A DNA stretch of 58,073 nucleotides. Source: Saprospiraceae bacterium. GTDB taxonomy: Bacteria > Bacteroidota > Bacteroidia > Chitinophagales > Saprospiraceae. The notes beneath the pieces are model-generated. The model was given only the letters and a program-made list of their open reading frames with translations, searched no databases and was not told the origin of the DNA. The stretch spans positions 1 through 58,073 of the forward strand of contig JAIPBL010000035.1 of the NCBI GenBank assembly GCA_021739645.1, in the 5' to 3' direction. Of this stretch, positions 1 through 58,073 are shown in pieces. A program made the translations under genes and the position numbers. Position 1 is the first letter of the stretch. Each line of letters opens with the position of its first letter.

Positions 1-2
1 AC

Positions 3-65
3 CCCATCGTCAAAAAGGGTAAGAAAAAAGAGAAAATCAAGCTTCTGACCGAAAAATCGGAGTGA
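3..65 (+). CDS. 3' end of an unidentified gene (partial)
   Basis: An open frame enters from the left edge and ends at TGA (63-65). The 20 visible residues are very rich in lysine (GKKKEK), a common kind of basic C-terminal tail. The gene would converge with the minus-strand gene ending at 84. Too little is present to name a family, and chance cannot be excluded. Confidence 0.35.
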   Translation, partial: PIVKKGKKKEKIKLLTEKSE

Positions 66-83
66 GCTTGACTTCAAATAGTT

Positions 84-809
84 TCATTTTTCTCGGCAGC
101 CCGTTGGCTGGTGATAGAAAAGTGTCCAAAGTCTAATACCACTACCAAGGTTATTGTAAAAAACACTATTCGTACTGTAAGTGTTGCCGCCCATAAAGAC
201 ATTGTTTTCAGCTAATGATGAAGTCATAACTGCATTGGAAATAAAAACATTATTGGCAAACCTATTATCTGGGCCAGTTGATATTTTTGATAGAAAAATA
301 TTATTTGACAGAAGTGAATTATGAAATGCTGCATAAATTGAATGGGGGTTGCCGCCTGTAGATGATACATCATAGGAGCCTATTACGTTTTCAGAAATGA
401 TAAGATTGTTTGCATTTTCTATCGCCTGAATTCCATAGGCTATAAAACATCTTGATATAGTAACTCTTTCAACGTTACCTAAGGTTAAAGTTGAGTTAAT
501 ATAAACACCTTGGACTGACGCACCATCAGCCCCATCTAAGAGTATAACTGGCACTACCGTTCTTGAAGTTGCTAAAGTTGAGTCTGGATTATAACCAACC
601 CCAACTAGATGGATGGGTTTGTCGAGAAAGGCAGACTGAAAACCTCCCCCCGGCAAATACACCGTATCCCCATCCAGTGCAGCATCAATGGCAGGTGGTA
701 GGTCGGTGAAGAAAGAAGACTGCCCCTCGTGATGCACCGCAATCAAAGACTGCGCACCGAGGGCATTCAGCGAAAACAAAGCAAGCGAAAACAAGAATAG
801 CTTTTTCAT
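84..809 (-). CDS. secreted beta-helix-like protein
   Basis: 241 residues. An N-terminal signal peptide (MKKLFLFSLALFSLNALGAQ) is followed by a segment on the pattern IAV-x-GQSSFFT-L-AI-AALDGDTVYLPGG, as seen at the front of surface proteins that fold as parallel beta-helices. After it come short repeating strands rich in N, I and V (ISENVIGSY, LLSNNIFLS, FANNVFIS, AENNVFMGG), typical of such a helix. The last 18 residues (from about GIRLWTLFYH) do not fit the repeat and there is no T9SS sorting domain, so the gene may be cut short or frameshifted near its 3' end. Two broken relatives of its N-terminus lie upstream (828-968 and 2016-2168). Function unknown; probably exported. Confidence 0.7.
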   Translation of the reverse strand: MKKLFLFSLALFSLNALGAQSLIAVHHEGQSSFFTDLPPAIDAALDGDTVYLPGGGFQSAFLDKPIHLVGVGYNPDSTLATSRTVVPVILLDGADGASVQGVYINSTLTLGNVERVTISRCFIAYGIQAIENANNLIISENVIGSYDVSSTGGNPHSIYAAFHNSLLSNNIFLSKISTGPDNRFANNVFISNAVMTSSLAENNVFMGGNTYSTNSVFYNNLGSGIRLWTLFYHQPTGCREK

Positions 810-827
810 GTGGTAGGATTTAAAGTT

Positions 828-968
828 TTAGTGGTCTTGCGCCGCCACCCGAATCTGTATATTCAAGTTGTACTGCGCATTGGTGGTGATGAAGGTACTC
901 TGCCCATTGAACTCAACGGCGATAAAGTTTTGAGCTTGCAGTATTGCAAAAACAAGCGAGGAAGGCAA
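828..968 (-). pseudogene. N-terminal remnant related to the 84-809 gene
   Basis: The minus-strand frame ending at TAA 828-830 contains AQNFIAVEFNGQSTFIT, clearly akin to AQSLIAVHHEGQSSFFT of the neighbouring secreted protein. The signal-peptide part (LISLAFLACF) lies in a different frame, and no start codon serves the conserved part. After FITT the sequence leaves the family pattern and stops within about 15 codons. It is read as a decayed paralogue. Confidence 0.5.
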
Positions 969-1098
969 GGGAAATCAGGTGCTTTATAAGGTTTAATATT
1001 TTCGAACAATGATAGGGGAAAATTACGTAAAGGCGGGTGTTATGTTTCGAGCGTTCAGAAACTTGGTGCTGTTTTTCCCCGGCGCTTAGGATTTAAAA

Positions 1099-1455
1099 TC
1101 ACTGCGGGGGAATGCCCAACTGAAAACAGAGCGCATCGAGGATTTCCTCCTGTTTTACACGGTCGTTGACTTCGCCATATTCATGGGAAAGCCGCCGTTT
1201 GTCCAACGTGCGGATTTGGTGGCAAAGCACAATTGAGGCATTGGGTTGCCCGAATTTTCCGGCTTCGAGCAGCGCTTCGTTCGGGTAAACTTTTCTATCC
1301 GGCTTTTGCGTAGTGAGCGGAAGGACGTTGACGATGTTTAAAAGTGCATTAACTGCATCTTCACTGATGACCAAAACAGGGCGGGTTTTGCCCTGCTCGG
1401 AACCGATAACCGGGTCCAAGTTTGCCCGGTAGATGTGCCATCTTTGAATGCTCAT
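1099..1455 (-). CDS. MazF/PemK-family toxin (endoribonuclease)
   Basis: 118 residues, the usual MazF size. It begins RWHIYRANLDPVIGSEQGKTRPVLVIS, the hallmark GxEQxKxRPVLVIS block of the PemK/MazF barrel, and has the later LCHQIRTLDKRRL strand of the family. Family members cut RNA at short sequence motifs and are held inactive by a co-encoded antitoxin. The start ATG overlaps the stop of the upstream gene by 4 bases (ATGA at 1452-1455), so the two are translationally coupled. No missing key residue was noticed; the module looks intact. Confidence 0.9.
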   Translation of the reverse strand: MSIQRWHIYRANLDPVIGSEQGKTRPVLVISEDAVNALLNIVNVLPLTTQKPDRKVYPNEALLEAGKFGQPNASIVLCHQIRTLDKRRLSHEYGEVNDRVKQEEILDALCFQLGIPPQ

Positions 1456-1676
1456 AGCTGTTCATTGTCAGTCAGGCTAAAATCTTCTTCGACTTCCTTG
1501 ATGTCGGCTAAAAAAAGCGGGTCGGAAGCCGCCATGCGCATCAACTCCATTTTTTTTAGGTGCAATTCGACCTGGTCGTCCACGGTGACCCATACTTTTT
1601 TCTTGCCCCTAAATTCAGTGGGAAGGGTAATAACAACCTGATTATTGATTACATCGAATACTTGACGAAGTACCAT
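1452..1676 (-). CDS. MazE/AbrB-like antitoxin
   Basis: 74 residues, directly upstream of the MazF-like toxin with a 4-base overlap. The N-terminal half (VINNQVVITLPTEFRGKKKVWVTVDD) fits a swapped-hairpin AbrB/MazE-type DNA-binding fold: a short beta strand, the LP turn, then a basic stretch. The acidic C-terminal half (DIKEVEEDFSLTDNEQL) would be the toxin-wrapping tail. In this arrangement the antitoxin usually represses its own operon. The family call rests on context and fold pattern rather than strong sequence identity. Confidence 0.72.
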   Translation of the reverse strand: MVLRQVFDVINNQVVITLPTEFRGKKKVWVTVDDQVELHLKKMELMRMAASDPLFLADIKEVEEDFSLTDNEQL

Positions 1677-1688
1677 GATTGCGGATTT

Positions 1689-1763
1689 TTAACAAAAGTA
1701 AGAAGAATTGCACTTATTTTCCAGCCAAAAATTGGTGTCCAACACGACTTCAAGCGGTTCCAT
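1689..1763 (-). pseudogene. truncated PIN-domain toxin (first 24 codons only)
   Basis: The frame starts with ATG 1761-1763 inside the last codons of the antitoxin gene and reads MEPLEVVLDTNFWLENK before running into a stop at 1689-1691. VVLDTNFWL is the first strand and catalytic Asp of PIN-domain (VapC-like) ribonucleases. The rest of the domain, about 110 residues and the other acidic residues, is missing; the mazEF-like module begins 13 bases further on. The overlap of antitoxin stop and toxin start is typical of such operons. Confidence 0.6.
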
Positions 1764-1974
1764 TTCTGGTGTGTTGAGCTTTTCTTACCTGGCTGACGAT
1801 TTCCAGGGTTTCACGCATGGAAATGTCGTTTTTGCCGACGGAACCTTCCAGTCGTTTGGCTTGTGCCAGCAGGAACTGTTTTCGCAATGCCTTGAGGAGG
1901 GCAGCCTGGTCCTGTCCGGGGAGCAATGTGACGAATTTGGTGATTTCCTCGACCCGTGCTTCGGCGTTTTGCAT
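1750..1974 (-). CDS. orphan antitoxin-like small protein of a broken PIN module
   Basis: 74 residues from ATG 1972-1974; a longer in-frame start at 2040 would include unrelated pseudogene sequence and is not used. The protein is helical and charged (EARVEEITKFVTLLPGQDQAALLKALRKQFLLAQAKRLEGSV, then DISMRETLEIVSQVRKAQ), resembling the small helical antitoxins placed before PIN toxins. Its stop overlaps the start of the truncated PIN frame. It has therefore lost its partner. Assignment is by context. Confidence 0.55.
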   Translation of the reverse strand: MQNAEARVEEITKFVTLLPGQDQAALLKALRKQFLLAQAKRLEGSVGKNDISMRETLEIVSQVRKAQHTRNGTA

Positions 1975-2015
1975 ACCTATGGTTTTTTGAATGAAACGTT
2001 GCAAAGTTAGGCAAT

Positions 2016-2168
2016 TTAAGAATTTCTTGCCGGAATGCACACGGTATCCCCATCCACCGCCGCATCAAGGGCGGGCTGGAGGTTAGTTATGAAGGAGGAC
2101 TGCTCGTTGTGCGATTCGGTGATAAGGTTCTATGCTTGCAAGGCATGGCAAAAACAAGCGAGGAAGGC
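2016..2168 (-). pseudogene. second N-terminal remnant of the beta-helix-like family
   Basis: One minus-strand frame reads AFLACFCHALQA, an in-frame TAG, then NLITESHNEQSSFITNLQPALDAAVDGDTVCIP and a TAA at 2016-2018. This matches the AQSLIAVHHEGQSSFFTDLPPAIDAALDGDTVYLP region of the gene at 84-809, with the TAG where a Gln codon would be. The match ends just where the orphan antitoxin region begins. It is a dead fragment. Confidence 0.6.
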
Positions 2169-2289
2169 AGGTATTATGTTTCGGTTCATGAAGAAAGAGG
2201 TAGCACCTTTTTAAAAGGTGTCGTCACCTCATACTCTGAGTAATTGGTCAATGTTTTTGGAGCAATTGACTAATGCCTCCAATGACCAC

Positions 2290-3099
2290 TTATTCATGAA
2301 AAACCAACAACGGCGTCTTCGAATGGAACGCCATCCGCTTGGTAAAACTGCTATGAAAAAGGCGCTCCCAAAGCCGCCGTTTGGGGATATAGAGCGCAAG
2401 TAGGTCAATATGTTTTTCTTTGACGAAACTGTCAATGCCCTCCTGAACGGTGGGGCTGTTGACGATGGCAAAGTCGGTGAACTTGAAAGGGTAATCGGCC
2501 AGTGTGACATAGTCCTGCATGGTGCCAATATTCGGCTTCGTCTCCACGTGGACGAAATAAACCTCAGCCGACACTTTTTTGGCAAAATTCATGAGTTGTT
2601 CAACGGCTTGCTGCTCGTGCGGCAAGAAGTCAGTGGCAAAGGCCACGTAGTCAATGTCCTGCCAAGTAGCGTCTTCCGGCACTGCCAGCACTGGGCATCC
2701 TGCATTCATCATGGTGAAGGTGGTGATGCTTCCGAGCGTTTTTTCAATCGGGTTGTGCTCGCCACGTGTGCCCATCACCACAATGTCGTAAGCTCCTTCC
2801 CGCACGAGGTCCCTAATTTCTTCTGGAATAAAAACACCGTAAAGTGGAATCAGCCGGTCGATGGGAGCGTCAGGCTCAGCTTCAACAAAGGCATCGAGCT
2901 TGCCCTGCACGAGCACCCGCTTTTCCTCCAGCATCTGTTCCACATAACCAGCAGGCAAGTTGGTTGCATCAATGACAGGCAAGTTATAAACGTTCACCAC
3001 GTCAATAGTTGCCTCAACGGCCTTGGCCAATTCAATCGCATAACGGAAGGCATTGCCAGCAGCTTCCGAAAAGTCGGTGGGGAAGAGTATTTTTTTCAT
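2290..3099 (-). CDS. universal stress protein, two tandem UspA domains
   Basis: 269 residues holding two UspA domains. The first runs from MKKILFPTDFSEAAGNAFRYAI to about residue 145 and carries the nucleotide-binding pattern GTRGEHNPIEKTLGSITTFTMMNAGCPVLAVP (G-x2-G-x9-GS). The second (about 150-269, from DYVAFATDFLPHEQQAV) is more divergent and ends FTKRMAFHSKTPLLVFHE, without the full glycine loop. Tandem Usp proteins are cytosolic, bind ATP or AMP and accumulate under stress or low oxygen. Its place beside a cbb3 oxidase cluster fits a role in low-oxygen physiology, though that link is inference. Confidence 0.93.
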   Translation of the reverse strand: MKKILFPTDFSEAAGNAFRYAIELAKAVEATIDVVNVYNLPVIDATNLPAGYVEQMLEEKRVLVQGKLDAFVEAEPDAPIDRLIPLYGVFIPEEIRDLVREGAYDIVVMGTRGEHNPIEKTLGSITTFTMMNAGCPVLAVPEDATWQDIDYVAFATDFLPHEQQAVEQLMNFAKKVSAEVYFVHVETKPNIGTMQDYVTLADYPFKFTDFAIVNSPTVQEGIDSFVKEKHIDLLALYIPKRRLWERLFHSSFTKRMAFHSKTPLLVFHE

Positions 3100-3142
3100 A
3101 ATAAAAGAAGTTGATGGTTATCGTTTCGTTTCTTGGTTTGTA

Positions 3143-3496
3143 TTAAACAATCGTCACCGCTTCGGCCATGTGCATGGCATGGTAGTTCAGCTCGGTCAAC
3201 GTTTTGCCCTTGGCGTTGAAGTGCCCATAAATCCCCTTGCGGTAGCTCACGTTCATTTGCAGCCCGAACACATCGGCCATTGTTTGTTCAATGGCGGCAC
3301 AGCGCAAATTGCCGTTTAAGACGAGCATCCCGTCACTTCCTCCCGAACGGACATCGCTGACTCGCAGGCCTGGCTCGAATATCAGGCTCACTGCCTGCAA
3401 GTCGTCGGGTTTGTAAAACTCCATTTCCAGAAAAGGGAAATCAGACCTGAACTCCGCCTGGAGTTCTTTCAGAAGACGTTTATCGGAAATTCTCAT
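3143..3496 (-). CDS. small conserved-looking protein of unknown function
   Basis: 117 residues, mixed alpha/beta, no signal peptide or membrane segment. It begins MRISDKRLLKELQAEFRSDFPFLEMEFYKP and has a glycine-rich SGGSDGMLVLNG turn followed by CAAIEQTMADVFGLQMNVSYRKG. I recognise no catalytic motif. It lies just upstream of the Usp gene on the same strand (43 bases apart), so the two are probably co-transcribed. Confidence 0.65.
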   Translation of the reverse strand: MRISDKRLLKELQAEFRSDFPFLEMEFYKPDDLQAVSLIFEPGLRVSDVRSGGSDGMLVLNGNLRCAAIEQTMADVFGLQMNVSYRKGIYGHFNAKGKTLTELNYHAMHMAEAVTIV

Positions 3497-4024
3497 GGTG
3501 ACATTATTTAATGGTAAAAGACTAAAAAGCAGATTTCAAAGATAAGGCCTCGACTGCCTGTCATGGTTGACGAATATCATGCTTAACGGCTGATTTTTAA
3601 CGAGAAAAACTTAGATACCTACTTGAGTCAGCTTCCCCGGTGAGCAACTACTCACCCAGTTTTTTGGTGGTGGTGGGTCAAATGAGTTGATGTTGGCTGC
3701 CGTACTGCCAACATCATCCTGCTTTTTTTCGCAAGCGGTTCTCCTAAAAAAAGGAAACCCGTCGCTCCGACAAGTCGAAGGGACGGGTTTTCGAAAACTA
3801 ACCTATGTGACCAAAAAACCCTGTTTAATACTGAGGCAAAAGTAGGCTCACAAAGCACCCTCCTACTATGACAAAAATCACTGCGCCTCCTGATAAACAT
3901 CACTGGGCAACTTTTTGACTGGCTCTACCTTGCACCCGCTTTTGAAGTACTTTTGGGGTAATAGGCCTTTTTTTGAAAAATAATCTTTTCCTTTGAAAGT
4001 CTAAACCGGAAAAATACATCTCAC
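3497..4024. other. 528-base divergent intergenic region before the cco operon
   Basis: It separates the minus-strand unknown gene from plus-strand ccoS and must hold the promoter of the oxidase operon. No convincing FNR-type box (TTGAT-N4-ATCAA) was found. It contains a hairpin at 3755-3790 described separately. An 83-codon minus-strand open frame across it has no family resemblance and is not called. Confidence 0.5.
3745..3830 (-). ncRNA. candidate small RNA with its own terminator
   Basis: On the minus strand a 9-bp perfect stem (AAACCCGTC, with its partner GACGGGTTT, at 3755-3790) encloses an inner CGAC/GTCG helix and is followed at once by CC and a run of seven T, the form of a rho-independent terminator. 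No minus-strand gene lies upstream of it. About 45-50 bases before the stem, TACTTTTG (complement at 3837-3844) matches the Bacteroidota -7 box TAnnTTTG, though no well-spaced TTTG -33 box was seen. A transcript of roughly 85 bases is inferred. Confidence 0.33.
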
Positions 4025-4237
4025 ATGAAAATCATCTTTCTGCTAATCGCTGTCAGCCTCCTGCTTGCTGGGGGCTTTCTCTTTGCCTTTTTCTGGGCGG
4101 TGCGCAATGGGCAGTATGAGGATGAGTTCACCCCTTCCGTGAGGATTCTTTTTGACGACGCTACCAAGCAACGCACTGATAATCAACCAATTATTACTGA
4201 ATCCAAAAATACCAGCAAACACCAACTAAGCGCCTAA
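4025..4237 (+). CDS. ccoS: cbb3 oxidase assembly protein CcoS
   Basis: 70 residues. One N-terminal membrane helix (IIFLLIAVSLLLAGGFLFAFFW) is followed by the family signature AVRNGQYEDEFTPSVRILFDD. CcoS is needed to place cofactors (heme and copper) in the cbb3 subunit I. It is the first gene of the plus-strand oxidase cluster and lies 95 bases before ccoNO; that spacer carries short direct repeats (CGAAACT-like, about 4276-4296). Confidence 0.93.
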   Translation: MKIIFLLIAVSLLLAGGFLFAFFWAVRNGQYEDEFTPSVRILFDDATKQRTDNQPIITESKNTSKHQLSA

Positions 4238-4332
4238 AAACATAGGAATCGAGCCAAGAGGCGCCCATGAAAGCAGCGGCGACTCGAAACTCAAAATTCG
4301 AAACTTGATTAACTGACAACGACGAATCAATT

Positions 4333-6477
4333 ATGACACAAGTAGAACATTTTCATTACGACAATACCATTGTCAAAAAATTCGCCTACGCTACCCTGCT
4401 TTGGGGCATCGTTGGGATGACGGTTGGCCTTTGGATAGCGCTGGAACTGGTGTACCCGGCCCTCAACCTTGATGTGCCTTGGCTATCTTTTGGTAGGCTG
4501 AGGCCGCTTCACACCAACGCCGTCATTTTTGCCTTTGTGGGTAACGGAATTTTCATGGGCGTTTACTATTCGCTGCAGCGGTTGATGAAGGCCCGCATGT
4601 TCAGCGATATGTTGAGCAATATCCACTTTTGGGGCTGGCAGCTCATCATCGTGAGCGCATCGCTGACCCTGCCATTTGGCTTCACCTCCAGCGGAGAGTA
4701 CGCTGAGTTGGTTTGGCCGATTGATATCGCCATCACCCTGATTTGGGTAGTTTTCGGCATCAACATGTTCGGCACCATCATCAAGCGCCGGGAGGAGCAC
4801 CTCTACGTGGCCGTCTGGTTTTATATCGCCACTTGGGTTACCGTCGCCGTGCTGCACATCGTGCGCAACCTCGAAATCCCGACCTCCATGCTGCACAGCT
4901 ATGGCATCTTCGCAGGTGTGCAGGAGGCACTGGTGCAGTGGTGGTACGGCCACAACGCAGTGGCATTCTTCCTTACTACGCCGTACCTCGGCCTGATGTA
5001 CTACTTTTTGCCGAAGGCAGCCAACCGTCCGGTGTTCAGCTATCGGTTGTCCATCGTACACTTCTGGGCGCTCATCTTCATCTACATCTGGGCTGGGCCG
5101 CACCACTTGCTCTATACCTCGTTGCCTGACTGGGCTCAGTCGCTGGGCATGGTGTTCTCACTGATGCTCATTGCCCCATCTTGGGGCGGTATGCTCAACG
5201 GCCTGCTCACGCTGCGTGGCGCTTGGGACCGGGTGCGGGAAGACCCCGTGCTCAAGTTCATGGTGGTGGCCGTGACGGCTTACGGTATGTCCACTTTCGA
5301 GGGCCCGATGATGTCCATCAAGTCCTTCAACGCTATCACACACTATTCCGACTGGACAATAGCGCACGTACATATCGGTGCGCTCGGCTGGAACGGGATG
5401 CTCACCTTCGGTGTGCTTTACTGGCTGATGCCACGCATTTTTGACACCAAACTTTACTCAACGAAACTGGCGAACACGCACTTCTGGCTCGGCACCTTGG
5501 GCATCATTTTCTACGCAGTGCCGCTTTACTGGGCAGCCATTGTGCAGAACCTGATGTGGCGGGCATTCACGCCGGACGGGTTCCTCATTTACCCCAACTT
5601 TCTGGAAACGGTGACGCAAATCGTACCGATGTACGGCATCCGGGTCATCGGTGGTACGCTGTTCATCACAGGCGTGATAGTCGGAATCCACAATTTGGTG
5701 AAAACAGTGCGCAGTGGCAACCTGATTGCCAATGAGGCAGCATCTGCCCCTGCACTGCCATCGAAGCATGTTGCCGAAGGCAAAGAACACTGGCACCGCT
5801 GGATTGAGCGCAAACCGATGCAGATGCTCGTTTGGAGCCTCGTCGTGGTGCTGATAGGTGGCATGGTCGAAATGTTCCCGATGTGGTGGGTGGACGATAA
5901 CGTACCTAAAATCGCAAGCGTAAAACCATATACCCCGCTCGAATTGCAGGGCCGTGACCTCTATGTCAGGGAAGGCTGCGTCGGCTGCCACTCACAAATG
6001 GTACGGCCATTCCGCTTCGAAACGGAGCGCTACGGCGAGTACTCGAAGAGCGGCGAGTTCATTTATGACCGCCCGTTCCTCTGGGGCAGCAAGCGCACCG
6101 GGCCAGACCTCGCTAGGGAAGGCGTGGGCAAGCTGAAAAAATCGGACAGTTGGCACTACAACCACCTGATTGACCCAACCAGCACATCGCCCGGCTCCAT
6201 CATGCCTGCTTACCCATGGCTGGCCGAGAACGACCTTGACCTTTCTTCCACCGCATCAAAAATCAAGGTACTGAGCCAACTGGGCACTCCTTATGTTTCG
6301 GGATACGAGACCATCGCTAACGAGGACCTCGCTGCTCAGGCAGGGCGCATCGCCAAGAGCTTGAAAACAGAAGGCGTAGAGCAAGCTGGCGTCGAGACAA
6401 AGGAAATTGTAGCTGTCATCGCCTACCTCCAGCGCCTAGGTGTGGACATCACGGTGCAGGACCAGACAGATAAATAG
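4333..6477 (+). CDS. ccoNO: cbb3 cytochrome c oxidase, fused subunits I and II (CcoNO)
   Basis: 714 residues; catalytic core of the cbb3 proton-pumping oxidase in the inner membrane. Residues 1 to about 480 are the 12-helix heme-copper subunit CcoN, with the histidine ligand segments RPLHTNAVIF, WWYGHNAVAFF, AGPHHLLYT and TIAHVHIGALGWNG. From about residue 495 comes CcoO: one membrane helix (LVWSLVVVLIGGMVEMFP), then a periplasmic c-type heme site CVGCH at residues 549-553 followed by SQMVRPFRFETERYGEYS, the CcoO signature. The N-O fusion is usual in Bacteroidota. The stop codon TAG runs directly into a 7-bp repeat array. Confidence 0.97.
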   Translation: MTQVEHFHYDNTIVKKFAYATLLWGIVGMTVGLWIALELVYPALNLDVPWLSFGRLRPLHTNAVIFAFVGNGIFMGVYYSLQRLMKARMFSDMLSNIHFWGWQLIIVSASLTLPFGFTSSGEYAELVWPIDIAITLIWVVFGINMFGTIIKRREEHLYVAVWFYIATWVTVAVLHIVRNLEIPTSMLHSYGIFAGVQEALVQWWYGHNAVAFFLTTPYLGLMYYFLPKAANRPVFSYRLSIVHFWALIFIYIWAGPHHLLYTSLPDWAQSLGMVFSLMLIAPSWGGMLNGLLTLRGAWDRVREDPVLKFMVVAVTAYGMSTFEGPMMSIKSFNAITHYSDWTIAHVHIGALGWNGMLTFGVLYWLMPRIFDTKLYSTKLANTHFWLGTLGIIFYAVPLYWAAIVQNLMWRAFTPDGFLIYPNFLETVTQIVPMYGIRVIGGTLFITGVIVGIHNLVKTVRSGNLIANEAASAPALPSKHVAEGKEHWHRWIERKPMQMLVWSLVVVLIGGMVEMFPMWWVDDNVPKIASVKPYTPLELQGRDLYVREGCVGCHSQMVRPFRFETERYGEYSKSGEFIYDRPFLWGSKRTGPDLAREGVGKLKKSDSWHYNHLIDPTSTSPGSIMPAYPWLAENDLDLSSTASKIKVLSQLGTPYVSGYETIANEDLAAQAGRIAKSLKTEGVEQAGVETKEIVAVIAYLQRLGVDITVQDQTDK

Positions 6478-6553
6478 TGATTGGTAACTGGTGATTAGTG
6501 ATTGGGGCTACCAATCACCAATCACCAATCACCAATCACCAATCACCAATCAC
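6476..6553 (+). repeat. inverted pair of 7-bp repeat arrays between ccoNO and ccoQ
   Basis: The left arm (6476-6505) has imperfect GTGATTG/GTGATTA units; after a 5-base loop the right arm (6511-6553) has six CCAATCA units. The arms are reverse complements and would form a long hairpin. The array starts on the last bases of the ccoNO stop codon and ends 8 bases before the ccoQ start codon. Confidence 0.85.
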
Positions 6554-6561
6554 TAAAAATC

Positions 6562-6720
6562 ATGTTCAAATACATTCTTCAAAATGCAGGCGATATCAAC
6601 TGGATGGCAGTTGTGGCGCTGATTATGTTCATCGTCACTTTTCTTTCCGGCTCTGCTTGGATATTGACAAGAAAAAAAGAGTACGTGGACAAAGTATCCC
6701 GACTTCCGCTGGACGATTAA
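6562..6720 (+). CDS. ccoQ: cbb3 oxidase small subunit CcoQ
   Basis: 52 residues from ATG 6562. An upstream in-frame start (6502) would translate the repeat array and is rejected. It has one membrane helix (MAVVALIMFIVTFLSGSAWILTR) and a short charged tail (KKEYVDKVSRLPLDD), the CcoQ/FixQ pattern. CcoQ helps keep the cbb3 complex stable. It sits between ccoNO and ccoP as expected. Confidence 0.88.
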   Translation: MFKYILQNAGDINWMAVVALIMFIVTFLSGSAWILTRKKEYVDKVSRLPLDD

Positions 6721-6742
6721 ATCAAAATATCGTGGTCAGCCC

Positions 6743-6760
6743 TCCTGATAGCTATCGGGA
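6743..6760. repeat. dispersed 18-bp palindrome, copy 1
   Basis: TCCTGATAGCTATCGGGA, intergenic between ccoQ and ccoP. It shares the pattern TCCYGATAGNNATCGGGA with copies at 7986 and 55312, which are inside genes. Confidence 0.7.
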
Positions 6761-6830
6761 TATTGGGCAGGCCGAAAAAACACGGTCTGCCCAATAAATT
6801 GGGCGACCACAAATTTCAAACCAACGTTTT

Positions 6831-7778
6831 ATGAAAAATAGATACCTACGGCCAATTTTGATGGCCGCATCAATTTCACTTCCACTGGCTACCTGGGCAC
6901 AGGCCCCTGCCGCTCCTGTCAACCAGAACTTCTGGCAGGATACCATCGGAACAATAACGATGGCGGTTGCAGCTGTGGTCATCATGGGGGCACTCCTCGC
7001 CATCACTAAGTTGTTTACGTCCATCGTGAAAATGCAGGAAATCCAGATGCTTCGTGAAAAGGGCATCGAGGAGGTGGTGGAAGCCTACCGTGCTCCACAG
7101 GAAAGCTGGTGGAGCCGCATGTACAAGTCCATGACGCAGGCCGTGCCGGTGGAGCACGAAGCTGACATTGACCTCGGCCATGACTACGATGGCATCCGGG
7201 AACTGGACAACAAACTCCCACCTTGGTGGTTGGGTATGTTTTACCTCAGCATTGTGTTTGCATTTGTGTACATGTTCGCCTTTCACATGAGCGATATTGG
7301 CGCTTCATCAAAGCAGGAGTACGAAACCGAGATGGAAGTGGCCAAGGCTGAAGTAAATGCCTACCTGGCCACCCAGGGAGAGAAGGTAAACGAAACCAAT
7401 GTCACTGTGCTGACCGACCCGCAGGAAGTAGCTATGGGCGCTTCCATTTTCGAGGCCAACTGTGTGTCCTGCCACGGCAAACTCGCCGAAGGCGGTATAG
7501 GTCCGAACATGACCGACGACTATTGGCTCCATGGTGGAAGTATCCAGGACATGTTCAAAGTCATCAAAAACGGGGTGCCAGAAAAAGGCATGATTTCTTG
7601 GTCCGAACAGCTTCGTGCCAGTGACATGCAACGGGTGGCGAGCTATATCATGACGCTGAAAGGAACGAACCCGCCCAATGCGAAAGAACCACAAGGTGAT
7701 TTGTACAAATCAACCAATGAAGGTACCACTGCACCAACTGACACGACCGCAGCCGCTGTACCTGCTACCGAAAAATAG
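6831..7778 (+). CDS. ccoP: cbb3 oxidase subunit III, c-type cytochrome CcoP
   Basis: 315 residues. An N-terminal hydrophobic stretch (LRPILMAASISLPLATWA) and a second membrane segment (about 41-65) precede the CcoP N-domain, whose signature HDYDGIRELDNKLPPWWLGMFYLSIVFAFVYMF supplies another membrane helix. One c-type heme site is visible, CVSCH at residues 211-215, with GGIGPNMTDDYWLHGG after it and MISW further on, which may give the methionine ligand. Many proteobacterial CcoP proteins carry two hemes; this one shows one. The tail after 290 is a Thr/Pro/Ala-rich linker. It passes electrons to CcoO. Confidence 0.95.
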   Translation: MKNRYLRPILMAASISLPLATWAQAPAAPVNQNFWQDTIGTITMAVAAVVIMGALLAITKLFTSIVKMQEIQMLREKGIEEVVEAYRAPQESWWSRMYKSMTQAVPVEHEADIDLGHDYDGIRELDNKLPPWWLGMFYLSIVFAFVYMFAFHMSDIGASSKQEYETEMEVAKAEVNAYLATQGEKVNETNVTVLTDPQEVAMGASIFEANCVSCHGKLAEGGIGPNMTDDYWLHGGSIQDMFKVIKNGVPEKGMISWSEQLRASDMQRVASYIMTLKGTNPPNAKEPQGDLYKSTNEGTTAPTDTTAAAVPATEK

Positions 7779-7862
7779 CCGGCCAATCACAGCTTTTTGT
7801 GACATAGGCCACATAATGACAGCGAATTTTTTTTGATTTTTGTTTCAAGAAAAATTTCACAA

Positions 7863-7930
7863 AACGACGCTACAATGCCCTTAAGTTTAAAGACAAAGTG
7901 GCTTTGTAGCGTCGTTGCATAAGGGGCATT
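7863..7930 (+). promoter_or_regulatory. structured leader, possible pseudoknot, upstream of ccoG
   Basis: A 13-bp perfect inverted repeat (AACGACGCTACAA at 7863-7875, TTGTAGCGTCGTT at 7904-7916) closes a 28-base loop. The first loop bases, TGCCCTTA (7876-7883), can pair with TAAGGGGCA (7920-7928) beyond the stem with one bulged G, which would give an H-type pseudoknot. No T-run follows, so it is not a simple terminator of ccoP. It ends about 30 bases before the ccoG start. Confidence 0.45.
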
Positions 7931-7959
7931 ATCGGTTTTAAGTAGCCAAATTTCAGGCA

Positions 7960-9417
7960 ATGAATATCATAGACGAACTATATCATCCCGATAGCGATCG
8001 GGATACAGAAGAATACCGGGACCATTTGGCCACGGTGGACAAGAAGGGCAAGCGGGTGTGGATGTATCCTAAGAAGCCATCAGGTTGGTTTTATAAAGCC
8101 CGGACTTGGTTAAGTTTTGTATTACTCGGCCTCCTTTTCGGGATGCCTTTCATCCGGGTAAACGGCGAGCCGCTTATGCTGTTCGATGTGCTGGAGCGGA
8201 AGTTCATCATTTTCAGCATCGTGTTTACCCCGCAAGACCTGCACCTTTTCGCTTTGGCGATGGTGACGCTCATGCTGTTCGTTGTGCTGTTCACGGTGGT
8301 GTTTGGGCGGTTGTTCTGTGGGTGGATTTGCCCGCAGACCATTTTCATGGAAATGGTTTTCCGAAAAATCGAATACTGGATTGACGGCGACGCAGGCCAG
8401 CAGCGCAAGCTCGCAGCCGCCCCTTGGACGGGGCAGAAAATCTTCAAACGGTTAAGCAAGTATGCAATTTTTTACGCCATCTCCCTAATCATCGCCAACA
8501 CGTTCTTGATGTACGTCATCGGCTCCGACAAGGTGCTGAAAATAGCCACCGACCCCATTGGATTGCATCTCGGCGGGTTCATGGCGTTACTGGCCTTTTC
8601 CGGTGTTTTTTTCTTCGTTTTCAGCTACATGCGGGAGCAGGTTTGCATCGCCATTTGCCCTTATGGCCGACTGCAAGGCGTACTCCTCGTACCGGATAGC
8701 ATTGTGGTGCACTACGACTATGTGCGTGGCGAACCAAGAGGGAAAATCAGCAAACAGTCCACTGTCGAACTGCCGACTGCAAAAGGCGACTGTGTGGACT
8801 GCAAGCTCTGTGTCCACGTTTGCCCAACGGGCATCGACATCCGAAACGGCACACAGCTTGAATGCGTGAACTGCACCGCCTGTATGGACGCATGCGATGG
8901 CGTCATGGAAAAAGTGAATCGCCCCAAGGGCCTTATCCGATACGACAGTGAGACGGGTATCAAGGCAGACGCAAAAGGAGCAGGCAGCCGCAAGATTTTT
9001 ACCACCCGTGTTTGGGCTTACACGGGAGTACTCGTAGCTTTGATTGCCTTGCAAGCATTCCTTTTTGCTACTCGCTCGGAGGTGGAGACGGTGCTGCTGC
9101 GAACCCCCGGCCAGCTTTTCCAAAAAGTGGAGGGCGGCTACCTGAGCAACCTCTACAATTACGAGGTAATCAACAAAACGGGACAGGACATACCCAGTAT
9201 CGAATTCAAACTGGTTGGAGCGCCTGGTGGCCGAATCAAGTTGGTGGGTGACGCCTCCACCATCGTACCAAAGCAAGGCATGGTGAAGGGCGTCATGTTC
9301 ATCGAAATGCCGGAAAAGGAACTGGAAAGCAGAAAAACGAAATTGAAGATCGAAGTCTGGTCGAACGGGAAGTTGGTGGACGAAGCGAAGACGAACTTCC
9401 TGGGGCCAGTGAAATGA
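7960..9417 (+). CDS. ccoG: cytochrome c oxidase accessory protein CcoG (FixG-like ferredoxin)
   Basis: 485 residues. It has several membrane helices (about 48-65, 88-112, 165-190, 205-225, 340-360). Cysteine motifs include CGWICPQ, CIAICPYGR and a ferredoxin pair CVDCKLCVHVCPTGIDIRNG and CVNCTACMDACD, which can bind two 4Fe-4S clusters. The C-terminal 110 residues form an Ig-like periplasmic domain (IINKTGQDIPSIEFKL region). CcoG is thought to reduce Cu(II) for cbb3 assembly. Residues about 10-15 (PDSDRD) are encoded by a copy of the dispersed 18-bp palindrome, so the N-terminus has tolerated an insertion. Confidence 0.95.
   Translation: MNIIDELYHPDSDRDTEEYRDHLATVDKKGKRVWMYPKKPSGWFYKARTWLSFVLLGLLFGMPFIRVNGEPLMLFDVLERKFIIFSIVFTPQDLHLFALAMVTLMLFVVLFTVVFGRLFCGWICPQTIFMEMVFRKIEYWIDGDAGQQRKLAAAPWTGQKIFKRLSKYAIFYAISLIIANTFLMYVIGSDKVLKIATDPIGLHLGGFMALLAFSGVFFFVFSYMREQVCIAICPYGRLQGVLLVPDSIVVHYDYVRGEPRGKISKQSTVELPTAKGDCVDCKLCVHVCPTGIDIRNGTQLECVNCTACMDACDGVMEKVNRPKGLIRYDSETGIKADAKGAGSRKIFTTRVWAYTGVLVALIALQAFLFATRSEVETVLLRTPGQLFQKVEGGYLSNLYNYEVINKTGQDIPSIEFKLVGAPGGRIKLVGDASTIVPKQGMVKGVMFIEMPEKELESRKTKLKIEVWSNGKLVDEAKTNFLGPVK
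7986..8003. repeat. dispersed 18-bp palindrome, copy 2 (inside ccoG)
   Basis: TCCCGATAGCGATCGGGA lies in frame near the 5' end of ccoG, encoding most of PDSDRD. Same pattern as copies at 6743 and 55312. Confidence 0.75.
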
Positions 9418-9425
9418 GAATTAAT

Positions 9426-9674
9426 TCAGGCTGCTTGTGCGAGGATTTTGACTTGAAGGTTGTACTGGGCGAAGATTTCATTTAACTGCTCCATGAACTT
9501 TGACCTGAGTGAGACAAAGTTTTGCATATCAACCCTAAAAACAGCGGGGTATTCTTTTTTCAAGGATTTGTTTTGTTCCAAAAGCTTGATTTGCTCATTT
9601 GACCAGTCAATTTTTTCTAAAATATCCTGGATGCAAGCAACGGCTGTATCTAATTTTTTGACAGAAGATTCCAT
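9426..9674 (-). CDS. small helical partner of the nucleotidyltransferase
   Basis: 82 residues when started at ATG 9674 (MESSVKKLDTAVACIQDILEK); a longer frame to 9776 would overlap the upstream gene and is less likely. The sequence is predicted all-helical (IDWSNEQIKLLEQNKSLKKEY, FVSLRSKFMEQLNEIF). It follows the nucleotidyltransferase by 13 bases on the same strand, so the two probably form one operon. No family recognised. Confidence 0.55.
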   Translation of the reverse strand: MESSVKKLDTAVACIQDILEKIDWSNEQIKLLEQNKSLKKEYPAVFRVDMQNFVSLRSKFMEQLNEIFAQYNLQVKILAQAA

Positions 9675-9687
9675 GGTTGCGCAAGGT

Positions 9688-10152
9688 TTATAAATGGATT
9701 TGAAGAATGCCTTTCCGTGAAAATTCTCCTGAAACAGGATTTCTTCTTGTTTTGGAGTACAGGTCAAGGAAGTCATTTTTCCTTATCAGCGTAATCGGGT
9801 GGTATTTATGGTTTTCAGGGAAAATCGGCACAAAATAGATGTCCAATAATCCACGAAACACTGTTTGAAAACGAAGCAAACGGCTTTCAGTTTTATTGAA
9901 AACCTGGAAATCAAGGAACACCACCAAATCAATATCATTGGGAATTTCCTTTCTGGTGACGAAACTACCGTCAATCCAGCAAGAAATCACTCCCAAGTCA
10001 AGGGCAACTAATTTATCGAAGAAATCAAGAAGGCTGTCACAGAGCTTTTTTCTGTGTTGATTGAAAACGAATGTTTCCACCAAAACCTCCTTGTCGGTTT
10101 CTATCACCCCATCAGGAGTCAGGTAGCCTTTATCGTCGAAGTTTAGTTGCAT
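9688..10152 (-). CDS. minimal nucleotidyltransferase-fold protein (DUF6932-like)
   Basis: 154 residues from ATG 10152 (MQLNFDDKGYLTPDGVIETD); a longer frame to 10224 would overlap ccoH and is not used. The core CWIDGSFVTRKEIPNDIDLVVFLD holds the pol-beta-type nucleotidyltransferase motif GS-x(n)-NDIDLVVF with two metal-binding Asp. The opening FDDKGYLTPDG resembles DUF6932 proteins. Such small enzymes often pair with a helical partner as toxin-antitoxin or regulatory modules. It is divergent from ccoH and interrupts the cco cluster, so it looks like an insertion. Confidence 0.68.
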   Translation of the reverse strand: MQLNFDDKGYLTPDGVIETDKEVLVETFVFNQHRKKLCDSLLDFFDKLVALDLGVISCWIDGSFVTRKEIPNDIDLVVFLDFQVFNKTESRLLRFQTVFRGLLDIYFVPIFPENHKYHPITLIRKNDFLDLYSKTRRNPVSGEFSRKGILQIHL

Positions 10153-10192
10153 TGACAAATCTACGAAAAAAGAAAAGTCAAAAACTACAATC

Positions 10193-10627
10193 ATGAAACT
10201 CAACTGGGGCACCTCCATCGCCATTTTTTATAGCCTTTTCGCACTGACCATGGTCGGCTTCGTCATCAAATCGAAAAGCATTGACCACGACCTCGTGGTG
10301 GACGACTACTACGCCAAAGACCTCGCCTACCAGCAGCAGTACGACAAACTGGCGAACAGCAAGGCATTGGCCAACGACCTGAAAATTGATGCTTCCAAAG
10401 ATGGCATCCAGTTACTTTTTCCAGCGGAGGTTGGGCAGGTAAGCGGTAATATTTTGCTCTACCGAGCGGACGACAAGACCAAAGACGTTTCACTAAAAAT
10501 CAATCCAAACGAGCAAAACCAGCAACTCGTGCCCACCGACCAACTCACCCCCGGCCGCTGGACGGTCAAGGTGGACTGGCAGGCTGGGGGCAAGCCGTTT
10601 TACACAGAGAAAATTGTGCTGCTATGA
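10193..10627 (+). CDS. ccoH: cbb3 oxidase assembly protein CcoH (FixH)
   Basis: 144 residues. An N-terminal membrane helix (WGTSIAIFYSLFALTMVGFVI) is followed by the FixH signature KSIDHDLVVDDYYAKDLAYQQQYDK and a beta-rich periplasmic domain ending LTPGRWTVKVDWQAGGKPFYTEK. CcoH supports assembly of the cbb3 complex together with CcoG, CcoI and CcoS. It starts 40 bases from the divergent nucleotidyltransferase pair. Confidence 0.92.
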   Translation: MKLNWGTSIAIFYSLFALTMVGFVIKSKSIDHDLVVDDYYAKDLAYQQQYDKLANSKALANDLKIDASKDGIQLLFPAEVGQVSGNILLYRADDKTKDVSLKINPNEQNQQLVPTDQLTPGRWTVKVDWQAGGKPFYTEKIVLL

Positions 10628-10727
10628 TTTTGATAGCACACAGTGAACGGATGAAACTGATTCTCACTGATAAAATCTGCGTAAATCAGTCCAATCTGCG
10701 CCCTATCCCGTCAAAAAGTAAAGCCAC

Positions 10728-13349
10728 ATGACCGTCACCGCCAACATGGAAGAATTAAAACCACTCGCCGCAGCGAAGGCGACCTGCTTCCACTGTGGCG
10801 ATGAGTGCCGTGACGAGCGCATTTTTTTCTCCGAAAAAAACTTTTGCTGTGAAGGTTGTAAAACGGTCTATGAAATCCTGAACGCCAGCGACCTCACCGA
10901 TTTTTACAACATCGAAAAAAACGCTGGACTCAGCCTCAAAGGCCGCAAAACCGAGCAGTACGCCTGGCTCGACGACCCCGATGCCGCCGAAAAAGTCCTT
11001 ACTTTCAAGGACGAAAAGCAGTCGAAACTGACGCTGCATTTGCCCCAAATCCATTGTGCCTCGTGCATCTGGCTCCTCGAAAATCTGCACAAACTTTCAC
11101 CAGCCATCTTTTCCACCAAGGTCAACTTCCTCAAGCGGGAAGCCACCATCACCTTCGACCACGAGACGACTTCCCTGCGCAAAGTCGCCGAACTGCTCGC
11201 CAGCATCGGTTACCCGCCTGACCTCAACCTCAACACCTTGGAGGGAACGGCCCGCAAACCCGTCAGCCGTCGGCTGATTTACCAACTTGGTGTGGCCGGG
11301 TTCGCCTTCGGCAATATCATGCTCCTCAGCTTCCCGGAGTACCTCGGCTTACAGGAATCGGAGCAATGGATGCGCCAACTTTTCGGCTGGTTGAACCTTG
11401 TGTTGGCCACTCCCGTGGCGTTCTACTGCGGGCGGGATTACCTCGATTCCGCTTGGGCCACGCTGCGCACCCGACAACTCAGCATTGACGTACCACTGGC
11501 GCTGGGCATCCTCGTGCTGTACTTCCGCAGCGCCTTCGAAATCGCCACGAGTTCAGGTGCTGGCTACATGGACAGCTTGGCCGGGCTGGTATTTTTCCTG
11601 TTAGTCGGCAAATGGTTCCAGCAGATGACCTACCACCGGATTTCGTTCGACCGGGATTACAAGTCGTATTTTCCAGTGGCGGCGACCCGGTTAGTTCGAC
11701 AGTTCGACAGTGGGCAGTTGGCAGTCGAGGACGTGGAAGCAGGCAATGACTGCCCACTGCCAACTGGCGAACTGCAAACTGAGAGTGTTTCGGTAAACAA
11801 ACTCGAACCCGGCGACCGCATCCTGCTTCGCAATGGCGAACTCGTGCCTGCCGATGGTATTTTGAAAAAAGGATTTGCGAAGCTGGACTACAGTTTCGTG
11901 ACGGGCGAGGCGGAACCCGTGGAGCGCCATTCGGGTGAAAAAATCTATGCCGGAGGCCGCCACCTCGGCGACTCCATCGAGCTGCTGCTCACCAAAAAAG
12001 TGAGCCAGAGCTACCTCACCCAGCTTTGGAACGACGACGCATTTCACCAAGAAAAACTGATGGGAACCAGCCGCCTGGCCAACCAGGTCAGCCGCTATTT
12101 CACCGTCATCATCCTCGCTGTCGCCTTCGGAACATTGGCCTACTGGCTCCCACTTGACACCCGAACCGCCTTCAACGCCTTCACGGCAGTGCTAATCATC
12201 GCATGCCCCTGCGCCGCTGCGCTCAACGTGCCGTTCACCCTCGGCAATACCGTTCGCATCCTCGCCCGCCACGGTTTTTACCTCAAAAACACGAACGTGG
12301 TGGAGGCGCTCCGCAAAGTCACGGCAGTGGTTTTTGATAAAACGGGAACGCTCACGGAATCGGGTGGGAGTAGCAACTTGGAGTATGTTGGGGAGCAATT
12401 GAGCGGGGAAGAAATGGCTTGGGTGAAATCGCTTGCGGGCAATTCTTCGCACCCGATTAGCAGGCAAATTGCAGTTGGCAGTTGGCAGTTGGCAGTTGGC
12501 AGTCAGGGACTAGGAACTTCAACCGAAGTTATTGATTTTCAAGAACATACAGGAAAAGGCATTGAGGGTAAATTTGGTGAAAACCACCTCCGAATTGGCT
12601 CGGCTTCGTTTGTGGCTGCTGATAAAAATGCCCCATCCGACGCCACCGTTTTCATCGAAATAAGCGGCGTGACGAAGGGCGGCTGGGTGCTCCGCAACCA
12701 CTACCGCAGCGCCGCTTGGCCTGTCGTGGATTATTTCAAAAGCTGGGGCAAAACCTTCCTCCTCTCCGGCGACAATGAGCGGGAACGGGATTACCTCTCG
12801 CCCAAATTTGCGCAACAACCCAATACCCCAATAACTCAATACCCCAATAACTCAATAACTCAATACCCCAATAACTCAATAACTCAATTCCCCAATAACT
12901 CAATCCATTTCAACCAAAGCCCTCAAGACAAACTCAATTTCATCAAGTCCCAGCAGTCGGAAGGTGACACCGTGCTCATGCTAGGCGATGGCCTGAACGA
13001 CGCCGGGGCGCTCCGTCAAGCTGACGTGGGCATCGTCGTGGCAGAGGATGTGAACAATTTCACCCCGGCCTGCGACGCCGTTTTGGATGCCAAAAAATTC
13101 GCACAACTGCCTGATTTTCTGAATTTTGCAAAGCAAAGTATCAATCTCGTGTATGCCGCTTGGATACTCGCTGCACTGTACAATGTGGTGGGTTTGAGCT
13201 ACGCTATGACCGGCAATTTATCACCCGTAGTAGCCGCCATCCTGATGCCCCTCAGCTCGCTGACGATTGTGGGCTTCGGCATGGCCAGCACGACTTTAAT
13301 GGGCAAGGTGAAGCTGCACGACGCCCCAATCGTAAATCCAAAATCGTAA
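10728..13349 (+). CDS. ccoI: copper-translocating P-type ATPase CcoI (FixI)
   Basis: 873 residues. The N-terminus has a four-cysteine domain (CFHCGDEC, CCEGC) and an HMA domain with IHCASCIW. Membrane helices follow; the ion channel has CPC (IIACPCAAAL), the phosphorylation site is DKTGTLTESGG, and the hinge is MLGDGLNDAGALRQADVG. It moves copper needed by the cbb3 oxidase. Three in-frame repeat insertions lengthen it: about residues 322-352 (an inverted pair of CAGTTGG-like arrays), 582-592 (7-residue repeat AVGSWQL from a 7-bp unit) and 698-726 (8-residue repeat ITQYPNNS from an 8-bp unit). All lie in cytoplasmic parts. The alternative start ATG 10746 is possible. Confidence 0.93.
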   Translation: MTVTANMEELKPLAAAKATCFHCGDECRDERIFFSEKNFCCEGCKTVYEILNASDLTDFYNIEKNAGLSLKGRKTEQYAWLDDPDAAEKVLTFKDEKQSKLTLHLPQIHCASCIWLLENLHKLSPAIFSTKVNFLKREATITFDHETTSLRKVAELLASIGYPPDLNLNTLEGTARKPVSRRLIYQLGVAGFAFGNIMLLSFPEYLGLQESEQWMRQLFGWLNLVLATPVAFYCGRDYLDSAWATLRTRQLSIDVPLALGILVLYFRSAFEIATSSGAGYMDSLAGLVFFLLVGKWFQQMTYHRISFDRDYKSYFPVAATRLVRQFDSGQLAVEDVEAGNDCPLPTGELQTESVSVNKLEPGDRILLRNGELVPADGILKKGFAKLDYSFVTGEAEPVERHSGEKIYAGGRHLGDSIELLLTKKVSQSYLTQLWNDDAFHQEKLMGTSRLANQVSRYFTVIILAVAFGTLAYWLPLDTRTAFNAFTAVLIIACPCAAALNVPFTLGNTVRILARHGFYLKNTNVVEALRKVTAVVFDKTGTLTESGGSSNLEYVGEQLSGEEMAWVKSLAGNSSHPISRQIAVGSWQLAVGSQGLGTSTEVIDFQEHTGKGIEGKFGENHLRIGSASFVAADKNAPSDATVFIEISGVTKGGWVLRNHYRSAAWPVVDYFKSWGKTFLLSGDNERERDYLSPKFAQQPNTPITQYPNNSITQYPNNSITQFPNNSIHFNQSPQDKLNFIKSQQSEGDTVLMLGDGLNDAGALRQADVGIVVAEDVNNFTPACDAVLDAKKFAQLPDFLNFAKQSINLVYAAWILAALYNVVGLSYAMTGNLSPVVAAILMPLSSLTIVGFGMASTTLMGKVKLHDAPIVNPKS
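11693..11781 (+). repeat. inverted pair of 7-bp arrays inside ccoI
   Basis: The left arm (11693-11726) has CGACAGT and CAGTTGG-like units; the right arm (11748-11781) is its imperfect reverse complement with CACTGCCAACTG. The frame stays open. Only CcoI shows such sequence between its HMA/transmembrane part and the actuator domain. Confidence 0.7.
12471..12504 (+). repeat. 7-bp tandem repeat (GCAGTTG) inside ccoI
   Basis: Nearly five units of GCAGTTG. Because 21 bases make 7 codons the array encodes the 7-residue repeat AVGSWQL. It falls in the nucleotide-binding domain. Confidence 0.8.
12821..12906 (+). repeat. 8-bp tandem repeat (CAATAACT/CAATACCC) inside ccoI
   Basis: Ten and a half 8-bp units. 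Twenty-four bases make 8 codons, giving the peptide repeat ITQYPNNS. It lies just before the QSPQDKLNFIK segment that leads to the GDGLND hinge. Confidence 0.85.
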
Positions 13350-13360
13350 ATCCAAAATCG
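13328..13360 (+). repeat. short repeat at the ccoI/safE junction
   Basis: Two and a half copies of a 14-base unit built of AATCGTA and AATCCAA heptamers. It encodes the last codons of ccoI, covers its stop, and ends 4 bases before the next start codon. Confidence 0.7.
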
Positions 13361-13364
13361 AATT

Positions 13365-14063
13365 ATGTACCTCTGGACCGCCTTCACCATCGGACTTTTC
13401 GGGAGCTTGCACTGCGTTGGCATGTGCGGCCCGATAGCCTGTGCGCTGCCCGCAAGTGGTGGCGGGAAGTGGGCTACGGTGAGCAATGCGCTGCGCTATA
13501 ATTTGGGAAGGACGGTGACTTACAGTCTGCTGGGTGCGGTTATCGGAATGGTAGGGAGGGGTTTGCAATTGGCTGGTTTCCAGCAATTTATGTCCATCGC
13601 TTTGGGCATTCTGCTGTTGGTTATCGCACTGTTTTCCATCAATGTCGAGGCCAATCTGCTACGGTTGCCAGGGCTGAACCAGCTCGTTTTTAACCTAAAA
13701 TCCCGCCTCGCCCGCCTGCTGAAGGACACCGGCATGAACGCCTCCTTTTTTATCGGCTTGCTCAACGGGCTGTTGCCCTGTGGGCTGGTTTACATGGCCG
13801 TGGTGGGTGCGCTGAGCACGGGCGGCATTGGGTCGGGCATGGCGTACATGGCACTGTTCGGGCTGGGCACTTTGCCGCTGATGCTGGCTACTGGCTTGGC
13901 TGGCAATTTCGCTGGCATCAAATTTCGCACGGCGCTGCGCAAGGCTTATCCGGCGTTCCTCATCTTCTTCGCCGTGCTTTTCATCTTCCGTGGGTTGAAT
14001 TTCCATGTGCCCGGCGATTTCTTTTTTTGGGCGAAAATGGGGGATGCGCCGATGTGCCATTGA
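13365..14063 (+). CDS. SafE/TauE-family membrane protein (COG2836 type) of the cco cluster
   Basis: 232 residues with about six membrane helices. The opening AFTIGLFGSLHCVGMCGPIACALP is the GSLHCxGMCGP signature of the COG2836 group of sulfite-exporter-like proteins, and a second repeat half has FFIGLLNGLLPCGLVYMAV. The two cysteine-bearing helices suggest metal or thiol handling. This group regularly sits beside ccoI in cbb3 clusters, so a role in copper supply is plausible but not shown here. The start is 15 bases after the ccoI stop. Confidence 0.85.
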   Translation: MYLWTAFTIGLFGSLHCVGMCGPIACALPASGGGKWATVSNALRYNLGRTVTYSLLGAVIGMVGRGLQLAGFQQFMSIALGILLLVIALFSINVEANLLRLPGLNQLVFNLKSRLARLLKDTGMNASFFIGLLNGLLPCGLVYMAVVGALSTGGIGSGMAYMALFGLGTLPLMLATGLAGNFAGIKFRTALRKAYPAFLIFFAVLFIFRGLNFHVPGDFFFWAKMGDAPMCH

Positions 14064-14120
14064 GTGCGGATTTGGACTAGAAGTACTTGCGTTTACTCGT
14101 GGTATTTTCTTACGATTTTT

Positions 14121-17100
14121 TTATCGAACCACCGTAACATCACCCTTGAAAACCTCCACTTGCCCGTTCACGAATTCCACCTCCGCCAACCAAGCGAACA
14201 CACCAGTGTTAACTGGGAGACCTCTGTCTGTTCCATCCCAACCTTGCGTAGGCTCATTTAGTGTCAGATAACCGCCTTCAAATACCTGCCCACCCCACCG
14301 GTCAAAAATGAGCAGTTTGCGAATCGCCTTAACAGAACCACCCACAAAAGGGATGAAATTGTCGTTGATGCCGTCCCCGTTTGGCGAGAACACATTTGGG
14401 ATGAAGACTTTCCCGCTCCTTCGAACGATAATTTGGATTTGGCCTTCCATCGAACAACCGTTTTCATTCTGGACCCAAAGATGGTAGTTAACTGTTTCAA
14501 AGGGATTGGCAGTGGGGTTCATGCAGTTTGTACAGCTCAATCCTTCCGCTGGTGACCAAACAATACTATCTGGAACGAAATTTAAATTTGGAGAAAGCTG
14601 CACACTTTCTCCCAGTTCGATTTGAATAATATCAGACAGGTCAAGCTGTAATTCAAATGGTTCATCGAGTGAAAATGGAAATGTTTTCTGGCAGCCATTC
14701 GCATCTTCTATCCATAGCAAATGCGTGCCACCTGGCAGATTGGAGAACATGGTGTTCGGGGAAAAATAAGCTGTATCGTTGATGGAATAGACATAAGGTT
14801 CAGTACCACCTGTGGTTTGTGTGACCGTCAATGCACCATTTTCATCGCCAAAACAAAAAGGAGAAACAGTGGAAAGGTTTGCATCGAGGACGGAAACTGT
14901 GAGCTTCAAATTCACGATGCTGTCGCATCCACCAAAGGTGGACTGCAAGGTGTCAGAAAAAGTACCTGTTTGGCCATACGTATGGTTGCCCAAAGTATAG
15001 GTTTCACCTTCGCATAGTATCACATCCAATGACTGATAATAAGCAGGCAGTACGGTCAGTGAAGTCATCACGGTGCTGTCACAACCCTGCCAGGTTTGCA
15101 GCGTGTCCATATAGTTGCCGCTTTGGGTATAAGTATTGCTGCCAACGGCTATGTTTTCCCCTTCGCAAAGCGTAATGGCTTGGGTCGTTGTTTTTACAGG
15201 CAATATGGTGATGTTCGTTGTCAGTATGCTGTCGCAGCCATGCCAGGTTTGTAGGGTATCCTTATAAATGCCTTGTTGGTAATAGGTGCTGTTACCGACA
15301 ACCACACTATCACCTTGGCAAAAGCTGAAACTTTGCTGCGTATAAGCGAGCGGATATAGGACGACGGATGAGGTCACAATGCTGTCGCAACCGTTTTGTG
15401 ACTGGAAGGTATCCACGTATATTCCCGATTGGCTATAAACGCTTTCACCCTCGCAGAAAGCAAGCGACTGTTGTAACAATAACGTTGGCAGCACTGTCAG
15501 TGCCGTTGTAATAATGCTGTCGCAGCCGCTTATAGTTTGTAATGAATCAGTGTAATTGCCAGTGGCAAAATAGGTATTGCCGCCAACGATTATGCTCTCA
15601 CCTTCACAAATATTCAACGATTGCGATATTTGGTAAGCAGGGTTTACAGTCAAAAGCGTTGTCACCGCGCTATCGCAACCATTCGTTGCTGGTAACACAT
15701 TCGTGTATATACCGGAAGCGGTGTAAACACTTGTGCCGACAATCACGCTATCGCCTTGGCAAATGACGGGCGATTGCGTCGTTTGGAAAATGGGCAGCAC
15801 GGTGAGGTTAGTCGTTATGCTGCTGTCGCAGCCATTGACTGTTTGCAAAGCATCCGTGTAAATACCATTCATGGTATATGTGTTGTTTCCGACGATAATA
15901 CTTTCACCTTCACAGATAACCAGTGTTTGGTTTATTTGATAACTGGGGTTTACAGTCAACTGCGTTGTCACCGTGCTGTCGCAACCATTCATCGCTTGCA
16001 ACACATTCGTGTATATCCCCGAAGCGTTGTAAACACTTGCACCGACAATCACACTATCGCCTTCGCAAATGACGGGCGATTGCGTCGTTTGGAAAATGGG
16101 CAGCACGGTGAGGTTGGTCAGCACGGTACTGTCGCAGCCACTGACTGTTTGCAAAGCATCCGTGTAAATGCCACTCACGGTATATGTGTTGTTTCCAACG
16201 ATAATGCTTTCTCCTTCACAAATAACCAGTGTTTGGTCTATTTGATAACTGGGGTTTACAGTCAATTGCGTTGTCACCGTGCTGTCGCAGCCATTCGTTG
16301 CTGTCAACATATCTGAATATTGCCCAGAAGTAGTGTAAATACTTGCACCGACAATCACGCTATCGCCTTCGCAAATGACGGGTGATTGCGTCGTTTGGAA
16401 AGTGGGCAGCACGGTGAGGTTGGTCAGTACGGTGCTGTCGCAGCCATAAATGGTTTGAAGGGTATTAGAATAGCTGCCCGTTTGGTTGTATTGGGTATTG
16501 CCAACCGTGAAAGTTTCCCCTTGGCAGATGGTTGGGGCCATGTTTTGAACAACGGGTTGGTGAACGACGACCGTTACCGTATCGGTATTGGTGCAAATAC
16601 GGCTGAAATGAATGTCGTCCAAGCCGAAGTCGTTGCCATTGACCTCTGTGTTTTGATTGACCAATCGGATGATGGCGGATGTAGCATTACCCGAATTCCA
16701 AATTTCATCAAATTTTTCCCATTCGCATGATGTGGATACTGGCTGAAAAACACTGCCCAACAGTTGGCCATTTACGCTAAATTGAAGTTTTGATAAAGGA
16801 ACAGTCGGAGCAGACCAATTCGTGACCCATGCCGAGAAGATGTAGTCAGTTTGGGGTGCTACTGGCACGGTTTGTTGCCAAACTGTTGTATTGAGCGTTC
16901 CAGCCCCATTTGCTGCCATCAATTTGCCGGTGCTTGTCGTATGGTCATGACAATGAGCGGCGAGTGGGTGGGCATCATTCACGTCCGCCAGAATGTCATA
17001 CACCGCCTGTGGTCCTATGTCAAATGGACTGTAAGCATAACTACTTGTGAAGCCTGTATTGCCTTGTTCAAAATCGCCATTTACAATGAGGTTTTCAGTT

Positions 17101-17657
17101 TCCATAAAACCGATGACAGCGTAGGTAGTCGTTTGCGACGGCGAGGCAACTGGGTTGGCGATATTGGTAGCGCTCAGTCCCGCAGCGGGCGACCATGCAT
17201 ATACTTGTCCTCCCTGTGCCTGTAATTGAATAGCGCCGCCAGCGCAAATATTGACAATGGCAGCTTGGGTACTCACACCGTCCAACACCGTGAGGTTCGT
17301 GAGCCGAATGGTATCACAGGGTAAGGCACCCAAAGTATCCAAGTAAACACCAGTTTGTGCGTAAGTATGGCTGCCAACGGTAAGGCTTTCACCAGGGCAA
17401 AGCGAGACGGCAAGTGTGTCGTAAACAAAGCAGGCATCAAGTAATGATACCACCATGCCACTATCTGGATTTAAGGAATTATTGATGGGCGAAGCAACAA
17501 ATTTTGATCCAGCTAAATTAGTTTCTTCCTGACCTATAATACCAATGTTTAATTGCCTTAACTGAGTTTCATCAAGCACTGCTGAACCTATGCTCAACAC
17601 GAAAAAGGCAACTAAAATACCACTCATTTGTATGTGGAGAAAGGAAAGGGTATTCAT
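14121..17657 (-). CDS. large secreted repeat protein with T9SS type B sorting domain
   Basis: 1178 residues from ATG 17657; an earlier frame start at 17735 lacks a signal peptide at its front and is rejected. Order: signal peptide (SGILVAFFVLSIGS), a first CPGES repeat, a jelly-roll-like domain (NLIVNGDFEQGNTGF to FGLDDIHFSRIC), then about eleven repeats of some 51 residues on the pattern ICEGESIIVGNNTYT-SG-YTD-LQT-GCDS-T-LTVLP. After an SprB-like segment (SPFCFGDENGALTV) comes the C-terminal sorting domain: VFIPNVFSPNGDGINDNF and LLIFDRWGGQVFEGG. It is exported by T9SS and probably held on the surface. Repeat 8 lacks the IVGNNT strand. Confidence 0.93.
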   Translation of the reverse strand: MNTLSFLHIQMSGILVAFFVLSIGSAVLDETQLRQLNIGIIGQEETNLAGSKFVASPINNSLNPDSGMVVSLLDACFVYDTLAVSLCPGESLTVGSHTYAQTGVYLDTLGALPCDTIRLTNLTVLDGVSTQAAIVNICAGGAIQLQAQGGQVYAWSPAAGLSATNIANPVASPSQTTTYAVIGFMETENLIVNGDFEQGNTGFTSSYAYSPFDIGPQAVYDILADVNDAHPLAAHCHDHTTSTGKLMAANGAGTLNTTVWQQTVPVAPQTDYIFSAWVTNWSAPTVPLSKLQFSVNGQLLGSVFQPVSTSCEWEKFDEIWNSGNATSAIIRLVNQNTEVNGNDFGLDDIHFSRICTNTDTVTVVVHQPVVQNMAPTICQGETFTVGNTQYNQTGSYSNTLQTIYGCDSTVLTNLTVLPTFQTTQSPVICEGDSVIVGASIYTTSGQYSDMLTATNGCDSTVTTQLTVNPSYQIDQTLVICEGESIIVGNNTYTVSGIYTDALQTVSGCDSTVLTNLTVLPIFQTTQSPVICEGDSVIVGASVYNASGIYTNVLQAMNGCDSTVTTQLTVNPSYQINQTLVICEGESIIVGNNTYTMNGIYTDALQTVNGCDSSITTNLTVLPIFQTTQSPVICQGDSVIVGTSVYTASGIYTNVLPATNGCDSAVTTLLTVNPAYQISQSLNICEGESIIVGGNTYFATGNYTDSLQTISGCDSIITTALTVLPTLLLQQSLAFCEGESVYSQSGIYVDTFQSQNGCDSIVTSSVVLYPLAYTQQSFSFCQGDSVVVGNSTYYQQGIYKDTLQTWHGCDSILTTNITILPVKTTTQAITLCEGENIAVGSNTYTQSGNYMDTLQTWQGCDSTVMTSLTVLPAYYQSLDVILCEGETYTLGNHTYGQTGTFSDTLQSTFGGCDSIVNLKLTVSVLDANLSTVSPFCFGDENGALTVTQTTGGTEPYVYSINDTAYFSPNTMFSNLPGGTHLLWIEDANGCQKTFPFSLDEPFELQLDLSDIIQIELGESVQLSPNLNFVPDSIVWSPAEGLSCTNCMNPTANPFETVNYHLWVQNENGCSMEGQIQIIVRRSGKVFIPNVFSPNGDGINDNFIPFVGGSVKAIRKLLIFDRWGGQVFEGGYLTLNEPTQGWDGTDRGLPVNTGVFAWLAEVEFVNGQVEVFKGDVTVVR
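15486..16404. repeat. 306-bp higher-order tandem repeat inside the T9SS protein gene
   Basis: The landmark GGGCAGCACGGTGAGGTT occurs at 15792, 16098 and 16404, exactly 306 bases apart, with a diverged copy at about 15486. Each 306-bp unit encodes two 51-residue repeats, one of TTQSPVICEGDS type and one of QTLVICEGES type. The dimers are much more alike than the two halves are to each other, so expansion was by dimer. Confidence 0.85.
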
Positions 17658-17892
17658 TACGGTTGATATTTTTTGTTGTTGGACGTGTCTTTGAAAAATC
17701 GTTGGTAATTGCACTATAAATTCCACTTTAACCAATTGGTGCCCCCACCCATATTTCTGGGCAGGGGCTATCGGAGTTAATGATGGTGCATCTATTTATC
17801 AGTTAGCGAATGATTTTTTAGGTTATAAATCGATGCACAAGACTTGACTTCTTGTTTTTATAAAAATATAAGGTTGACGTTTATCTTGTTGA

Positions 17893-19398
17893 TCAAGGAC
17901 AAGTTATAGATGTAAAGACTGGTTGCCCAGCGTTGCTCACCGTCATCCTCCAACAGTTTCCATTAGGTGATTTCATAATGACGCCACTGCCTATATCCAG
18001 AATATTGACATCACCACCTTTCACGCTAACCCTTGACGGCGGCACATCGGTATAGTCCATCCCAAACCCTGACATTCCGGTTGAGGTAATTTTAAAAGTA
18101 TTGTAATTCTGCGCATTGGTTACCCCATCCAAATACTCGAACATTAATTGATGATTAATGCCACCAGTAGCTTTGTGCGTTAATGCCCATCCGGTCTGGG
18201 TTGGAAATTCTCGCATGGCAATGCTATTGTAGTTGGAGCCACCATTTATCCCATAGAGATGTAATTCCGCCTCATAAGCGTCTGAGATTACTTGTAGCAT
18301 GCTACCTGCGTAAGGATGGAATGGCGTGGTACTTCCAATCAAAACCTTGCCCGAATTATAGTATATATCGTTGCCAGCAGTTGTCCATTGGCTGCTGCCT
18401 CCGCTCGGAAGGGTTATGCTGTTCCCTCCTGAAAGGGAAAGTGTATTGCCAGCAATGGACAAGTTCTGCAACTCGTTGGTGTTGCTCACATCGCCCGTGT
18501 TGTTGATGGTCGTGCCATTGATGGCGATGCCACTGCCCGCTGTATATGTTGGCGATGAGGGTAGCACTACACTCCCACCACCATTGGACAATGTTAAATT
18601 GGTGCCGCTCAACTGCAACTGCTGGATTTCGTTGGTGTTGCTCATATCGCCCGTGTTGCTGATGGTCGTGCCGTTGATGCCAATACCACTGCCAGCCGAA
18701 TAGACTGGGGCAGCAGGGAGTGTTACGCTTCCTCCGCCATTGGACAATGTCAAATTGGTGCCGCTCAATTGCAGTTGCTGGATTTCATTGGTGATTGAGT
18801 TGTCCAAATCCCCTGTATTGATGATGGTGTTGCCGGAAATAGCGATGCCGTTGCCTGCACTATAGGCGGGCAAGGTCACTGCATTGCCGCCGTTGGTCAA
18901 GCTGAGGGTGCTGCCGTTCAGTTGCAATTGCTGGATTTCGTTGGTATTGCTCACATCACCAGTATTGCTGATGGTGTTTCCGTTCACGGAAATACCTGCG
19001 CCTGCCTGAATATTGGTTTTTTCAGCAAAGAAGGCGTATGGGGCGCTCATCAATTGCATCGTGCTTTGCAGGGAGCTGTTGATTTCCACCTTCAAGTATT
19101 TATTGCTGCTGGACCAGTTGATATTGGAGAAATCGCCCTGAACGGGGCTGCCCTGACCGATAATGAGGGTGAAAAGGCCAAAGCCGTTCGTCTGTACGCC
19201 GTGGTTTTCTTTATAGACGGCGCTACCAGTGGGTGAGCCATCCAGAATGCTGAAGCTGACATTGATGCTGGTATTCACTATAGGCTGGCCCTGGGCGTCA
19301 CGGGCAACTGCCTGGTAGTTCATGCCTTGCGGGGTCTGAGCGTATATCGAGGAGAAGCAGCAAATAATGGCAAGAATAGATGCGAGGTATTTTTTCAT
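17893..19398 (-). CDS. secreted repeat protein with AQTPQGMNYQAVARD start
   Basis: 501 residues. The signal peptide (YLASILAIICCFSSIYAQ) is followed by TPQGMNYQAVARDAQGQPI, a widespread Bacteroidota opening of surface or tail-fibre-like proteins, and a beta-rich domain to about residue 130. Residues about 130-345 hold four repeats of 44-48 residues (NTGD-SNTNEIQQLQLSGTNLTLSNGGGSVTLP-AGSGI-INGTTI). The last 150 residues are a beta-rich domain without a T9SS tail. It overlaps the upstream gene by 4 bases (ATGA at 19395-19398), so the pair is translated together. A role in adhesion or host/particle contact is possible but unproven. Confidence 0.85.
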   Translation of the reverse strand: MKKYLASILAIICCFSSIYAQTPQGMNYQAVARDAQGQPIVNTSINVSFSILDGSPTGSAVYKENHGVQTNGFGLFTLIIGQGSPVQGDFSNINWSSSNKYLKVEINSSLQSTMQLMSAPYAFFAEKTNIQAGAGISVNGNTISNTGDVSNTNEIQQLQLNGSTLSLTNGGNAVTLPAYSAGNGIAISGNTIINTGDLDNSITNEIQQLQLSGTNLTLSNGGGSVTLPAAPVYSAGSGIGINGTTISNTGDMSNTNEIQQLQLSGTNLTLSNGGGSVVLPSSPTYTAGSGIAINGTTINNTGDVSNTNELQNLSIAGNTLSLSGGNSITLPSGGSSQWTTAGNDIYYNSGKVLIGSTTPFHPYAGSMLQVISDAYEAELHLYGINGGSNYNSIAMREFPTQTGWALTHKATGGINHQLMFEYLDGVTNAQNYNTFKITSTGMSGFGMDYTDVPPSRVSVKGGDVNILDIGSGVIMKSPNGNCWRMTVSNAGQPVFTSITCP

Positions 19399-19856
19399 TG
19401 TTTGATGATTTTGATGATTTTAGAATAGTTTTTTTCTCGGGCAATAAGCTGGATGATATAAGTACCGGAACGAAGTGGCCCCATTTCGAGAGGGTGATAG
19501 TCATAACCACCTTCTTGTACGATTTGGCCGTTGATATTGAAGATGCGATAAGACACAAAGCCGTCGTAGTCCGTTTCGATGTTCAATTGTTCACTGACGG
19601 GGTTCGGGTAGGCTTTAAAGCCGTAGGTGTCGTCGAAGGTTTCATTGGCCTCTGTCATTACGGTATAGGTAGGCTGCAAAAGACCTTGGGTGGCGGATTG
19701 GCCATTGCCCAAGATGGTAGTTATGGCCAATTCGCCCACGTTTTGCTCAATGCTCATGGTCGCATTGCTCATGGTGCCTCCCGCCAAATTGACGATGGAT
19801 TGGGCAAAACCGTGGCAAAATCCCCCCAAGAGCAAGAATACTAATAGGTATTTCAT
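19395..19856 (-). CDS. small secreted protein with T9SS type A sorting domain
   Basis: 153 residues from ATG 19856. Upstream in-frame codons carry no export signal and lie after a terminator, so they are excluded. Signal peptide (YLLVFLLLGGFCHGFAQ), a short domain (IVNLAGGTMSNATMSIEQNVGELAITTIL...TQGLLQP), then a Por-secretion tail: FKAYPNPVSEQLNIETDYDGF to GTYIIQLIAREKNYSKIIKIIKQ. This short form occurs as the first gene before larger secreted proteins; here it overlaps the 17893-19398 gene by 4 bases. Confidence 0.9.
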   Translation of the reverse strand: MKYLLVFLLLGGFCHGFAQSIVNLAGGTMSNATMSIEQNVGELAITTILGNGQSATQGLLQPTYTVMTEANETFDDTYGFKAYPNPVSEQLNIETDYDGFVSYRIFNINGQIVQEGGYDYHPLEMGPLRSGTYIIQLIAREKNYSKIIKIIKQ

Positions 19857-20177
19857 TGTTGGATGATTGTAGTTATTAAAAAATACAGGCCGAATTTGCG
19901 GGACAATGCACCGATTGCTATCCGCAAAACAATAGGTGGCTATTTTGCGTAACAATCGGTTGAAAAAGGCGGGCCGCATTTTGGCGGCCCGCCGCTCAGG
20001 TGTTATGCAGGGTTCTTGATATTCTTTTCTTATTCGTAGCCTAGCAATATTTCGCCGATGATGCTTTCTCTTCAACGATTTCTTGATGGGCGGTTTTGCG
20101 GTCGAAGAGGTTCTACTTTACGTTACTGAAAAGCAATAAAGCTATCAATCGAGCGGCCTTAATAAGCATTACTTCCA
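19857..20177. other. 321-base intergenic region
   Basis: It lies between two minus-strand genes. It holds the terminator at 19963-19993 and, closer to 19857, the presumed promoter of the two-gene operon. Nothing else was recognised. Confidence 0.5.
19963..19993 (-). terminator. rho-independent terminator of the metzincin-ricin gene
   Basis: On the minus strand GGCGGGCCGC, loop CAAAAT, GCGGCCCGCC form a 10-bp GC-rich stem (19968-19993) followed directly by TTTTT. It lies about 185 bases beyond the stop of the 20178-21416 gene and before the next operon. Confidence 0.8.
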
Positions 20178-21416
20178 TCAATCCTGAGTGAAAATCCAGC
20201 GCTGTGCATCGTTACCATTATCCGTCCATTGCTGGACATTGGCCCCTGGATTTGGACTGTTATAAGCTACGTCAAGGCATTGATTGGTGCCTTTATGAGT
20301 CAGCTTATAAGAACCATCTGCTTGTAGTTGGATGGCCCAACGTTGTGCGTTATTGCCGTTGTCTGTCCATTGCTGGACATTTGTGCCCGGATTTGAACTG
20401 TTGTAAGCTACGTCAAGGCATTGGTTGGTACCCTTATGGGTTAGTTTGAAGTAACCATCTGATTCTAAAGTAATAATCCAGCGTTGGGCGTTGTTGCCGT
20501 TGTCTGTCCATTGCCGGACATTTGTACCCGGGTTGGAAGAATTATTGACCACATCCAAGCATTGATTAGTTCCTTTATGGGTCAATTTGTAAGTCCCTCC
20601 AGAAACAGGAAGCTCGGAATAAAGGGCTTTAATAGCTTCTTTGTCACATGGAGAAAAACCGTTCCAAGGGTTATTACCCTGCCGCATCACTGAAAAAGGA
20701 TCAAAATTAATTTTACAGGTAGTCGGAATATTTGAAATAGCGTAACCGTCATTTGTATCGGTATGGCAAAGGCCAACACAATGCCCAATTTCATGAATTA
20801 ATGTGTAAATTTGTTGACTTGGACTCATAGCGGGCCCAGTAGAGTTGATTCGGATACGGATACCTGGATCGCCATTTGTTGGCCAACTTGCTTGAGCCAT
20901 TATGTTTGTGCTGCTTGGACCAAAGTTCGCAACTTTAATATTTATCATCCCAGCTATTTCTGTTTCCTGACTTCCATTCTGACAATAAAAGCGGATATTG
21001 GAGTTTCTTGCATTCCAAGCGTTGGCGGTTGATTGTATTGCTGATGAGTAATATGATGCACTCGGTAAAACATTCAATGTAATATTTCTGATTCCATTTG
21101 GAATCGCCACAGTTGTCCCAACCATCCTATGCTTCCGCTCTACTATACTTCCGCCCGTTTCGCTAACTTGTTCATTACTAAAATGGTCCCAAAAATTTTC
21201 ACCGTCAAAAGCCATGTCACCTTGCACAATAATTTGATTTCCATCAATAATAATGTCCGAAGCCAGAAAACCCATATCGTTTATTAAAAATGCAATTTCC
21301 TCTTGATAAAGCCCCTGTCCAAGTTTTAAACTGTCTTTTTCTTTTTTGCAGCCCGTAAATACCGCAGCCATCACAGCCACCGCCCAAAGCATGGATTTCA
21401 AAAGATTCTTTTTCAT
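20178..21416 (-). CDS. lipoprotein metzincin protease (M57-like) with ricin-type lectin domain
   Basis: 412 residues. The signal peptide ends in a lipobox (AAVFTGCKKEKD), so it is probably membrane-anchored. The catalytic domain carries HEIGHCVGLCH, the full metzincin zinc motif HExxHxxGxxH, in the M57 dual-action HEIGH style. From about residue 270 there are three 47-residue beta-trefoil repeats (YKLTHKGTNQCLDV-NS-NPGTNV-QWTDNGN-AQRW) with the QxW motif of ricin-B lectins. The repeats have an exact 141-base period and are nearly identical, so they arose or were homogenised recently. It likely cuts proteins near bound sugars; the substrate is unknown. Confidence 0.9.
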   Translation of the reverse strand: MKKNLLKSMLWAVAVMAAVFTGCKKEKDSLKLGQGLYQEEIAFLINDMGFLASDIIIDGNQIIVQGDMAFDGENFWDHFSNEQVSETGGSIVERKHRMVGTTVAIPNGIRNITLNVLPSASYYSSAIQSTANAWNARNSNIRFYCQNGSQETEIAGMINIKVANFGPSSTNIMAQASWPTNGDPGIRIRINSTGPAMSPSQQIYTLIHEIGHCVGLCHTDTNDGYAISNIPTTCKINFDPFSVMRQGNNPWNGFSPCDKEAIKALYSELPVSGGTYKLTHKGTNQCLDVVNNSSNPGTNVRQWTDNGNNAQRWIITLESDGYFKLTHKGTNQCLDVAYNSSNPGTNVQQWTDNGNNAQRWAIQLQADGSYKLTHKGTNQCLDVAYNSPNPGANVQQWTDNGNDAQRWIFTQD

Positions 21417-21474
21417 GTTAAATGAGTTTTATTGTTAAAAAAATAAATTTCAGCAATCATATGTTTTTTTAGCG

Positions 21475-21897
21475 CTACTCATGGCCCACCAATGCATCCG
21501 CTACCTCCCGTTCTACGGTCAATCCCTCCGGCACCCACACCACATACCGAACCGTTTCCAGTGGCTTGGCAGCATTGATGGTGGAGTTGGAAAATTTAGG
21601 GCCGAGCCACAGCTTGCCTGGGCTGCGGTCGGCACAGAGGCTGTACCTGCCTTGGGCTGCGAGGTTTCTCAGGGTGGCTTCGCCACCGCCATTTTTTAGT
21701 TCAACAAAAATTTCGATTTGTACATGACCGGATTTCCAGCTTTTCACCGTCAAGTTTTCAGCTTGGGCAAGTTGTACCACTTCGACACGGGTTGTGTTGA
21801 AGGTTTGGATAAAGTGGCCTTCGGTGGGCTGTGCCCCAAGCGTCCTGACCAAACACAGGACAAGCAGCAAAAGGTTGATTTTCAATACGTTCCGCAT
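21475..21897 (-). CDS. small secreted protein, DUF4097-like
   Basis: 140 residues from ATG 21897 (MRNVLKINLLLLVLCLVRTLGAQ, a clear signal peptide). An earlier frame start at 21942 adds a non-signal extension and is not used. The mature part is beta-rich (FNTTRVEVVQLAQAENLTVKSWKSGHVQIEIFVEL, then VPEGLTVEREVADALVGHE), the pattern of a single DUF4097-type adhesin beta-strand layer. It lies 171 bases after PorP/SprF on the same strand and may be the last gene of that operon. Confidence 0.65.
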   Translation of the reverse strand: MRNVLKINLLLLVLCLVRTLGAQPTEGHFIQTFNTTRVEVVQLAQAENLTVKSWKSGHVQIEIFVELKNGGGEATLRNLAAQGRYSLCADRSPGKLWLGPKFSNSTINAAKPLETVRYVVWVPEGLTVEREVADALVGHE

Positions 21898-22068
21898 GGC
21901 ATTCTGTTTTAGGTGAAGAAATATTGGCTTTTCAGCCGTCATGCTTTACAGTTGCGCTATGCGGAAAAGGTTATCACCTCATGGGATAGATTTTTTGAAA
22001 TAAATGAGGATAGACTTGTCATGCCCTTCAGTGCGGTTGAAACAGAAGCATTGGAGGCAGAAGGCCAA

Positions 22069-23097
22069 TCAATTTTGAGTATCCAGCATGAAGGTAAGGT
22101 TGATTTCATGTGAGGCGCCGAAATAAGGGCCATACGAAGTGAAGCTATAATCGAAGCCATATCCGATTTTTATATTGTTGCTCCAATCGCCATTCCGGTT
22201 GTCCCGAAGGTAAATCCCCGTTTCGAGGTGCAGGGTGCCGGCCGTGGAAGCCCCTACGCCCAGAAAATATTGACTTTGGATGCGCCCCCGAAGGTTGAAG
22301 TCGAAATTGGCCCGCTGGCGGGAAGCCAGGTATTTCACCCACGTTGATAACTCAATATAAGAGTTGTTGGCCAACGTCTTGTAAAAGCCTGCCAAGGCAT
22401 AGTAATGCGCCTCTCTTTTGATGGCCAATTGGCCTTTTTTACCATTGTTCTGGTAATCGAAGTGGTAATCCAAACCAAACAACTGTGGAGCCGAAAGCCC
22501 GATATAAAATTTGTCGCTGTCCCAATTCCTGGAACGGCTGTTAATTTGGCAATAATAAAAAATGCCAGCCCCAAAGTCTGGGAACCAATCCACATAGTCA
22601 TTGCCTAAAAGTGGGTCACTTTGCAGGTCAGGATTGTTTTCCACCGCCCTGGCGATAAGGTAATACTGGTCGAAACCAGAAGCATCAAAACGGTACTGCA
22701 CACCGCCAAAAGTAAGTCCTGCCGAGAAGCCTTGGTAATCGTTGCTCAACAAGCCGGCCACCCGCCCATAAACCCCTGTCATGCTGAACGGGTCGGTGTC
22801 ATCCTTCAACACATGAAGCCCGCCTACCAGGCCGACGCCACCATACTTAGGTGTGTAAACATATTCGCCCGACAGCAATGCGGTCTTTGGGGTGCCGCCT
22901 TCGCCTGTCCATTGGTGCCTATAGGAGGCACTGATATTGAGGTTGTACTGGCCATCGAACAGGTAGTAGTCGTTGTTCACCGCTGCCGGGTTCAAATAGC
23001 TGTGGTACTGCCTATATTGGGTAAAAACAGGAAGTTGCTGTCCTTTAAGTGACAGAAACAGCATCAACAAAAACAACGGGAGTAGGGCTTTTTTCAT
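22069..23097 (-). CDS. PorP/SprF family T9SS outer-membrane protein
   Basis: 342 residues. Signal peptide (LLPLFLLMLFLSLKGQ), then QLPVFTQYRQYHSYLNPAAVNNDYY, the standard PorP/SprF opening, and a predicted outer-membrane beta-barrel (ISASYRHQWTGEGGTPKTALLSGEY, later GVGASTAGTLHLETGIYL). Members usually pair with a type B T9SS substrate encoded next door and hold it on the cell surface. The gene follows the 980-residue T9SS-B protein by 18 bases, so that is the likely partner. Confidence 0.95.
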   Translation of the reverse strand: MKKALLPLFLLMLFLSLKGQQLPVFTQYRQYHSYLNPAAVNNDYYLFDGQYNLNISASYRHQWTGEGGTPKTALLSGEYVYTPKYGGVGLVGGLHVLKDDTDPFSMTGVYGRVAGLLSNDYQGFSAGLTFGGVQYRFDASGFDQYYLIARAVENNPDLQSDPLLGNDYVDWFPDFGAGIFYYCQINSRSRNWDSDKFYIGLSAPQLFGLDYHFDYQNNGKKGQLAIKREAHYYALAGFYKTLANNSYIELSTWVKYLASRQRANFDFNLRGRIQSQYFLGVGASTAGTLHLETGIYLRDNRNGDWSNNIKIGYGFDYSFTSYGPYFGASHEINLTFMLDTQN

Positions 23098-23115
23098 AAA
23101 TAGAATATTGAATAA

Positions 23116-26058
23116 TCACTGCTGCTTATAGCGTACAATGGCCACTCGGTCACGCCGGATTAGCCTATCGGCTAGGCTCAGGTTGATGACATAATAGTAA
23201 GTTCCCTCTGGCAAATCCCGCCCTGCCATATCCTTGCCTCGAAAAACATTGGCCACATTGTCATAAGGTTGCTTCCGAAAAACGACCTCACCCCAACGGT
23301 TGAAAATCGTGACTTCGTTGTTTGGGTAGGCGTTGTTTTCCAGCTCGGGAATTTTGAACTCATCGTTGATACCATCCCCATTGGGCGTAATGACGGGCGG
23401 TACGGCTATTTTTGGGAACACAAAAAGCCTTATAGTGTCAAAGAACGCACAACCATCTTTTGCCGCCATAACGACATAGACGAAGGGATATGGTGAATTT
23501 TCGCCAATCCCCTCGGGTCGGGTCGGTCGGGCTATCGGGGCTGGACAATCGTCGCAGCTCAGGGTGCTGTTGTCTTCCGAAAACCACTGATAGGAATCTG
23601 CCCCAGCCCCAGCGTCCAACAAAATAGTGTCCCATTCCACCAATGTCCTGTCAGGCCCCAAATCGAGCGAATATAAAGGCGTTGTGACGGCAAACGACAA
23701 GCTGCCCTCACAGCCTTTCGCGTCCATGATGTTCAAATCGTATATGCCGGTGGGTAGCCCGTCGAAAACTTGTTGCATTCCATAGTCTTGCCCATTCAAG
23801 GTAAACTGGTAAGGGGGCGTTCCGAAAAGAATGTTGGCAATTGTGATTGCCCCACCATTCTCTCCTTCGCAAACAATGCTGTCGAGCAGGTAAGAGGGGG
23901 CCAACTCTGGTGCCATTGCTACCAACAACTCATCAGAAGCAGTGCAGCCCGTAGCACCATCAAAAACAGTCAATACATAAGTGCCCCCTTCGCTCACAGT
24001 GGGCGTAGCAGTGTTCGCTCCACTAACGATATTACCATCCAAGCTGCTCCAATTATAGCTCACGCCACTGTTGCTACTGTTTCCTGCCAATTGTATGGGT
24101 TCGCAAATCGCAACATCATCCCCTGCCTCCGCTACGGGTATTGGGTTTACGACCAAACCTGTTGTTGCCATTGCGCTACAACTGTTGGCATCCGTGACGG
24201 TGACGGTAAAACTGCTTGTGGTAATTGGGTTGGCGATAATGGTTGGGGTGGCCTGCCCACTGCTCCATGCGAAGCTACTGCCACCCGTTGCCGTTAAGCT
24301 AACCGTTGCGCCAGCGCATACAAATCCATCGTTTGGGCTAAGGCCCGATGCCTCTTGGATGCCAATCGTTGTCACAGGCAATGGATTGACATCCACCACT
24401 GTCGAACTAGTGGCAATGCAACCTGCTGCATTTGTTACCACAACTATATAAACCCCTGATTGTAAAACGCTTACATCTAGCAACTCAGGGGCATCAACCG
24501 AAGCTGAAAAACCATTTGGACCAGTCCATGACCAATTCGTGCCGCCCACATCCAGTGCAGACAAGAGGACGCTACTACCTTCGCATTTAGGCCCATCATT
24601 GGAGGCCGTGACGGTGGGGAGGCCCTGCAGCACGACCAGTGCCTGCGAGGTTGCCGTGCAGCCAATGGCATCTGTTACAGTAACGGAATAGCTGCCTGCA
24701 TTGGCCAGCGATGCATTGGGTACGGTCGGGTTTTGTGCCGTAAACAGGCCGCTGGGCCCCGACCAAGCCCAACCGACACCATCACCGCCCGTTTCAAAAA
24801 GCTGGATATCATCGCCAGGGCAGGGCTGGTTGGCAGCAGCATTGGCGATGGGCAATGGGGTCGTCGTGATGGTCTTTGAAGCACTTGATTCACAGCCGTC
24901 TGCAGAGGTGACGGTAACGGTATAAGTGACAGCGGCGACAGGGCTTACAGTTTGCGACGAAGTTGCACCGCCATCGCTCCAACTGTAGTTGCAGTTGAGG
25001 CAAATCGGGCTGGATGCATCCAAAAAAACGAACTGCCCAGCACAAATAGTGGTGTCGGCACCCAAATTGCTGGGTACGACAACTTCACCGGGGTCGAGGT
25101 GAATGATTTCACTATAATTACAGCCATTGTTTGTCGTGGTGATTTGGAATGTAACCGTATCAAATACCGTAGGCGATATGTTAACATTATTGCCGACCAA
25201 AGTCCCATTTGATAGGTTCATCCACGCATAGCTTGTTGCATTTTCAATCGTACTGGTTAGTTGCGCTGTTTCACCTTCACAAATTGATAAGTTTAATGCT
25301 TGACCATACACCCCTGCCAGCATACTTGCCTCATTGGCCGTCAATCCTCGCTTGTATATCCGAAGTTCGTCCAATGCGCCGTTGTACCTTGAGGATTTGC
25401 CATTCCCATTAAACCAACAGTGATAGGCCAAATATTGGTTGACATTATTGAAGTCAAATGCATTTAAGGACTGCGACCAGCTTTCTTCACCATCAATATA
25501 GTACCTGGCCATATTGTTCTGAATGGACAAGACATGGTGCTGCCATACATTTTCCAGAACATCACCTACCTCTGGGCCAATGGTGTTACCAGTCAGCCAT
25601 AGCAATACCTTCCCATTAAATATTGCCAAAACAAGTGTTTCAGCATCTGCGCAATTGGTGAGCGAGTAAAAATTGGCGGAATGGGGGGTAGGGGCAGTGT
25701 TTGATATGAACTTCGCCCAAAAGGCTATTGAAAAGCCATCCACCGAATTGATGGAAATGGGGGGTAGGCTATCGTAATCGTTTACATAATGTACATTGTT
25801 CGTGGGGTTCTCATTTTTATACCGCACAGCATCACCCAACACACCTGCCTCATAAGTGCGAGTTGTACCAAAAGAAGTGCCGTGGAGGCCATTCCCGGTC
25901 ATGTCGTTTACATTTCCCTCGAATGTGTAATAGGCAAGTAGGCTGTCGAACAATGACGAATCCGGATGAACGCAAGGTGGGTAAATCTGCCCTATCAACC
26001 TTGCGGCCAAAAGCCAGAAGATGGTCAAGCAGCATAGTGATTTCAGGTTTTTCTTCAT
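23116..26058 (-). CDS. secreted LamG/Ig-like repeat protein with T9SS type B sorting domain
   Basis: 980 residues. Signal peptide, a LamG/concanavalin-like domain (LDSLLAYYTFEGNVNDMTGNGLHG to ALDELRIYKRGLTANEASM, about 35-250), then a series of Ig/PKD-like domains marked by ICEGETAQLTS, TICAGQFVFLDASS, PCPGDDIQLFETGG, KCEGSSVLLSA, VCAGATVSLTATGG and VCEGENGGAITI. The C-terminus has PPVITPNGDGINDEFKIP and VTIFNRWGEVVFRKQPYDN, the T9SS type B signal. It is probably displayed by the adjacent PorP/SprF protein. Eight bases separate it from the caspase gene upstream. Confidence 0.94.
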   Translation of the reverse strand: MKKNLKSLCCLTIFWLLAARLIGQIYPPCVHPDSSLFDSLLAYYTFEGNVNDMTGNGLHGTSFGTTRTYEAGVLGDAVRYKNENPTNNVHYVNDYDSLPPISINSVDGFSIAFWAKFISNTAPTPHSANFYSLTNCADAETLVLAIFNGKVLLWLTGNTIGPEVGDVLENVWQHHVLSIQNNMARYYIDGEESWSQSLNAFDFNNVNQYLAYHCWFNGNGKSSRYNGALDELRIYKRGLTANEASMLAGVYGQALNLSICEGETAQLTSTIENATSYAWMNLSNGTLVGNNVNISPTVFDTVTFQITTTNNGCNYSEIIHLDPGEVVVPSNLGADTTICAGQFVFLDASSPICLNCNYSWSDGGATSSQTVSPVAAVTYTVTVTSADGCESSASKTITTTPLPIANAAANQPCPGDDIQLFETGGDGVGWAWSGPSGLFTAQNPTVPNASLANAGSYSVTVTDAIGCTATSQALVVLQGLPTVTASNDGPKCEGSSVLLSALDVGGTNWSWTGPNGFSASVDAPELLDVSVLQSGVYIVVVTNAAGCIATSSTVVDVNPLPVTTIGIQEASGLSPNDGFVCAGATVSLTATGGSSFAWSSGQATPTIIANPITTSSFTVTVTDANSCSAMATTGLVVNPIPVAEAGDDVAICEPIQLAGNSSNSGVSYNWSSLDGNIVSGANTATPTVSEGGTYVLTVFDGATGCTASDELLVAMAPELAPSYLLDSIVCEGENGGAITIANILFGTPPYQFTLNGQDYGMQQVFDGLPTGIYDLNIMDAKGCEGSLSFAVTTPLYSLDLGPDRTLVEWDTILLDAGAGADSYQWFSEDNSTLSCDDCPAPIARPTRPEGIGENSPYPFVYVVMAAKDGCAFFDTIRLFVFPKIAVPPVITPNGDGINDEFKIPELENNAYPNNEVTIFNRWGEVVFRKQPYDNVANVFRGKDMAGRDLPEGTYYYVINLSLADRLIRRDRVAIVRYKQQ

Positions 26059-26066
26059 GGCTATGG

Positions 26067-29000
26067 TTATTTATGTCCCAAGGAGTAGAGGGGCTTTGGT
26101 TCTTTCAGTTGGTCATTGGGCATGTATGGCGTCTGCTTGATATTGGGGCCGATTTCCTTGACCAACAGCGGCACCCTGTCCTTGGTATATTCGTACAATT
26201 CCCTGATAGTCAATATTTTGTTGCCATCTTCGTCTGCCCTCACCTGCTTGTTGCCGATTTTCAACTCTGCATTGCCAAATGCCTCCAATAAGGCCTTGGT
26301 GAATGCACCATTGCCCCATTTCGTGCTTTCAAAAGAACTTTCGCCTTTGTCGCAAGAAGCCATGATTGAAAAATCGTTGGCTGTTTTAAAGATGTTTTCA
26401 ATGGCCAATGTCAAAGCCTTGGTATCAGGTTCGGCGCCCGCTTTCGTGGCCGCATCTTCGGGTTCGTCATTATTCTCGATGGAACCTCCGCTGCGACAGG
26501 CATCCAAAAAGATGAACTTTTTGGTTTTCAAGGGTTTCAGCACATCCAGCAGCTCCTCTTGGAAGTCCAGTGATTGAAATTCCTTATAGAGGATATTGCA
26601 GTTGGCCGCCGATAGCTTAAAATGCTTGTGCGGTCTATCGGAAATAAAACCGTGGGAAGAAAAAAACAGCAGTAGCACATCGCCGTTTTTGATATTATCA
26701 TCATAGGCAATGTCCTGTATGGTCTTGGCGATTTCTTTTTCCTTTGTGCTTTGTTCTGAAGTAAATTTATGGATATAAACCTTTTCAAACACCCCATTAT
26801 CCCCTTCCTGCCCCTGAAAAACATTGGCAAAATCCTGCGCATCCTTCGTGGAGTATTTCAGGTCCGTTTGTGGCACCCCAAATGAATAGACATGCAGGTT
26901 TACCTTTTTTTGGACATATTTAATAGCCAATACTTTTTCACCCCTATAATCGCCCGTAGTTACTATCACTTGAATACGGTTCTCGCCCTCCTGCAATTTG
27001 ATGGTTGCAACAAAATCATATCCATCTTCCATTTGTAGCAATTCCATATCCTTGTTGGCAGCAATTGGTTCTCCATTTAGCAGCAATTGTACCTGCCCGA
27101 TTTCCAACGATTGCTTCGTGAGCAGCCGCAGCTTGACGGTCAAGTCTGCCGTGTTGGTGGTGTTTCCCAATTTTGCCAATTCGGTCATGTCAGGCGACAC
27201 CCAAGTTAGCATTATATCCGTAGGGGCGTAGGACATCCAGCCATTGCTCGGCCCCCTTTTGCCACCCCTATCCGTAGGTTCAGGTACGATTCCAGTCGGT
27301 TCAACATCATCCCGAATAGAGGGCAACAGCAATCGATAACTACCATTTGTGCCATTTCTGCGGGTCTTTTCCCAGGCCTTGGTATCCACTTCCAAAGTAT
27401 CAGACTGAAACAGTGAACTTGCCTTGAAGCGAATTGATAACTTGCGCAATTCTCCAGGCTGCAAGGTGCCAAGGCTTTGTTTTAGGCTGTCGGTTGGGGC
27501 CACATAGTCGGGCAGCGAAAACCGGAAATACACGTCCTCCGCAGGAGCATCGCCCGTATTCTTAAGTTCAATTTCCAATTGATGCACTTCACTTCGGCGC
27601 AAAGGTTTGCCTTCTGGTAAAGAGAACCGATAGCCTATTGTCTCCAATCGAGGCATCGGCTCCTTACGGGAAGTCACCTCAAAGTCGAAACTGGGTATTG
27701 CCAAGCCGTTTGTCGCTTCAAAAACTATGGTAAACTTATTGCTCCCACTTAACAATCCTTCAGTGGCAGAAATTGGGATAGCCACTTTTTGGGAGGCGTT
27801 TTTTGGCAAATGACCGATAGATAGGCTGCGGGCAATATGGACACCATCGGCGATAGACAAAGCCTCGATGCGGGCGTTGATTCCCCAAGCATCACCATCT
27901 CCTTCATTGGTCAGCGTGAAGGAGTAATAGCCCCGTTCTACTGGATCAAGAATGCCATTTCCATCCTGGTCCACGAAGCCACCTTTGGTAATGGAAACCA
28001 GCGGCTTACCGTCCATAGTGGGTGTGCCGAGCCGCTCGAACCGGGTGAGGTAGGCATCTACGGTAGTGAGCTTATCGGAATGTCCGGCAGCAATCAGCTC
28101 TCCATCATGCAATTGCGCTAGCGAATGAAACCGGTCGCCAAATATGTTTTTCGATGACGCATCTACAGGTTTTGCATCCCATAAGCTGTTGCCGTTCGGT
28201 TGCACATAGTTCATCCAAAAACTGCTGCGGTTTGCCCCCGAAAATGGGGACCCATAGCCCGCAAGCAGAAAATCGCCGCTAGGCGTCTGCACAATAGCCT
28301 CACCGCCTTCTTCCCCCTTCTGACCGTAATGCCCAAAGCAAAGCAAGTCGCCCTGCTCATTGGTGCGTAGGTAAAACGCTTGTGTCTTGTGGCCGTCAAT
28401 GCTCGCCGTTCCGGCCAGTGCGATATCGGCGGTTGGAGTCACCACCAGGTCCTTCGCTACCAAGGCGCTGACAGCTTTCGCCGGCGGGTCTTTTTTGAAC
28501 AAAGATTGCCAATTGTACCACCCTTTTTGCCAAACCACCCCGCTGCCATCCTGCTTTATTTTTATCAAAAAAGCCATCTCCTTGCCAGAAGCACCCGCAT
28601 TGCCCGCCACGATAAAATCCCCGTCGGGCAATTGGGCAAGAGCCACCCCGTTCGTTAGCTTTTGGTCATGTACAAATTCCCAACCCAAACTGCCATTGGC
28701 GTCTATTTTCACCAAGTACAAGTGGCCATCCCTGCTGCCCGTTGCTACAAAACTACCATCAGCCATTTGCAAAAGGTCGTGCAGTTCGTCGTCGGCTACT
28801 GTCCCCAATACTTTGTCCCAAATGACGATACCAAGCTCACTCACCTTGAGCAACCAGGCATCCCGCTCTCCAATAGCTTCCTTCCAAGGAGAAGCCGTAT
28901 AGCCTGCTATGACATAACCGCCATCAAAAGCCTGCACAATGGCACTGGCTCCGTCATCGGCTGTGCCGCCGAAGTTTACATTGAGCATTTCACCACCGTT

Positions 29001-29222
29001 TTCGTCCGTCACCACCAGCAGCACATCGTTGTTTCTATATGCCTTGGACCTTGTGTTGCCCACCGCTGCTATACCGCCCTCGATGGTCTCTATCGCCATC
29101 TGAAAATCGTCGTAGCGGTTGCCACCAAAACGCTTGTTCCACTTTTCGGCGGGCATTTGCTGGCAGCACAACATTGCAGGAAGGGCAAGCAGCAGGGCCG
29201 TTGTGTATAGCTGTTTTTTCAT
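26067..29222 (-). CDS. secreted beta-propeller protein with C-terminal caspase-fold peptidase
   Basis: 1051 residues from ATG 29222, which begins a signal peptide (MKKQLYTTALLLALPAMLCC, possibly lipoprotein). Residues about 30-420 have propeller-like strands (FGGNRYDDFQMAIETIEGGIAAVGNT, FGGTADDGASAIVQAFDGGYVIAGYT). CARDB-like or Ig-like segments follow (GDAWGINARIEAL, NTGDAPAEDVYFRFSLP). The C-terminal 270 residues are a C14 caspase-like domain: catalytic His 857 in FFSSHG and Cys 909 in DACRSGG, 52 residues apart. Both are present, so it should be active. Family members cut after acidic or basic residues, but specificity cannot be told. It is third after the sigma pair in an operon; no T9SS tail was found. 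Confidence 0.92.
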   Translation of the reverse strand: MKKQLYTTALLLALPAMLCCQQMPAEKWNKRFGGNRYDDFQMAIETIEGGIAAVGNTRSKAYRNNDVLLVVTDENGGEMLNVNFGGTADDGASAIVQAFDGGYVIAGYTASPWKEAIGERDAWLLKVSELGIVIWDKVLGTVADDELHDLLQMADGSFVATGSRDGHLYLVKIDANGSLGWEFVHDQKLTNGVALAQLPDGDFIVAGNAGASGKEMAFLIKIKQDGSGVVWQKGWYNWQSLFKKDPPAKAVSALVAKDLVVTPTADIALAGTASIDGHKTQAFYLRTNEQGDLLCFGHYGQKGEEGGEAIVQTPSGDFLLAGYGSPFSGANRSSFWMNYVQPNGNSLWDAKPVDASSKNIFGDRFHSLAQLHDGELIAAGHSDKLTTVDAYLTRFERLGTPTMDGKPLVSITKGGFVDQDGNGILDPVERGYYSFTLTNEGDGDAWGINARIEALSIADGVHIARSLSIGHLPKNASQKVAIPISATEGLLSGSNKFTIVFEATNGLAIPSFDFEVTSRKEPMPRLETIGYRFSLPEGKPLRRSEVHQLEIELKNTGDAPAEDVYFRFSLPDYVAPTDSLKQSLGTLQPGELRKLSIRFKASSLFQSDTLEVDTKAWEKTRRNGTNGSYRLLLPSIRDDVEPTGIVPEPTDRGGKRGPSNGWMSYAPTDIMLTWVSPDMTELAKLGNTTNTADLTVKLRLLTKQSLEIGQVQLLLNGEPIAANKDMELLQMEDGYDFVATIKLQEGENRIQVIVTTGDYRGEKVLAIKYVQKKVNLHVYSFGVPQTDLKYSTKDAQDFANVFQGQEGDNGVFEKVYIHKFTSEQSTKEKEIAKTIQDIAYDDNIKNGDVLLLFFSSHGFISDRPHKHFKLSAANCNILYKEFQSLDFQEELLDVLKPLKTKKFIFLDACRSGGSIENNDEPEDAATKAGAEPDTKALTLAIENIFKTANDFSIMASCDKGESSFESTKWGNGAFTKALLEAFGNAELKIGNKQVRADEDGNKILTIRELYEYTKDRVPLLVKEIGPNIKQTPYMPNDQLKEPKPLYSLGHK

Positions 29223-29244
29223 GTGCCGTCGTTCATACAGTTTC

Positions 29245-30798
29245 TCAGTTGAAAACATGGTACTTGCACCACTCCACCACCATTTCTTCATTTTCGTTGA
29301 CGAGAAAAACCACTGGGTCACAGACCATGAAAAACCCCGTTGGGGTGGAGAGCACCTCTGATTGCCTGCCCTTCATCATGGACTCCATCTTGTTGAATGG
29401 ATGTGAACAGGGTATGCGCTGAAGGCACAATTGGTTTTTTCCGTTTTTTTCAAAATGCAAAAGGGTGGAATTGTCAGCACGGGTGACGTACAAGCGGGTG
29501 ATAGGACTATCGCACAACACAACTTCCCAGTGCTGCGACCCAGAGAACGGTGGTCGGTGTAGCCTTGCGCCATCCACCTGTATGTCAGTAGGAAAGGGTT
29601 TTACGCATTCAAAAGGGGCGGGCAGCGTACAAGACTCACCTTTCAGGATTTTCAAGTTGTAGGTCGCTTGGTTCCTCACTTGCTGGCTTATAGACTCGGT
29701 TGCCAGTTGCTCCCATATCGCCTTTGCCGTTTGTTCGTGTGAAGCGCTGTAGGTATTTGCCAGTGCAAATGCCAATTGCAAATGGTCTTGCTCTAATGAT
29801 GTTTTCGCCTTTTTCACCAACTTGTTCTTTTGATAACGCCCCAGTGCCTTTTCCCAATAACCCATCATGCCCCATGCACAGAGCAGGTTGATTTCGGCAG
29901 GTAAATAATCGGCATCAAGCCCAATAGCCTTCCGCAGGTTCCCATCTGCTTTCGAGAGCAGTGACTTCCAATCGTCCGAGTCTTTTGCACCAGGCGCCAA
30001 TGGCTTTTTTAATCGGGTGTCCCAATCAATTTCCAATGGATAGAGATACGGAAGTGCATTTTGGTCGGGAGCATTCATCGCCCAAAGCAAGTAATTTACG
30101 CCGATATTGTTGTAAAGCTCCCTGCCTAGGTAGTGTTTGGAAACGTATTCGAGGGAGCGGGCAGCCAACTCGTATTGCCCAATGGCACTGAGATAGGTGG
30201 CTGCCTCATAGACCTGCACGAGCTGTTCCACCTTCTCGATAACCACCTTGGCCGACTGTTTTCGCTCGTATTGTGGGGGATAGTTAGCCAACCGAGCATC
30301 CGTCAGACCATAATCCCGGTAAACTGCATCCAGCAACTGTGGCAGCAGCTCGTAGTATTTTTTATAGCCCGCTAGGTATGCGCAAAAAACACCTTGCACA
30401 TCGGCAGCTTGCTCTGTAGCGTGGTCAGTGGGTGTACCCCGATCCCAAGCAAGGTAGCTGGTGGGTTTGTCATTGGCAATTGATGCCCGCTGTGCGTGGG
30501 CGAGCTCGTGCCCAATGATGAAAGCAAGCACCGTTAGGGAATCTTTGCCAAAGGATTTGCAAATAGTAAGTGCCTTTTGCTCTATCTGAATGATACTGCT
30601 AGTGGCCAAATACCTTGCTACGTAGTTGGTAGATTTGGTGATTTCGATTTCTATCGGCGGGAATGCACTTGCGCCAGTTGCTTCAACCAACTTGTCCAAC
30701 ACCAACTGTGGGGACGAAAAAGACGCCTGATTAGTTCGGGCCATAAGCGTCGAGCAAAGCAGCACCAAAACATACAATATCCTTGACTTTACTGGCAT
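29245..30798 (-). CDS. secreted HExxH metallopeptidase (M48-like) with helical repeats
   Basis: 517 residues. Signal peptide (ILYVLVLLCSTLMA), then a peptidase region with IGHELAHAQRA (HExxH) and, about 40 residues on, HATEQAADVQG, where the Glu could be the third zinc ligand, as in M48-type gluzincins. Residues about 170-400 look like TPR-type helical repeats (ATYLSAIGQYELAARSLEYVSKHYLGRELYNNIGVNYL). The last 100 residues are a beta-rich region (WEVVLCDSPITRLYVTRADNS). Twenty-two bases separate it from the caspase gene, so the two proteases are co-expressed. Confidence 0.85.
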   Translation of the reverse strand: MPVKSRILYVLVLLCSTLMARTNQASFSSPQLVLDKLVEATGASAFPPIEIEITKSTNYVARYLATSSIIQIEQKALTICKSFGKDSLTVLAFIIGHELAHAQRASIANDKPTSYLAWDRGTPTDHATEQAADVQGVFCAYLAGYKKYYELLPQLLDAVYRDYGLTDARLANYPPQYERKQSAKVVIEKVEQLVQVYEAATYLSAIGQYELAARSLEYVSKHYLGRELYNNIGVNYLLWAMNAPDQNALPYLYPLEIDWDTRLKKPLAPGAKDSDDWKSLLSKADGNLRKAIGLDADYLPAEINLLCAWGMMGYWEKALGRYQKNKLVKKAKTSLEQDHLQLAFALANTYSASHEQTAKAIWEQLATESISQQVRNQATYNLKILKGESCTLPAPFECVKPFPTDIQVDGARLHRPPFSGSQHWEVVLCDSPITRLYVTRADNSTLLHFEKNGKNQLCLQRIPCSHPFNKMESMMKGRQSEVLSTPTGFFMVCDPVVFLVNENEEMVVEWCKYHVFN

Positions 30799-30891
30799 GA
30801 GCTACAATGGTTGAATAGAATAACCGTCACGGGCGCTGCCCTTTTCCGCTTTGATTCCAACCGGAAAGGGAAAATGCCCATCGAACTCCCG

Positions 30892-31716
30892 CTAGTTGCA
30901 TTTGTTGGCCACCAATTGTTGCTTGGCAGCTACCATATAGGTCGAGTTGCCATTTTCTGCAACCTTCTGGAACAAACCACAAGCAGCCTCATGGCCTTGT
31001 TTAGTCTTGAACTCGTTGTAGCAATAGGCAACATAGAACTGTGCCTCGTCCTGTTTTTCAAAGTCATCTGCCAAGGTCAGTGGGTCTAATAGCTCAAAGG
31101 CTTTGGCATACTCCGTCAATTGAAAAATGGAAAGCCCCAACAGGTGTCTTGGCATCGGGTCGTTTGGGTATGTTTCCCGAAGTGGGGCGGCAATTTGCTT
31201 TGCCTTCTCAAATTCGAACTTCTTGTAGTACTCCCATCCCGTCACCAAGCTGTCCCTTTTGCCCTCTTCGCCAGCTGCAAATCCGCTTGCCCGGAGTTCT
31301 TCAATGGTACGGTCAATACGGGCAGCATCGGGTTTGAGGACGGTTAGGTCTTGTACACCAATATAGGTGGCATCATCTTGCTGGACTGCCCAGTAAACAC
31401 CCACTGCTAACACAAGCACGGCAGCAGCGGCCCAAAGCCAACGGAAAGCATTTTTCGGTTTCATAACGACTGTTTTTGCACCTAGCGCATTAGTGGCATC
31501 TTGTCCCTTAACTTCCGCACGGGCGATGTTGATTTTAGATTTAAGCTGTTGATAATCGTGCAGTTCCAGCCCTCCAAGTATGGTGCGAAACTGTTGTAGG
31601 TCTTCGGCTAATTGGGAGTTTTGCGATAGGCTCTCCTCAAAAGAAGCTCGTTCATCCTCCGGCATTCTGCCCAATAGGTATCGCTCTATTTGCTCAAAAT
31701 TGTATTCGTCATTCAT
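30892..31716 (-). CDS. anti-sigma-like membrane protein with C-terminal TPR
   Basis: 274 residues. The N-terminus YNFEQIERYLLGRMPEDERASFEESLSQNSQLAEDLQQF matches the helical sigma-binding head of Bacteroidota anti-sigma proteins (no zinc ligands seen). A single membrane helix follows (WLWAAAAVLVLAVGVYWAV, about 93-111), and the periplasmic part carries TPR-like helices (YYKKFEFEKAKQIAAPLRETYPNDPMPRHLLGLSIFQL). Its start overlaps the sigma gene stop by 4 bases. It likely holds the sigma factor until an envelope signal arrives; that is inferred. Confidence 0.82.
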   Translation of the reverse strand: MNDEYNFEQIERYLLGRMPEDERASFEESLSQNSQLAEDLQQFRTILGGLELHDYQQLKSKINIARAEVKGQDATNALGAKTVVMKPKNAFRWLWAAAAVLVLAVGVYWAVQQDDATYIGVQDLTVLKPDAARIDRTIEELRASGFAAGEEGKRDSLVTGWEYYKKFEFEKAKQIAAPLRETYPNDPMPRHLLGLSIFQLTEYAKAFELLDPLTLADDFEKQDEAQFYVAYCYNEFKTKQGHEAACGLFQKVAENGNSTYMVAAKQQLVANKCN

Positions 31717-32306
31717 TGCTCTTCATTTATCATTTGATAATTTGGGTGTCCAAAAACCTTGTTCCTCAGCGCATTCATGCACCGCATTTTTTTCTGTTTG
31801 ATGAACTGGTCTGAATAGCCCATTTCCTCAGCGATTTCCGCTAGTGGCTTGCGCAGGAGATAAAAAGCATGTATTACTTGTTGGCAATCCGCCGCTATTT
31901 GTCCGAATGCATTTGCAACCAACTGCTCTTTCAGTGAAAAAACAGCTTCCCTGACGAAGACCTCGCCCGTATCGTCGGCCCTCAAGGGAAGATTTTCTAT
32001 TGGCAAATTATTCCGACGGCCTCGCAGCTTGTACATCCACCAGTTGCGCACAATGGCTTGAAAAAACGAACCTATATTGGTTTGCACGGAAAATCCCGGT
32101 TTGCGAAGGTTTTGAACAAGTGCTATTAACGCTTCTTGGAATACGTCCTCTGCATCATCTTCCGTCCCGGAGTTATCCAGTACATAGTGGCGGACGTATG
32201 CCCCGTAGCGGTGGTATATAGCCTGAAAAGCACTGTTTTGCTCGCCTTTCAAGCCTAAAAGTAGAGCCTCATCCGACAAAGGGTCAGCTATAGGTTGCAG
32301 CATCAT
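31713..32306 (-). CDS. ECF-type RNA polymerase sigma factor
   Basis: About 197 residues from the ATG at 32306 (a second ATG follows at once); the open frame runs further upstream but without family similarity. Sigma region 2 is AFQAIYHRYGAYVRHYVLDNSGTEDDAEDVFQEALIALVQNL with the polymerase-binding helix, then TNIGSFFQAIVRNWWMYKLRGRR. Region 4 is DCQQVIHAFYLLRKPLAEIAEEMGYSDQFIKQKKMRCMNALR with a helix-turn-helix. It heads the operon of anti-sigma-like protein, peptidase, caspase, T9SS-B protein and PorP/SprF, and probably controls it. Confidence 0.92.
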   Translation of the reverse strand: MMLQPIADPLSDEALLLGLKGEQNSAFQAIYHRYGAYVRHYVLDNSGTEDDAEDVFQEALIALVQNLRKPGFSVQTNIGSFFQAIVRNWWMYKLRGRRNNLPIENLPLRADDTGEVFVREAVFSLKEQLVANAFGQIAADCQQVIHAFYLLRKPLAEIAEEMGYSDQFIKQKKMRCMNALRNKVFGHPNYQMINEEQ

Positions 32307-32422
32307 CAAAAGGTTATCACCCTGGGAGATACAGGGTCTTTGTTGCGAATATGCGAACCACTTTAATTGCTGAATTAGCAAGAAAGAACAACTGGTCAAA
32401 AAATCAAATAGTCGGTAAGCAA

Positions 32423-32647
32423 TTACCCCCCAAAAAACATACTTTTCAAAAACCCCGCAAGCCCCTTCGTCTCTTCCATGCTGCCGGGGTGCTTGTTTTC
32501 CGACAGGTAGCGCCGGAAATCCTGCCCACCCTGGCGGGAAGCATACACCCGGGAGCCGTCCAGCAGGGTGAGCGCCAGTTCCGGGTGGTTGTAGCGTTTA
32601 AGGAATTCGAGGTTAACCACCGTGTCGCTGCGGATTTGGAGGCAATT
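32423..32647 (-). pseudogene. C-terminal fragment of a LytTR response regulator
   Basis: The frame reads CLQIRSDTVVNLEFLKRYNHPELALTLLDGSRVYASRQGGQDFRRYLSENKHPGSMEETKGLAGFLKSMFFGG, matching the last 75 residues of the LytR gene at 34248-35081 at about 80% DNA identity by eye. No receiver domain precedes it; the Fic gene stop lies directly upstream. It is the DNA-binding end of a second LytTR gene whose front has been lost. Confidence 0.7.
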
Positions 32648-32648
32648 T

Positions 32649-34124
32649 TCAAAAAAACCTCAACTGCGCCTCATCATGCTGCTTAAAAGCATTGCATTTT
32701 TCCAAATGAACTTTCATGGCGTCCATGTCGTCACCTGCAATCGTGGCGCTGAACTCGTGCGCCCGTTGCATCATCCGAAGGTAAGGCGTGGGGTCGTGTT
32801 GCCGGGTAAGGCGGCGAAGCGCCACCATGTAGTCGTCCCGGTAAACGGTGGGGATGATGATTTTCGATTGGCCTTGCACGACCAATTCGGCGTTCATCAT
32901 CACCCTTGCCATGCGCCCGTTGCCGTCCAAAAACGGGTGTACTTCGCTAATCAGGAACATGATGAAAGCAGCCTTCGCAAACGGGTCCGCCAATGCCTGG
33001 TAGTAGTCGAAGCCCTTTATCAAGGTGCCTTTCACCAGTGCATGGTCCACGAAAAAGGAGTCGCCAGCCCGGTTGTTTTTGTCCTTGAACTGGCCGGGCT
33101 TCTTTGACACCCTTGCGCCCAACAGCACCTGATGGCGGTACAGCAGCAGTTCGAGCAGGGCGGCGGGCGTTTCGGGAACCGTCTGCATTTCCGCCCAGTT
33201 GCTCACCAATTTCCAAGTGCCAAGCACATCGTGCGAGTCCTCGCTGCGGGTGGGAAACGGTACCTGCGTTTCGATAATCTGCATGGCATCTTCCAGTTCA
33301 AACTCGGTGCCCTCGATATAGTTGGAAAAATAGGCTTCGAAGAAAGCGAAGTTGTGAAAGGAGCGGTCGGAGGCATTGCGGTCGGGAAAGTCCTGGAATT
33401 CCGTTTGCTTCAGCGCCACGAACAGTTTTTCAAAGACTTCGACGCGTGCCGGGTCGTAGGGGTTGCCAAATGCCCTGGCCCTGGCCAGCGGCGAAGTCAA
33501 CACGCTGGACGGCCGGGAGGCCAGCAAAGCACCTACCAACCTGTTCAGCTTCTCAAATTCGGACTCCATGCCCAACTCCAGGGCTATCTCCCTCGCCCTG
33601 TCCCGAAGTTCGTTCAGCCCGTTTTCGCCCTTGGTACGGGCGACTTGCTCCAAGCGGTTTTCCAACTCTTGCAAAGTACAGGTTTTCGATTCAGGCCCCG
33701 ATTGCCGGGAAGTTTGCAGGTTTTCCAAAAGCGCCCTTTCCAATTGCGAAGCGTACAGCTCGCCCGATAGCGGGTTATCGCCCTTGATGCGCCCATGCCC
33801 CTGCATGAAGCGGAGCGTGAGGCCCGGTAGGGCTATCTTTTTGGTGTAAGAATAGGTAAGAAAAACATGCCCGGCAGCCGTCGGCTGAAACTCCAAAGCG
33901 GAGCGGTGGCTCAACACGGCCCCTGGGTACAATCGTCCAAGGATGGTAAAAAGATTGCGCCTGACCAATGCTGCGGGGCTGTCGGTAAAATTGGAGGAGT
34001 AGATTCTGGAAGCAATCTTTCTGATTTTGCCGGCGCTTTCCAGTTTTGAAAGCTGCTTGCTAACCGATGGCTCGCTCGATGAAAAGATAATTTCCTGAAG
34101 CTGTATTGGTAAAATATTTTCCAT
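32649..34124 (-). CDS. Fic-domain AMP-transferase with winged-helix N-terminus
   Basis: 491 residues from ATG 34124; a GTG at 34196 is possible but would put operator-like palindromes inside the gene. Residues 1-110 resemble an AbiEi-type winged helix (PSVSKQLSKLESAGKIRKIASRIYSS, then LYPGAVLSHRSALEF). A coiled region follows. The Fic core has the active loop HPFLDGNGRMAR (H396) and an upstream inhibitory helix SNYIEG (267-272, pattern [ST]xxxE[GN]), so it is a self-inhibited Fic enzyme, able in principle to add AMP to a protein target. The 3' end abuts a LytTR gene fragment. Confidence 0.9.
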   Translation of the reverse strand: MENILPIQLQEIIFSSSEPSVSKQLSKLESAGKIRKIASRIYSSNFTDSPAALVRRNLFTILGRLYPGAVLSHRSALEFQPTAAGHVFLTYSYTKKIALPGLTLRFMQGHGRIKGDNPLSGELYASQLERALLENLQTSRQSGPESKTCTLQELENRLEQVARTKGENGLNELRDRAREIALELGMESEFEKLNRLVGALLASRPSSVLTSPLARARAFGNPYDPARVEVFEKLFVALKQTEFQDFPDRNASDRSFHNFAFFEAYFSNYIEGTEFELEDAMQIIETQVPFPTRSEDSHDVLGTWKLVSNWAEMQTVPETPAALLELLLYRHQVLLGARVSKKPGQFKDKNNRAGDSFFVDHALVKGTLIKGFDYYQALADPFAKAAFIMFLISEVHPFLDGNGRMARVMMNAELVVQGQSKIIIPTVYRDDYMVALRRLTRQHDPTPYLRMMQRAHEFSATIAGDDMDAMKVHLEKCNAFKQHDEAQLRFF

Positions 34125-34148
34125 TAAAAGGGTGGTTTGGGTCAAATT

Positions 34149-34195
34149 TGGAAAATAATTTCCACTATAAACTGGTTTTTGGAAAATAATTTCCA
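34149..34195 (-). promoter_or_regulatory. two palindromic operator-like sites before the fic gene
   Basis: TGGAAAATAATTTCCA occurs at 34149-34164 and again at 34180-34195, 31 bases apart (about three helical turns). Arms are TGGAAA/TTTCCA. A third, looser relative (ATGGAAAATATTTTACC, minus strand) covers the ATG at 34124. They fit a binding site for the winged-helix part of the Fic protein. Confidence 0.6.
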
Positions 34196-34247
34196 CTACT
34201 GCTCGTAGTCAGGCAATTTCGGCACTACCCCTTGCCGACAGGATAGG

Positions 34248-35081
34248 CTACCTCCCAAACATGCTTTTCAAAAACCCCGCAAGCCCTTTCACCTCCTCCA
34301 CCCCGCCAGGGTGTTTGGTCTCCGACAAAAACCGCCGGAAATCCTGCCCGCCACGGCGGGAGGCATACACCCGTGAGCCGTCGAGCAGCGTCAGCGTCAA
34401 TTCAGCGTGGTTGTAGCGTTTGACAAATTCGAGGTTGACCACCGTGTCGCTGCTGATTTGGAAGAAATTGTGCTCGGCGGTCAGCAGGTGGCTGTAGTGG
34501 CCGAGGTTTTTCATGGCGGTGAGCTTTTCGCCGCCCTTCAAGTGGACGTGCGTCACCACGCCGTCAGCCTCCAAACGAACAATGTCGTCCACGGCCACGA
34601 ATTCCACGATTCCTTTCAGCAGGTGAAAAGCGATGCGCCGGGCTGGGTGGCTCGGTCGGCGGAGGTGTTCCAGCAATAGTCCTATCTGCTGGTTGTATTG
34701 GCGTTGGTTCAGCCGCTTTGCCGCCTTTTCCACTGCCCTCACGAGTCTTTCCGCTTCAATGGGCTTGTTGATAAAATCAAGGGCCGAGAACTCGATGGCC
34801 CTCGTCACATTTTCGAAGCTGCCGAAGCCGGTGACAAAAATGATTTCAAAAAAAATTGAGTCCTCCTCGTGCAAGCGGGCGAGCAGGTCGAAGGAGGTCT
34901 CCTTGTCTAATTGGATGTCGAGAAAAACCAGGTCGGGCTCCACGGTTTTTATCAGTTGGTAGGCCTGTTCAGCGTTTTCCGCTTCGCCCATAAGCTGCAG
35001 CTCTGGGCATTCTGCTGTCAGGATTTTTTTCAAGGTCTCTCGGTTATCGAAAGTGTCTTCTACGATGATGGTTTTTATCAT
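34248..35081 (-). CDS. LytTR-family response regulator
   Basis: 277 residues from ATG 35081 (MIKTIIVEDTFDN). A receiver domain (phospho-acceptor Asp in PDLVFLDIQLDKE, later FVTGFGSFENVTRAIEFSALDFINKPIEAE) is joined to a LytTR DNA-binding domain (residues about 165-260: IVRLEADGVVTHVHLKGGEKLTAMKNLGHYSHLL, ISSDTVVNLEFVKRYNH). It lies 2 bases after the sensor kinase gene, so the two form a classic LytS/LytR pair. The 3' part is duplicated beyond the fic gene. Confidence 0.93.
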   Translation of the reverse strand: MIKTIIVEDTFDNRETLKKILTAECPELQLMGEAENAEQAYQLIKTVEPDLVFLDIQLDKETSFDLLARLHEEDSIFFEIIFVTGFGSFENVTRAIEFSALDFINKPIEAERLVRAVEKAAKRLNQRQYNQQIGLLLEHLRRPSHPARRIAFHLLKGIVEFVAVDDIVRLEADGVVTHVHLKGGEKLTAMKNLGHYSHLLTAEHNFFQISSDTVVNLEFVKRYNHAELTLTLLDGSRVYASRRGGQDFRRFLSETKHPGGVEEVKGLAGFLKSMFGR

Positions 35082-35083
35082 GG

Positions 35084-38000
35084 TCAATCCTTTATTTTGA
35101 TGATGACGACGGTGCCGACACCGTCTCGGTCGTTGGTTTCGATGGTGATGTGGTAGCCCATTTCGTTCAAAATAGTCACACGGTCCTCCACCAACCGGGT
35201 ACCGTGGGACTTGTAGATTTGATGAGAACGTTGCTGGATTTCTGCCGCCCGTTTTCTGCCCACCCCATTGTCCTCAATGGTGATGGTAAGAACGTCTTCC
35301 GCTTTGGTGAAGGTGATGACCAACCTGCCCACCCCTTCGCCGTCGTCCATGTAGAGCAAGCCATGTTTGATGGCATTTTCGACGTAAGGCTGGATAATCA
35401 TGGGTGGGATGGTTCGGTTGGCAGTATTCAGCGCATTGTCCACCAGCATCTCGTAGCTGAACCTTCCTTGCCGTTGCAACTGCTCGAACTCGATGTACAT
35501 TTTCAGCAGTTCCATTTCCTGCTCCAACGGGATTTCATTTTGCGCCATGCCCTTGCCGGGTGGAGCACTGCTGACCGAGCTGTCCAGGAACCGCCGGATG
35601 AGCTTCGAAAGGTTGACCAAATGCCGGTTCGCCTCCTGCGGGTTTTCGCTGAGTATCTGGTTTTGCATGGCCCCCAGCACGTTGAAAATGAAGTGCGGGT
35701 TGATTTGCGCCTGCAGGGTCTGTACCTGGAGGTATTTGATGAGGCGCTCGTTTTCCTCCTGCCTTTTGCGCAATTGCTTTTCACGTCGTTGTATGAATTG
35801 GTAAAAAAGCCAAGCAATCGCACCGCCCGTCAATGCTATAAACCACCAGGTTTGCCACCAAGGTTTGCGAATGACAAATGACTGTGATATGCCGCTCGTG
35901 TTCCAAACCTGTTCGTTGTTGCTGCCCCGCACACGGAGGGTGTATTTGCCCGGTGAAAGATTGGTGTAGCTGACACCGTGGGCTTCTGTCGGCTCGCACC
36001 AGGCGCTGTCATAGCCTTCCAAGAAATACTGGTACCGGTTCCGGGCTGGGTCGCTGAAATCGAGTGCAGCAAAGGCTATTTGGATGTTTTTTCAAAATGG
36101 GAAAGTTCAACCAAGCCATCCTTCCGAGCTGACGGTGCGCCGTTTACCAAAAAATCCGTGATTTCCACGGGCGGCACGGTTTCGTTGCGTGTTAAGCTGT
36201 CTGGATGAAAGAGGCAAAGCCCCTCCGTCGTGCCGAAGGCCAGCTCGCCAGACTTGCCTTTTGCGGAGGCATTGGGGCTGAACTGGTTGCCGGGCAGCCC
36301 ATCGTTGGCATCGAAGTTGGCGAGTGCCCGCCCGGTTTCAGGGTCGAAGCAGCACAGGCCATTGTTGGTGCCGAGCCACAGCCTGCCCCCATCGTCTTCA
36401 ATGATGCTTTGCACGAATTCATCGGGCAGGCCTTCCCGCAAGCCATAGTTTTGAAAAATGCCCGCTTGGCGGTCTTTGAGCCAGTGCAGGCCAGTGGCGG
36501 AGCCAATCCAAAGCCGTTCCTTGCTGTCCTCAAAAATGGTTCTGATAACGGCAGTCGGCATTTTGGTGGAATCCTCGGGATCTGGCAAATAGCAGCGAAT
36601 GGCGTTCCTGTCAGGCATCTGTTCAATTCTGTCCGGCAAAACAAACAGTGTTGGCGCTTTGTTTTTTGACAAATCGAATGCGACCAGCCCACCTTTGTTT
36701 TCGTCAGTACCAAACCAAACGACCCCGCTTCTGTCGGGATAAGCGACCGTGAGCAAGCCACTTTCCACTCCCATTTTTTTGGCGTCTTCCATTGCTTCCC
36801 AACCATGACAGGTAAATTTCTTGGAAGAAAGCTCGTATTGATAAACCCAACCGCCCCAGTTGCCGAAAAAAACACTGCCCTTGTTGTCGGCAATGACAGT
36901 GGTTGTAAATGGCATCCTGGTTTTATACCAAGTCGTTTTGTCGAAATTGGCAATTTCGAGTGGCAAAAATTGTTCAGTTTTCAAATCGAACATGTTAGGA
37001 AGGTCGCCCCAATATCCCAGTAAGAGCCTACCCGTAGCCGAGTCTCTGGCAATGGAGCGTATCCAATTGTTGTTCATGCTGGTGTAGTTGCTATTGGGGA
37101 CGTTGTAGAAGGATTTTAACGTTTGTTTTTGCGGGTCGAGCAGTACGGATAAGCCCTTTGCCGTGCCAGCCCACAGCCATCCCATCTGGTCGAAATGTAC
37201 GGCCTCGACTCTTTTGTCTGGCAGTGAGGCAGTGTTGCAGGGGTTGTTATGAAATACTTTGAACTTTTGCAGGGAGGGTGCATAACGGCAAAGCCCGCCG
37301 CCAGAGGTGCCTGCCCAAATATTGCCTGTCCGGTCTTCAAGAACACTGCTCACTACAATGACGGGAAGGCTCTTGGGGTTGGTTTCTTCATGGCGGTACC
37401 GGATTATACGAGATTGCGCTGCTGAATCTAGAAGGAAACAGTGCAGGCCACCATAACCGCCTAACAAAAAGCTTCGGTGGCTTTTAGAAAAGATAATTGA
37501 CCTGATGGAGCCAAAATGAAAAGGCCCCACGCTAGGTGGGATGGAAAGGAAAGTCCATTGGCGGGTTTTAAAATCAAATTTTTGGAGGTATCCGTCCTGT
37601 CGGCCTCCCCAGAAGTTGCCTTCCCCATCGAATGTGCCAGCGTTGTACCTCAAACCCCTGTTTGGCGGAAAGACTGTCGAATAGGTGGTGTCATGCACGG
37701 TTTCAATGGAAATATCCGCTTCGTTTATCAAGAGCACTTTTCTCCGCTCCAGGGTATCACCTGTGCGGCTGTGAGACACAAAAGCGACCAACCCACTGTC
37801 ATCCTTTTGATGTACCCACCCACCAAACTCAGGCAAGCGGACAAATCTTTTAGTTGGGATATCGAAATAGGTGAGTGAATCGGTGCAAGAAATCCAGGCC
37901 CGGTCTTTTTGGTCAATGGTCATTTTGTTGTTGGAGGTGGAAAGCTGGCTGAAAATCAGGGAGTCGTACCAGATGGCAGATTTGCCGGAACGAGGGTCGA

Positions 38001-38427
38001 GTTGCCAAAGCCCTTTTGAAGTGAATACCCAAATATCACCTTGGCTGTCCTCCCCGATTTCATGGATATTGTTGTCTGGCAAGGAATGCGGGTCGTTTTC
38101 TTCATGCCGGTATTGGCGAAAAGTATATCCGTCGTAGCAGTTTATCCCAGCGTCCGTACCTACCCACAAAAAGCCTTTTTTATCTTGAAAAAGATGGAGG
38201 ATGGTATTACTGCACAAACCCTGCGCTGTGGTAAAAATGTCAAACTCCATGTTTGTGGGCAAGGGAGCGACGAAGCTTTTGGGTAGCACCTGTCCGGTAG
38301 GTTGGCTCTCACTTTCGTTCAATCTATCGGTAGGGCTGCTGGGGTTGCAGCCAAAAATTGCCATTCCGACTATCGGAACAATGAATCGCAAAGACAGTCT
38401 CCATTTTGTTTCCATTGTAAAAGCCAT
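35084..38427 (-). pseudogene. propeller-Y_Y_Y-LytS histidine kinase, interrupted by a frameshift
   Basis: Two frames make one normal protein. The 5' frame (38427 to 36076) has an export signal with lipobox-like FGCNPSS and a two-component regulator propeller (FDIFTTAQGLCSNTILHLFQDKKGFLWVGTDAG and similar blades). It ends LSHFEKTSK-stop. The other frame continues it: IQIAFAALDFSDPARNRYQYFLEGYDSAW (Y_Y_Y domain), a membrane helix (WFIALTGGAIAWLFYQF), and a LytS kinase (QAQINPHFIFNVLGAMQNQ, then TIEDNGVGRKRA). The junction is a run of six A on the coding strand (complement 36087-36092); one extra A, or a -1 slip, restores the frame as FEKNIQIAF. Whether this is mutation, slippage or a sequence error is open. 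Confidence 0.88.
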
Positions 38428-38607
38428 GAAGCGCAAAGTTTGGCAAATGAAAACAAAAAAATAGTAGAAGAACAACAAGCGGCAGGAAAAAAGAACAGGC
38501 GGTTGCAACCATAAGCTCAAAATGAGTTTCTCCATCGGTTAGGGATTTCGGTGGGAGAGGTAGCAATACGATTGAGTGAAGCCAATCGTATCGCTAAAAC
38601 GTCCTTC

Positions 38608-39495
38608 CTACTTCTCCACCACCGTCATCACCCTTTCATAACTCAGCCCCGTGAAAATTCCAATCGCCCCGGCGTCGCCGTGCAAGTTGGAGATGATGCT
38701 GCTCGGCTGGCCGAAGGGGTTTCCGTTGGAACTAATGGCATTGAAAGTGCTTTCCCAAAAATCGTAATACGCCCGCTCGATATGAAAGATGGTGTTATAG
38801 AGCGTATCGCCTTCCCTGAAATCGTAGCCAGTGCCGAAGACGATGGTGCTATCGTCCACGTAGTCGTCGTTAGTGGCAAAATCCTGGTAGGGGATGGAGT
38901 CGAGCAGCGAGTTTTGGTGAATCATACGGCGGTAAAAATCCACCGTCGAGGGGTCGTCGGAGATGTAGGTTAGGCAACGGGCCAGCGTGTCCCTTTCCAC
39001 ATCAAATTCCACCACGATGCTGTCAATCGGCACGACGGGCAGGATGCGGGTGGTAGCGGAGATGGTCTTCCCATCGGGCGTGGTTATTTTCAGGGAAAAA
39101 TCGTGGTTGTATTCCATTGGCACCAGTGCTGGGTTAGTGTAGTTATAAAGTTTGAAGGTGGTGGGGTTAATGGTCGGCTCGTTGGCAAGCAGGTAATCAA
39201 CGCCATCGTGCGTGATGGTCACCTCGGCATCGTCCACGAGGATGGCCTCCACGAAGTTCAGCAGGTCATCGGGGAATGGCTCGAAGTACGGCGTACTCTT
39301 CGTCAGCAAAAGGCTGAACGGCTGCCCCGGTTCCAGGTAGCACTCCACCACGTACTGCGGCTCGTAGGCGGGCAGGTCGAGGTTGATTTCCTTTTCCAAA
39401 TTGCCGCAGCTGGACAAGGAAAAAGTAAAAAGTAAAAAGTAAAAAGTGCTGGCAATGAAGTTCCGCCCTATCATTTTATTTATCTTAGATTTCAT
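38608..39495 (-). CDS. DUF4249 lipoprotein, partner of the TonB receptor
   Basis: 295 residues from ATG 39495. Lipobox FTFSLSSCGN; then KEINLDLPAYEPQYVVECYLEPGQPFSLLLTKS, the standard DUF4249 opening, and further beta-rich sequence to SYERVMTVVEK. DUF4249 proteins are outer-membrane-associated and are coded next to TonB receptors, as here (62 bases after the receptor stop). The middle of the signal peptide is encoded by a 7-bp repeat (39421-39451), giving STFYFLLFTF. Confidence 0.9.
   Translation of the reverse strand: MKSKINKMIGRNFIASTFYFLLFTFSLSSCGNLEKEINLDLPAYEPQYVVECYLEPGQPFSLLLTKSTPYFEPFPDDLLNFVEAILVDDAEVTITHDGVDYLLANEPTINPTTFKLYNYTNPALVPMEYNHDFSLKITTPDGKTISATTRILPVVPIDSIVVEFDVERDTLARCLTYISDDPSTVDFYRRMIHQNSLLDSIPYQDFATNDDYVDDSTIVFGTGYDFREGDTLYNTIFHIERAYYDFWESTFNAISSNGNPFGQPSSIISNLHGDAGAIGIFTGLSYERVMTVVEK
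39421..39451. repeat. 7-bp repeat (AAAAAGT) inside a signal peptide
   Basis: About four units of AAAAAGT on the plus strand (TTTTTAC on the coding strand) make part of the DUF4249 signal peptide. Length change in this array would alter the frame or the hydrophobic core. Confidence 0.75.
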
Positions 39496-39557
39496 GTCTG
39501 AAAACATTTTTTTTGATTGAAAAATGGGTCTCCAACTCGAAACCCGAAACTCATAAC

Positions 39558-41915
39558 TCAAAACTTAAAATTCCACGTCAACGACCCGATAATCGGGAAC
39601 AGCGACACCTGCTTCGCAGCCAGCCCCGTCGGGACAGCCAGCGGAGTTTCCAGCGGGTCAACGCCCTCGGCATACTCCGGTTCGATGTAAAGGAAGAAGG
39701 CGTTGCGGCGGTTCGTCACATTGTAAAAACTGAGGTTCAGGTCGCTCTCGCCCCATTTCGGAAACATTTTATACGTGACACCCAAATCGGAGCGGAAAAA
39801 ATACGGCAGCCGGAAAGCGTTCCGTTCGCCATAAATCGGTGTAATCGGTTGAAAATCAGCACCGGATACGTCCTGAAAGGCAAACTTCCCGGCAGGCAAC
39901 CAAGTTCGGTCGCCGCTGCCGTAAATCGCCGTGCCGGAGATGGTCCAGCGTTTGCCGAGGTCGTACATCAGCACCAACGAGAAGTCGTGGCGGCGGTCGT
40001 AGCGGGGGAAGAAATACTTGCCCTCGCCAGCGAAAACCTTGGTGTCGTCAATCGGCACGAAGTCGCCCCGCTTCACCAGCGCCAGCGTGTAGCCGACCCA
40101 GCCCCGCAGGTCGCCCTCCTGTTTCTCGATGCCCAGCTCCATGCCGTAGCCGTAGCCCTTTCCGATGGCAAATTCGTTTTCCAGATTGTCGTTGGCGAAG
40201 AGCTGTGCGCCATCCACGAAGTCAACTTGGTTGCGCAGCCACTTCACGTAGTATTCGTTGGTGAGGAGGTACTGCCGGCCCAGCAGTTTTTCCACGCCAA
40301 TGGCAATTTGGTCACTGCGCTGCGGCTTGATTTGCTTGGTGCTGGGGTACCAAATATCCGTTGGGAGCGAAATGCCGGAGGTGCTGACGAGGTGCTGGTA
40401 CTGGTACATGCGAGCATAGCTGGCCTTGACCGAGAGGTCGGTGTTCACGTTGTAAACTGCCGCCGCACGAGGCTCGATGCCCACGTAAAAATGTTTGTTT
40501 GCGAAGCCGGAAACCCGTACCCCGGCGTTCAGTTTCACGTGGTTGCCAATGTTCATTTCGTCGCCAAAATAAGTGGCGAGGGAGTAGGCCGTGAAATCAT
40601 TGCCGCCAGAGAAGCTCACCTTGCCATCGTCGCTGCCAGCCTTGAGGCGACCTACGCCGAAACTGTGGTGCGTCACGCTGCCGCCGTAGCGCAGGATGTG
40701 GCGGTCGCTGAGTGCATAATAAAAATCGGATTTCAGGTTGGCATCCTGCACGTCGGAGCCGATTTTGAAGGAAAAGCCTGTGAGCTTTGTCTCGATGTTG
40801 TAATCGTAATCGGAGTAGGTAAAGGTCAGGTTGTGAAACAGTTTTGGGGAGAAAACATGGTTCCAGCGAGCGGTTCCCGTTTTGTTTCCCCAACTGAAAT
40901 TGAAGTCAAAAAAGTCGCCCTCAAAACCGAACACATCCCGCCCGAAATAGCCGCTGAGAAAGAGCCTGTCTTTTTCGCTCAAATCAAAATTCACCTTTGT
41001 GTTCAGGTCGTAAAAATAGTAGTCGGGAATGGGGTTGTAGTCCGGGTTGTCTTCTTTGGACTTGTTTATCATTCGGGTAAAAATATCGGCGTAGGTGCGC
41101 CGCCCACTGACGATGAACGACGATTTGTCCTTTTGAATCGGCCCTTCCAACGTTAGCCGGGAGCTGATGAGGCCGAGGCCGCCCGTGCCAGCAAAACGCT
41201 GGTTGTTCCCGTCCTTCATCCGCACATCAATGACCGACGAGAGCCGCCCACCGTACTGCGCTGGGAAGCCGCCCTTGTACAGCTTGAGGTCCTTCACCGC
41301 ATCGGTGTTGAAGGTGCTGAAAAAGCCGAACAAGTGGCTGGCATTGTACACAACGGCCTCGTCCAGCACGATGAGGTTCTGGTCGCCGCCGCCGCCTCGC
41401 ACGTACAATCCGGTCGTCCCTTCCGAGCCGCTGGGGATGCCCGGCTTGAGCTGAATGACCTTCAAAATGTCCGATTCGCCGAGCAGGGCGGGAATCAGCT
41501 TGACCTCTTTGGTGCTGATTTCCTCCACGCTCATTTCCGTGGAGCGGATGCTTTCCTGGTAAGAATTGGCCTTCACCTCCACCATTTGAAGTTCGATGCC
41601 CGTACCGAGTCGCACGTTCAGTTTCACGTCATTTTTGAGGGAAATGCGCAAAACCTTTGGCTGAAATCCCACGAAACTGTACTCGACGGAAACGGAGTCG
41701 TCGCCCTGCGGCAGGGTGAGGGAGTAGAAACCGTACTCATTGGTAGTGGCGCCGATGCCGCTGGTAGGCTCGTAGATACTTGCGCCGATGAGGGTCTCGC
41801 CGTTGTCGTCGTCCTTTACGACGCCGCTGACGGTAATTTTTGGGGGTTGCTGCGCAAAAAGCAGACTGGTGGCGCAAATAGCGATGGCCAGCGTGAGGAG
41901 TTTTTTAGAAATCAT
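39558..41915 (-). CDS. TonB-dependent outer-membrane receptor
   Basis: 785 residues. Signal peptide (LLTLAIAICATSLLFAQ), a carboxypeptidase-regulatory-like domain (ITVSGVVKDDDNGETLIGASIYEPTSGIGATTNEYGFYSL), a plug (EISTKEVKLIPALLGESDILKVIQLKPGIPSGSEGTTGLYVRGGGGDQNLIVLDEAVVYNASHLFG), and a beta-barrel ending FPIIGSLTWNFKF with aromatic last residue. With DUF4249 downstream it forms a two-gene uptake unit; the substrate is unknown. Confidence 0.94.
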   Translation of the reverse strand: MISKKLLTLAIAICATSLLFAQQPPKITVSGVVKDDDNGETLIGASIYEPTSGIGATTNEYGFYSLTLPQGDDSVSVEYSFVGFQPKVLRISLKNDVKLNVRLGTGIELQMVEVKANSYQESIRSTEMSVEEISTKEVKLIPALLGESDILKVIQLKPGIPSGSEGTTGLYVRGGGGDQNLIVLDEAVVYNASHLFGFFSTFNTDAVKDLKLYKGGFPAQYGGRLSSVIDVRMKDGNNQRFAGTGGLGLISSRLTLEGPIQKDKSSFIVSGRRTYADIFTRMINKSKEDNPDYNPIPDYYFYDLNTKVNFDLSEKDRLFLSGYFGRDVFGFEGDFFDFNFSWGNKTGTARWNHVFSPKLFHNLTFTYSDYDYNIETKLTGFSFKIGSDVQDANLKSDFYYALSDRHILRYGGSVTHHSFGVGRLKAGSDDGKVSFSGGNDFTAYSLATYFGDEMNIGNHVKLNAGVRVSGFANKHFYVGIEPRAAAVYNVNTDLSVKASYARMYQYQHLVSTSGISLPTDIWYPSTKQIKPQRSDQIAIGVEKLLGRQYLLTNEYYVKWLRNQVDFVDGAQLFANDNLENEFAIGKGYGYGMELGIEKQEGDLRGWVGYTLALVKRGDFVPIDDTKVFAGEGKYFFPRYDRRHDFSLVLMYDLGKRWTISGTAIYGSGDRTWLPAGKFAFQDVSGADFQPITPIYGERNAFRLPYFFRSDLGVTYKMFPKWGESDLNLSFYNVTNRRNAFFLYIEPEYAEGVDPLETPLAVPTGLAAKQVSLFPIIGSLTWNFKF

Positions 41916-42607
41916 GTCGGGTATTGGTAGCGATTTTGGAAATTTGTTGAATTGGGAAACTGGTGAATCGAAGTTTGAAAATCAAACAAACGGTAGATGA
42001 GCGGCAAAGGTATTTGCCCCTAAAGCCTTCACTAACATTTTTCTACGAAAAGGGTTGAGTGGTCAACGAATGGAAAGGAGTTTTCTACCACCTAAGTAAC
42101 GGCCAAAGATAACCTCATCATTTCCCAGTCACAACTTCGGCGAGGTTCAAAACCCTGTTGATTACCCGTAGAAAGAGAAGCGTTGAAAGATGGCAAGTTG
42201 TAAAACACCATTACAATATACCTTGTAACTTGGAAGCCTCTGCGCTGCCGAAGCGGACTTCGGCAGTACGTGCGATGGCCCGTTGTTTCTGCCGAAGTCC
42301 GCTTCGGCAGCGCAGAGGCTTCCAAGTTACCTCAATCAATCTATCGGAATTGATATGACGAGCCAATTAGGGGATGTTCGCTTCGCACAATGCACACACC
42401 TCAAAGAAACCTATTCTGTGGGCAATGGATATGGTTCAAAACCTCGACAACGTTAAACCGTGGAGTTCTTTTTTGGCCGTTCCTAACCTCGTCGAATGGC
42501 GCTTTGCCGTGCAGCATTTATTGGCGATAGTCTTGAAAATTCTCGCTGGGCTTTTCGAGAGGCGGGGTTATTGAACCTCGAAGTTCTTGGCCCCAGCAAT
42601 CCAGCCA
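41916..42607. other. 692-base intergenic region with a long inverted repeat and scattered short repeats
   Basis: Contains the 42-bp perfect inverted repeat (42226-42331). Around it, GGTTCAAAAC, AACCTCG and GAACCTCG motifs recur at about 42141, 42434, 42486 and 42573, and AACTTCGGCGAGGTTCAAAA (42133) is roughly mirrored by TTGAACCTCGAAGTT (42571-42585). It resembles a decayed non-coding repeat element. No coding gene is supported. Confidence 0.5.
42226..42331. repeat. 42-bp perfect inverted repeat, 22-base spacer
   Basis: The left arm 42226-42267 and right arm 42290-42331 are exact reverse complements (checked base by base). Each arm also has its own inner palindrome, CTGCCGAAG and CTTCGGCAG separated by CGGA. 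No T-run follows. It lies beyond the 3' end of the Pit gene and about 310 bases before the TonB receptor start. Confidence 0.9.
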
Positions 42608-44008
42608 TCAAATAATATTCCTCAAAACAAAATAGAGCAAACCAGACAGCAACACCGTCACTGGCAAGGTAAGCAGCCAAGCAATGGCGATGCTCTTGAC
42701 AGTGCCGCCTTGCAGGTTCTTGATGCCCTTGGAGGCGACCATTGCGCCAGCAACACCGGACGAAAGCACGTGGGTGGTGCTGACCGGAAGGCCAAATTGC
42801 GAAGCAATACCAATGGTGCTCGCTGCAATCAACTCCGCCGTGGCTCCTTCGGCGTAGGTCATGTGCCGCTTGCCGATTTTTTCGCCAATGGTCACGACGA
42901 TGCGCTTCCAGCCTATCATAGTGCCGATACCGAGCGAAATGGCAACAATGAAAATGCCCCAAGCTGGAACAAAAGAGGTGTAATGGCCTATCGTCCTTAA
43001 TTCGGCCACGTTTATTTTTCGGTCGCTGCTGTTGGAAATGACATACGGCACGTTGAGCAGCGCATCCATGTTTTTCTTCAAAATAGTGAAGCGCTTGCGG
43101 AGCGAAAGGCGCTCCTTGATGTTGGTAGCATCATGCTTCGCAACATCTATTTTCAGTGCCTCAATGGTTTCTATGGCTTTACTGAGTTCGGGGAGCGACA
43201 CGTTGGCGGGCAGTGCGTTTTGGATTTTGGTCAACGATTCGTTGGCAGTAGCAGGCTGAAAATCGGGCGAAAGGGCGAACTTCAAGGGCATGAAGGTCAT
43301 CAGTGCGATGAGCAGCAGTCCGACGCCTTTTTGTCCGTCGTTGGAGCCATGGAAAAAACTGACGAGGGTGCAGGTGGTGATGAGGATGCCCCGGATCCAC
43401 AAGGGCGGTGTGGTGCCAGGCTCGGGTTCTTTGAAGATTTTTCTATCCTTAATAACCTGCCTCAGTAAGAACATCAGTACAATGGACATGCTGAAACCGA
43501 AAGCAGGCGAAAAGAGCAGCGACTGCCCGATTTTACTGGCTTCTTTCCAGTTGACGCCCACGTTCTCCACGTTCTCCGGCATGAGGCTGAACGCAATGCC
43601 CACGCCGAGCAGTGAGCCAATCAAGGTGTGCGAACTGGAGCAGGGGATGCCGAAATACCAAGTGCCCAGGTTCCATATTATGGCAGCCACCAACACCGAC
43701 ATCACCATGGCAATGCTGTGGTGGAGGTCTTGTCCCATCAGCGCCTCCACGGGCAGGAGGTTGGCAATTTTAGTCGCTACCGCCATGCCGAAAATATAGC
43801 TGCTGGCCATCAGTCCAAGAAAATTCCAGATGCCCGACCAAACCACAGCTACGACAGGCTTGAGGCTGCCTGAATAGATGACCGTGGCCACGGCGTTGGC
43901 GGTGTCATGGAAGCCGTTCACAAACTCAAAGATGCAAACGGTCAAAACCGTGATGACAAGTAGTATGATGAGGCCAGAACTGAGGCCGAGGTCAATGCCA
44001 AATAACAT
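42608..44008 (-). CDS. inorganic phosphate transporter, Pit family
   Basis: 466 residues with about 10-12 membrane helices. It has both Pit signatures: the N-terminal EFVNGFHDTANAVATVIYSGSLKP and the C-terminal-half FFHGSNDGQKGVG, plus GIPCSSSHTLIGSLLG and its repeat GLPVSTTHVLSSGVAGAM. A charged loop of about 120 residues (SPDFQPATANESL to NAL-NVPYVISNSS) lies between helices. It imports phosphate, with metal phosphate driven by the proton gradient in known homologues. Confidence 0.94.
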   Translation of the reverse strand: MLFGIDLGLSSGLIILLVITVLTVCIFEFVNGFHDTANAVATVIYSGSLKPVVAVVWSGIWNFLGLMASSYIFGMAVATKIANLLPVEALMGQDLHHSIAMVMSVLVAAIIWNLGTWYFGIPCSSSHTLIGSLLGVGIAFSLMPENVENVGVNWKEASKIGQSLLFSPAFGFSMSIVLMFLLRQVIKDRKIFKEPEPGTTPPLWIRGILITTCTLVSFFHGSNDGQKGVGLLLIALMTFMPLKFALSPDFQPATANESLTKIQNALPANVSLPELSKAIETIEALKIDVAKHDATNIKERLSLRKRFTILKKNMDALLNVPYVISNSSDRKINVAELRTIGHYTSFVPAWGIFIVAISLGIGTMIGWKRIVVTIGEKIGKRHMTYAEGATAELIAASTIGIASQFGLPVSTTHVLSSGVAGAMVASKGIKNLQGGTVKSIAIAWLLTLPVTVLLSGLLYFVLRNII

Positions 44009-44195
44009 AGTTGCTTGTTTTGTTTCTGCCAGCCAATTAAGGTCAAGGCTGCGTTAGTTTTCCTTGGCGGTGAAGGTAAAACAAGTTGCAAACCAAGCGA
44101 GAAAAACGAGTGTTTTTCACATAAAAACCCGCTTGTCACTTGCAGCATACCCAAACCGCTTAACTTTGCGTTTTACGAAGAAAATCACCTGACAC

Positions 44196-44969
44196 TTGAA
44201 ATCTATAACTCATTTTCTGTTATCCTTGCTGGTGCTGGCGCTGCTGGCGTTCTCTTCCTGCAAGGCTTTCCGCAAGGCGCACGGTGAGGCTGTGAAGCCA
44301 AAGAGCGAAAAGGCGCTGATAAAGGGCCTCCTCGAAAACTCGGTGAGCGCCGAGTGGCTGGGCGCCAAGGCCAGAATCTCGTACAGCGATGAGTACGGCG
44401 GCGAGTCGTTCAGCGCCAATATCCGAATGAGGAAGGACAGCGCCATCTGGATGAACTTCAAAAAATTCAGCATCGAGGGCGCACGGGTGCTGCTCACGCC
44501 GGACAGCATCTTTGTCATTGACCGCATCAATGGGGAGTACACCGCCAAGCCCTTCGAGTATGCCCAAAAGGAGTACAGCCTGCCCTTCGGCTTTCAGGGC
44601 CTGCAAGCGCTTCTGCTCGGCAACCCGGTTTTTTTCTCCAAAGAAACCACGGCAGGCGTGGACTCCACACAGTACACGCTGGCGCAAAAAACCGAAAGCC
44701 TGAACGCCACCTACTGGCTCAGTAGCCCCGAACTGCTGCTCCGCCACTTCCTCGTGGACGATTTTCGGAACAAGCGGACGGTGGATGCTTTTTCCTCAGA
44801 TTTTCGACCGTTGGGTGGTAAACAGCAATTTTCGTATGTTCGTAGCTTTAATTTGAAAAGCACCGACCTTGGCAAAATGAAAGTGCAAATCGAGTTCTCA
44901 AAAGTGGAAATCAACACGCCACAGGAAATGAAGTTCGAGGTGCCGAGGGGTTACAAGCGGACGGATTAG
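44196..44969 (+). CDS. DUF4292 lipoprotein
   Basis: 257 residues from TTG 44196; no upstream ATG fits, and TTG places the signal peptide right at the front (KSITHFLLSLLVLALLAFSSCKAF with lipobox FSSC). The mature part has the DUF4292 pattern: WLGAKARISYSDEYGGESFSANIRMRKDSAIWMNF, ILLTPDSIFVIDRINGEY-like segment and QEMKFEVPRGYKR at the end. The family looks like a LolA/LolB-type barrel. It precedes an EnvC-like gene, a frequent Bacteroidota pairing. Confidence 0.88.
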   Translation: MKSITHFLLSLLVLALLAFSSCKAFRKAHGEAVKPKSEKALIKGLLENSVSAEWLGAKARISYSDEYGGESFSANIRMRKDSAIWMNFKKFSIEGARVLLTPDSIFVIDRINGEYTAKPFEYAQKEYSLPFGFQGLQALLLGNPVFFSKETTAGVDSTQYTLAQKTESLNATYWLSSPELLLRHFLVDDFRNKRTVDAFSSDFRPLGGKQQFSYVRSFNLKSTDLGKMKVQIEFSKVEINTPQEMKFEVPRGYKRTD

Positions 44970-44976
44970 TTTCAAA

Positions 44977-45050
44977 ATGATGAATGGTGAATGGTGGAAT
45001 GATGAATCAATCCCCATTCATCATTCATCATTGAACCATTCATCATTCAT
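44977..45050 (+). repeat. inverted pair of 7-bp arrays between DUF4292 and envC genes
   Basis: Left arm 44977-45007 has GATGAAT/GGTGAAT units; right arm 45015-45050 has ATTCATC units. They are reverse complements with about a 7-base loop. The array starts 7 bases after the DUF4292 stop, and its last bases overlap the envC start codon. Confidence 0.85.
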
Positions 45051-46296
45051 GAAAGCCCATTCAAGAAAAATATTCCTACTGCTCGTCGCCCTGCTCCTCG
45101 CAATGGGTACGGGCATTGCGCAGCAAAGCCGAAAGGAACTGGAGGACAAGCGCAAAAGGCTGCTAAAGGACATCGAGCAAACCTCCAGCCTGCTAAAGCA
45201 GACCAAACAAGACAAGGCGGCCACCCTCTCCCGCTACGTGACGCTGCAGAAACAAATCAGCAAGCGCCAACAACTCGTGGAGACACTGCAAAAGGAAATG
45301 CAGTTCCTGCTGGAAAATGTGGACCGCACCGCCACGGTGGTACTCGCCCTCAACGACGACACCGAGCGGCTCAAAGCGGAGTACATCAAAATCGCCCGAC
45401 ATGCCTACCGCCAGCGGCTCATGCACAGCGATTGGCTTTTCTTGCTGTCCGCCAAAAGCTTCAACGATGCCTTCCGGCGCTGGCAGTACCTGCGGCAGTA
45501 CGACCGCTACCGCCAACGGCAAGGCCGACTCATACTCGACACCCAGCAGACGCTGCTCGACAAGATTAAGAACCTCGAAGACCGCAAGCGGGAAAAGGAA
45601 AATTTATTGGGTGCGGAGAAACGCCAGTCGTTGATGCTTGGACTCGAAATGCAAGCAAAGAACCGACTTTTGGATGACCTCAAAGGCGATGAAGCCCGTC
45701 TGGCGCATGACCTTGAAGGAAAGCAGGCGGCAGCCAGCAAGTTGAACAAGGCCATCGAAAAAGTGATCCGGGACGAAATGGAACGGATACGCCGGGAAGA
45801 GCGTTCGGCTGCTGCCGCTGCATCGGCCACGACCCCAGGCAAGACGGCATCGCCCAGGCCAACACCGGAGGTTAGCAACCTCTCGAACGACTTCAACAAA
45901 AACCAAGGCAATCTGCCATGGCCAGTGAGAAACGGCATCATTACCGGCCATTTTGGACGCCAACAGCATCCAACTATCGCCAACATCGAAATCGTGAACA
46001 ACGGGATTGACATACAAACTGACCAAGGTGCCCAAGTGCGCTCGGTCTTTGAAGGTACGGTAGTGGGCACTCAGTTCATCCCTGGTTTCGATTATATGGT
46101 CATCTTGCAGCATGGCAGCTACTACACCGTTTACTCCAACCTGGAAGAGGTGAGTGTAAAAAAAGGCGACAAATTGATGATCGGCCAAAGCCTCGGCAAA
46201 GTCAGCACCGACCAAAAGACCGACACCTCTGCGGTGCATTTTGAAATTTGGAAAGAAAAAACAAGGCTCAACCCACAGGATTGGGTCAGAAAATGA
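45049..46296 (+). CDS. EnvC-like murein hydrolase activator, degenerate LytM domain
   Basis: 415 residues from ATG 45049; an earlier frame start at 44977 would translate the repeat array. Signal peptide (KIFLLLVALLLAMGTGIAQQ), a long coiled coil (about 25-270: RKELEDKRKRLLKDIEQTSSLLKQTKQDK onward), an Ala/Pro linker and a C-terminal LytM/M23 domain. The domain keeps the fold (GIITGHFGRQQHP, NNGIDIQTDQGAQVRSVFEGTVV, AVHFEIW), but the zinc His before GID is Asn and the HYSNL His is Val-Tyr, so it should not bind zinc. This is the EnvC pattern of an amidase activator in cell division. Confidence 0.87.
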   Translation: MKAHSRKIFLLLVALLLAMGTGIAQQSRKELEDKRKRLLKDIEQTSSLLKQTKQDKAATLSRYVTLQKQISKRQQLVETLQKEMQFLLENVDRTATVVLALNDDTERLKAEYIKIARHAYRQRLMHSDWLFLLSAKSFNDAFRRWQYLRQYDRYRQRQGRLILDTQQTLLDKIKNLEDRKREKENLLGAEKRQSLMLGLEMQAKNRLLDDLKGDEARLAHDLEGKQAAASKLNKAIEKVIRDEMERIRREERSAAAAASATTPGKTASPRPTPEVSNLSNDFNKNQGNLPWPVRNGIITGHFGRQQHPTIANIEIVNNGIDIQTDQGAQVRSVFEGTVVGTQFIPGFDYMVILQHGSYYTVYSNLEEVSVKKGDKLMIGQSLGKVSTDQKTDTSAVHFEIWKEKTRLNPQDWVRK

Positions 46297-46316
46297 AAGG
46301 ATTGAAGGATTGAAGG
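46296..46316 (+). repeat. left GGATTGAA array of the S23 cassette
   Basis: Two and a half GGATTGAA units, beginning on the last base of the envC stop codon. The reverse complement array (TTCAATCC units) lies at 46740-46775. Confidence 0.8.
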
Positions 46317-46343
46317 TGGGACACATACCTAACAACACATACT

Positions 46344-46733
46344 ATGGAAAAACCGACTTTTAAATCAAAGGAAGAATTCATTGCTTGGTTTCAAAATAAG
46401 ACGAAGCAATTTGCAATAGACGTGATTAAATTTTGTAGAACATTTCCCAACGACCAAGCGGCAAGAGTTATTTCTTATCAAATCATAAAATCAGCAACCT
46501 CAGTAGCGGCCAATTACCGAGCAGCTTGCAGGGGTCGGTCACAAGCCGAATTTTTTTCAAAAATTTGCATCGTGGTGGAAGAGGCAGATGAATCTGTATT
46601 TTGGCTCGAAATGATTGAAGGCGCTCAATTCAAGATAGATGTTGATGAATTAAAACGACTAAAACATGAGTCTGATGAATTACTAGCCATCTCCTCCAAA
46701 GCCAAAGGAACGTCAGGCGGAAAATCCTCCTGA
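46344..46733 (+). CDS. S23-type four-helix-bundle protein (23S rRNA intervening-sequence family)
   Basis: 129 residues, wholly helical: FKSKEEFIAWFQNKTKQFAIDVIKFCRTFP, AARVISYQIIKSATSVAANYRAACRGRSQAEFFSKICIVVEEADESVFWLEM and ELKRLKHESDELLAISSKAK. The I-x-SATSVAANYREA-type core and EADESxFWLEM are the family signature. Members are coded in intervening sequences of some 23S rRNA genes and, as Avd, in diversity-generating retroelements; they bind nucleic acid. Here the gene is alone between envC and hflX, boxed by inverted GGATTGAA arrays. Confidence 0.9.
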   Translation: MEKPTFKSKEEFIAWFQNKTKQFAIDVIKFCRTFPNDQAARVISYQIIKSATSVAANYRAACRGRSQAEFFSKICIVVEEADESVFWLEMIEGAQFKIDVDELKRLKHESDELLAISSKAKGTSGGKSS

Positions 46734-46739
46734 CCCCAT

Positions 46740-46775
46740 ATTCAATCCTTCAATCCTTCAAACCTTCAATCCTTT
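46740..46775 (+). repeat. right TTCAATCC array of the S23 cassette
   Basis: Four imperfect TTCAATCC units ending directly at the ATG of hflX (46776). With the 46296-46316 array it forms an inverted pair around the four-helix-bundle gene. Confidence 0.8.
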
Positions 46776-47990
46776 ATGAATAAAGAGTGGAACTTAAATA
46801 CGAACCAAGCCAAAGGGCTTAAAGAAGAAACTGAATACGCCGTTTTGGTCGGCGTGATATACGGTATGCAGACCGAGGAACAAGTAGAAGAATACCTGAA
46901 CGAACTGGAGTTCCTGGCGCTCACTGCCGGGGCACAGTCCATCCGCAGGTACGTCCAGCGCCTGCCCAATCCGCACCCCCGCACCTTCATCGGTACCGGC
47001 AAATTGGACGAAATCAAAAAATACGTTGACCTGCACGAGGAGGTCAACATGGTCATTTTCGACGACGACCTCAGCGGCAAACAGGTATCGGCGCTGGAAG
47101 CGGAGCTGAAGGTGAAAATCGTGGACCGAAGCTCGCTCATCCTCGACATCTTTGCCCGAAGGGCACAAACCGCTCAGGCTAAAACTCAGGTGGAACTTGC
47201 GCAGCTCCAGTACCTGCTCCCCCGCCTCCGGGGCCTCTGGACGCACTTGGAGCGCCAGCGGGGCGGCATCGGGATGCGGGGACCCGGTGAGAAGGAAATC
47301 GAGACTGACCGCCGTATCGTTCGGGACAAGATTGCCATCCTGAAAAAACAGCTAGAAAAGATTGACAAACAAGCCACTACACAGCGGAAGACCCGTGGCC
47401 AGCTCATCCGGGTATCGCTGGTGGGCTACACGAACGTCGGCAAGAGCACGCTGATGAACGTGCTGAGCAAGTCGGAGGTTTTTGCCGAAAACAAGCTCTT
47501 CGCCACGTTGGACACGACGGTGCGAAAGGTCGTGCTGGAGAGCGTGCCATTCCTGCTTTCCGACACGGTTGGCTTCATCCGAAAGCTGCCGCACCACCTC
47601 GTGGAGAGCTTCAAATCCACCCTGGACGAGGTGCGGGAGAGCGACATCCTATTGCACGTGGTGGACGTCGGCCATGCACATTACGAAGACCATATCGCCT
47701 CCGTGAACGAGACCCTGAGCGAACTCGGTGCCCGCGACAAGCCCACCCTGATGGTCTTCAACAAAATTGACATTTACCGGGACAAAAACTTCGACGCCCT
47801 GCTGGATGGTGAAATCAAAAAGGAAATAGAGGGGGAACTGCTGTCCAACCTAAAAAACCAATACGAACACGACTGCATCTTCATCTCCGCCGCCAATAAG
47901 GAAGGCATCGAACAACTTCGTGAAATGTTGGTAACGATGGTGAAGCGGGAGTACCAGATTCGATACCCGCATGAGGTGCGGAATTGGTGA
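46776..47990 (+). CDS. hflX: GTPase HflX
   Basis: 404 residues. An N-terminal HflX domain (EYAVLVGVIYG to RGIGMRGPGEKEIETDRR, with GTGKLDEIK and DRSSLILDIFARRAQTAQAKTQVELAQLQYLLPRL) precedes the G domain: G1 GYTNVGKST at 217-225, G3 DTVGFIRKLP, G4 NKID, G5 ISAANKEG. HflX binds ribosomes and can split stalled or stress-damaged 70S particles. Its ATG directly follows the right repeat array of the S23 cassette, so no normal leader separates them. Confidence 0.96.
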   Translation: MNKEWNLNTNQAKGLKEETEYAVLVGVIYGMQTEEQVEEYLNELEFLALTAGAQSIRRYVQRLPNPHPRTFIGTGKLDEIKKYVDLHEEVNMVIFDDDLSGKQVSALEAELKVKIVDRSSLILDIFARRAQTAQAKTQVELAQLQYLLPRLRGLWTHLERQRGGIGMRGPGEKEIETDRRIVRDKIAILKKQLEKIDKQATTQRKTRGQLIRVSLVGYTNVGKSTLMNVLSKSEVFAENKLFATLDTTVRKVVLESVPFLLSDTVGFIRKLPHHLVESFKSTLDEVRESDILLHVVDVGHAHYEDHIASVNETLSELGARDKPTLMVFNKIDIYRDKNFDALLDGEIKKEIEGELLSNLKNQYEHDCIFISAANKEGIEQLREMLVTMVKREYQIRYPHEVRNW

Positions 47991-48256
47991 GGAGTAAAGG
48001 CGTGGGGTTACTTTTTTGTTGATTTTGTAAAAGTGTAGGTTTACTCTTTAAAGGTCAAAATATAGCTCACAAGTTGCGCTTCGCTAAACTTGCTCCAGTG
48101 GGGAACTGGTCGAAACTCTTAATCAAATTTTGAAACAATATCATTACTCCTTAGCACACCTCTAAATATAGTGTAGAATACAGGGCTTTCCTATAAAAAA
48201 AGGGAGCAAGGGCAAAAGCCGTAATTTTGAGTTTTCCGAACCAAAACTAAACGGCA

Positions 48257-49176
48257 ATGACACCTCGCACCCAAGTACAAAGCAAGACATTTTTGAACAT
48301 CTGCAAAACACGCCCGGCTTGGATTTACGGGACAAGTGTGGCAAGCGACACCCGATGGCAGTCGTTTTGTTGGAATTCACCCTTGCCCCCGATGAATCGG
48401 GGCAGGCTCTGTTGTGCAATCGAGATGGATGTCTTTCCAGCATACACCGCCACATCGTGAACCACCACGGGCGGGTAATGGAAGAAGTGAAGCTGCCGCT
48501 TGAGAAGGCAGTGTCCCGCTCCCAACTGCCGGTAGTGCTCTGCAAAGTGTCCCTCCCGGCGTTCGAGGACCTGGTGTTCGGGCTCTGCGGCATCGAGCTG
48601 AAGGATGAAGAAAAGCAGTGGTTTGCTGCCGACGGCAAAGAGCTGCGGGGCAGTATTGCCAAAGGCGACACACGAGGGGAGGTGGTCGTGTTAGCGGTGA
48701 GGCACAGCGACCGGGTGGTGGTGGGGCAAGAACACCACAACGGCATGAAAGAGAGCGAAATCCCCTCAGTGCGCATGCTGCTCGACGAGAGTGGGCTTTT
48801 AGGGCAAAAAGTGAGCATGGACGCCCTTCACCTCAATCCCGGCACATTGCAAGCGGTGCAGGAGGCTGGGGGCACCTACCTGGTGGGGGGGCTCAAGGGC
48901 AACCAAGCGGAAATGCTGGTGGAAATGGAGTGTTGCGCCAAACTCCTGCGAGCACAACACAAACACGGCACCTGCGACAAAGGCCATGGCCGGCTGGACG
49001 TACGCCACTACCAGTGCTACGATGTGCGGGGAGCATATTTTGACAAACGCTGGGATGGATGCGGCATCACCACGCTGGTCAAAGCAGAACGAATGCGGCT
49101 TGAAATAAAGGCTAAAATGTTGATTTGCAACATCTTAGCCTTTTACAGGGAGACCCTACTTTGTGCTAAATTTTAA
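48257..49176 (+). mobile_element. ISAs1-like transposase, frameshifted and cut at the 3' end
   Basis: The first 20 codons (MTPRTQVQSKTFLNICKTRP) are in one frame and the rest (DLRDKCGKRHPMAVVLLEFTLA onward) in another, so one frameshift lies near 48315. The DDE core is recognisable: WFAADGKELRGSI, HHNGMKESEIPSVRMLLDESGLLGQKVSMDALHLNPGTLQAVQEAGGTYLVGGLKGNQAEML and GHGRLDVRHYQCYDV. The C-terminal part expected in this family (the NRLHW-type region after TLVKAERMR) is missing. CAGGGCTTTCC at about 48180 may be the left end. It is not active as it stands. Confidence 0.8.
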
Positions 49177-49217
49177 AAAGCCGCCAGAGCGATTTTTGTA
49201 TAAATATTCACGTCTTC

Positions 49218-49295
49218 TTGGCATGGTCGAAGGCCAACTGCGACGTCTCGCGAGCGGCCTTGTTTGATGTCGCAGGTGGACTGCGGCCATGCCAA
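49218..49295. other. highly structured intergenic element (candidate RNA)
   Basis: The outer arms TTGGCATGGTCG (49218-49229) and CGGCCATGCCAA (49284-49295) pair with one G-T wobble. Inside, CTGCGACGTC (49238-49247) pairs with GATGTCGCAG (49266-49275). AAGGCC (49230-49235) can also pair with GGCCTT (49256-49261) in the inner loop, giving a pseudoknot. No T-run, no promoter seen. It lies between the broken IS and the 3' end of cinA. Confidence 0.4.
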
Positions 49296-49354
49296 AAGCA
49301 ACTTAAATGACCAGTGCATCTTACATGAGAAATTGCTGAAAAGCTACTTATCGT

Positions 49355-50599
49355 TTATTTTTCCAGCAAAAACAACCGCAGCAAATTCAGCGCATAAAAC
49401 CCTGAATACTGGATATTGATAAGCCTGTTTTTGCCCAACTGCAGCTTGCGGGTGACGGTTCGCTCCTTGTTTCCAACCGCCAACCAAACCGTGCCGACGG
49501 GCTTCTCCGGCGTGCCACCATCTGGCCCAGCAATGCCGCTGGTGGCCACGGCCACATCGGTACCGAGCAGCCGATTGGCGCCAGCCACCATCTCTCGCAC
49601 GGTCTGTTCGCTGACGGCGCCATGCTCTCGCAAAGTTTCTTCTTTTACCCCTAATTGGTTCATTTTCACGGCATTGGCATACGAAACCACGCTGCCCATA
49701 AAGTACACCGACGACCCCGGCACGGAGGTGATGAGGTGGGCGAGGTAGCCGCCCGTGCAGCTTTCCGCTGTGGAGAGGGTCAGGTTTTTCTCTTTCAAAA
49801 TGCGGCCAATGACGCCCTCCAGCGAGTCGTCGCCCTGCCCTGCGATGACCTTGGGCGGCAGCAGTCCCTCCATTTCCCGAAACTTTTCGTTGAGCGTTTT
49901 TTCAATAAAAAAGGGGTCGGGGTCGCTCACGGTGAGGCGGAGGCGCACCCTAGCTATGGAGGGCAGGTAGGCCAATTTCACCTGCGGCGGCAGGTTTTCT
50001 TCGAAATCTTTCAGGTACTCGGCCAGCGTGGATTCACCCTCGCCAGCAGTAAACAGTGTGCGGTGAGCGGTCGGCGTCGCATTGAATTTGGCTTGTAGGC
50101 GGGGCAGCACCTCATGCTGCATCAGGTACTCCATCTCAAATGGAACACCGGGCATAGAAACCACTACTTTCCCTCCTTCCTCGAACCATAAACCGGGGGC
50201 GCTGCCCATTTTATTGGTCAAAATAGTGGCATTTTGTGGTATGAAGCACTGGGTGCGCAATGCCTCGTTCATGGACCTGCCGAGGCGTTCCAGGATTTGG
50301 TTCAGGCGGTCGAGGGTGGGCTGATGGAAAACGAAGCCCACTTCGTAAAAATCGGCGATGGCCTTCTTGGTTACATCGTCCTTGGTGGGGCCGAGGCCGC
50401 CCGTCACCAGCACGATGTCGGCTTGTGAAGTGGCAAGCCGGAGGGCTTGGAGGATGGCTTCGTGGTCGTCGCCGACTGCTGTTCGGGCAGTGACTTTTGC
50501 GCCGATTTCGAGCAGCATCTGGGCCATTTTGGCGGAGTTGGTGTCAATGATCTGGCCGATGAGCAGCTCGTCGCCGATGGTGATGATGTGAACTTGCAT
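49355..50599 (-). CDS. cinA: CinA family protein (competence/damage-inducible; NMN deamidase type)
   Basis: 414 residues. Molybdopterin-binding-like N-terminal domain (VHIITIGDELLIGQIIDTNSAKMAQ, LVTGGLGPTKDDVTKKAI, MPGVPFEMEYLM), then a C-terminal CinA domain (LSTAESCTGGYLAHLITSVPGSSVYFMGSVVSYAN, SGIAGPDGGTPEKPVGTVWLAV). The second domain has NMN amidohydrolase activity in known members, recycling the product of NAD-dependent DNA ligase. It shares an operon with birA (69 bases upstream); the space between is a repeat array. Confidence 0.96.
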   Translation of the reverse strand: MQVHIITIGDELLIGQIIDTNSAKMAQMLLEIGAKVTARTAVGDDHEAILQALRLATSQADIVLVTGGLGPTKDDVTKKAIADFYEVGFVFHQPTLDRLNQILERLGRSMNEALRTQCFIPQNATILTNKMGSAPGLWFEEGGKVVVSMPGVPFEMEYLMQHEVLPRLQAKFNATPTAHRTLFTAGEGESTLAEYLKDFEENLPPQVKLAYLPSIARVRLRLTVSDPDPFFIEKTLNEKFREMEGLLPPKVIAGQGDDSLEGVIGRILKEKNLTLSTAESCTGGYLAHLITSVPGSSVYFMGSVVSYANAVKMNQLGVKEETLREHGAVSEQTVREMVAGANRLLGTDVAVATSGIAGPDGGTPEKPVGTVWLAVGNKERTVTRKLQLGKNRLINIQYSGFYALNLLRLFLLEK

Positions 50600-50601
50600 A
50601 A

Positions 50602-50686
50602 AGGTATGAGGTATTGAGGTATGTGGTATGCGGGGACATGGCAGCTTGGAATTGCATACCTCATACCTTCATACCTCATACCTCAA
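50602..50686. repeat. inverted pair of 7-8-bp arrays between birA and cinA
   Basis: The left arm (50602-50632) has GGTATGA/GGTATTGA units and the right arm (50653-50686) has CATACCT units in reverse complement, with a loop of about 20 bases. The right arm encodes the last residues of BirA (LRYEV) and its stop; the left arm ends 3 bases from the cinA start. Confidence 0.85.
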
Positions 50687-51433
50687 TTCTTTTAGGTCAA
50701 ACACTTCTGGCCTGCTTTCCACCTCCATCTTCAGCCTGCCGATATCGTCAATACCGACGATGTTTCCTTCGAAGGATTCACCGTTGGTACGCTTGTATTT
50801 GGCGGGGATGCCGAAGCGGTAAAGTTGGCGGAGGTACGCTTGCTGCAAAGGAACTATTTTTCCGGCTTTTAGTTGAAGGTAGCGGCTTTCCAAAAACTCG
50901 CAGAGGGCTGGCACGAGGTCAGTCAGTTCGAAGTTAAGGCCGGATTCGAGGCGCAGTGAGGTTGGGTTTGGCGGTTTGGTGACGAAGGCAGTTTGATTGA
51001 TGTTTATCCCGATGCCCACAACTGTGGAGCGTATTTGAGTGTTGATGAGGGAGTTTTGTATCAGGATGCCCGCATTTTTTTTGTCGCCAACGTAAATATC
51101 GTTGGGCCATTTGATGGAAACGGGGCGTTCGGGTAGGCAGTTTTTTACGAAATCAAAAACTGCCAGGGACACGAAAATATTGAGTTGGAATTGGTCTTTT
51201 GCCGCCAGAAAATCGGGGTAAAGGACGAGGCTCAGGCTGATGTTTTTGTCGGGTTCCGACTCCCATTTGCTGCCGATTTGCCCCCTGCCATCGGATTGGT
51301 GGAAGGTTGAGATGACAGTGCCCTCGGCAGGTTTGGTTTTTGACAACAGCTCCTGAGCATAGGCATTAGTTGAAGCTACCTGCGGCAAGTCGATAAGTGC
51401 TTGCCCGACAAATAAAGTGTTGGGTCTTCTCAA
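50669..51433 (-). CDS. birA: biotin--[acetyl-CoA-carboxylase] ligase BirA
   Basis: 254 residues; the enzyme alone without the N-terminal DNA-binding domain. Motifs: the biotin loop STFHQSDGRGQIGSKWESEPDKNISLSLVL, then VSIKWPNDIYVGDKKNAGILIQNSL and VVGIGININQ. It joins biotin to the carrier protein of acetyl-CoA and related carboxylases. The C-terminal SH3-like cap is short (GESFEGNIVGIDDIGRLKMEV). The final codons come from a repeat array. Divergent from rsfS (189 bases), so the spacer should carry both promoters. Confidence 0.94.
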   Translation of the reverse strand: MRRPNTLFVGQALIDLPQVASTNAYAQELLSKTKPAEGTVISTFHQSDGRGQIGSKWESEPDKNISLSLVLYPDFLAAKDQFQLNIFVSLAVFDFVKNCLPERPVSIKWPNDIYVGDKKNAGILIQNSLINTQIRSTVVGIGININQTAFVTKPPNPTSLRLESGLNFELTDLVPALCEFLESRYLQLKAGKIVPLQQAYLRQLYRFGIPAKYKRTNGESFEGNIVGIDDIGRLKMEVESRPEVFDLKELRYEV

Positions 51434-51622
51434 TAGAAAATAAGTTCGTACTTTTATCCTTTCAAAAAAAAAAGGAAAAGCAAAAAGTGAAAGGACGAAG
51501 TAAAAAGTAAGGCTAAAAACAAGTGCCTACCGAATGCCAGCGTCCACTTTATTTTTTTGCAAAAAGATATAAAATAATCAAAAACAGGCCTCAGCGCCAA
51601 GCAGCGTAAATTTTAACAAGTA

Positions 51623-52054
51623 TTGTTGCTGACGGAAGCTGAAGGTTCAAAAGTAAACAAATCTGATTTGAGCGCACAAGCAGCATTAAAAACAAATCCC
51701 TCCTCCGTTGAAACGCTGAACGACTTTATCATCGACAGCATTCAAGACATCAAAGGAAAAAACATTGTAAAACTTGACCTCCGGAAACTGGACGATGCCC
51801 CCACAGATTTTTTCATCATCTGCGAAGGGGACTCCACCACGCAGGTCAAAGCCATAGCGGGCAATATCCACAAACGGCTTAAAGATGAGCTTGGTGAACC
51901 GCCCTACCATGTGGAAGGCGTGCAGACTGCCCGCTGGATTTGCTTGGACTGCTTCAACACGGTGGTGCATGTGTTTTACCGGGAAGCAAGGGAGTTTTAC
52001 GACATCGAGAACCTTTGGAGTGACGCAAAATTCACGGAATACGAGAATCTGTAA
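51623..52054 (+). CDS. rsfS: ribosome silencing factor RsfS
   Basis: 143 residues from TTG 51623; a later TTG (51668) would also keep the domain, so the exact start is uncertain. The core LNDFIIDSIQDIKGKNIVKLDLRKLDDAPTDFFIICEGDSTTQVKAIAGNIHKRLKDELGEPPYHVEGVQTARWICLDCFNTVVHVFYREAREFYDIENLWSDAKF is the RsfS/Iojap domain. It binds large-subunit protein uL14 and stops subunit joining when nutrients are low. It precedes ftsH by 174 bases on the same strand. Confidence 0.94.
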   Translation: MLLTEAEGSKVNKSDLSAQAALKTNPSSVETLNDFIIDSIQDIKGKNIVKLDLRKLDDAPTDFFIICEGDSTTQVKAIAGNIHKRLKDELGEPPYHVEGVQTARWICLDCFNTVVHVFYREAREFYDIENLWSDAKFTEYENL

Positions 52055-52228
52055 TTAATTGCCAATCGGCGCAATTGTCAGTAGAACTGGCAGGAACATC
52101 GAAAACAAGCACCTAAAAACGAGGTCGGTAGAACTGATAGCACGTTTGCTTGTTTTGAGGATAAATTGAATCAATCAAAGTAGGAAGCTGGAAATTAAAT
52201 GACACTTCTTACTTTTTCTTATTTGTAA

Positions 52229-54223
52229 ATGGAAAACAACCAAGATAACAAAAACAGCACAAAATTCAACCCGTACTGGATATACGGGGTGTTGGCACTA
52301 TTCTTCATCGGCCTAAACTTTCTCCCCATCTCGGGTAGCACTAGCGACCCTATCAATTTTGAGAAATTTGCCGATATGGCAAAGACGGGCGATGTGGAAA
52401 AACTGCAGGTAGTCAACAAGCAATACGCTGAGGTTTACCTGACAGATGATGCCCTCAAGAACAAAAAGGAGCAGTACAAGGACGCCTCTAAAAGCTCCTT
52501 TGCCAACAAGCGTCCGCACTACACTTTCGATATCGGACCACCGGAGAGCTTTGCTGCCAAAATAGATGCATTGAACGAAACTTTCCCCACCGAGGGCAAA
52601 GTCTATCCATCCTACATCGAAAAAGCCAATTGGCTTTCACCACTAATAAGCCTGTTACTGCCTATTGCACTGCTGGTGTTGCTCTGGATTTTTATCATGC
52701 GCCGAGTAGGTGGTGGTGCCGGTGGGCCAGGCGGGCAGATTTTCAACATCGGCAAGTCAAAAGCCACGCTTTTTGACCAAAACTCCAAAGTCAATATCAA
52801 TTTCACCGATGTGGCTGGCCTCGACGAAGCCAAGGAGGAAGTGATGGAAGTGGTGGATTTTTTGAAAAATCCAAAAAAATACACCGCCCTCGGCGGCAAA
52901 ATACCAAAAGGCGTACTGCTCATCGGCCCTCCGGGTACCGGTAAAACACTGCTCGCAAAAGCAGTGGCTGGTGAGGCTGCCGTGCCGTTCTTCTCTATTT
53001 CTGGTTCCGACTTCGTCGAAATGTTCGTGGGCGTTGGTGCATCACGAGTGCGTGACCTTTTCCGTCAGGCTCGGGAGAAGGCGCCTTGCATCATCTTCAT
53101 TGACGAGATAGATGCCATTGGACGGGCACGTGGCCGCAACACCATGCAGGGCGGCAACGACGAACGGGAAACGACCCTTAACCAGCTTTTGGTGGAAATG
53201 GACGGCTTCCCGACCGACAAGGGCGTTATCCTGATGGCCGCTACCAACCGCCCCGACGTGCTTGACTCCGCACTCATGCGCCCGGGCCGTTTCGACCGCC
53301 AGATTGCCATTGACCGGCCTGACCTGAAAGGCAGGGAGGCCATTTTCAAGGTGCACTTGCAAACCATCAAAACCTCCGAGACGGTGACCCCGATGGAGCT
53401 TTCAGAAATGACGCCGGGCTTCGCTGGTGCAGAAATCGCCAACGTTTGCAACGAGGCTGCACTTATTGCGGCTCGCCGCAATAAGGAACAGGTTGACATG
53501 GACGACTTCAACTACGCCCTCGACCGGGTAATCGGTGGCTTGGAGAAAAAGAACAAGCTCATTTCGCCAGAAGAAAAAGAAATCATCGCCTACCACGAGG
53601 CAGGCCACGCCGTGTGTGGCTGGTACCTCGAACACGCTTCGCCACTGGTGAAAGTGACCATCGTGCCAAGGGGCATCGGCACCTTGGGCTATGCCCAATA
53701 CCTGCCAAAAGACGAGTACATTACCCGTACCCAGCAACTGCTCGACCGCATGTGCATGACCTTTGGGGGACGGGCTGCCGAGGAGGTTATTTTTGGAAAA
53801 GTATCCACCGGAGCACAAAATGACCTCGACCAAGTGACCAAAATGGCGTACAGCATGGTGGCTGTTTTCGGGATGAACGACAAGGTGGGACAGGTGTCTT
53901 TTTATGGGATGCAGAACGAGAGTTTTGCTCGGCCTTACTCCGAAGAAACGGCTGGCATGATTGACGCCGAGGTGCGCCAAATGGTTTTGAAACAGTTTGA
54001 ACGGGCGAAAGCCCTGCTGATGGAGCACAAGGATGCGCTGGAAAAACTGGCAGAAAGACTCCTCGAAAAGGAGGTGCTTCACAGAAGAGATGTGGAGCAG
54101 CTCATCGGCCCAAGGCCTTATGCCTGGCCCGACGAACACAAATTACACCATAGCGGTACGCTTACGGTTCCCGCTGCTCCAACGGTTATGGAGGAGACTG
54201 AGGTTAACGGGATACAACAGTAG
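52229..54223 (+). CDS. ftsH: ATP-dependent zinc metalloprotease FtsH
   Basis: 664 residues. Two membrane helices (about 12-31 and 133-153) flank a periplasmic domain; the GGxGG linker follows. The AAA domain has Walker A GPPGTGKT (233-240), Walker B IIFIDEID and the second region of homology ([20 protein letters not shown]). The zinc site is HEAGH at 456-460 with a later Asp ([15 protein letters not shown]). It destroys misfolded membrane proteins and short-lived regulators. A clear terminator lies 18 bases after the stop. Confidence 0.97.
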
Positions 54224-54241
54224 TAACGGAATTGTCAATAA

Positions 54242-54281
54242 AAAATGGCTGCTACGTGAAGATTCATGTAGCAGCCATTTT
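54242..54281 (+). terminator. rho-independent terminator after ftsH
   Basis: AAAATGGCTGCTAC (54242-54255) pairs perfectly with GTAGCAGCCATTTT (54268-54281), a 14-bp stem with a 12-base loop, followed by GATTTTAG. The stem's A-rich base lets it work on both strands. Confidence 0.88.
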
Positions 54282-54397
54282 GATTTTAGCATAGCCGCAA
54301 TACAGGCATTACGTCGGTTTTTTTCCAACCATAATTTTCCCATTCTCCCGAACGTTAGGTGCACCACGTACCTTTGCATAAAAACGAACCATTCATC

Positions 54398-55087
54398 ATG
54401 AAAAAATATAGCTGGACACTGGCCTTTTTCCTTGCCTTTTTTTCCATTTCCAAGGTGACCTCGCAGATAGTTTATGGTGAAACCATCGAGGTGATAGCAG
54501 GACGACTAGAGGCAGATAGTGCTTTGTACAACCGCATCGGTGAGCGGTTTTTGGCAGCAGATACCACATTGACAAACCGGGAGCTGAGTACTATCTATTA
54601 TGGTGCAGCGCTTCGTCACGGCTACAATCCACTGCAAGAGGAGCGCATTTTGGATGCCATGAATTCGCTGGGGCGGCGTGACCGCTATGCGGAGGCACTG
54701 TCGCTTTGCGACAATTTTTTATCCAAAAACCCCGCCTCACTGGCGGCTTGGTTGGAGCGTGGCTACACCTGCTGGCTGCTGGAAGACAGTACACAAACCG
54801 TGGAAACCTACCGAAAATACTATCAATTGCTTGATATTCCGCTGCGCAGCGGCACGGGTGAATCGTTCGAGCAAGCCTTCGTGGTGGCCAGCCTTCGTGA
54901 CGTGGAATTGGTGGTGGACAAACTCGGGTTTGTTGTAAAAGGCGAGTCCTTGGTGACCAAAGAAGGACAACGCTACCATATCGTAAAATGTGAGAAGGAA
55001 GGTGACGACAAGCTGAAACCCACCTTTTATTTCAACGTTGACTTACCCATGAGCCGAGGCATGCAGCAGTCGCTCAAGAAGCGATAA
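54398..55087 (+). CDS. secreted DUF4919 protein with TPR-like helices
   Basis: 229 residues from ATG 54398; a frame start at 54359 adds a non-signal leader. Signal peptide (YSWTLAFFLAFFSISKVTSQ). The body is helical with Asn/Tyr-rich turns (ELSTIYYGAALRHGYNPLQEERILDAMNSLGRRDRYAEALSLCDNFLSKNPASLAAWLERGYTCWLLEDS), then a compact C-terminus (AFVVASLRDVELVVDKLGFVVKGES...KLKPTFYFNVDLPM) as in DUF4919 proteins. Function unknown. Confidence 0.83.
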   Translation: MKKYSWTLAFFLAFFSISKVTSQIVYGETIEVIAGRLEADSALYNRIGERFLAADTTLTNRELSTIYYGAALRHGYNPLQEERILDAMNSLGRRDRYAEALSLCDNFLSKNPASLAAWLERGYTCWLLEDSTQTVETYRKYYQLLDIPLRSGTGESFEQAFVVASLRDVELVVDKLGFVVKGESLVTKEGQRYHIVKCEKEGDDKLKPTFYFNVDLPMSRGMQQSLKKR

Positions 55088-55153
55088 AAGCATTAGACTG
55101 ATTTGCCGTCGTCATGCGTGAAATCAACCTCTCATCAACTTTATCAGCTAAGT

Positions 55154-56164
55154 ATGAAGCGTATCAACATCCTCCAAATCGGAATCGGCCCGCTCGGGGT
55201 CAAGATTGCTCAGTTTATCGATGGCCGTGCTGGCCTGAAAACCATTGCCGCAGTTGACAAATCGCCCGCACTCATCGGGCGTGACCTCGGCGAGGTTTGT
55301 GCTGGCGGCCGTCCCGATAGTTATCGGGACGGCATCAAAATCCAGTCAAGCATTGCGGAAGCGATAAAAAAGAAAAAGCCAGACGTGGTGGTACTTACCA
55401 CGGTTTCGGATATGGAGCGCATCGTGCCGCAAATCGAGGAGATTTTGGCGTATGGCATCCCGGTAGTTAGCACTTGCGAAGAGCTGAGTTTTCCATGGAA
55501 AACAGCGCCAAAACTGGCCCAACAGTTGGATGATGCGGCAAAAAAAGCAGGCGTGGCAGTGCTCGGAACAGGCGTTAACCCCGGCTACCTGATGGATGCG
55601 CTGCCGGTGTTTCTGACGGCAGTTTGTCAGGACGTGCAGTCGGTGACGGTTAGCCGATTCCAGAATGCACAGTTCCGGCGCATCCCGTTCCAGAAAAAGA
55701 TTGGGGCGGGGCTTTCGCTGGAGGCTTTTCAGCAAAAAATAGAGGATGGTTCGCTGCGGCACGTGGGCTTGACGGAGAGCATCCACCTGATTGCGAGCCG
55801 CATGGGCTGGAAGCTGGAGCGGACGGAAGACCTCATCAGCCCCGTTGTTGCGAAGCAAAAAATCGAGACCGAGGCCATGACCATCCCGAAAGGCCATGCC
55901 ACGGGGGTGCGGCAGGAGGGCAACGGCTACGTGAATGGCGAGGCGAAAATCCGGCTGATTTTCCAAGCCACGGTCGGGGAGAAGGAAAGCTACGACGAAG
56001 TGGTGATAGGAGGAACGCCCGGCATCCGCTCGAAAATTGAAGGTGGGGTGAACGGCGACGTGGCAACTTGTGCCATCACTTTGAACGCTATTCCCCAGTT
56101 GTTGCGCAGCGCACCGGGGTTGGTGACGATGGTGGATATTCCGCCAGTTTCGTTTTTTGGTTAA
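55154..56164 (+). CDS. DapB-like NAD(P)-dependent dehydrogenase (diaminopentanoate dehydrogenase type)
   Basis: 336 residues from ATG 55154. N-terminal Rossmann fold (INILQIGIGPLGVKIAQFI, then TIAAVDKSPALIGRDLGEVCAG); GTGVNPGYLMDALPVFLTAVCQDVQSVTVSRFQNAQFRRIPFQKKIGAG is typical of the 2,4-diaminopentanoate dehydrogenase branch of DapB relatives. It probably acts on an amino-acid-derived substrate with NAD(P); the exact one is not known, and true lysine-pathway DapB is less likely because the catalytic SANFSxG-type and HHxxK motifs are absent. Residues about 53-58 (RPDSYRD) come from the dispersed palindrome. Confidence 0.8.
   Translation: MKRINILQIGIGPLGVKIAQFIDGRAGLKTIAAVDKSPALIGRDLGEVCAGGRPDSYRDGIKIQSSIAEAIKKKKPDVVVLTTVSDMERIVPQIEEILAYGIPVVSTCEELSFPWKTAPKLAQQLDDAAKKAGVAVLGTGVNPGYLMDALPVFLTAVCQDVQSVTVSRFQNAQFRRIPFQKKIGAGLSLEAFQQKIEDGSLRHVGLTESIHLIASRMGWKLERTEDLISPVVAKQKIETEAMTIPKGHATGVRQEGNGYVNGEAKIRLIFQATVGEKESYDEVVIGGTPGIRSKIEGGVNGDVATCAITLNAIPQLLRSAPGLVTMVDIPPVSFFG
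55312..55329. repeat. dispersed 18-bp palindrome, copy 3 (inside a dehydrogenase gene)
   Basis: TCCCGATAGTTATCGGGA, in frame, encoding PDSYRD in the loop after the first Rossmann strands. It matches copies at 6743 and 7986. Confidence 0.75.
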
Positions 56165-56661
56165 CAATGGGTGAGGCCAGTGCCAAAGGCGAATTCAATA
56201 TTCAAGTGCAACAGGTGTTACCCCCCCTGTGTAATTTGATAAAAATTGCAACGGTGTAAAAAATCCCAGCTTTTGTCGAACGGTGAAATGGATTTTTGCA
56301 ATAGCAAAAGTGGGAGTGGGAAAATGGTACTTTGGTAAAAAAATGGCGTTCTTTGACAAATAGTGTGGATTAGGAAGCAGCGAGCAGTATTCGAATCCTC
56401 ATATGCTCGAAATTTGGCAGACCGAAAGAAATCCTCTTGAAGTACCTCAGGTAGTTGTTCAGGCCCTCGGTAGCACCCTTGCCCTTGCGCTAACACTCCT
56501 CGCTGCCAAGCGTGTAGCGGACTTGCACCGCCGAGTTATTGCCCATGCCGGGCACACAAAAAGGATGGGCGGTAGTGCAAATACACTGCTGCCCATCTTG
56601 TTTGGATATTTGTTTTGGCCGCAGTTAAGGAACGGTGAAAGCAAGAAAAGCTGATTCCCAG
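56165..56661. other. 497-base intergenic region between converging genes
   Basis: Carries a transposase scrap at 56370-56484 and, next to it in the same frame, a short open stretch (GMGNNSAVQVRYTLGSEEC) ending in TAG. The rest shows no family resemblance and no terminator was recognised. Confidence 0.5.
56370..56484 (-). pseudogene. C-terminal scrap of a transposase (ISL3/IS204-like)
   Basis: The minus-strand frame GKGATEGLNNYLRYFKRISFGLPNFEHMRIRILLAAS-stop has the NxxxxxxKRxxFGxxNFxxxRxR pattern that closes DDE transposases of the ISL3/IS204 group. Nothing of the catalytic core remains upstream. Family naming is moderate. Confidence 0.5.
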
Positions 56662-57879
56662 TTACCTCCCCGTAAAATCCACCCTTCTGTAATCCGACTC
56701 ATCCGGTGGCCCCGATGTAATTTGCAAAAAGGGCTCTCCCGTCAGCGTCATGATGACCGAGCCAAAGGTCAGTCCCCAGGCATTTGCGGCTCTGCAGACG
56801 GGGTTATTTGCATCGTCCTTGGAGCGCAATGTTTCCATGATAGCAGCATCGTCAATGGTTCCACCCGTAACCACCCTGCGCTGGACCGCCGCCAATCGGA
56901 CAAAGCTGTTTGATGTCACAGGCTTCTCTTCCTCCTTTAAGGTTGGGTCGAATTTTTTGAACCACTCCTTCACGTCGTCGTTCACCAGCGGGTGATTGGT
57001 GTGATAGACCGTGCCGTTCTCGTTTTTTGGGTCAAAACGGACGACCTTGTTGGCGGAAGCCTCAAAATCATAAACCTCGCCTTTGATGCCGATGATGTAG
57101 TTCTGGCCGGAGGCATGTGGCACGTTTTGGATAAAATCCAGCAGGTCGTCCTTGTCGGTGGAACTGGTGATGCGCCGCACGATGAATGCCACTGGCAGCC
57201 CCGTCGTGTTCGCTTTCAACTGCATCAGCGTATTCACACAAGTACCAATTCCCATCTCGTTCATTCCCGTTAGGCCGATACAGCCGGGATGCGTCAGAAT
57301 AAGCTGTTCGGGACGGTCGCCATTTCGGGCGATGCGCAGCAAGACTTGGTAGCCGTCGGTATATGCCTCGATGTCCATGTTTTGGGCGATGTAGCCGGGG
57401 TTGCCGTCACGGGCTGGCACACCCATGCTGCTGCAGTGGTGGTTCTTTAGATTGTCCTGATAGACCCAGAATTCATCCAACAGGTTAAACGCCATAATGT
57501 CGTTGAACGACTGTCCGGCGCCTTCGGCGATGCCCCTGACTTCTTCAAAAAGCGCTGGCGTCCATTGCTTAATTGCTTCGTTGAAACTTGTCTTTTGGTA
57601 AAAATCGGCCAGCACTTCGCCAACATCCCTGCTGAGTGCCCGGGTCGTTTTTTCCTTGAACTTGACAACGAGTTCGCCGATTTCTTTTTTAAACAATTGG
57701 CCATGCTGCAAGCCCAGTTCATAGCCTTCACCGGAGAGTGCTACTTCCCGGATGGGTTGGCGGTGATTTTGATGCGTCGTGGCTGTTTGATAATCTGGAA
57801 TACTGCCCTGCGCAAACGTTTGATTTGCAAGCAGGAAGCAAAGCATGGTGGCTACGAATAGCGGAAGTTTATTTTTCAT
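56662..57879 (-). CDS. secreted C45-type Ntn hydrolase (acyl-CoA:6-APA acyltransferase-like)
   Basis: 405 residues from ATG 57879, which begins a signal peptide (KLPLFVATMLCFLLANQTFAQ); an earlier frame start at 57951 is rejected. LSGEGYELGLQHGQLFKKEI is the usual opening of the family, followed by NLLDEFWVYQD and HHCSSMGVPARDGNPGYIAQNMD. Cys 149, before SSMG, would be the autocatalytic nucleophile exposed by self-cleavage. Later NPENGTVYHTNH and FLQITSGPP fit. It probably hydrolyses or transfers an acyl group in the periplasm; the substrate is unknown. Confidence 0.88.
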   Translation of the reverse strand: MKNKLPLFVATMLCFLLANQTFAQGSIPDYQTATTHQNHRQPIREVALSGEGYELGLQHGQLFKKEIGELVVKFKEKTTRALSRDVGEVLADFYQKTSFNEAIKQWTPALFEEVRGIAEGAGQSFNDIMAFNLLDEFWVYQDNLKNHHCSSMGVPARDGNPGYIAQNMDIEAYTDGYQVLLRIARNGDRPEQLILTHPGCIGLTGMNEMGIGTCVNTLMQLKANTTGLPVAFIVRRITSSTDKDDLLDFIQNVPHASGQNYIIGIKGEVYDFEASANKVVRFDPKNENGTVYHTNHPLVNDDVKEWFKKFDPTLKEEEKPVTSNSFVRLAAVQRRVVTGGTIDDAAIMETLRSKDDANNPVCRAANAWGLTFGSVIMTLTGEPFLQITSGPPDESDYRRVDFTGR

Positions 57880-58018
57880 TTTGATGATGTTTCGGTAAAA
57901 ATTGAGCTGGAAGCTACAATTATTATTGAAATGGAATTCTCTACCGTACACTTTTTATAGATAGTTGAAAAAAAGTTGTTTGAAAATTTGAAAAAACAAA
58001 AAAGGGCCGCTTCCTTTT

Positions 58019-58047
58019 ACAGAAACAACCCACAAAAATGTTTCTGT
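58019..58047. repeat. 9-bp inverted repeat at the window edge
   Basis: ACAGAAACA (58019-58027) and TGTTTCTGT (58039-58047) with an 11-base spacer, in an A/T-rich stretch upstream of the C45-type gene. A regulator site or small hairpin; no more can be said. Confidence 0.3.
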
Positions 58048-58073
58048 ACAAAAGTATAAAAAAAGCGTTGACC

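Follow-up and report, generated by a model that had tools for sequence, protein, structure and literature searches.

Intervening sequences (IVSs) of 23S rRNA are the closest described setting of S23 genes: an excerpt of PMC4990558 reports a 28-bp stem and an S23 open reading frame (ORF) in helix 45, and states that S23 proteins have no known function. Genes named 23S_rRNA_IVP also occur in cas loci, and the passages of PMC3936711 that deal with them discuss them as a function found there and note a GxxRxxxSxxxNxxE motif for the S23 family. Regarding dispersed hairpins, REP/RAYT systems, as portrayed in an extract of PMC3733652, comprise many intergenic hairpins, with several types in one genome, a protein gene that lies between its repeats, and copies inside genes. 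Finally, arrays of heptamers such as TAACTGA are reported from Beggiatoaceae, Cyanobacteria and some Bacteroidetes (PMC4679880, in extract). In the literature outside subscription, no title or abstract among the matches listed combined S23 genes with flanking arrays of short units. The locus described here, together with relatives that in several phyla mostly lie in similar hairpins whose words depend on the type of S23 gene, suggests a spreading DNA element of a kind not yet described.

An S23 gene between inverted arrays

The window, that is, the whole analysed stretch of 58,073 nucleotides, belongs to a Saprospiraceae bacterium (assembly GCA_021739645.1, contig JAIPBL010000035.1). Between the envC ORF, which ends with a TGA at 46294–46296, and hflX, which starts with an ATG at 46776, two arrays and the S23 gene located between them occupy the whole gap (Table 1). 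A sequence-only reading had described at this place a four-helix-bundle S23 gene boxed by inverted octamer arrays, in a cassette spanning from the envC stop to the hflX ATG, and this description was confirmed. The arms are 92–95% complementary across 21–24 nt and pair with each other in RNA folding (z −3.2, with 0 of 100 shuffles equally stable). A two-unit pattern yields four partly overlapping matches in the window (at most two mismatches) vs a shuffle mean of 0.01, and a pattern with a 4-nt gap between the units yields none, because the units abut.

Table 1. Arrays and S23 gene located in the window
Feature	Position	Strand	Remark
Gene-free inverted array, GATTGGT type (as S23 gene L005)	6475–6553		
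Inverted AGTTGGC-type array	11691–11780		In frame within the P-type ATPase coding sequence; common to G003
One-armed AGTTGGC array	12471–12503	+	In frame inside the same ATPase gene
Gene-free inverted array, AATGATG / CATTCAT, loop 8	44976–45050		5' of envC
Left array, 2.5 units of GGATTGAA (AAGGATTG)	46297–46316	+	Directly abuts the envC stop
S23 / four helix bundle gene, 129 aa	46344–46733	+	ORF and profile matches
Right array, 4.2 units of TTCAATCC (= GGATTGAA on the minus strand)	46741–46774	-	1 nt short of the hflX ATG
Gene-free inverted array, AGGTATG / CATACCT, loop 25	50602–50685		Unit type of S23 gene L003

The encoded protein matches PF05635 with 46 bits (cut-off 33.8) and TIGR02436 with 75.2 bits (cut-off 24), and its sequence also matches the solved chain 2rld (E 1.3e-13), an entry of five chains listed as an uncharacterized protein. 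In 150 S23 domains, conservation is highest at four columns, E, Q, S and N, in line with the GxxRxxxSxxxNxxE motif, and judging by sequence no active site can be named. We know of no catalytic motif in the small S23 fold, and no partner gene of S23 was found. The pentamer ATACT stands immediately 5' of the ATG in five S23 genes, namely, that of the window (46339–46343), L001, L002, L003 and L011.

Inverted arms at S23 genes

The source genome contains 13 S23 genes. The expectation that its other S23 genes would also be flanked by inverted arrays was borne out, with inverted arms at 13/13 genes at the threshold used and at 11/13 at a stricter one, an arm score of 17 at L013 being borderline. 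A wider arm test took as input 162 loci (L001–L122 and L153–L192), 155 of which yielded 162 S23 ORFs once these had been filtered by the lengths of domain and flank and duplicates had been removed; where a locus contains an internal stop and both halves pass, it may count twice. In this non-random sample, chosen by S23 similarity and in part by similarity to the window protein, 112 of the 162 ORFs (mostly from Bacteroidota) score at least 16 for inverted arms, and 50 fall below that threshold; the sequence-only reading had named other S23 genes lacking arrays as a refuting observation. Controls reached the threshold in 4.1% of 3216 swapped pairs, 28/162 cases in direct orientation and 3/361 shifted windows. 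An earlier run of the test had given 85/130 ORF rows at the threshold. The inverted arms are mostly arrays of 7–8-nt units, the period being 8 in 48 of the 112 arms, 7 in 24, 14 or 15 in 17, 6 or 9 in 4, and unclear in 19.

In four cases (L004, L010, L013 and L124) the S23 gene has an internal stop, a truncation or a frameshift and the flanking arms are still present, as expected for decaying copies of an element. At L012 (1480–2019) the S23 frame continues through the right array and beyond the start of fabD, as though it no longer had a stop of its own.

Thirteen further S23 matches came from plasmid records and one, a weak one, from phage records. Arms at the threshold (at least 16) are present at 9 of the 12 loci tested (11 of the 13 plasmid loci and the phage locus; Cyanobacteriota, Chloroflexota, Spirochaetota). 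These include Dolichospermum (TAATTCG units), Nostoc (GAAGTCG), one of two Chlorohelix loci and Treponema; Bernardetia, the second Chlorohelix locus and the phage locus are below it. Several of the 12 loci also have strong direct repeats, and seven adjoin helicase, methylase, DUF1156/Swt1, DISARM or CRISPR genes. Of the plasmid S23 genes whose arms reach the threshold, five (L268, L270, L271, L273 and L278) are found beside DISARM drmD, between DUF1156 and Swt1-like genes, or beside cas1.

Gene-free arrays and strand polarity

Arrays were collected from a genome sample of 780,393 bases in 41 stretches (~13% of the genome), which is non-random because it was drawn from the S23-bearing contigs and the window. 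It contains 240 arrays of 6–10-nt units, part of them within coding sequence. Adjacent arrays of the same unit are inverted in 45 pairs and direct in 11, and the loops between paired arrays are mostly either short or ~420–540 nt with S23 inside, with some of intermediate length and loops of 614–807 nt at the multi-array L002 locus. The empty inverted arrays that had been pointed out elsewhere in the window are real (44976–45050 and 50602–50685), and 26 gene-free hairpins (loop of at most 80 bp) are present in the sample. Their loops, of 1–75 nt, are mostly dissimilar by eye, except for two loop pairs of the same unit type that resemble each other (L201; L205 and L211).

The envC ORF as called mechanically opens with a translated gene-free hairpin (44977–45050), and the true start of envC is probably the ATG at 45049. 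The gene at 10728–13349, which we take to encode a P-type ATPase, carries a further in-frame octamer array (12813–12904) that is longer than that of G003, and its stop codon lies in an array at 13328–13360.

The arms show a marked polarity. G outnumbers C in the 5' arm at 109 of the 112 S23 loci, in all 21 protein clusters (<40% identity) and in all 26 gene-free hairpins, compared with a ratio of 581 to 406 in the other inverted repeats of the sample. Stop codons in 218 arms number 958 when read inwards, vs 405 outwards; composition shuffles give 764 (sd 18) in the inward direction, and some arrays at gene ends contain the stop codon of the upstream gene. The polarity may have its source in binding, in synthesis or in selection for stops. 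Mismatches in the arms that are compatible with G-U pairing show no excess (117 vs 103 non-compatible; 32 loci vs 39). Selection on the arms at the RNA level is thus unsupported by these counts.

Unit words and resident S23 types

The unit word differs from one S23 gene to another: GGATTGAA in the window, GATTGCG at L011 and L012, AGTTTTG at L008 and L010, AGTTGGC at L002 and GATTGGT at L005. Array similarity follows protein identity over 6157 pairs of loci without related flanks (Mantel r 0.569), rising from 0.010 at <20% identity to 0.50 at >85%; none of 1000 permutations reached this correlation, the largest being 0.108. Octamers composed of a fixed half, AATG, and a variable half are found at many relatives of the window protein; in AATGNNNN units a possible mirroring of the variable half was judged by eye.

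S23-free arrays also correspond to the S23 types resident in the genome. The arms of its own S23 genes (n = 13) match on average 7.4 of 206 S23-free arrays, and those of 21 foreign S23 genes from relatives, each of them <40% identical to all S23 of the genome, match 1.0 (p 5e-5). Fifteen arms of 40–60% identity match 3.8, ten of at least 60% match 7.7, and 53 arms from other Bacteroidota match 1.6. In total, 77 of the 206 arrays match any own type, only one of them the type of the window, and none that of L001. The sequence-only reading had suggested that the empty arrays could be the same structure without a gene, which is supported in that they share units with S23-bearing arrays and needs correction in that there is no fixed unit, the word differing by subtype.

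This correspondence was also followed across 30 genomes, which are related to each other, with identity cuts that were set after the rows had been seen: the GATTGCGG double unit is present in 7/7 genomes with its S23 subtype (at least 54% identity) and in 1/23 others, and the GGATTGAA double unit in 6/6 genomes with the subtype of the window (at least 74% identity) and in 5/24 others. Kinship is a confounding factor for type matching inside the genus. Reversed controls of both double units gave 0 matches in all 30 genomes. The genomes that match GGATTGAA without a matching S23 are G011 (51 matches), G005 (21), G003 (19), G028 (2) and G001 (1), and G003 matches GATTGCGG in the same manner (8). 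In G009, where the S23 is 59% identical to that of the window, the GGATTGAA double unit is absent. A phylum-wide test was weak: an S23 like that of L074 occurs in 19/35 genomes with AATGNNNN arrays vs 115/296 overall (analyst's counts), and the backwards control pattern also matches in 18 genomes. Array-rich genomes including G109, G209, G245, G265 and G324 have no L074-like S23 at E 1e-10; in G265 a different S23 gene is found ~1.3 kb from an AATG array.

Occupancy of the junctions

Among congeners the S23 subtype of the window is found at three different junctions, whose neighbouring genes were named from their translations: envC–hflX in the source genome, G008 and G013 (frameshifted). In G012 and G007 it lies between the genes of lysyl-tRNA synthetase and D-Ala ligase, and in G006 between two genes of ABC transporters. 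The arrays around it in G008 and G013 are of the same kind as in the window; unrelated flanks at this place had been named as a refuting observation.

envC adjoins hflX in 14 of the 30 hflX loci, 13 of them in the genus. Three of these 14 contain S23, five an array hairpin without S23 and one a different short hairpin, and in five no array was seen. The S23-free junctions that had been anticipated in relatives therefore exist (11/14 loci, 10 of them congeners), with the reservation that five of them are array hairpins and not clean sites; S23 may thus have arrived in a hairpin that was already there, or have disappeared from one. The units of these five hairpins differ, with the arms still pairing, so that the unit is not constant between species at this one junction. 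Several of the hairpins have a common TTTGAG-like core, and because of it the drift of one old array is possible.

Similar changes were read by eye at other places. At folE–fabD (12 of 15 loci read), S23 is present only in the source genome; its relatives have hairpin-like arrays of other units (four), partial or one-armed arrays (three, one of them beside another gene) or none (four). The junction 5' of envC has a hairpin with changed units in G003, G008 and G011, the junction at 6475–6553 has a hairpin of another unit in G003, and the source genome and G003 have different arrays at the ATPase gene end. At the junctions compared, the words change while the arms stay complementary.

Discussion

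We consider it somewhat better than an even bet (probability of about 0.55) that the window element belongs to a family of free-standing S23 hairpin elements, the spread of which is driven by the S23 protein or its transcript. In such an element the loop of a long hairpin contains an S23 gene, the arms are made mostly of 7–8-nt unit arrays, and the G-richer strand lies 5' of the loop. Each S23 subtype has particular units, of which the genomes also contain gene-free arrays and hairpins; the protein or its transcript would recognise its unit, act in trans and drive the propagation of S23-bearing elements and gene-free hairpins alike, presumably through a hairpin intermediate and with insertion of the element as one unit. 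The copies would survive mostly at gene ends, where the arrays can bring stop codons. Later the words may change with the arms kept complementary, through arm-to-arm copying, selection for the hairpin, or replacement at the same junction. The reading is backed by the frequency of the layout, the correlation of unit with protein, the S23-free arrays of resident types, the polarity, the three junctions of one subtype and the S23-free envC–hflX sites. Against it speak the 50 S23 ORFs below the arm threshold, the lack of a known catalytic motif or a partner gene, the arrays in genomes that have no matching S23, the absence of the GGATTGAA double unit from G009, the scarcity of S23-free arrays of the window and L001 types, the kinship of the genomes and the weak phylum-wide outcome.

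The main rival takes the hairpin arrays to be host terminators or boundary hairpins that arise and change by slippage and arm copying, and S23 to be a passenger that settles in their loops, as in rRNA helices, and takes the arms along when it moves. We regard this as doubtful, albeit the strongest competitor. It accounts well for the turnover at junctions, that is, the S23-free hairpins with changed units at envC–hflX, folE–fabD, 5' of envC and at 6475–6553, the changed array at the ATPase gene end, and the TTTGAG-like core with the drift that it would allow. In addition, the two arms of a locus show a better match than arms of the same subtype from different loci (24.7 vs 19.1, in 57 of 70), in a comparison where the own arms were preselected, which biases it towards a better own match. 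By itself, however, this rival leaves unexplained that S23-free arrays match the resident S23 subtypes and that such arrays enclose most S23 genes.

An ordinary small transposable element with terminal inverted repeats, mobilised by a transposase encoded elsewhere, with S23 as cargo and gene-free copies as MITE-like internal deletions, would fit the two main loop sizes and the occurrence of one S23 subtype at several sites. It is unlikely, given that the loops of the 26 gene-free hairpins are mostly unlike each other, that the units differ between subtypes, and that no flanking duplication was noticed by eye at the junctions read. The Avd protein of diversity-generating retroelements (DGRs) is related to S23, and this relation, together with partly variable octamers such as AATGNNNN, would suit a reverse transcriptase partner that builds the arrays by templated repeat addition. 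Such a partner is very improbable and seems unneeded, since three array-bearing genomes that are 98–100% complete (G003, G008 and G012, with 7, 8 and 16 S23 genes) gave no match in a search with RVT_1 (PF00078); a general need for a reverse transcriptase is rejected on these grounds, unless the enzyme is divergent or encoded in a missing part of the assemblies. Finally, short tandem arrays are frequent enough in this genome (240 in 780 kb) to bring to mind chance or simple low-complexity intergenic repeats, an explanation that is refuted by the swapped, direct-orientation and shifted controls, is also at odds with the polarity and the correlation between unit and protein, and has practically no likelihood left.

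Returning to the family of S23 hairpin elements, the match between unit and protein suggests, at the sequence level, that the function of S23 is the recognition of a defined short word. It would link the S23 family to many of the short intergenic arrays of these genomes, explain why S23 genes occur inside unrelated operons, including CRISPR and restriction loci, and let annotators recognise such genes as passengers. More tentatively, S23 could be a sequence-specific propagator of a widespread class of dispersed hairpins in several phyla, with each subtype reading a 7–8-nt word of its own and writing or spreading inverted arrays of that word at gene ends, working without a transposase or reverse transcriptase of a known kind, and the IVSs could be copies that landed in rRNA helices.

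Comparison with known systems

Cyanobacterial STRR are short tandem repeats comparable to the arrays described here. The heptamer arrays share with the arrays of this study short tandem units at gene boundaries and a patchy distribution, and differ, as far as the extract of PMC4679880 goes, in being direct repeats with one inverted exception; S23 has 0 occurrences in that text. The 23S_rRNA_IVP genes of cas loci belong to the same protein family and likewise lie among operon genes, and plasmid S23 genes of the present set also adjoin cas1, but the flanking arrays here suggest a passenger element. In contrast to a DGR accessory protein (Avd), which has a reverse transcriptase beside it, the S23 of the window has envC and hflX as its neighbours.

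The likeness to REP/RAYT systems extends to the many hairpins, the several types per genome, the flanked gene and the copies inside genes, and here too gene-free palindromes have the same sequence as those at the gene. The flanked gene, however, encodes a protein of the four helix bundle family (PF05635 / TIGR02436) and not a tyrosine transposase, and the unit words vary, with no fixed GTAG or CGTC tag seen by eye.

The element resembles the 23S rRNA IVS in that a long terminal stem carries an S23 gene in its loop and in that mobility is suspected, and the window copy has its S23 ORF within terminal inverted repeats able to pair as RNA. It lies between the protein genes envC and hflX instead of inside a 23S rRNA gene, its arms are tandem 7–8-nt arrays with subtype-specific units, and it has many gene-free relatives; an Rfam search of the 13 S23 loci found no rRNA family and only a tRNA, in L013. 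The proposal that it is a free-standing relative of the IVS agrees with the protein family and the layout, which are the two features that would speak for a common origin. In our best reading, the S23 hairpin element combines a REP/RAYT-like logic with an rRNA IVS-like layout and is a member of neither group.
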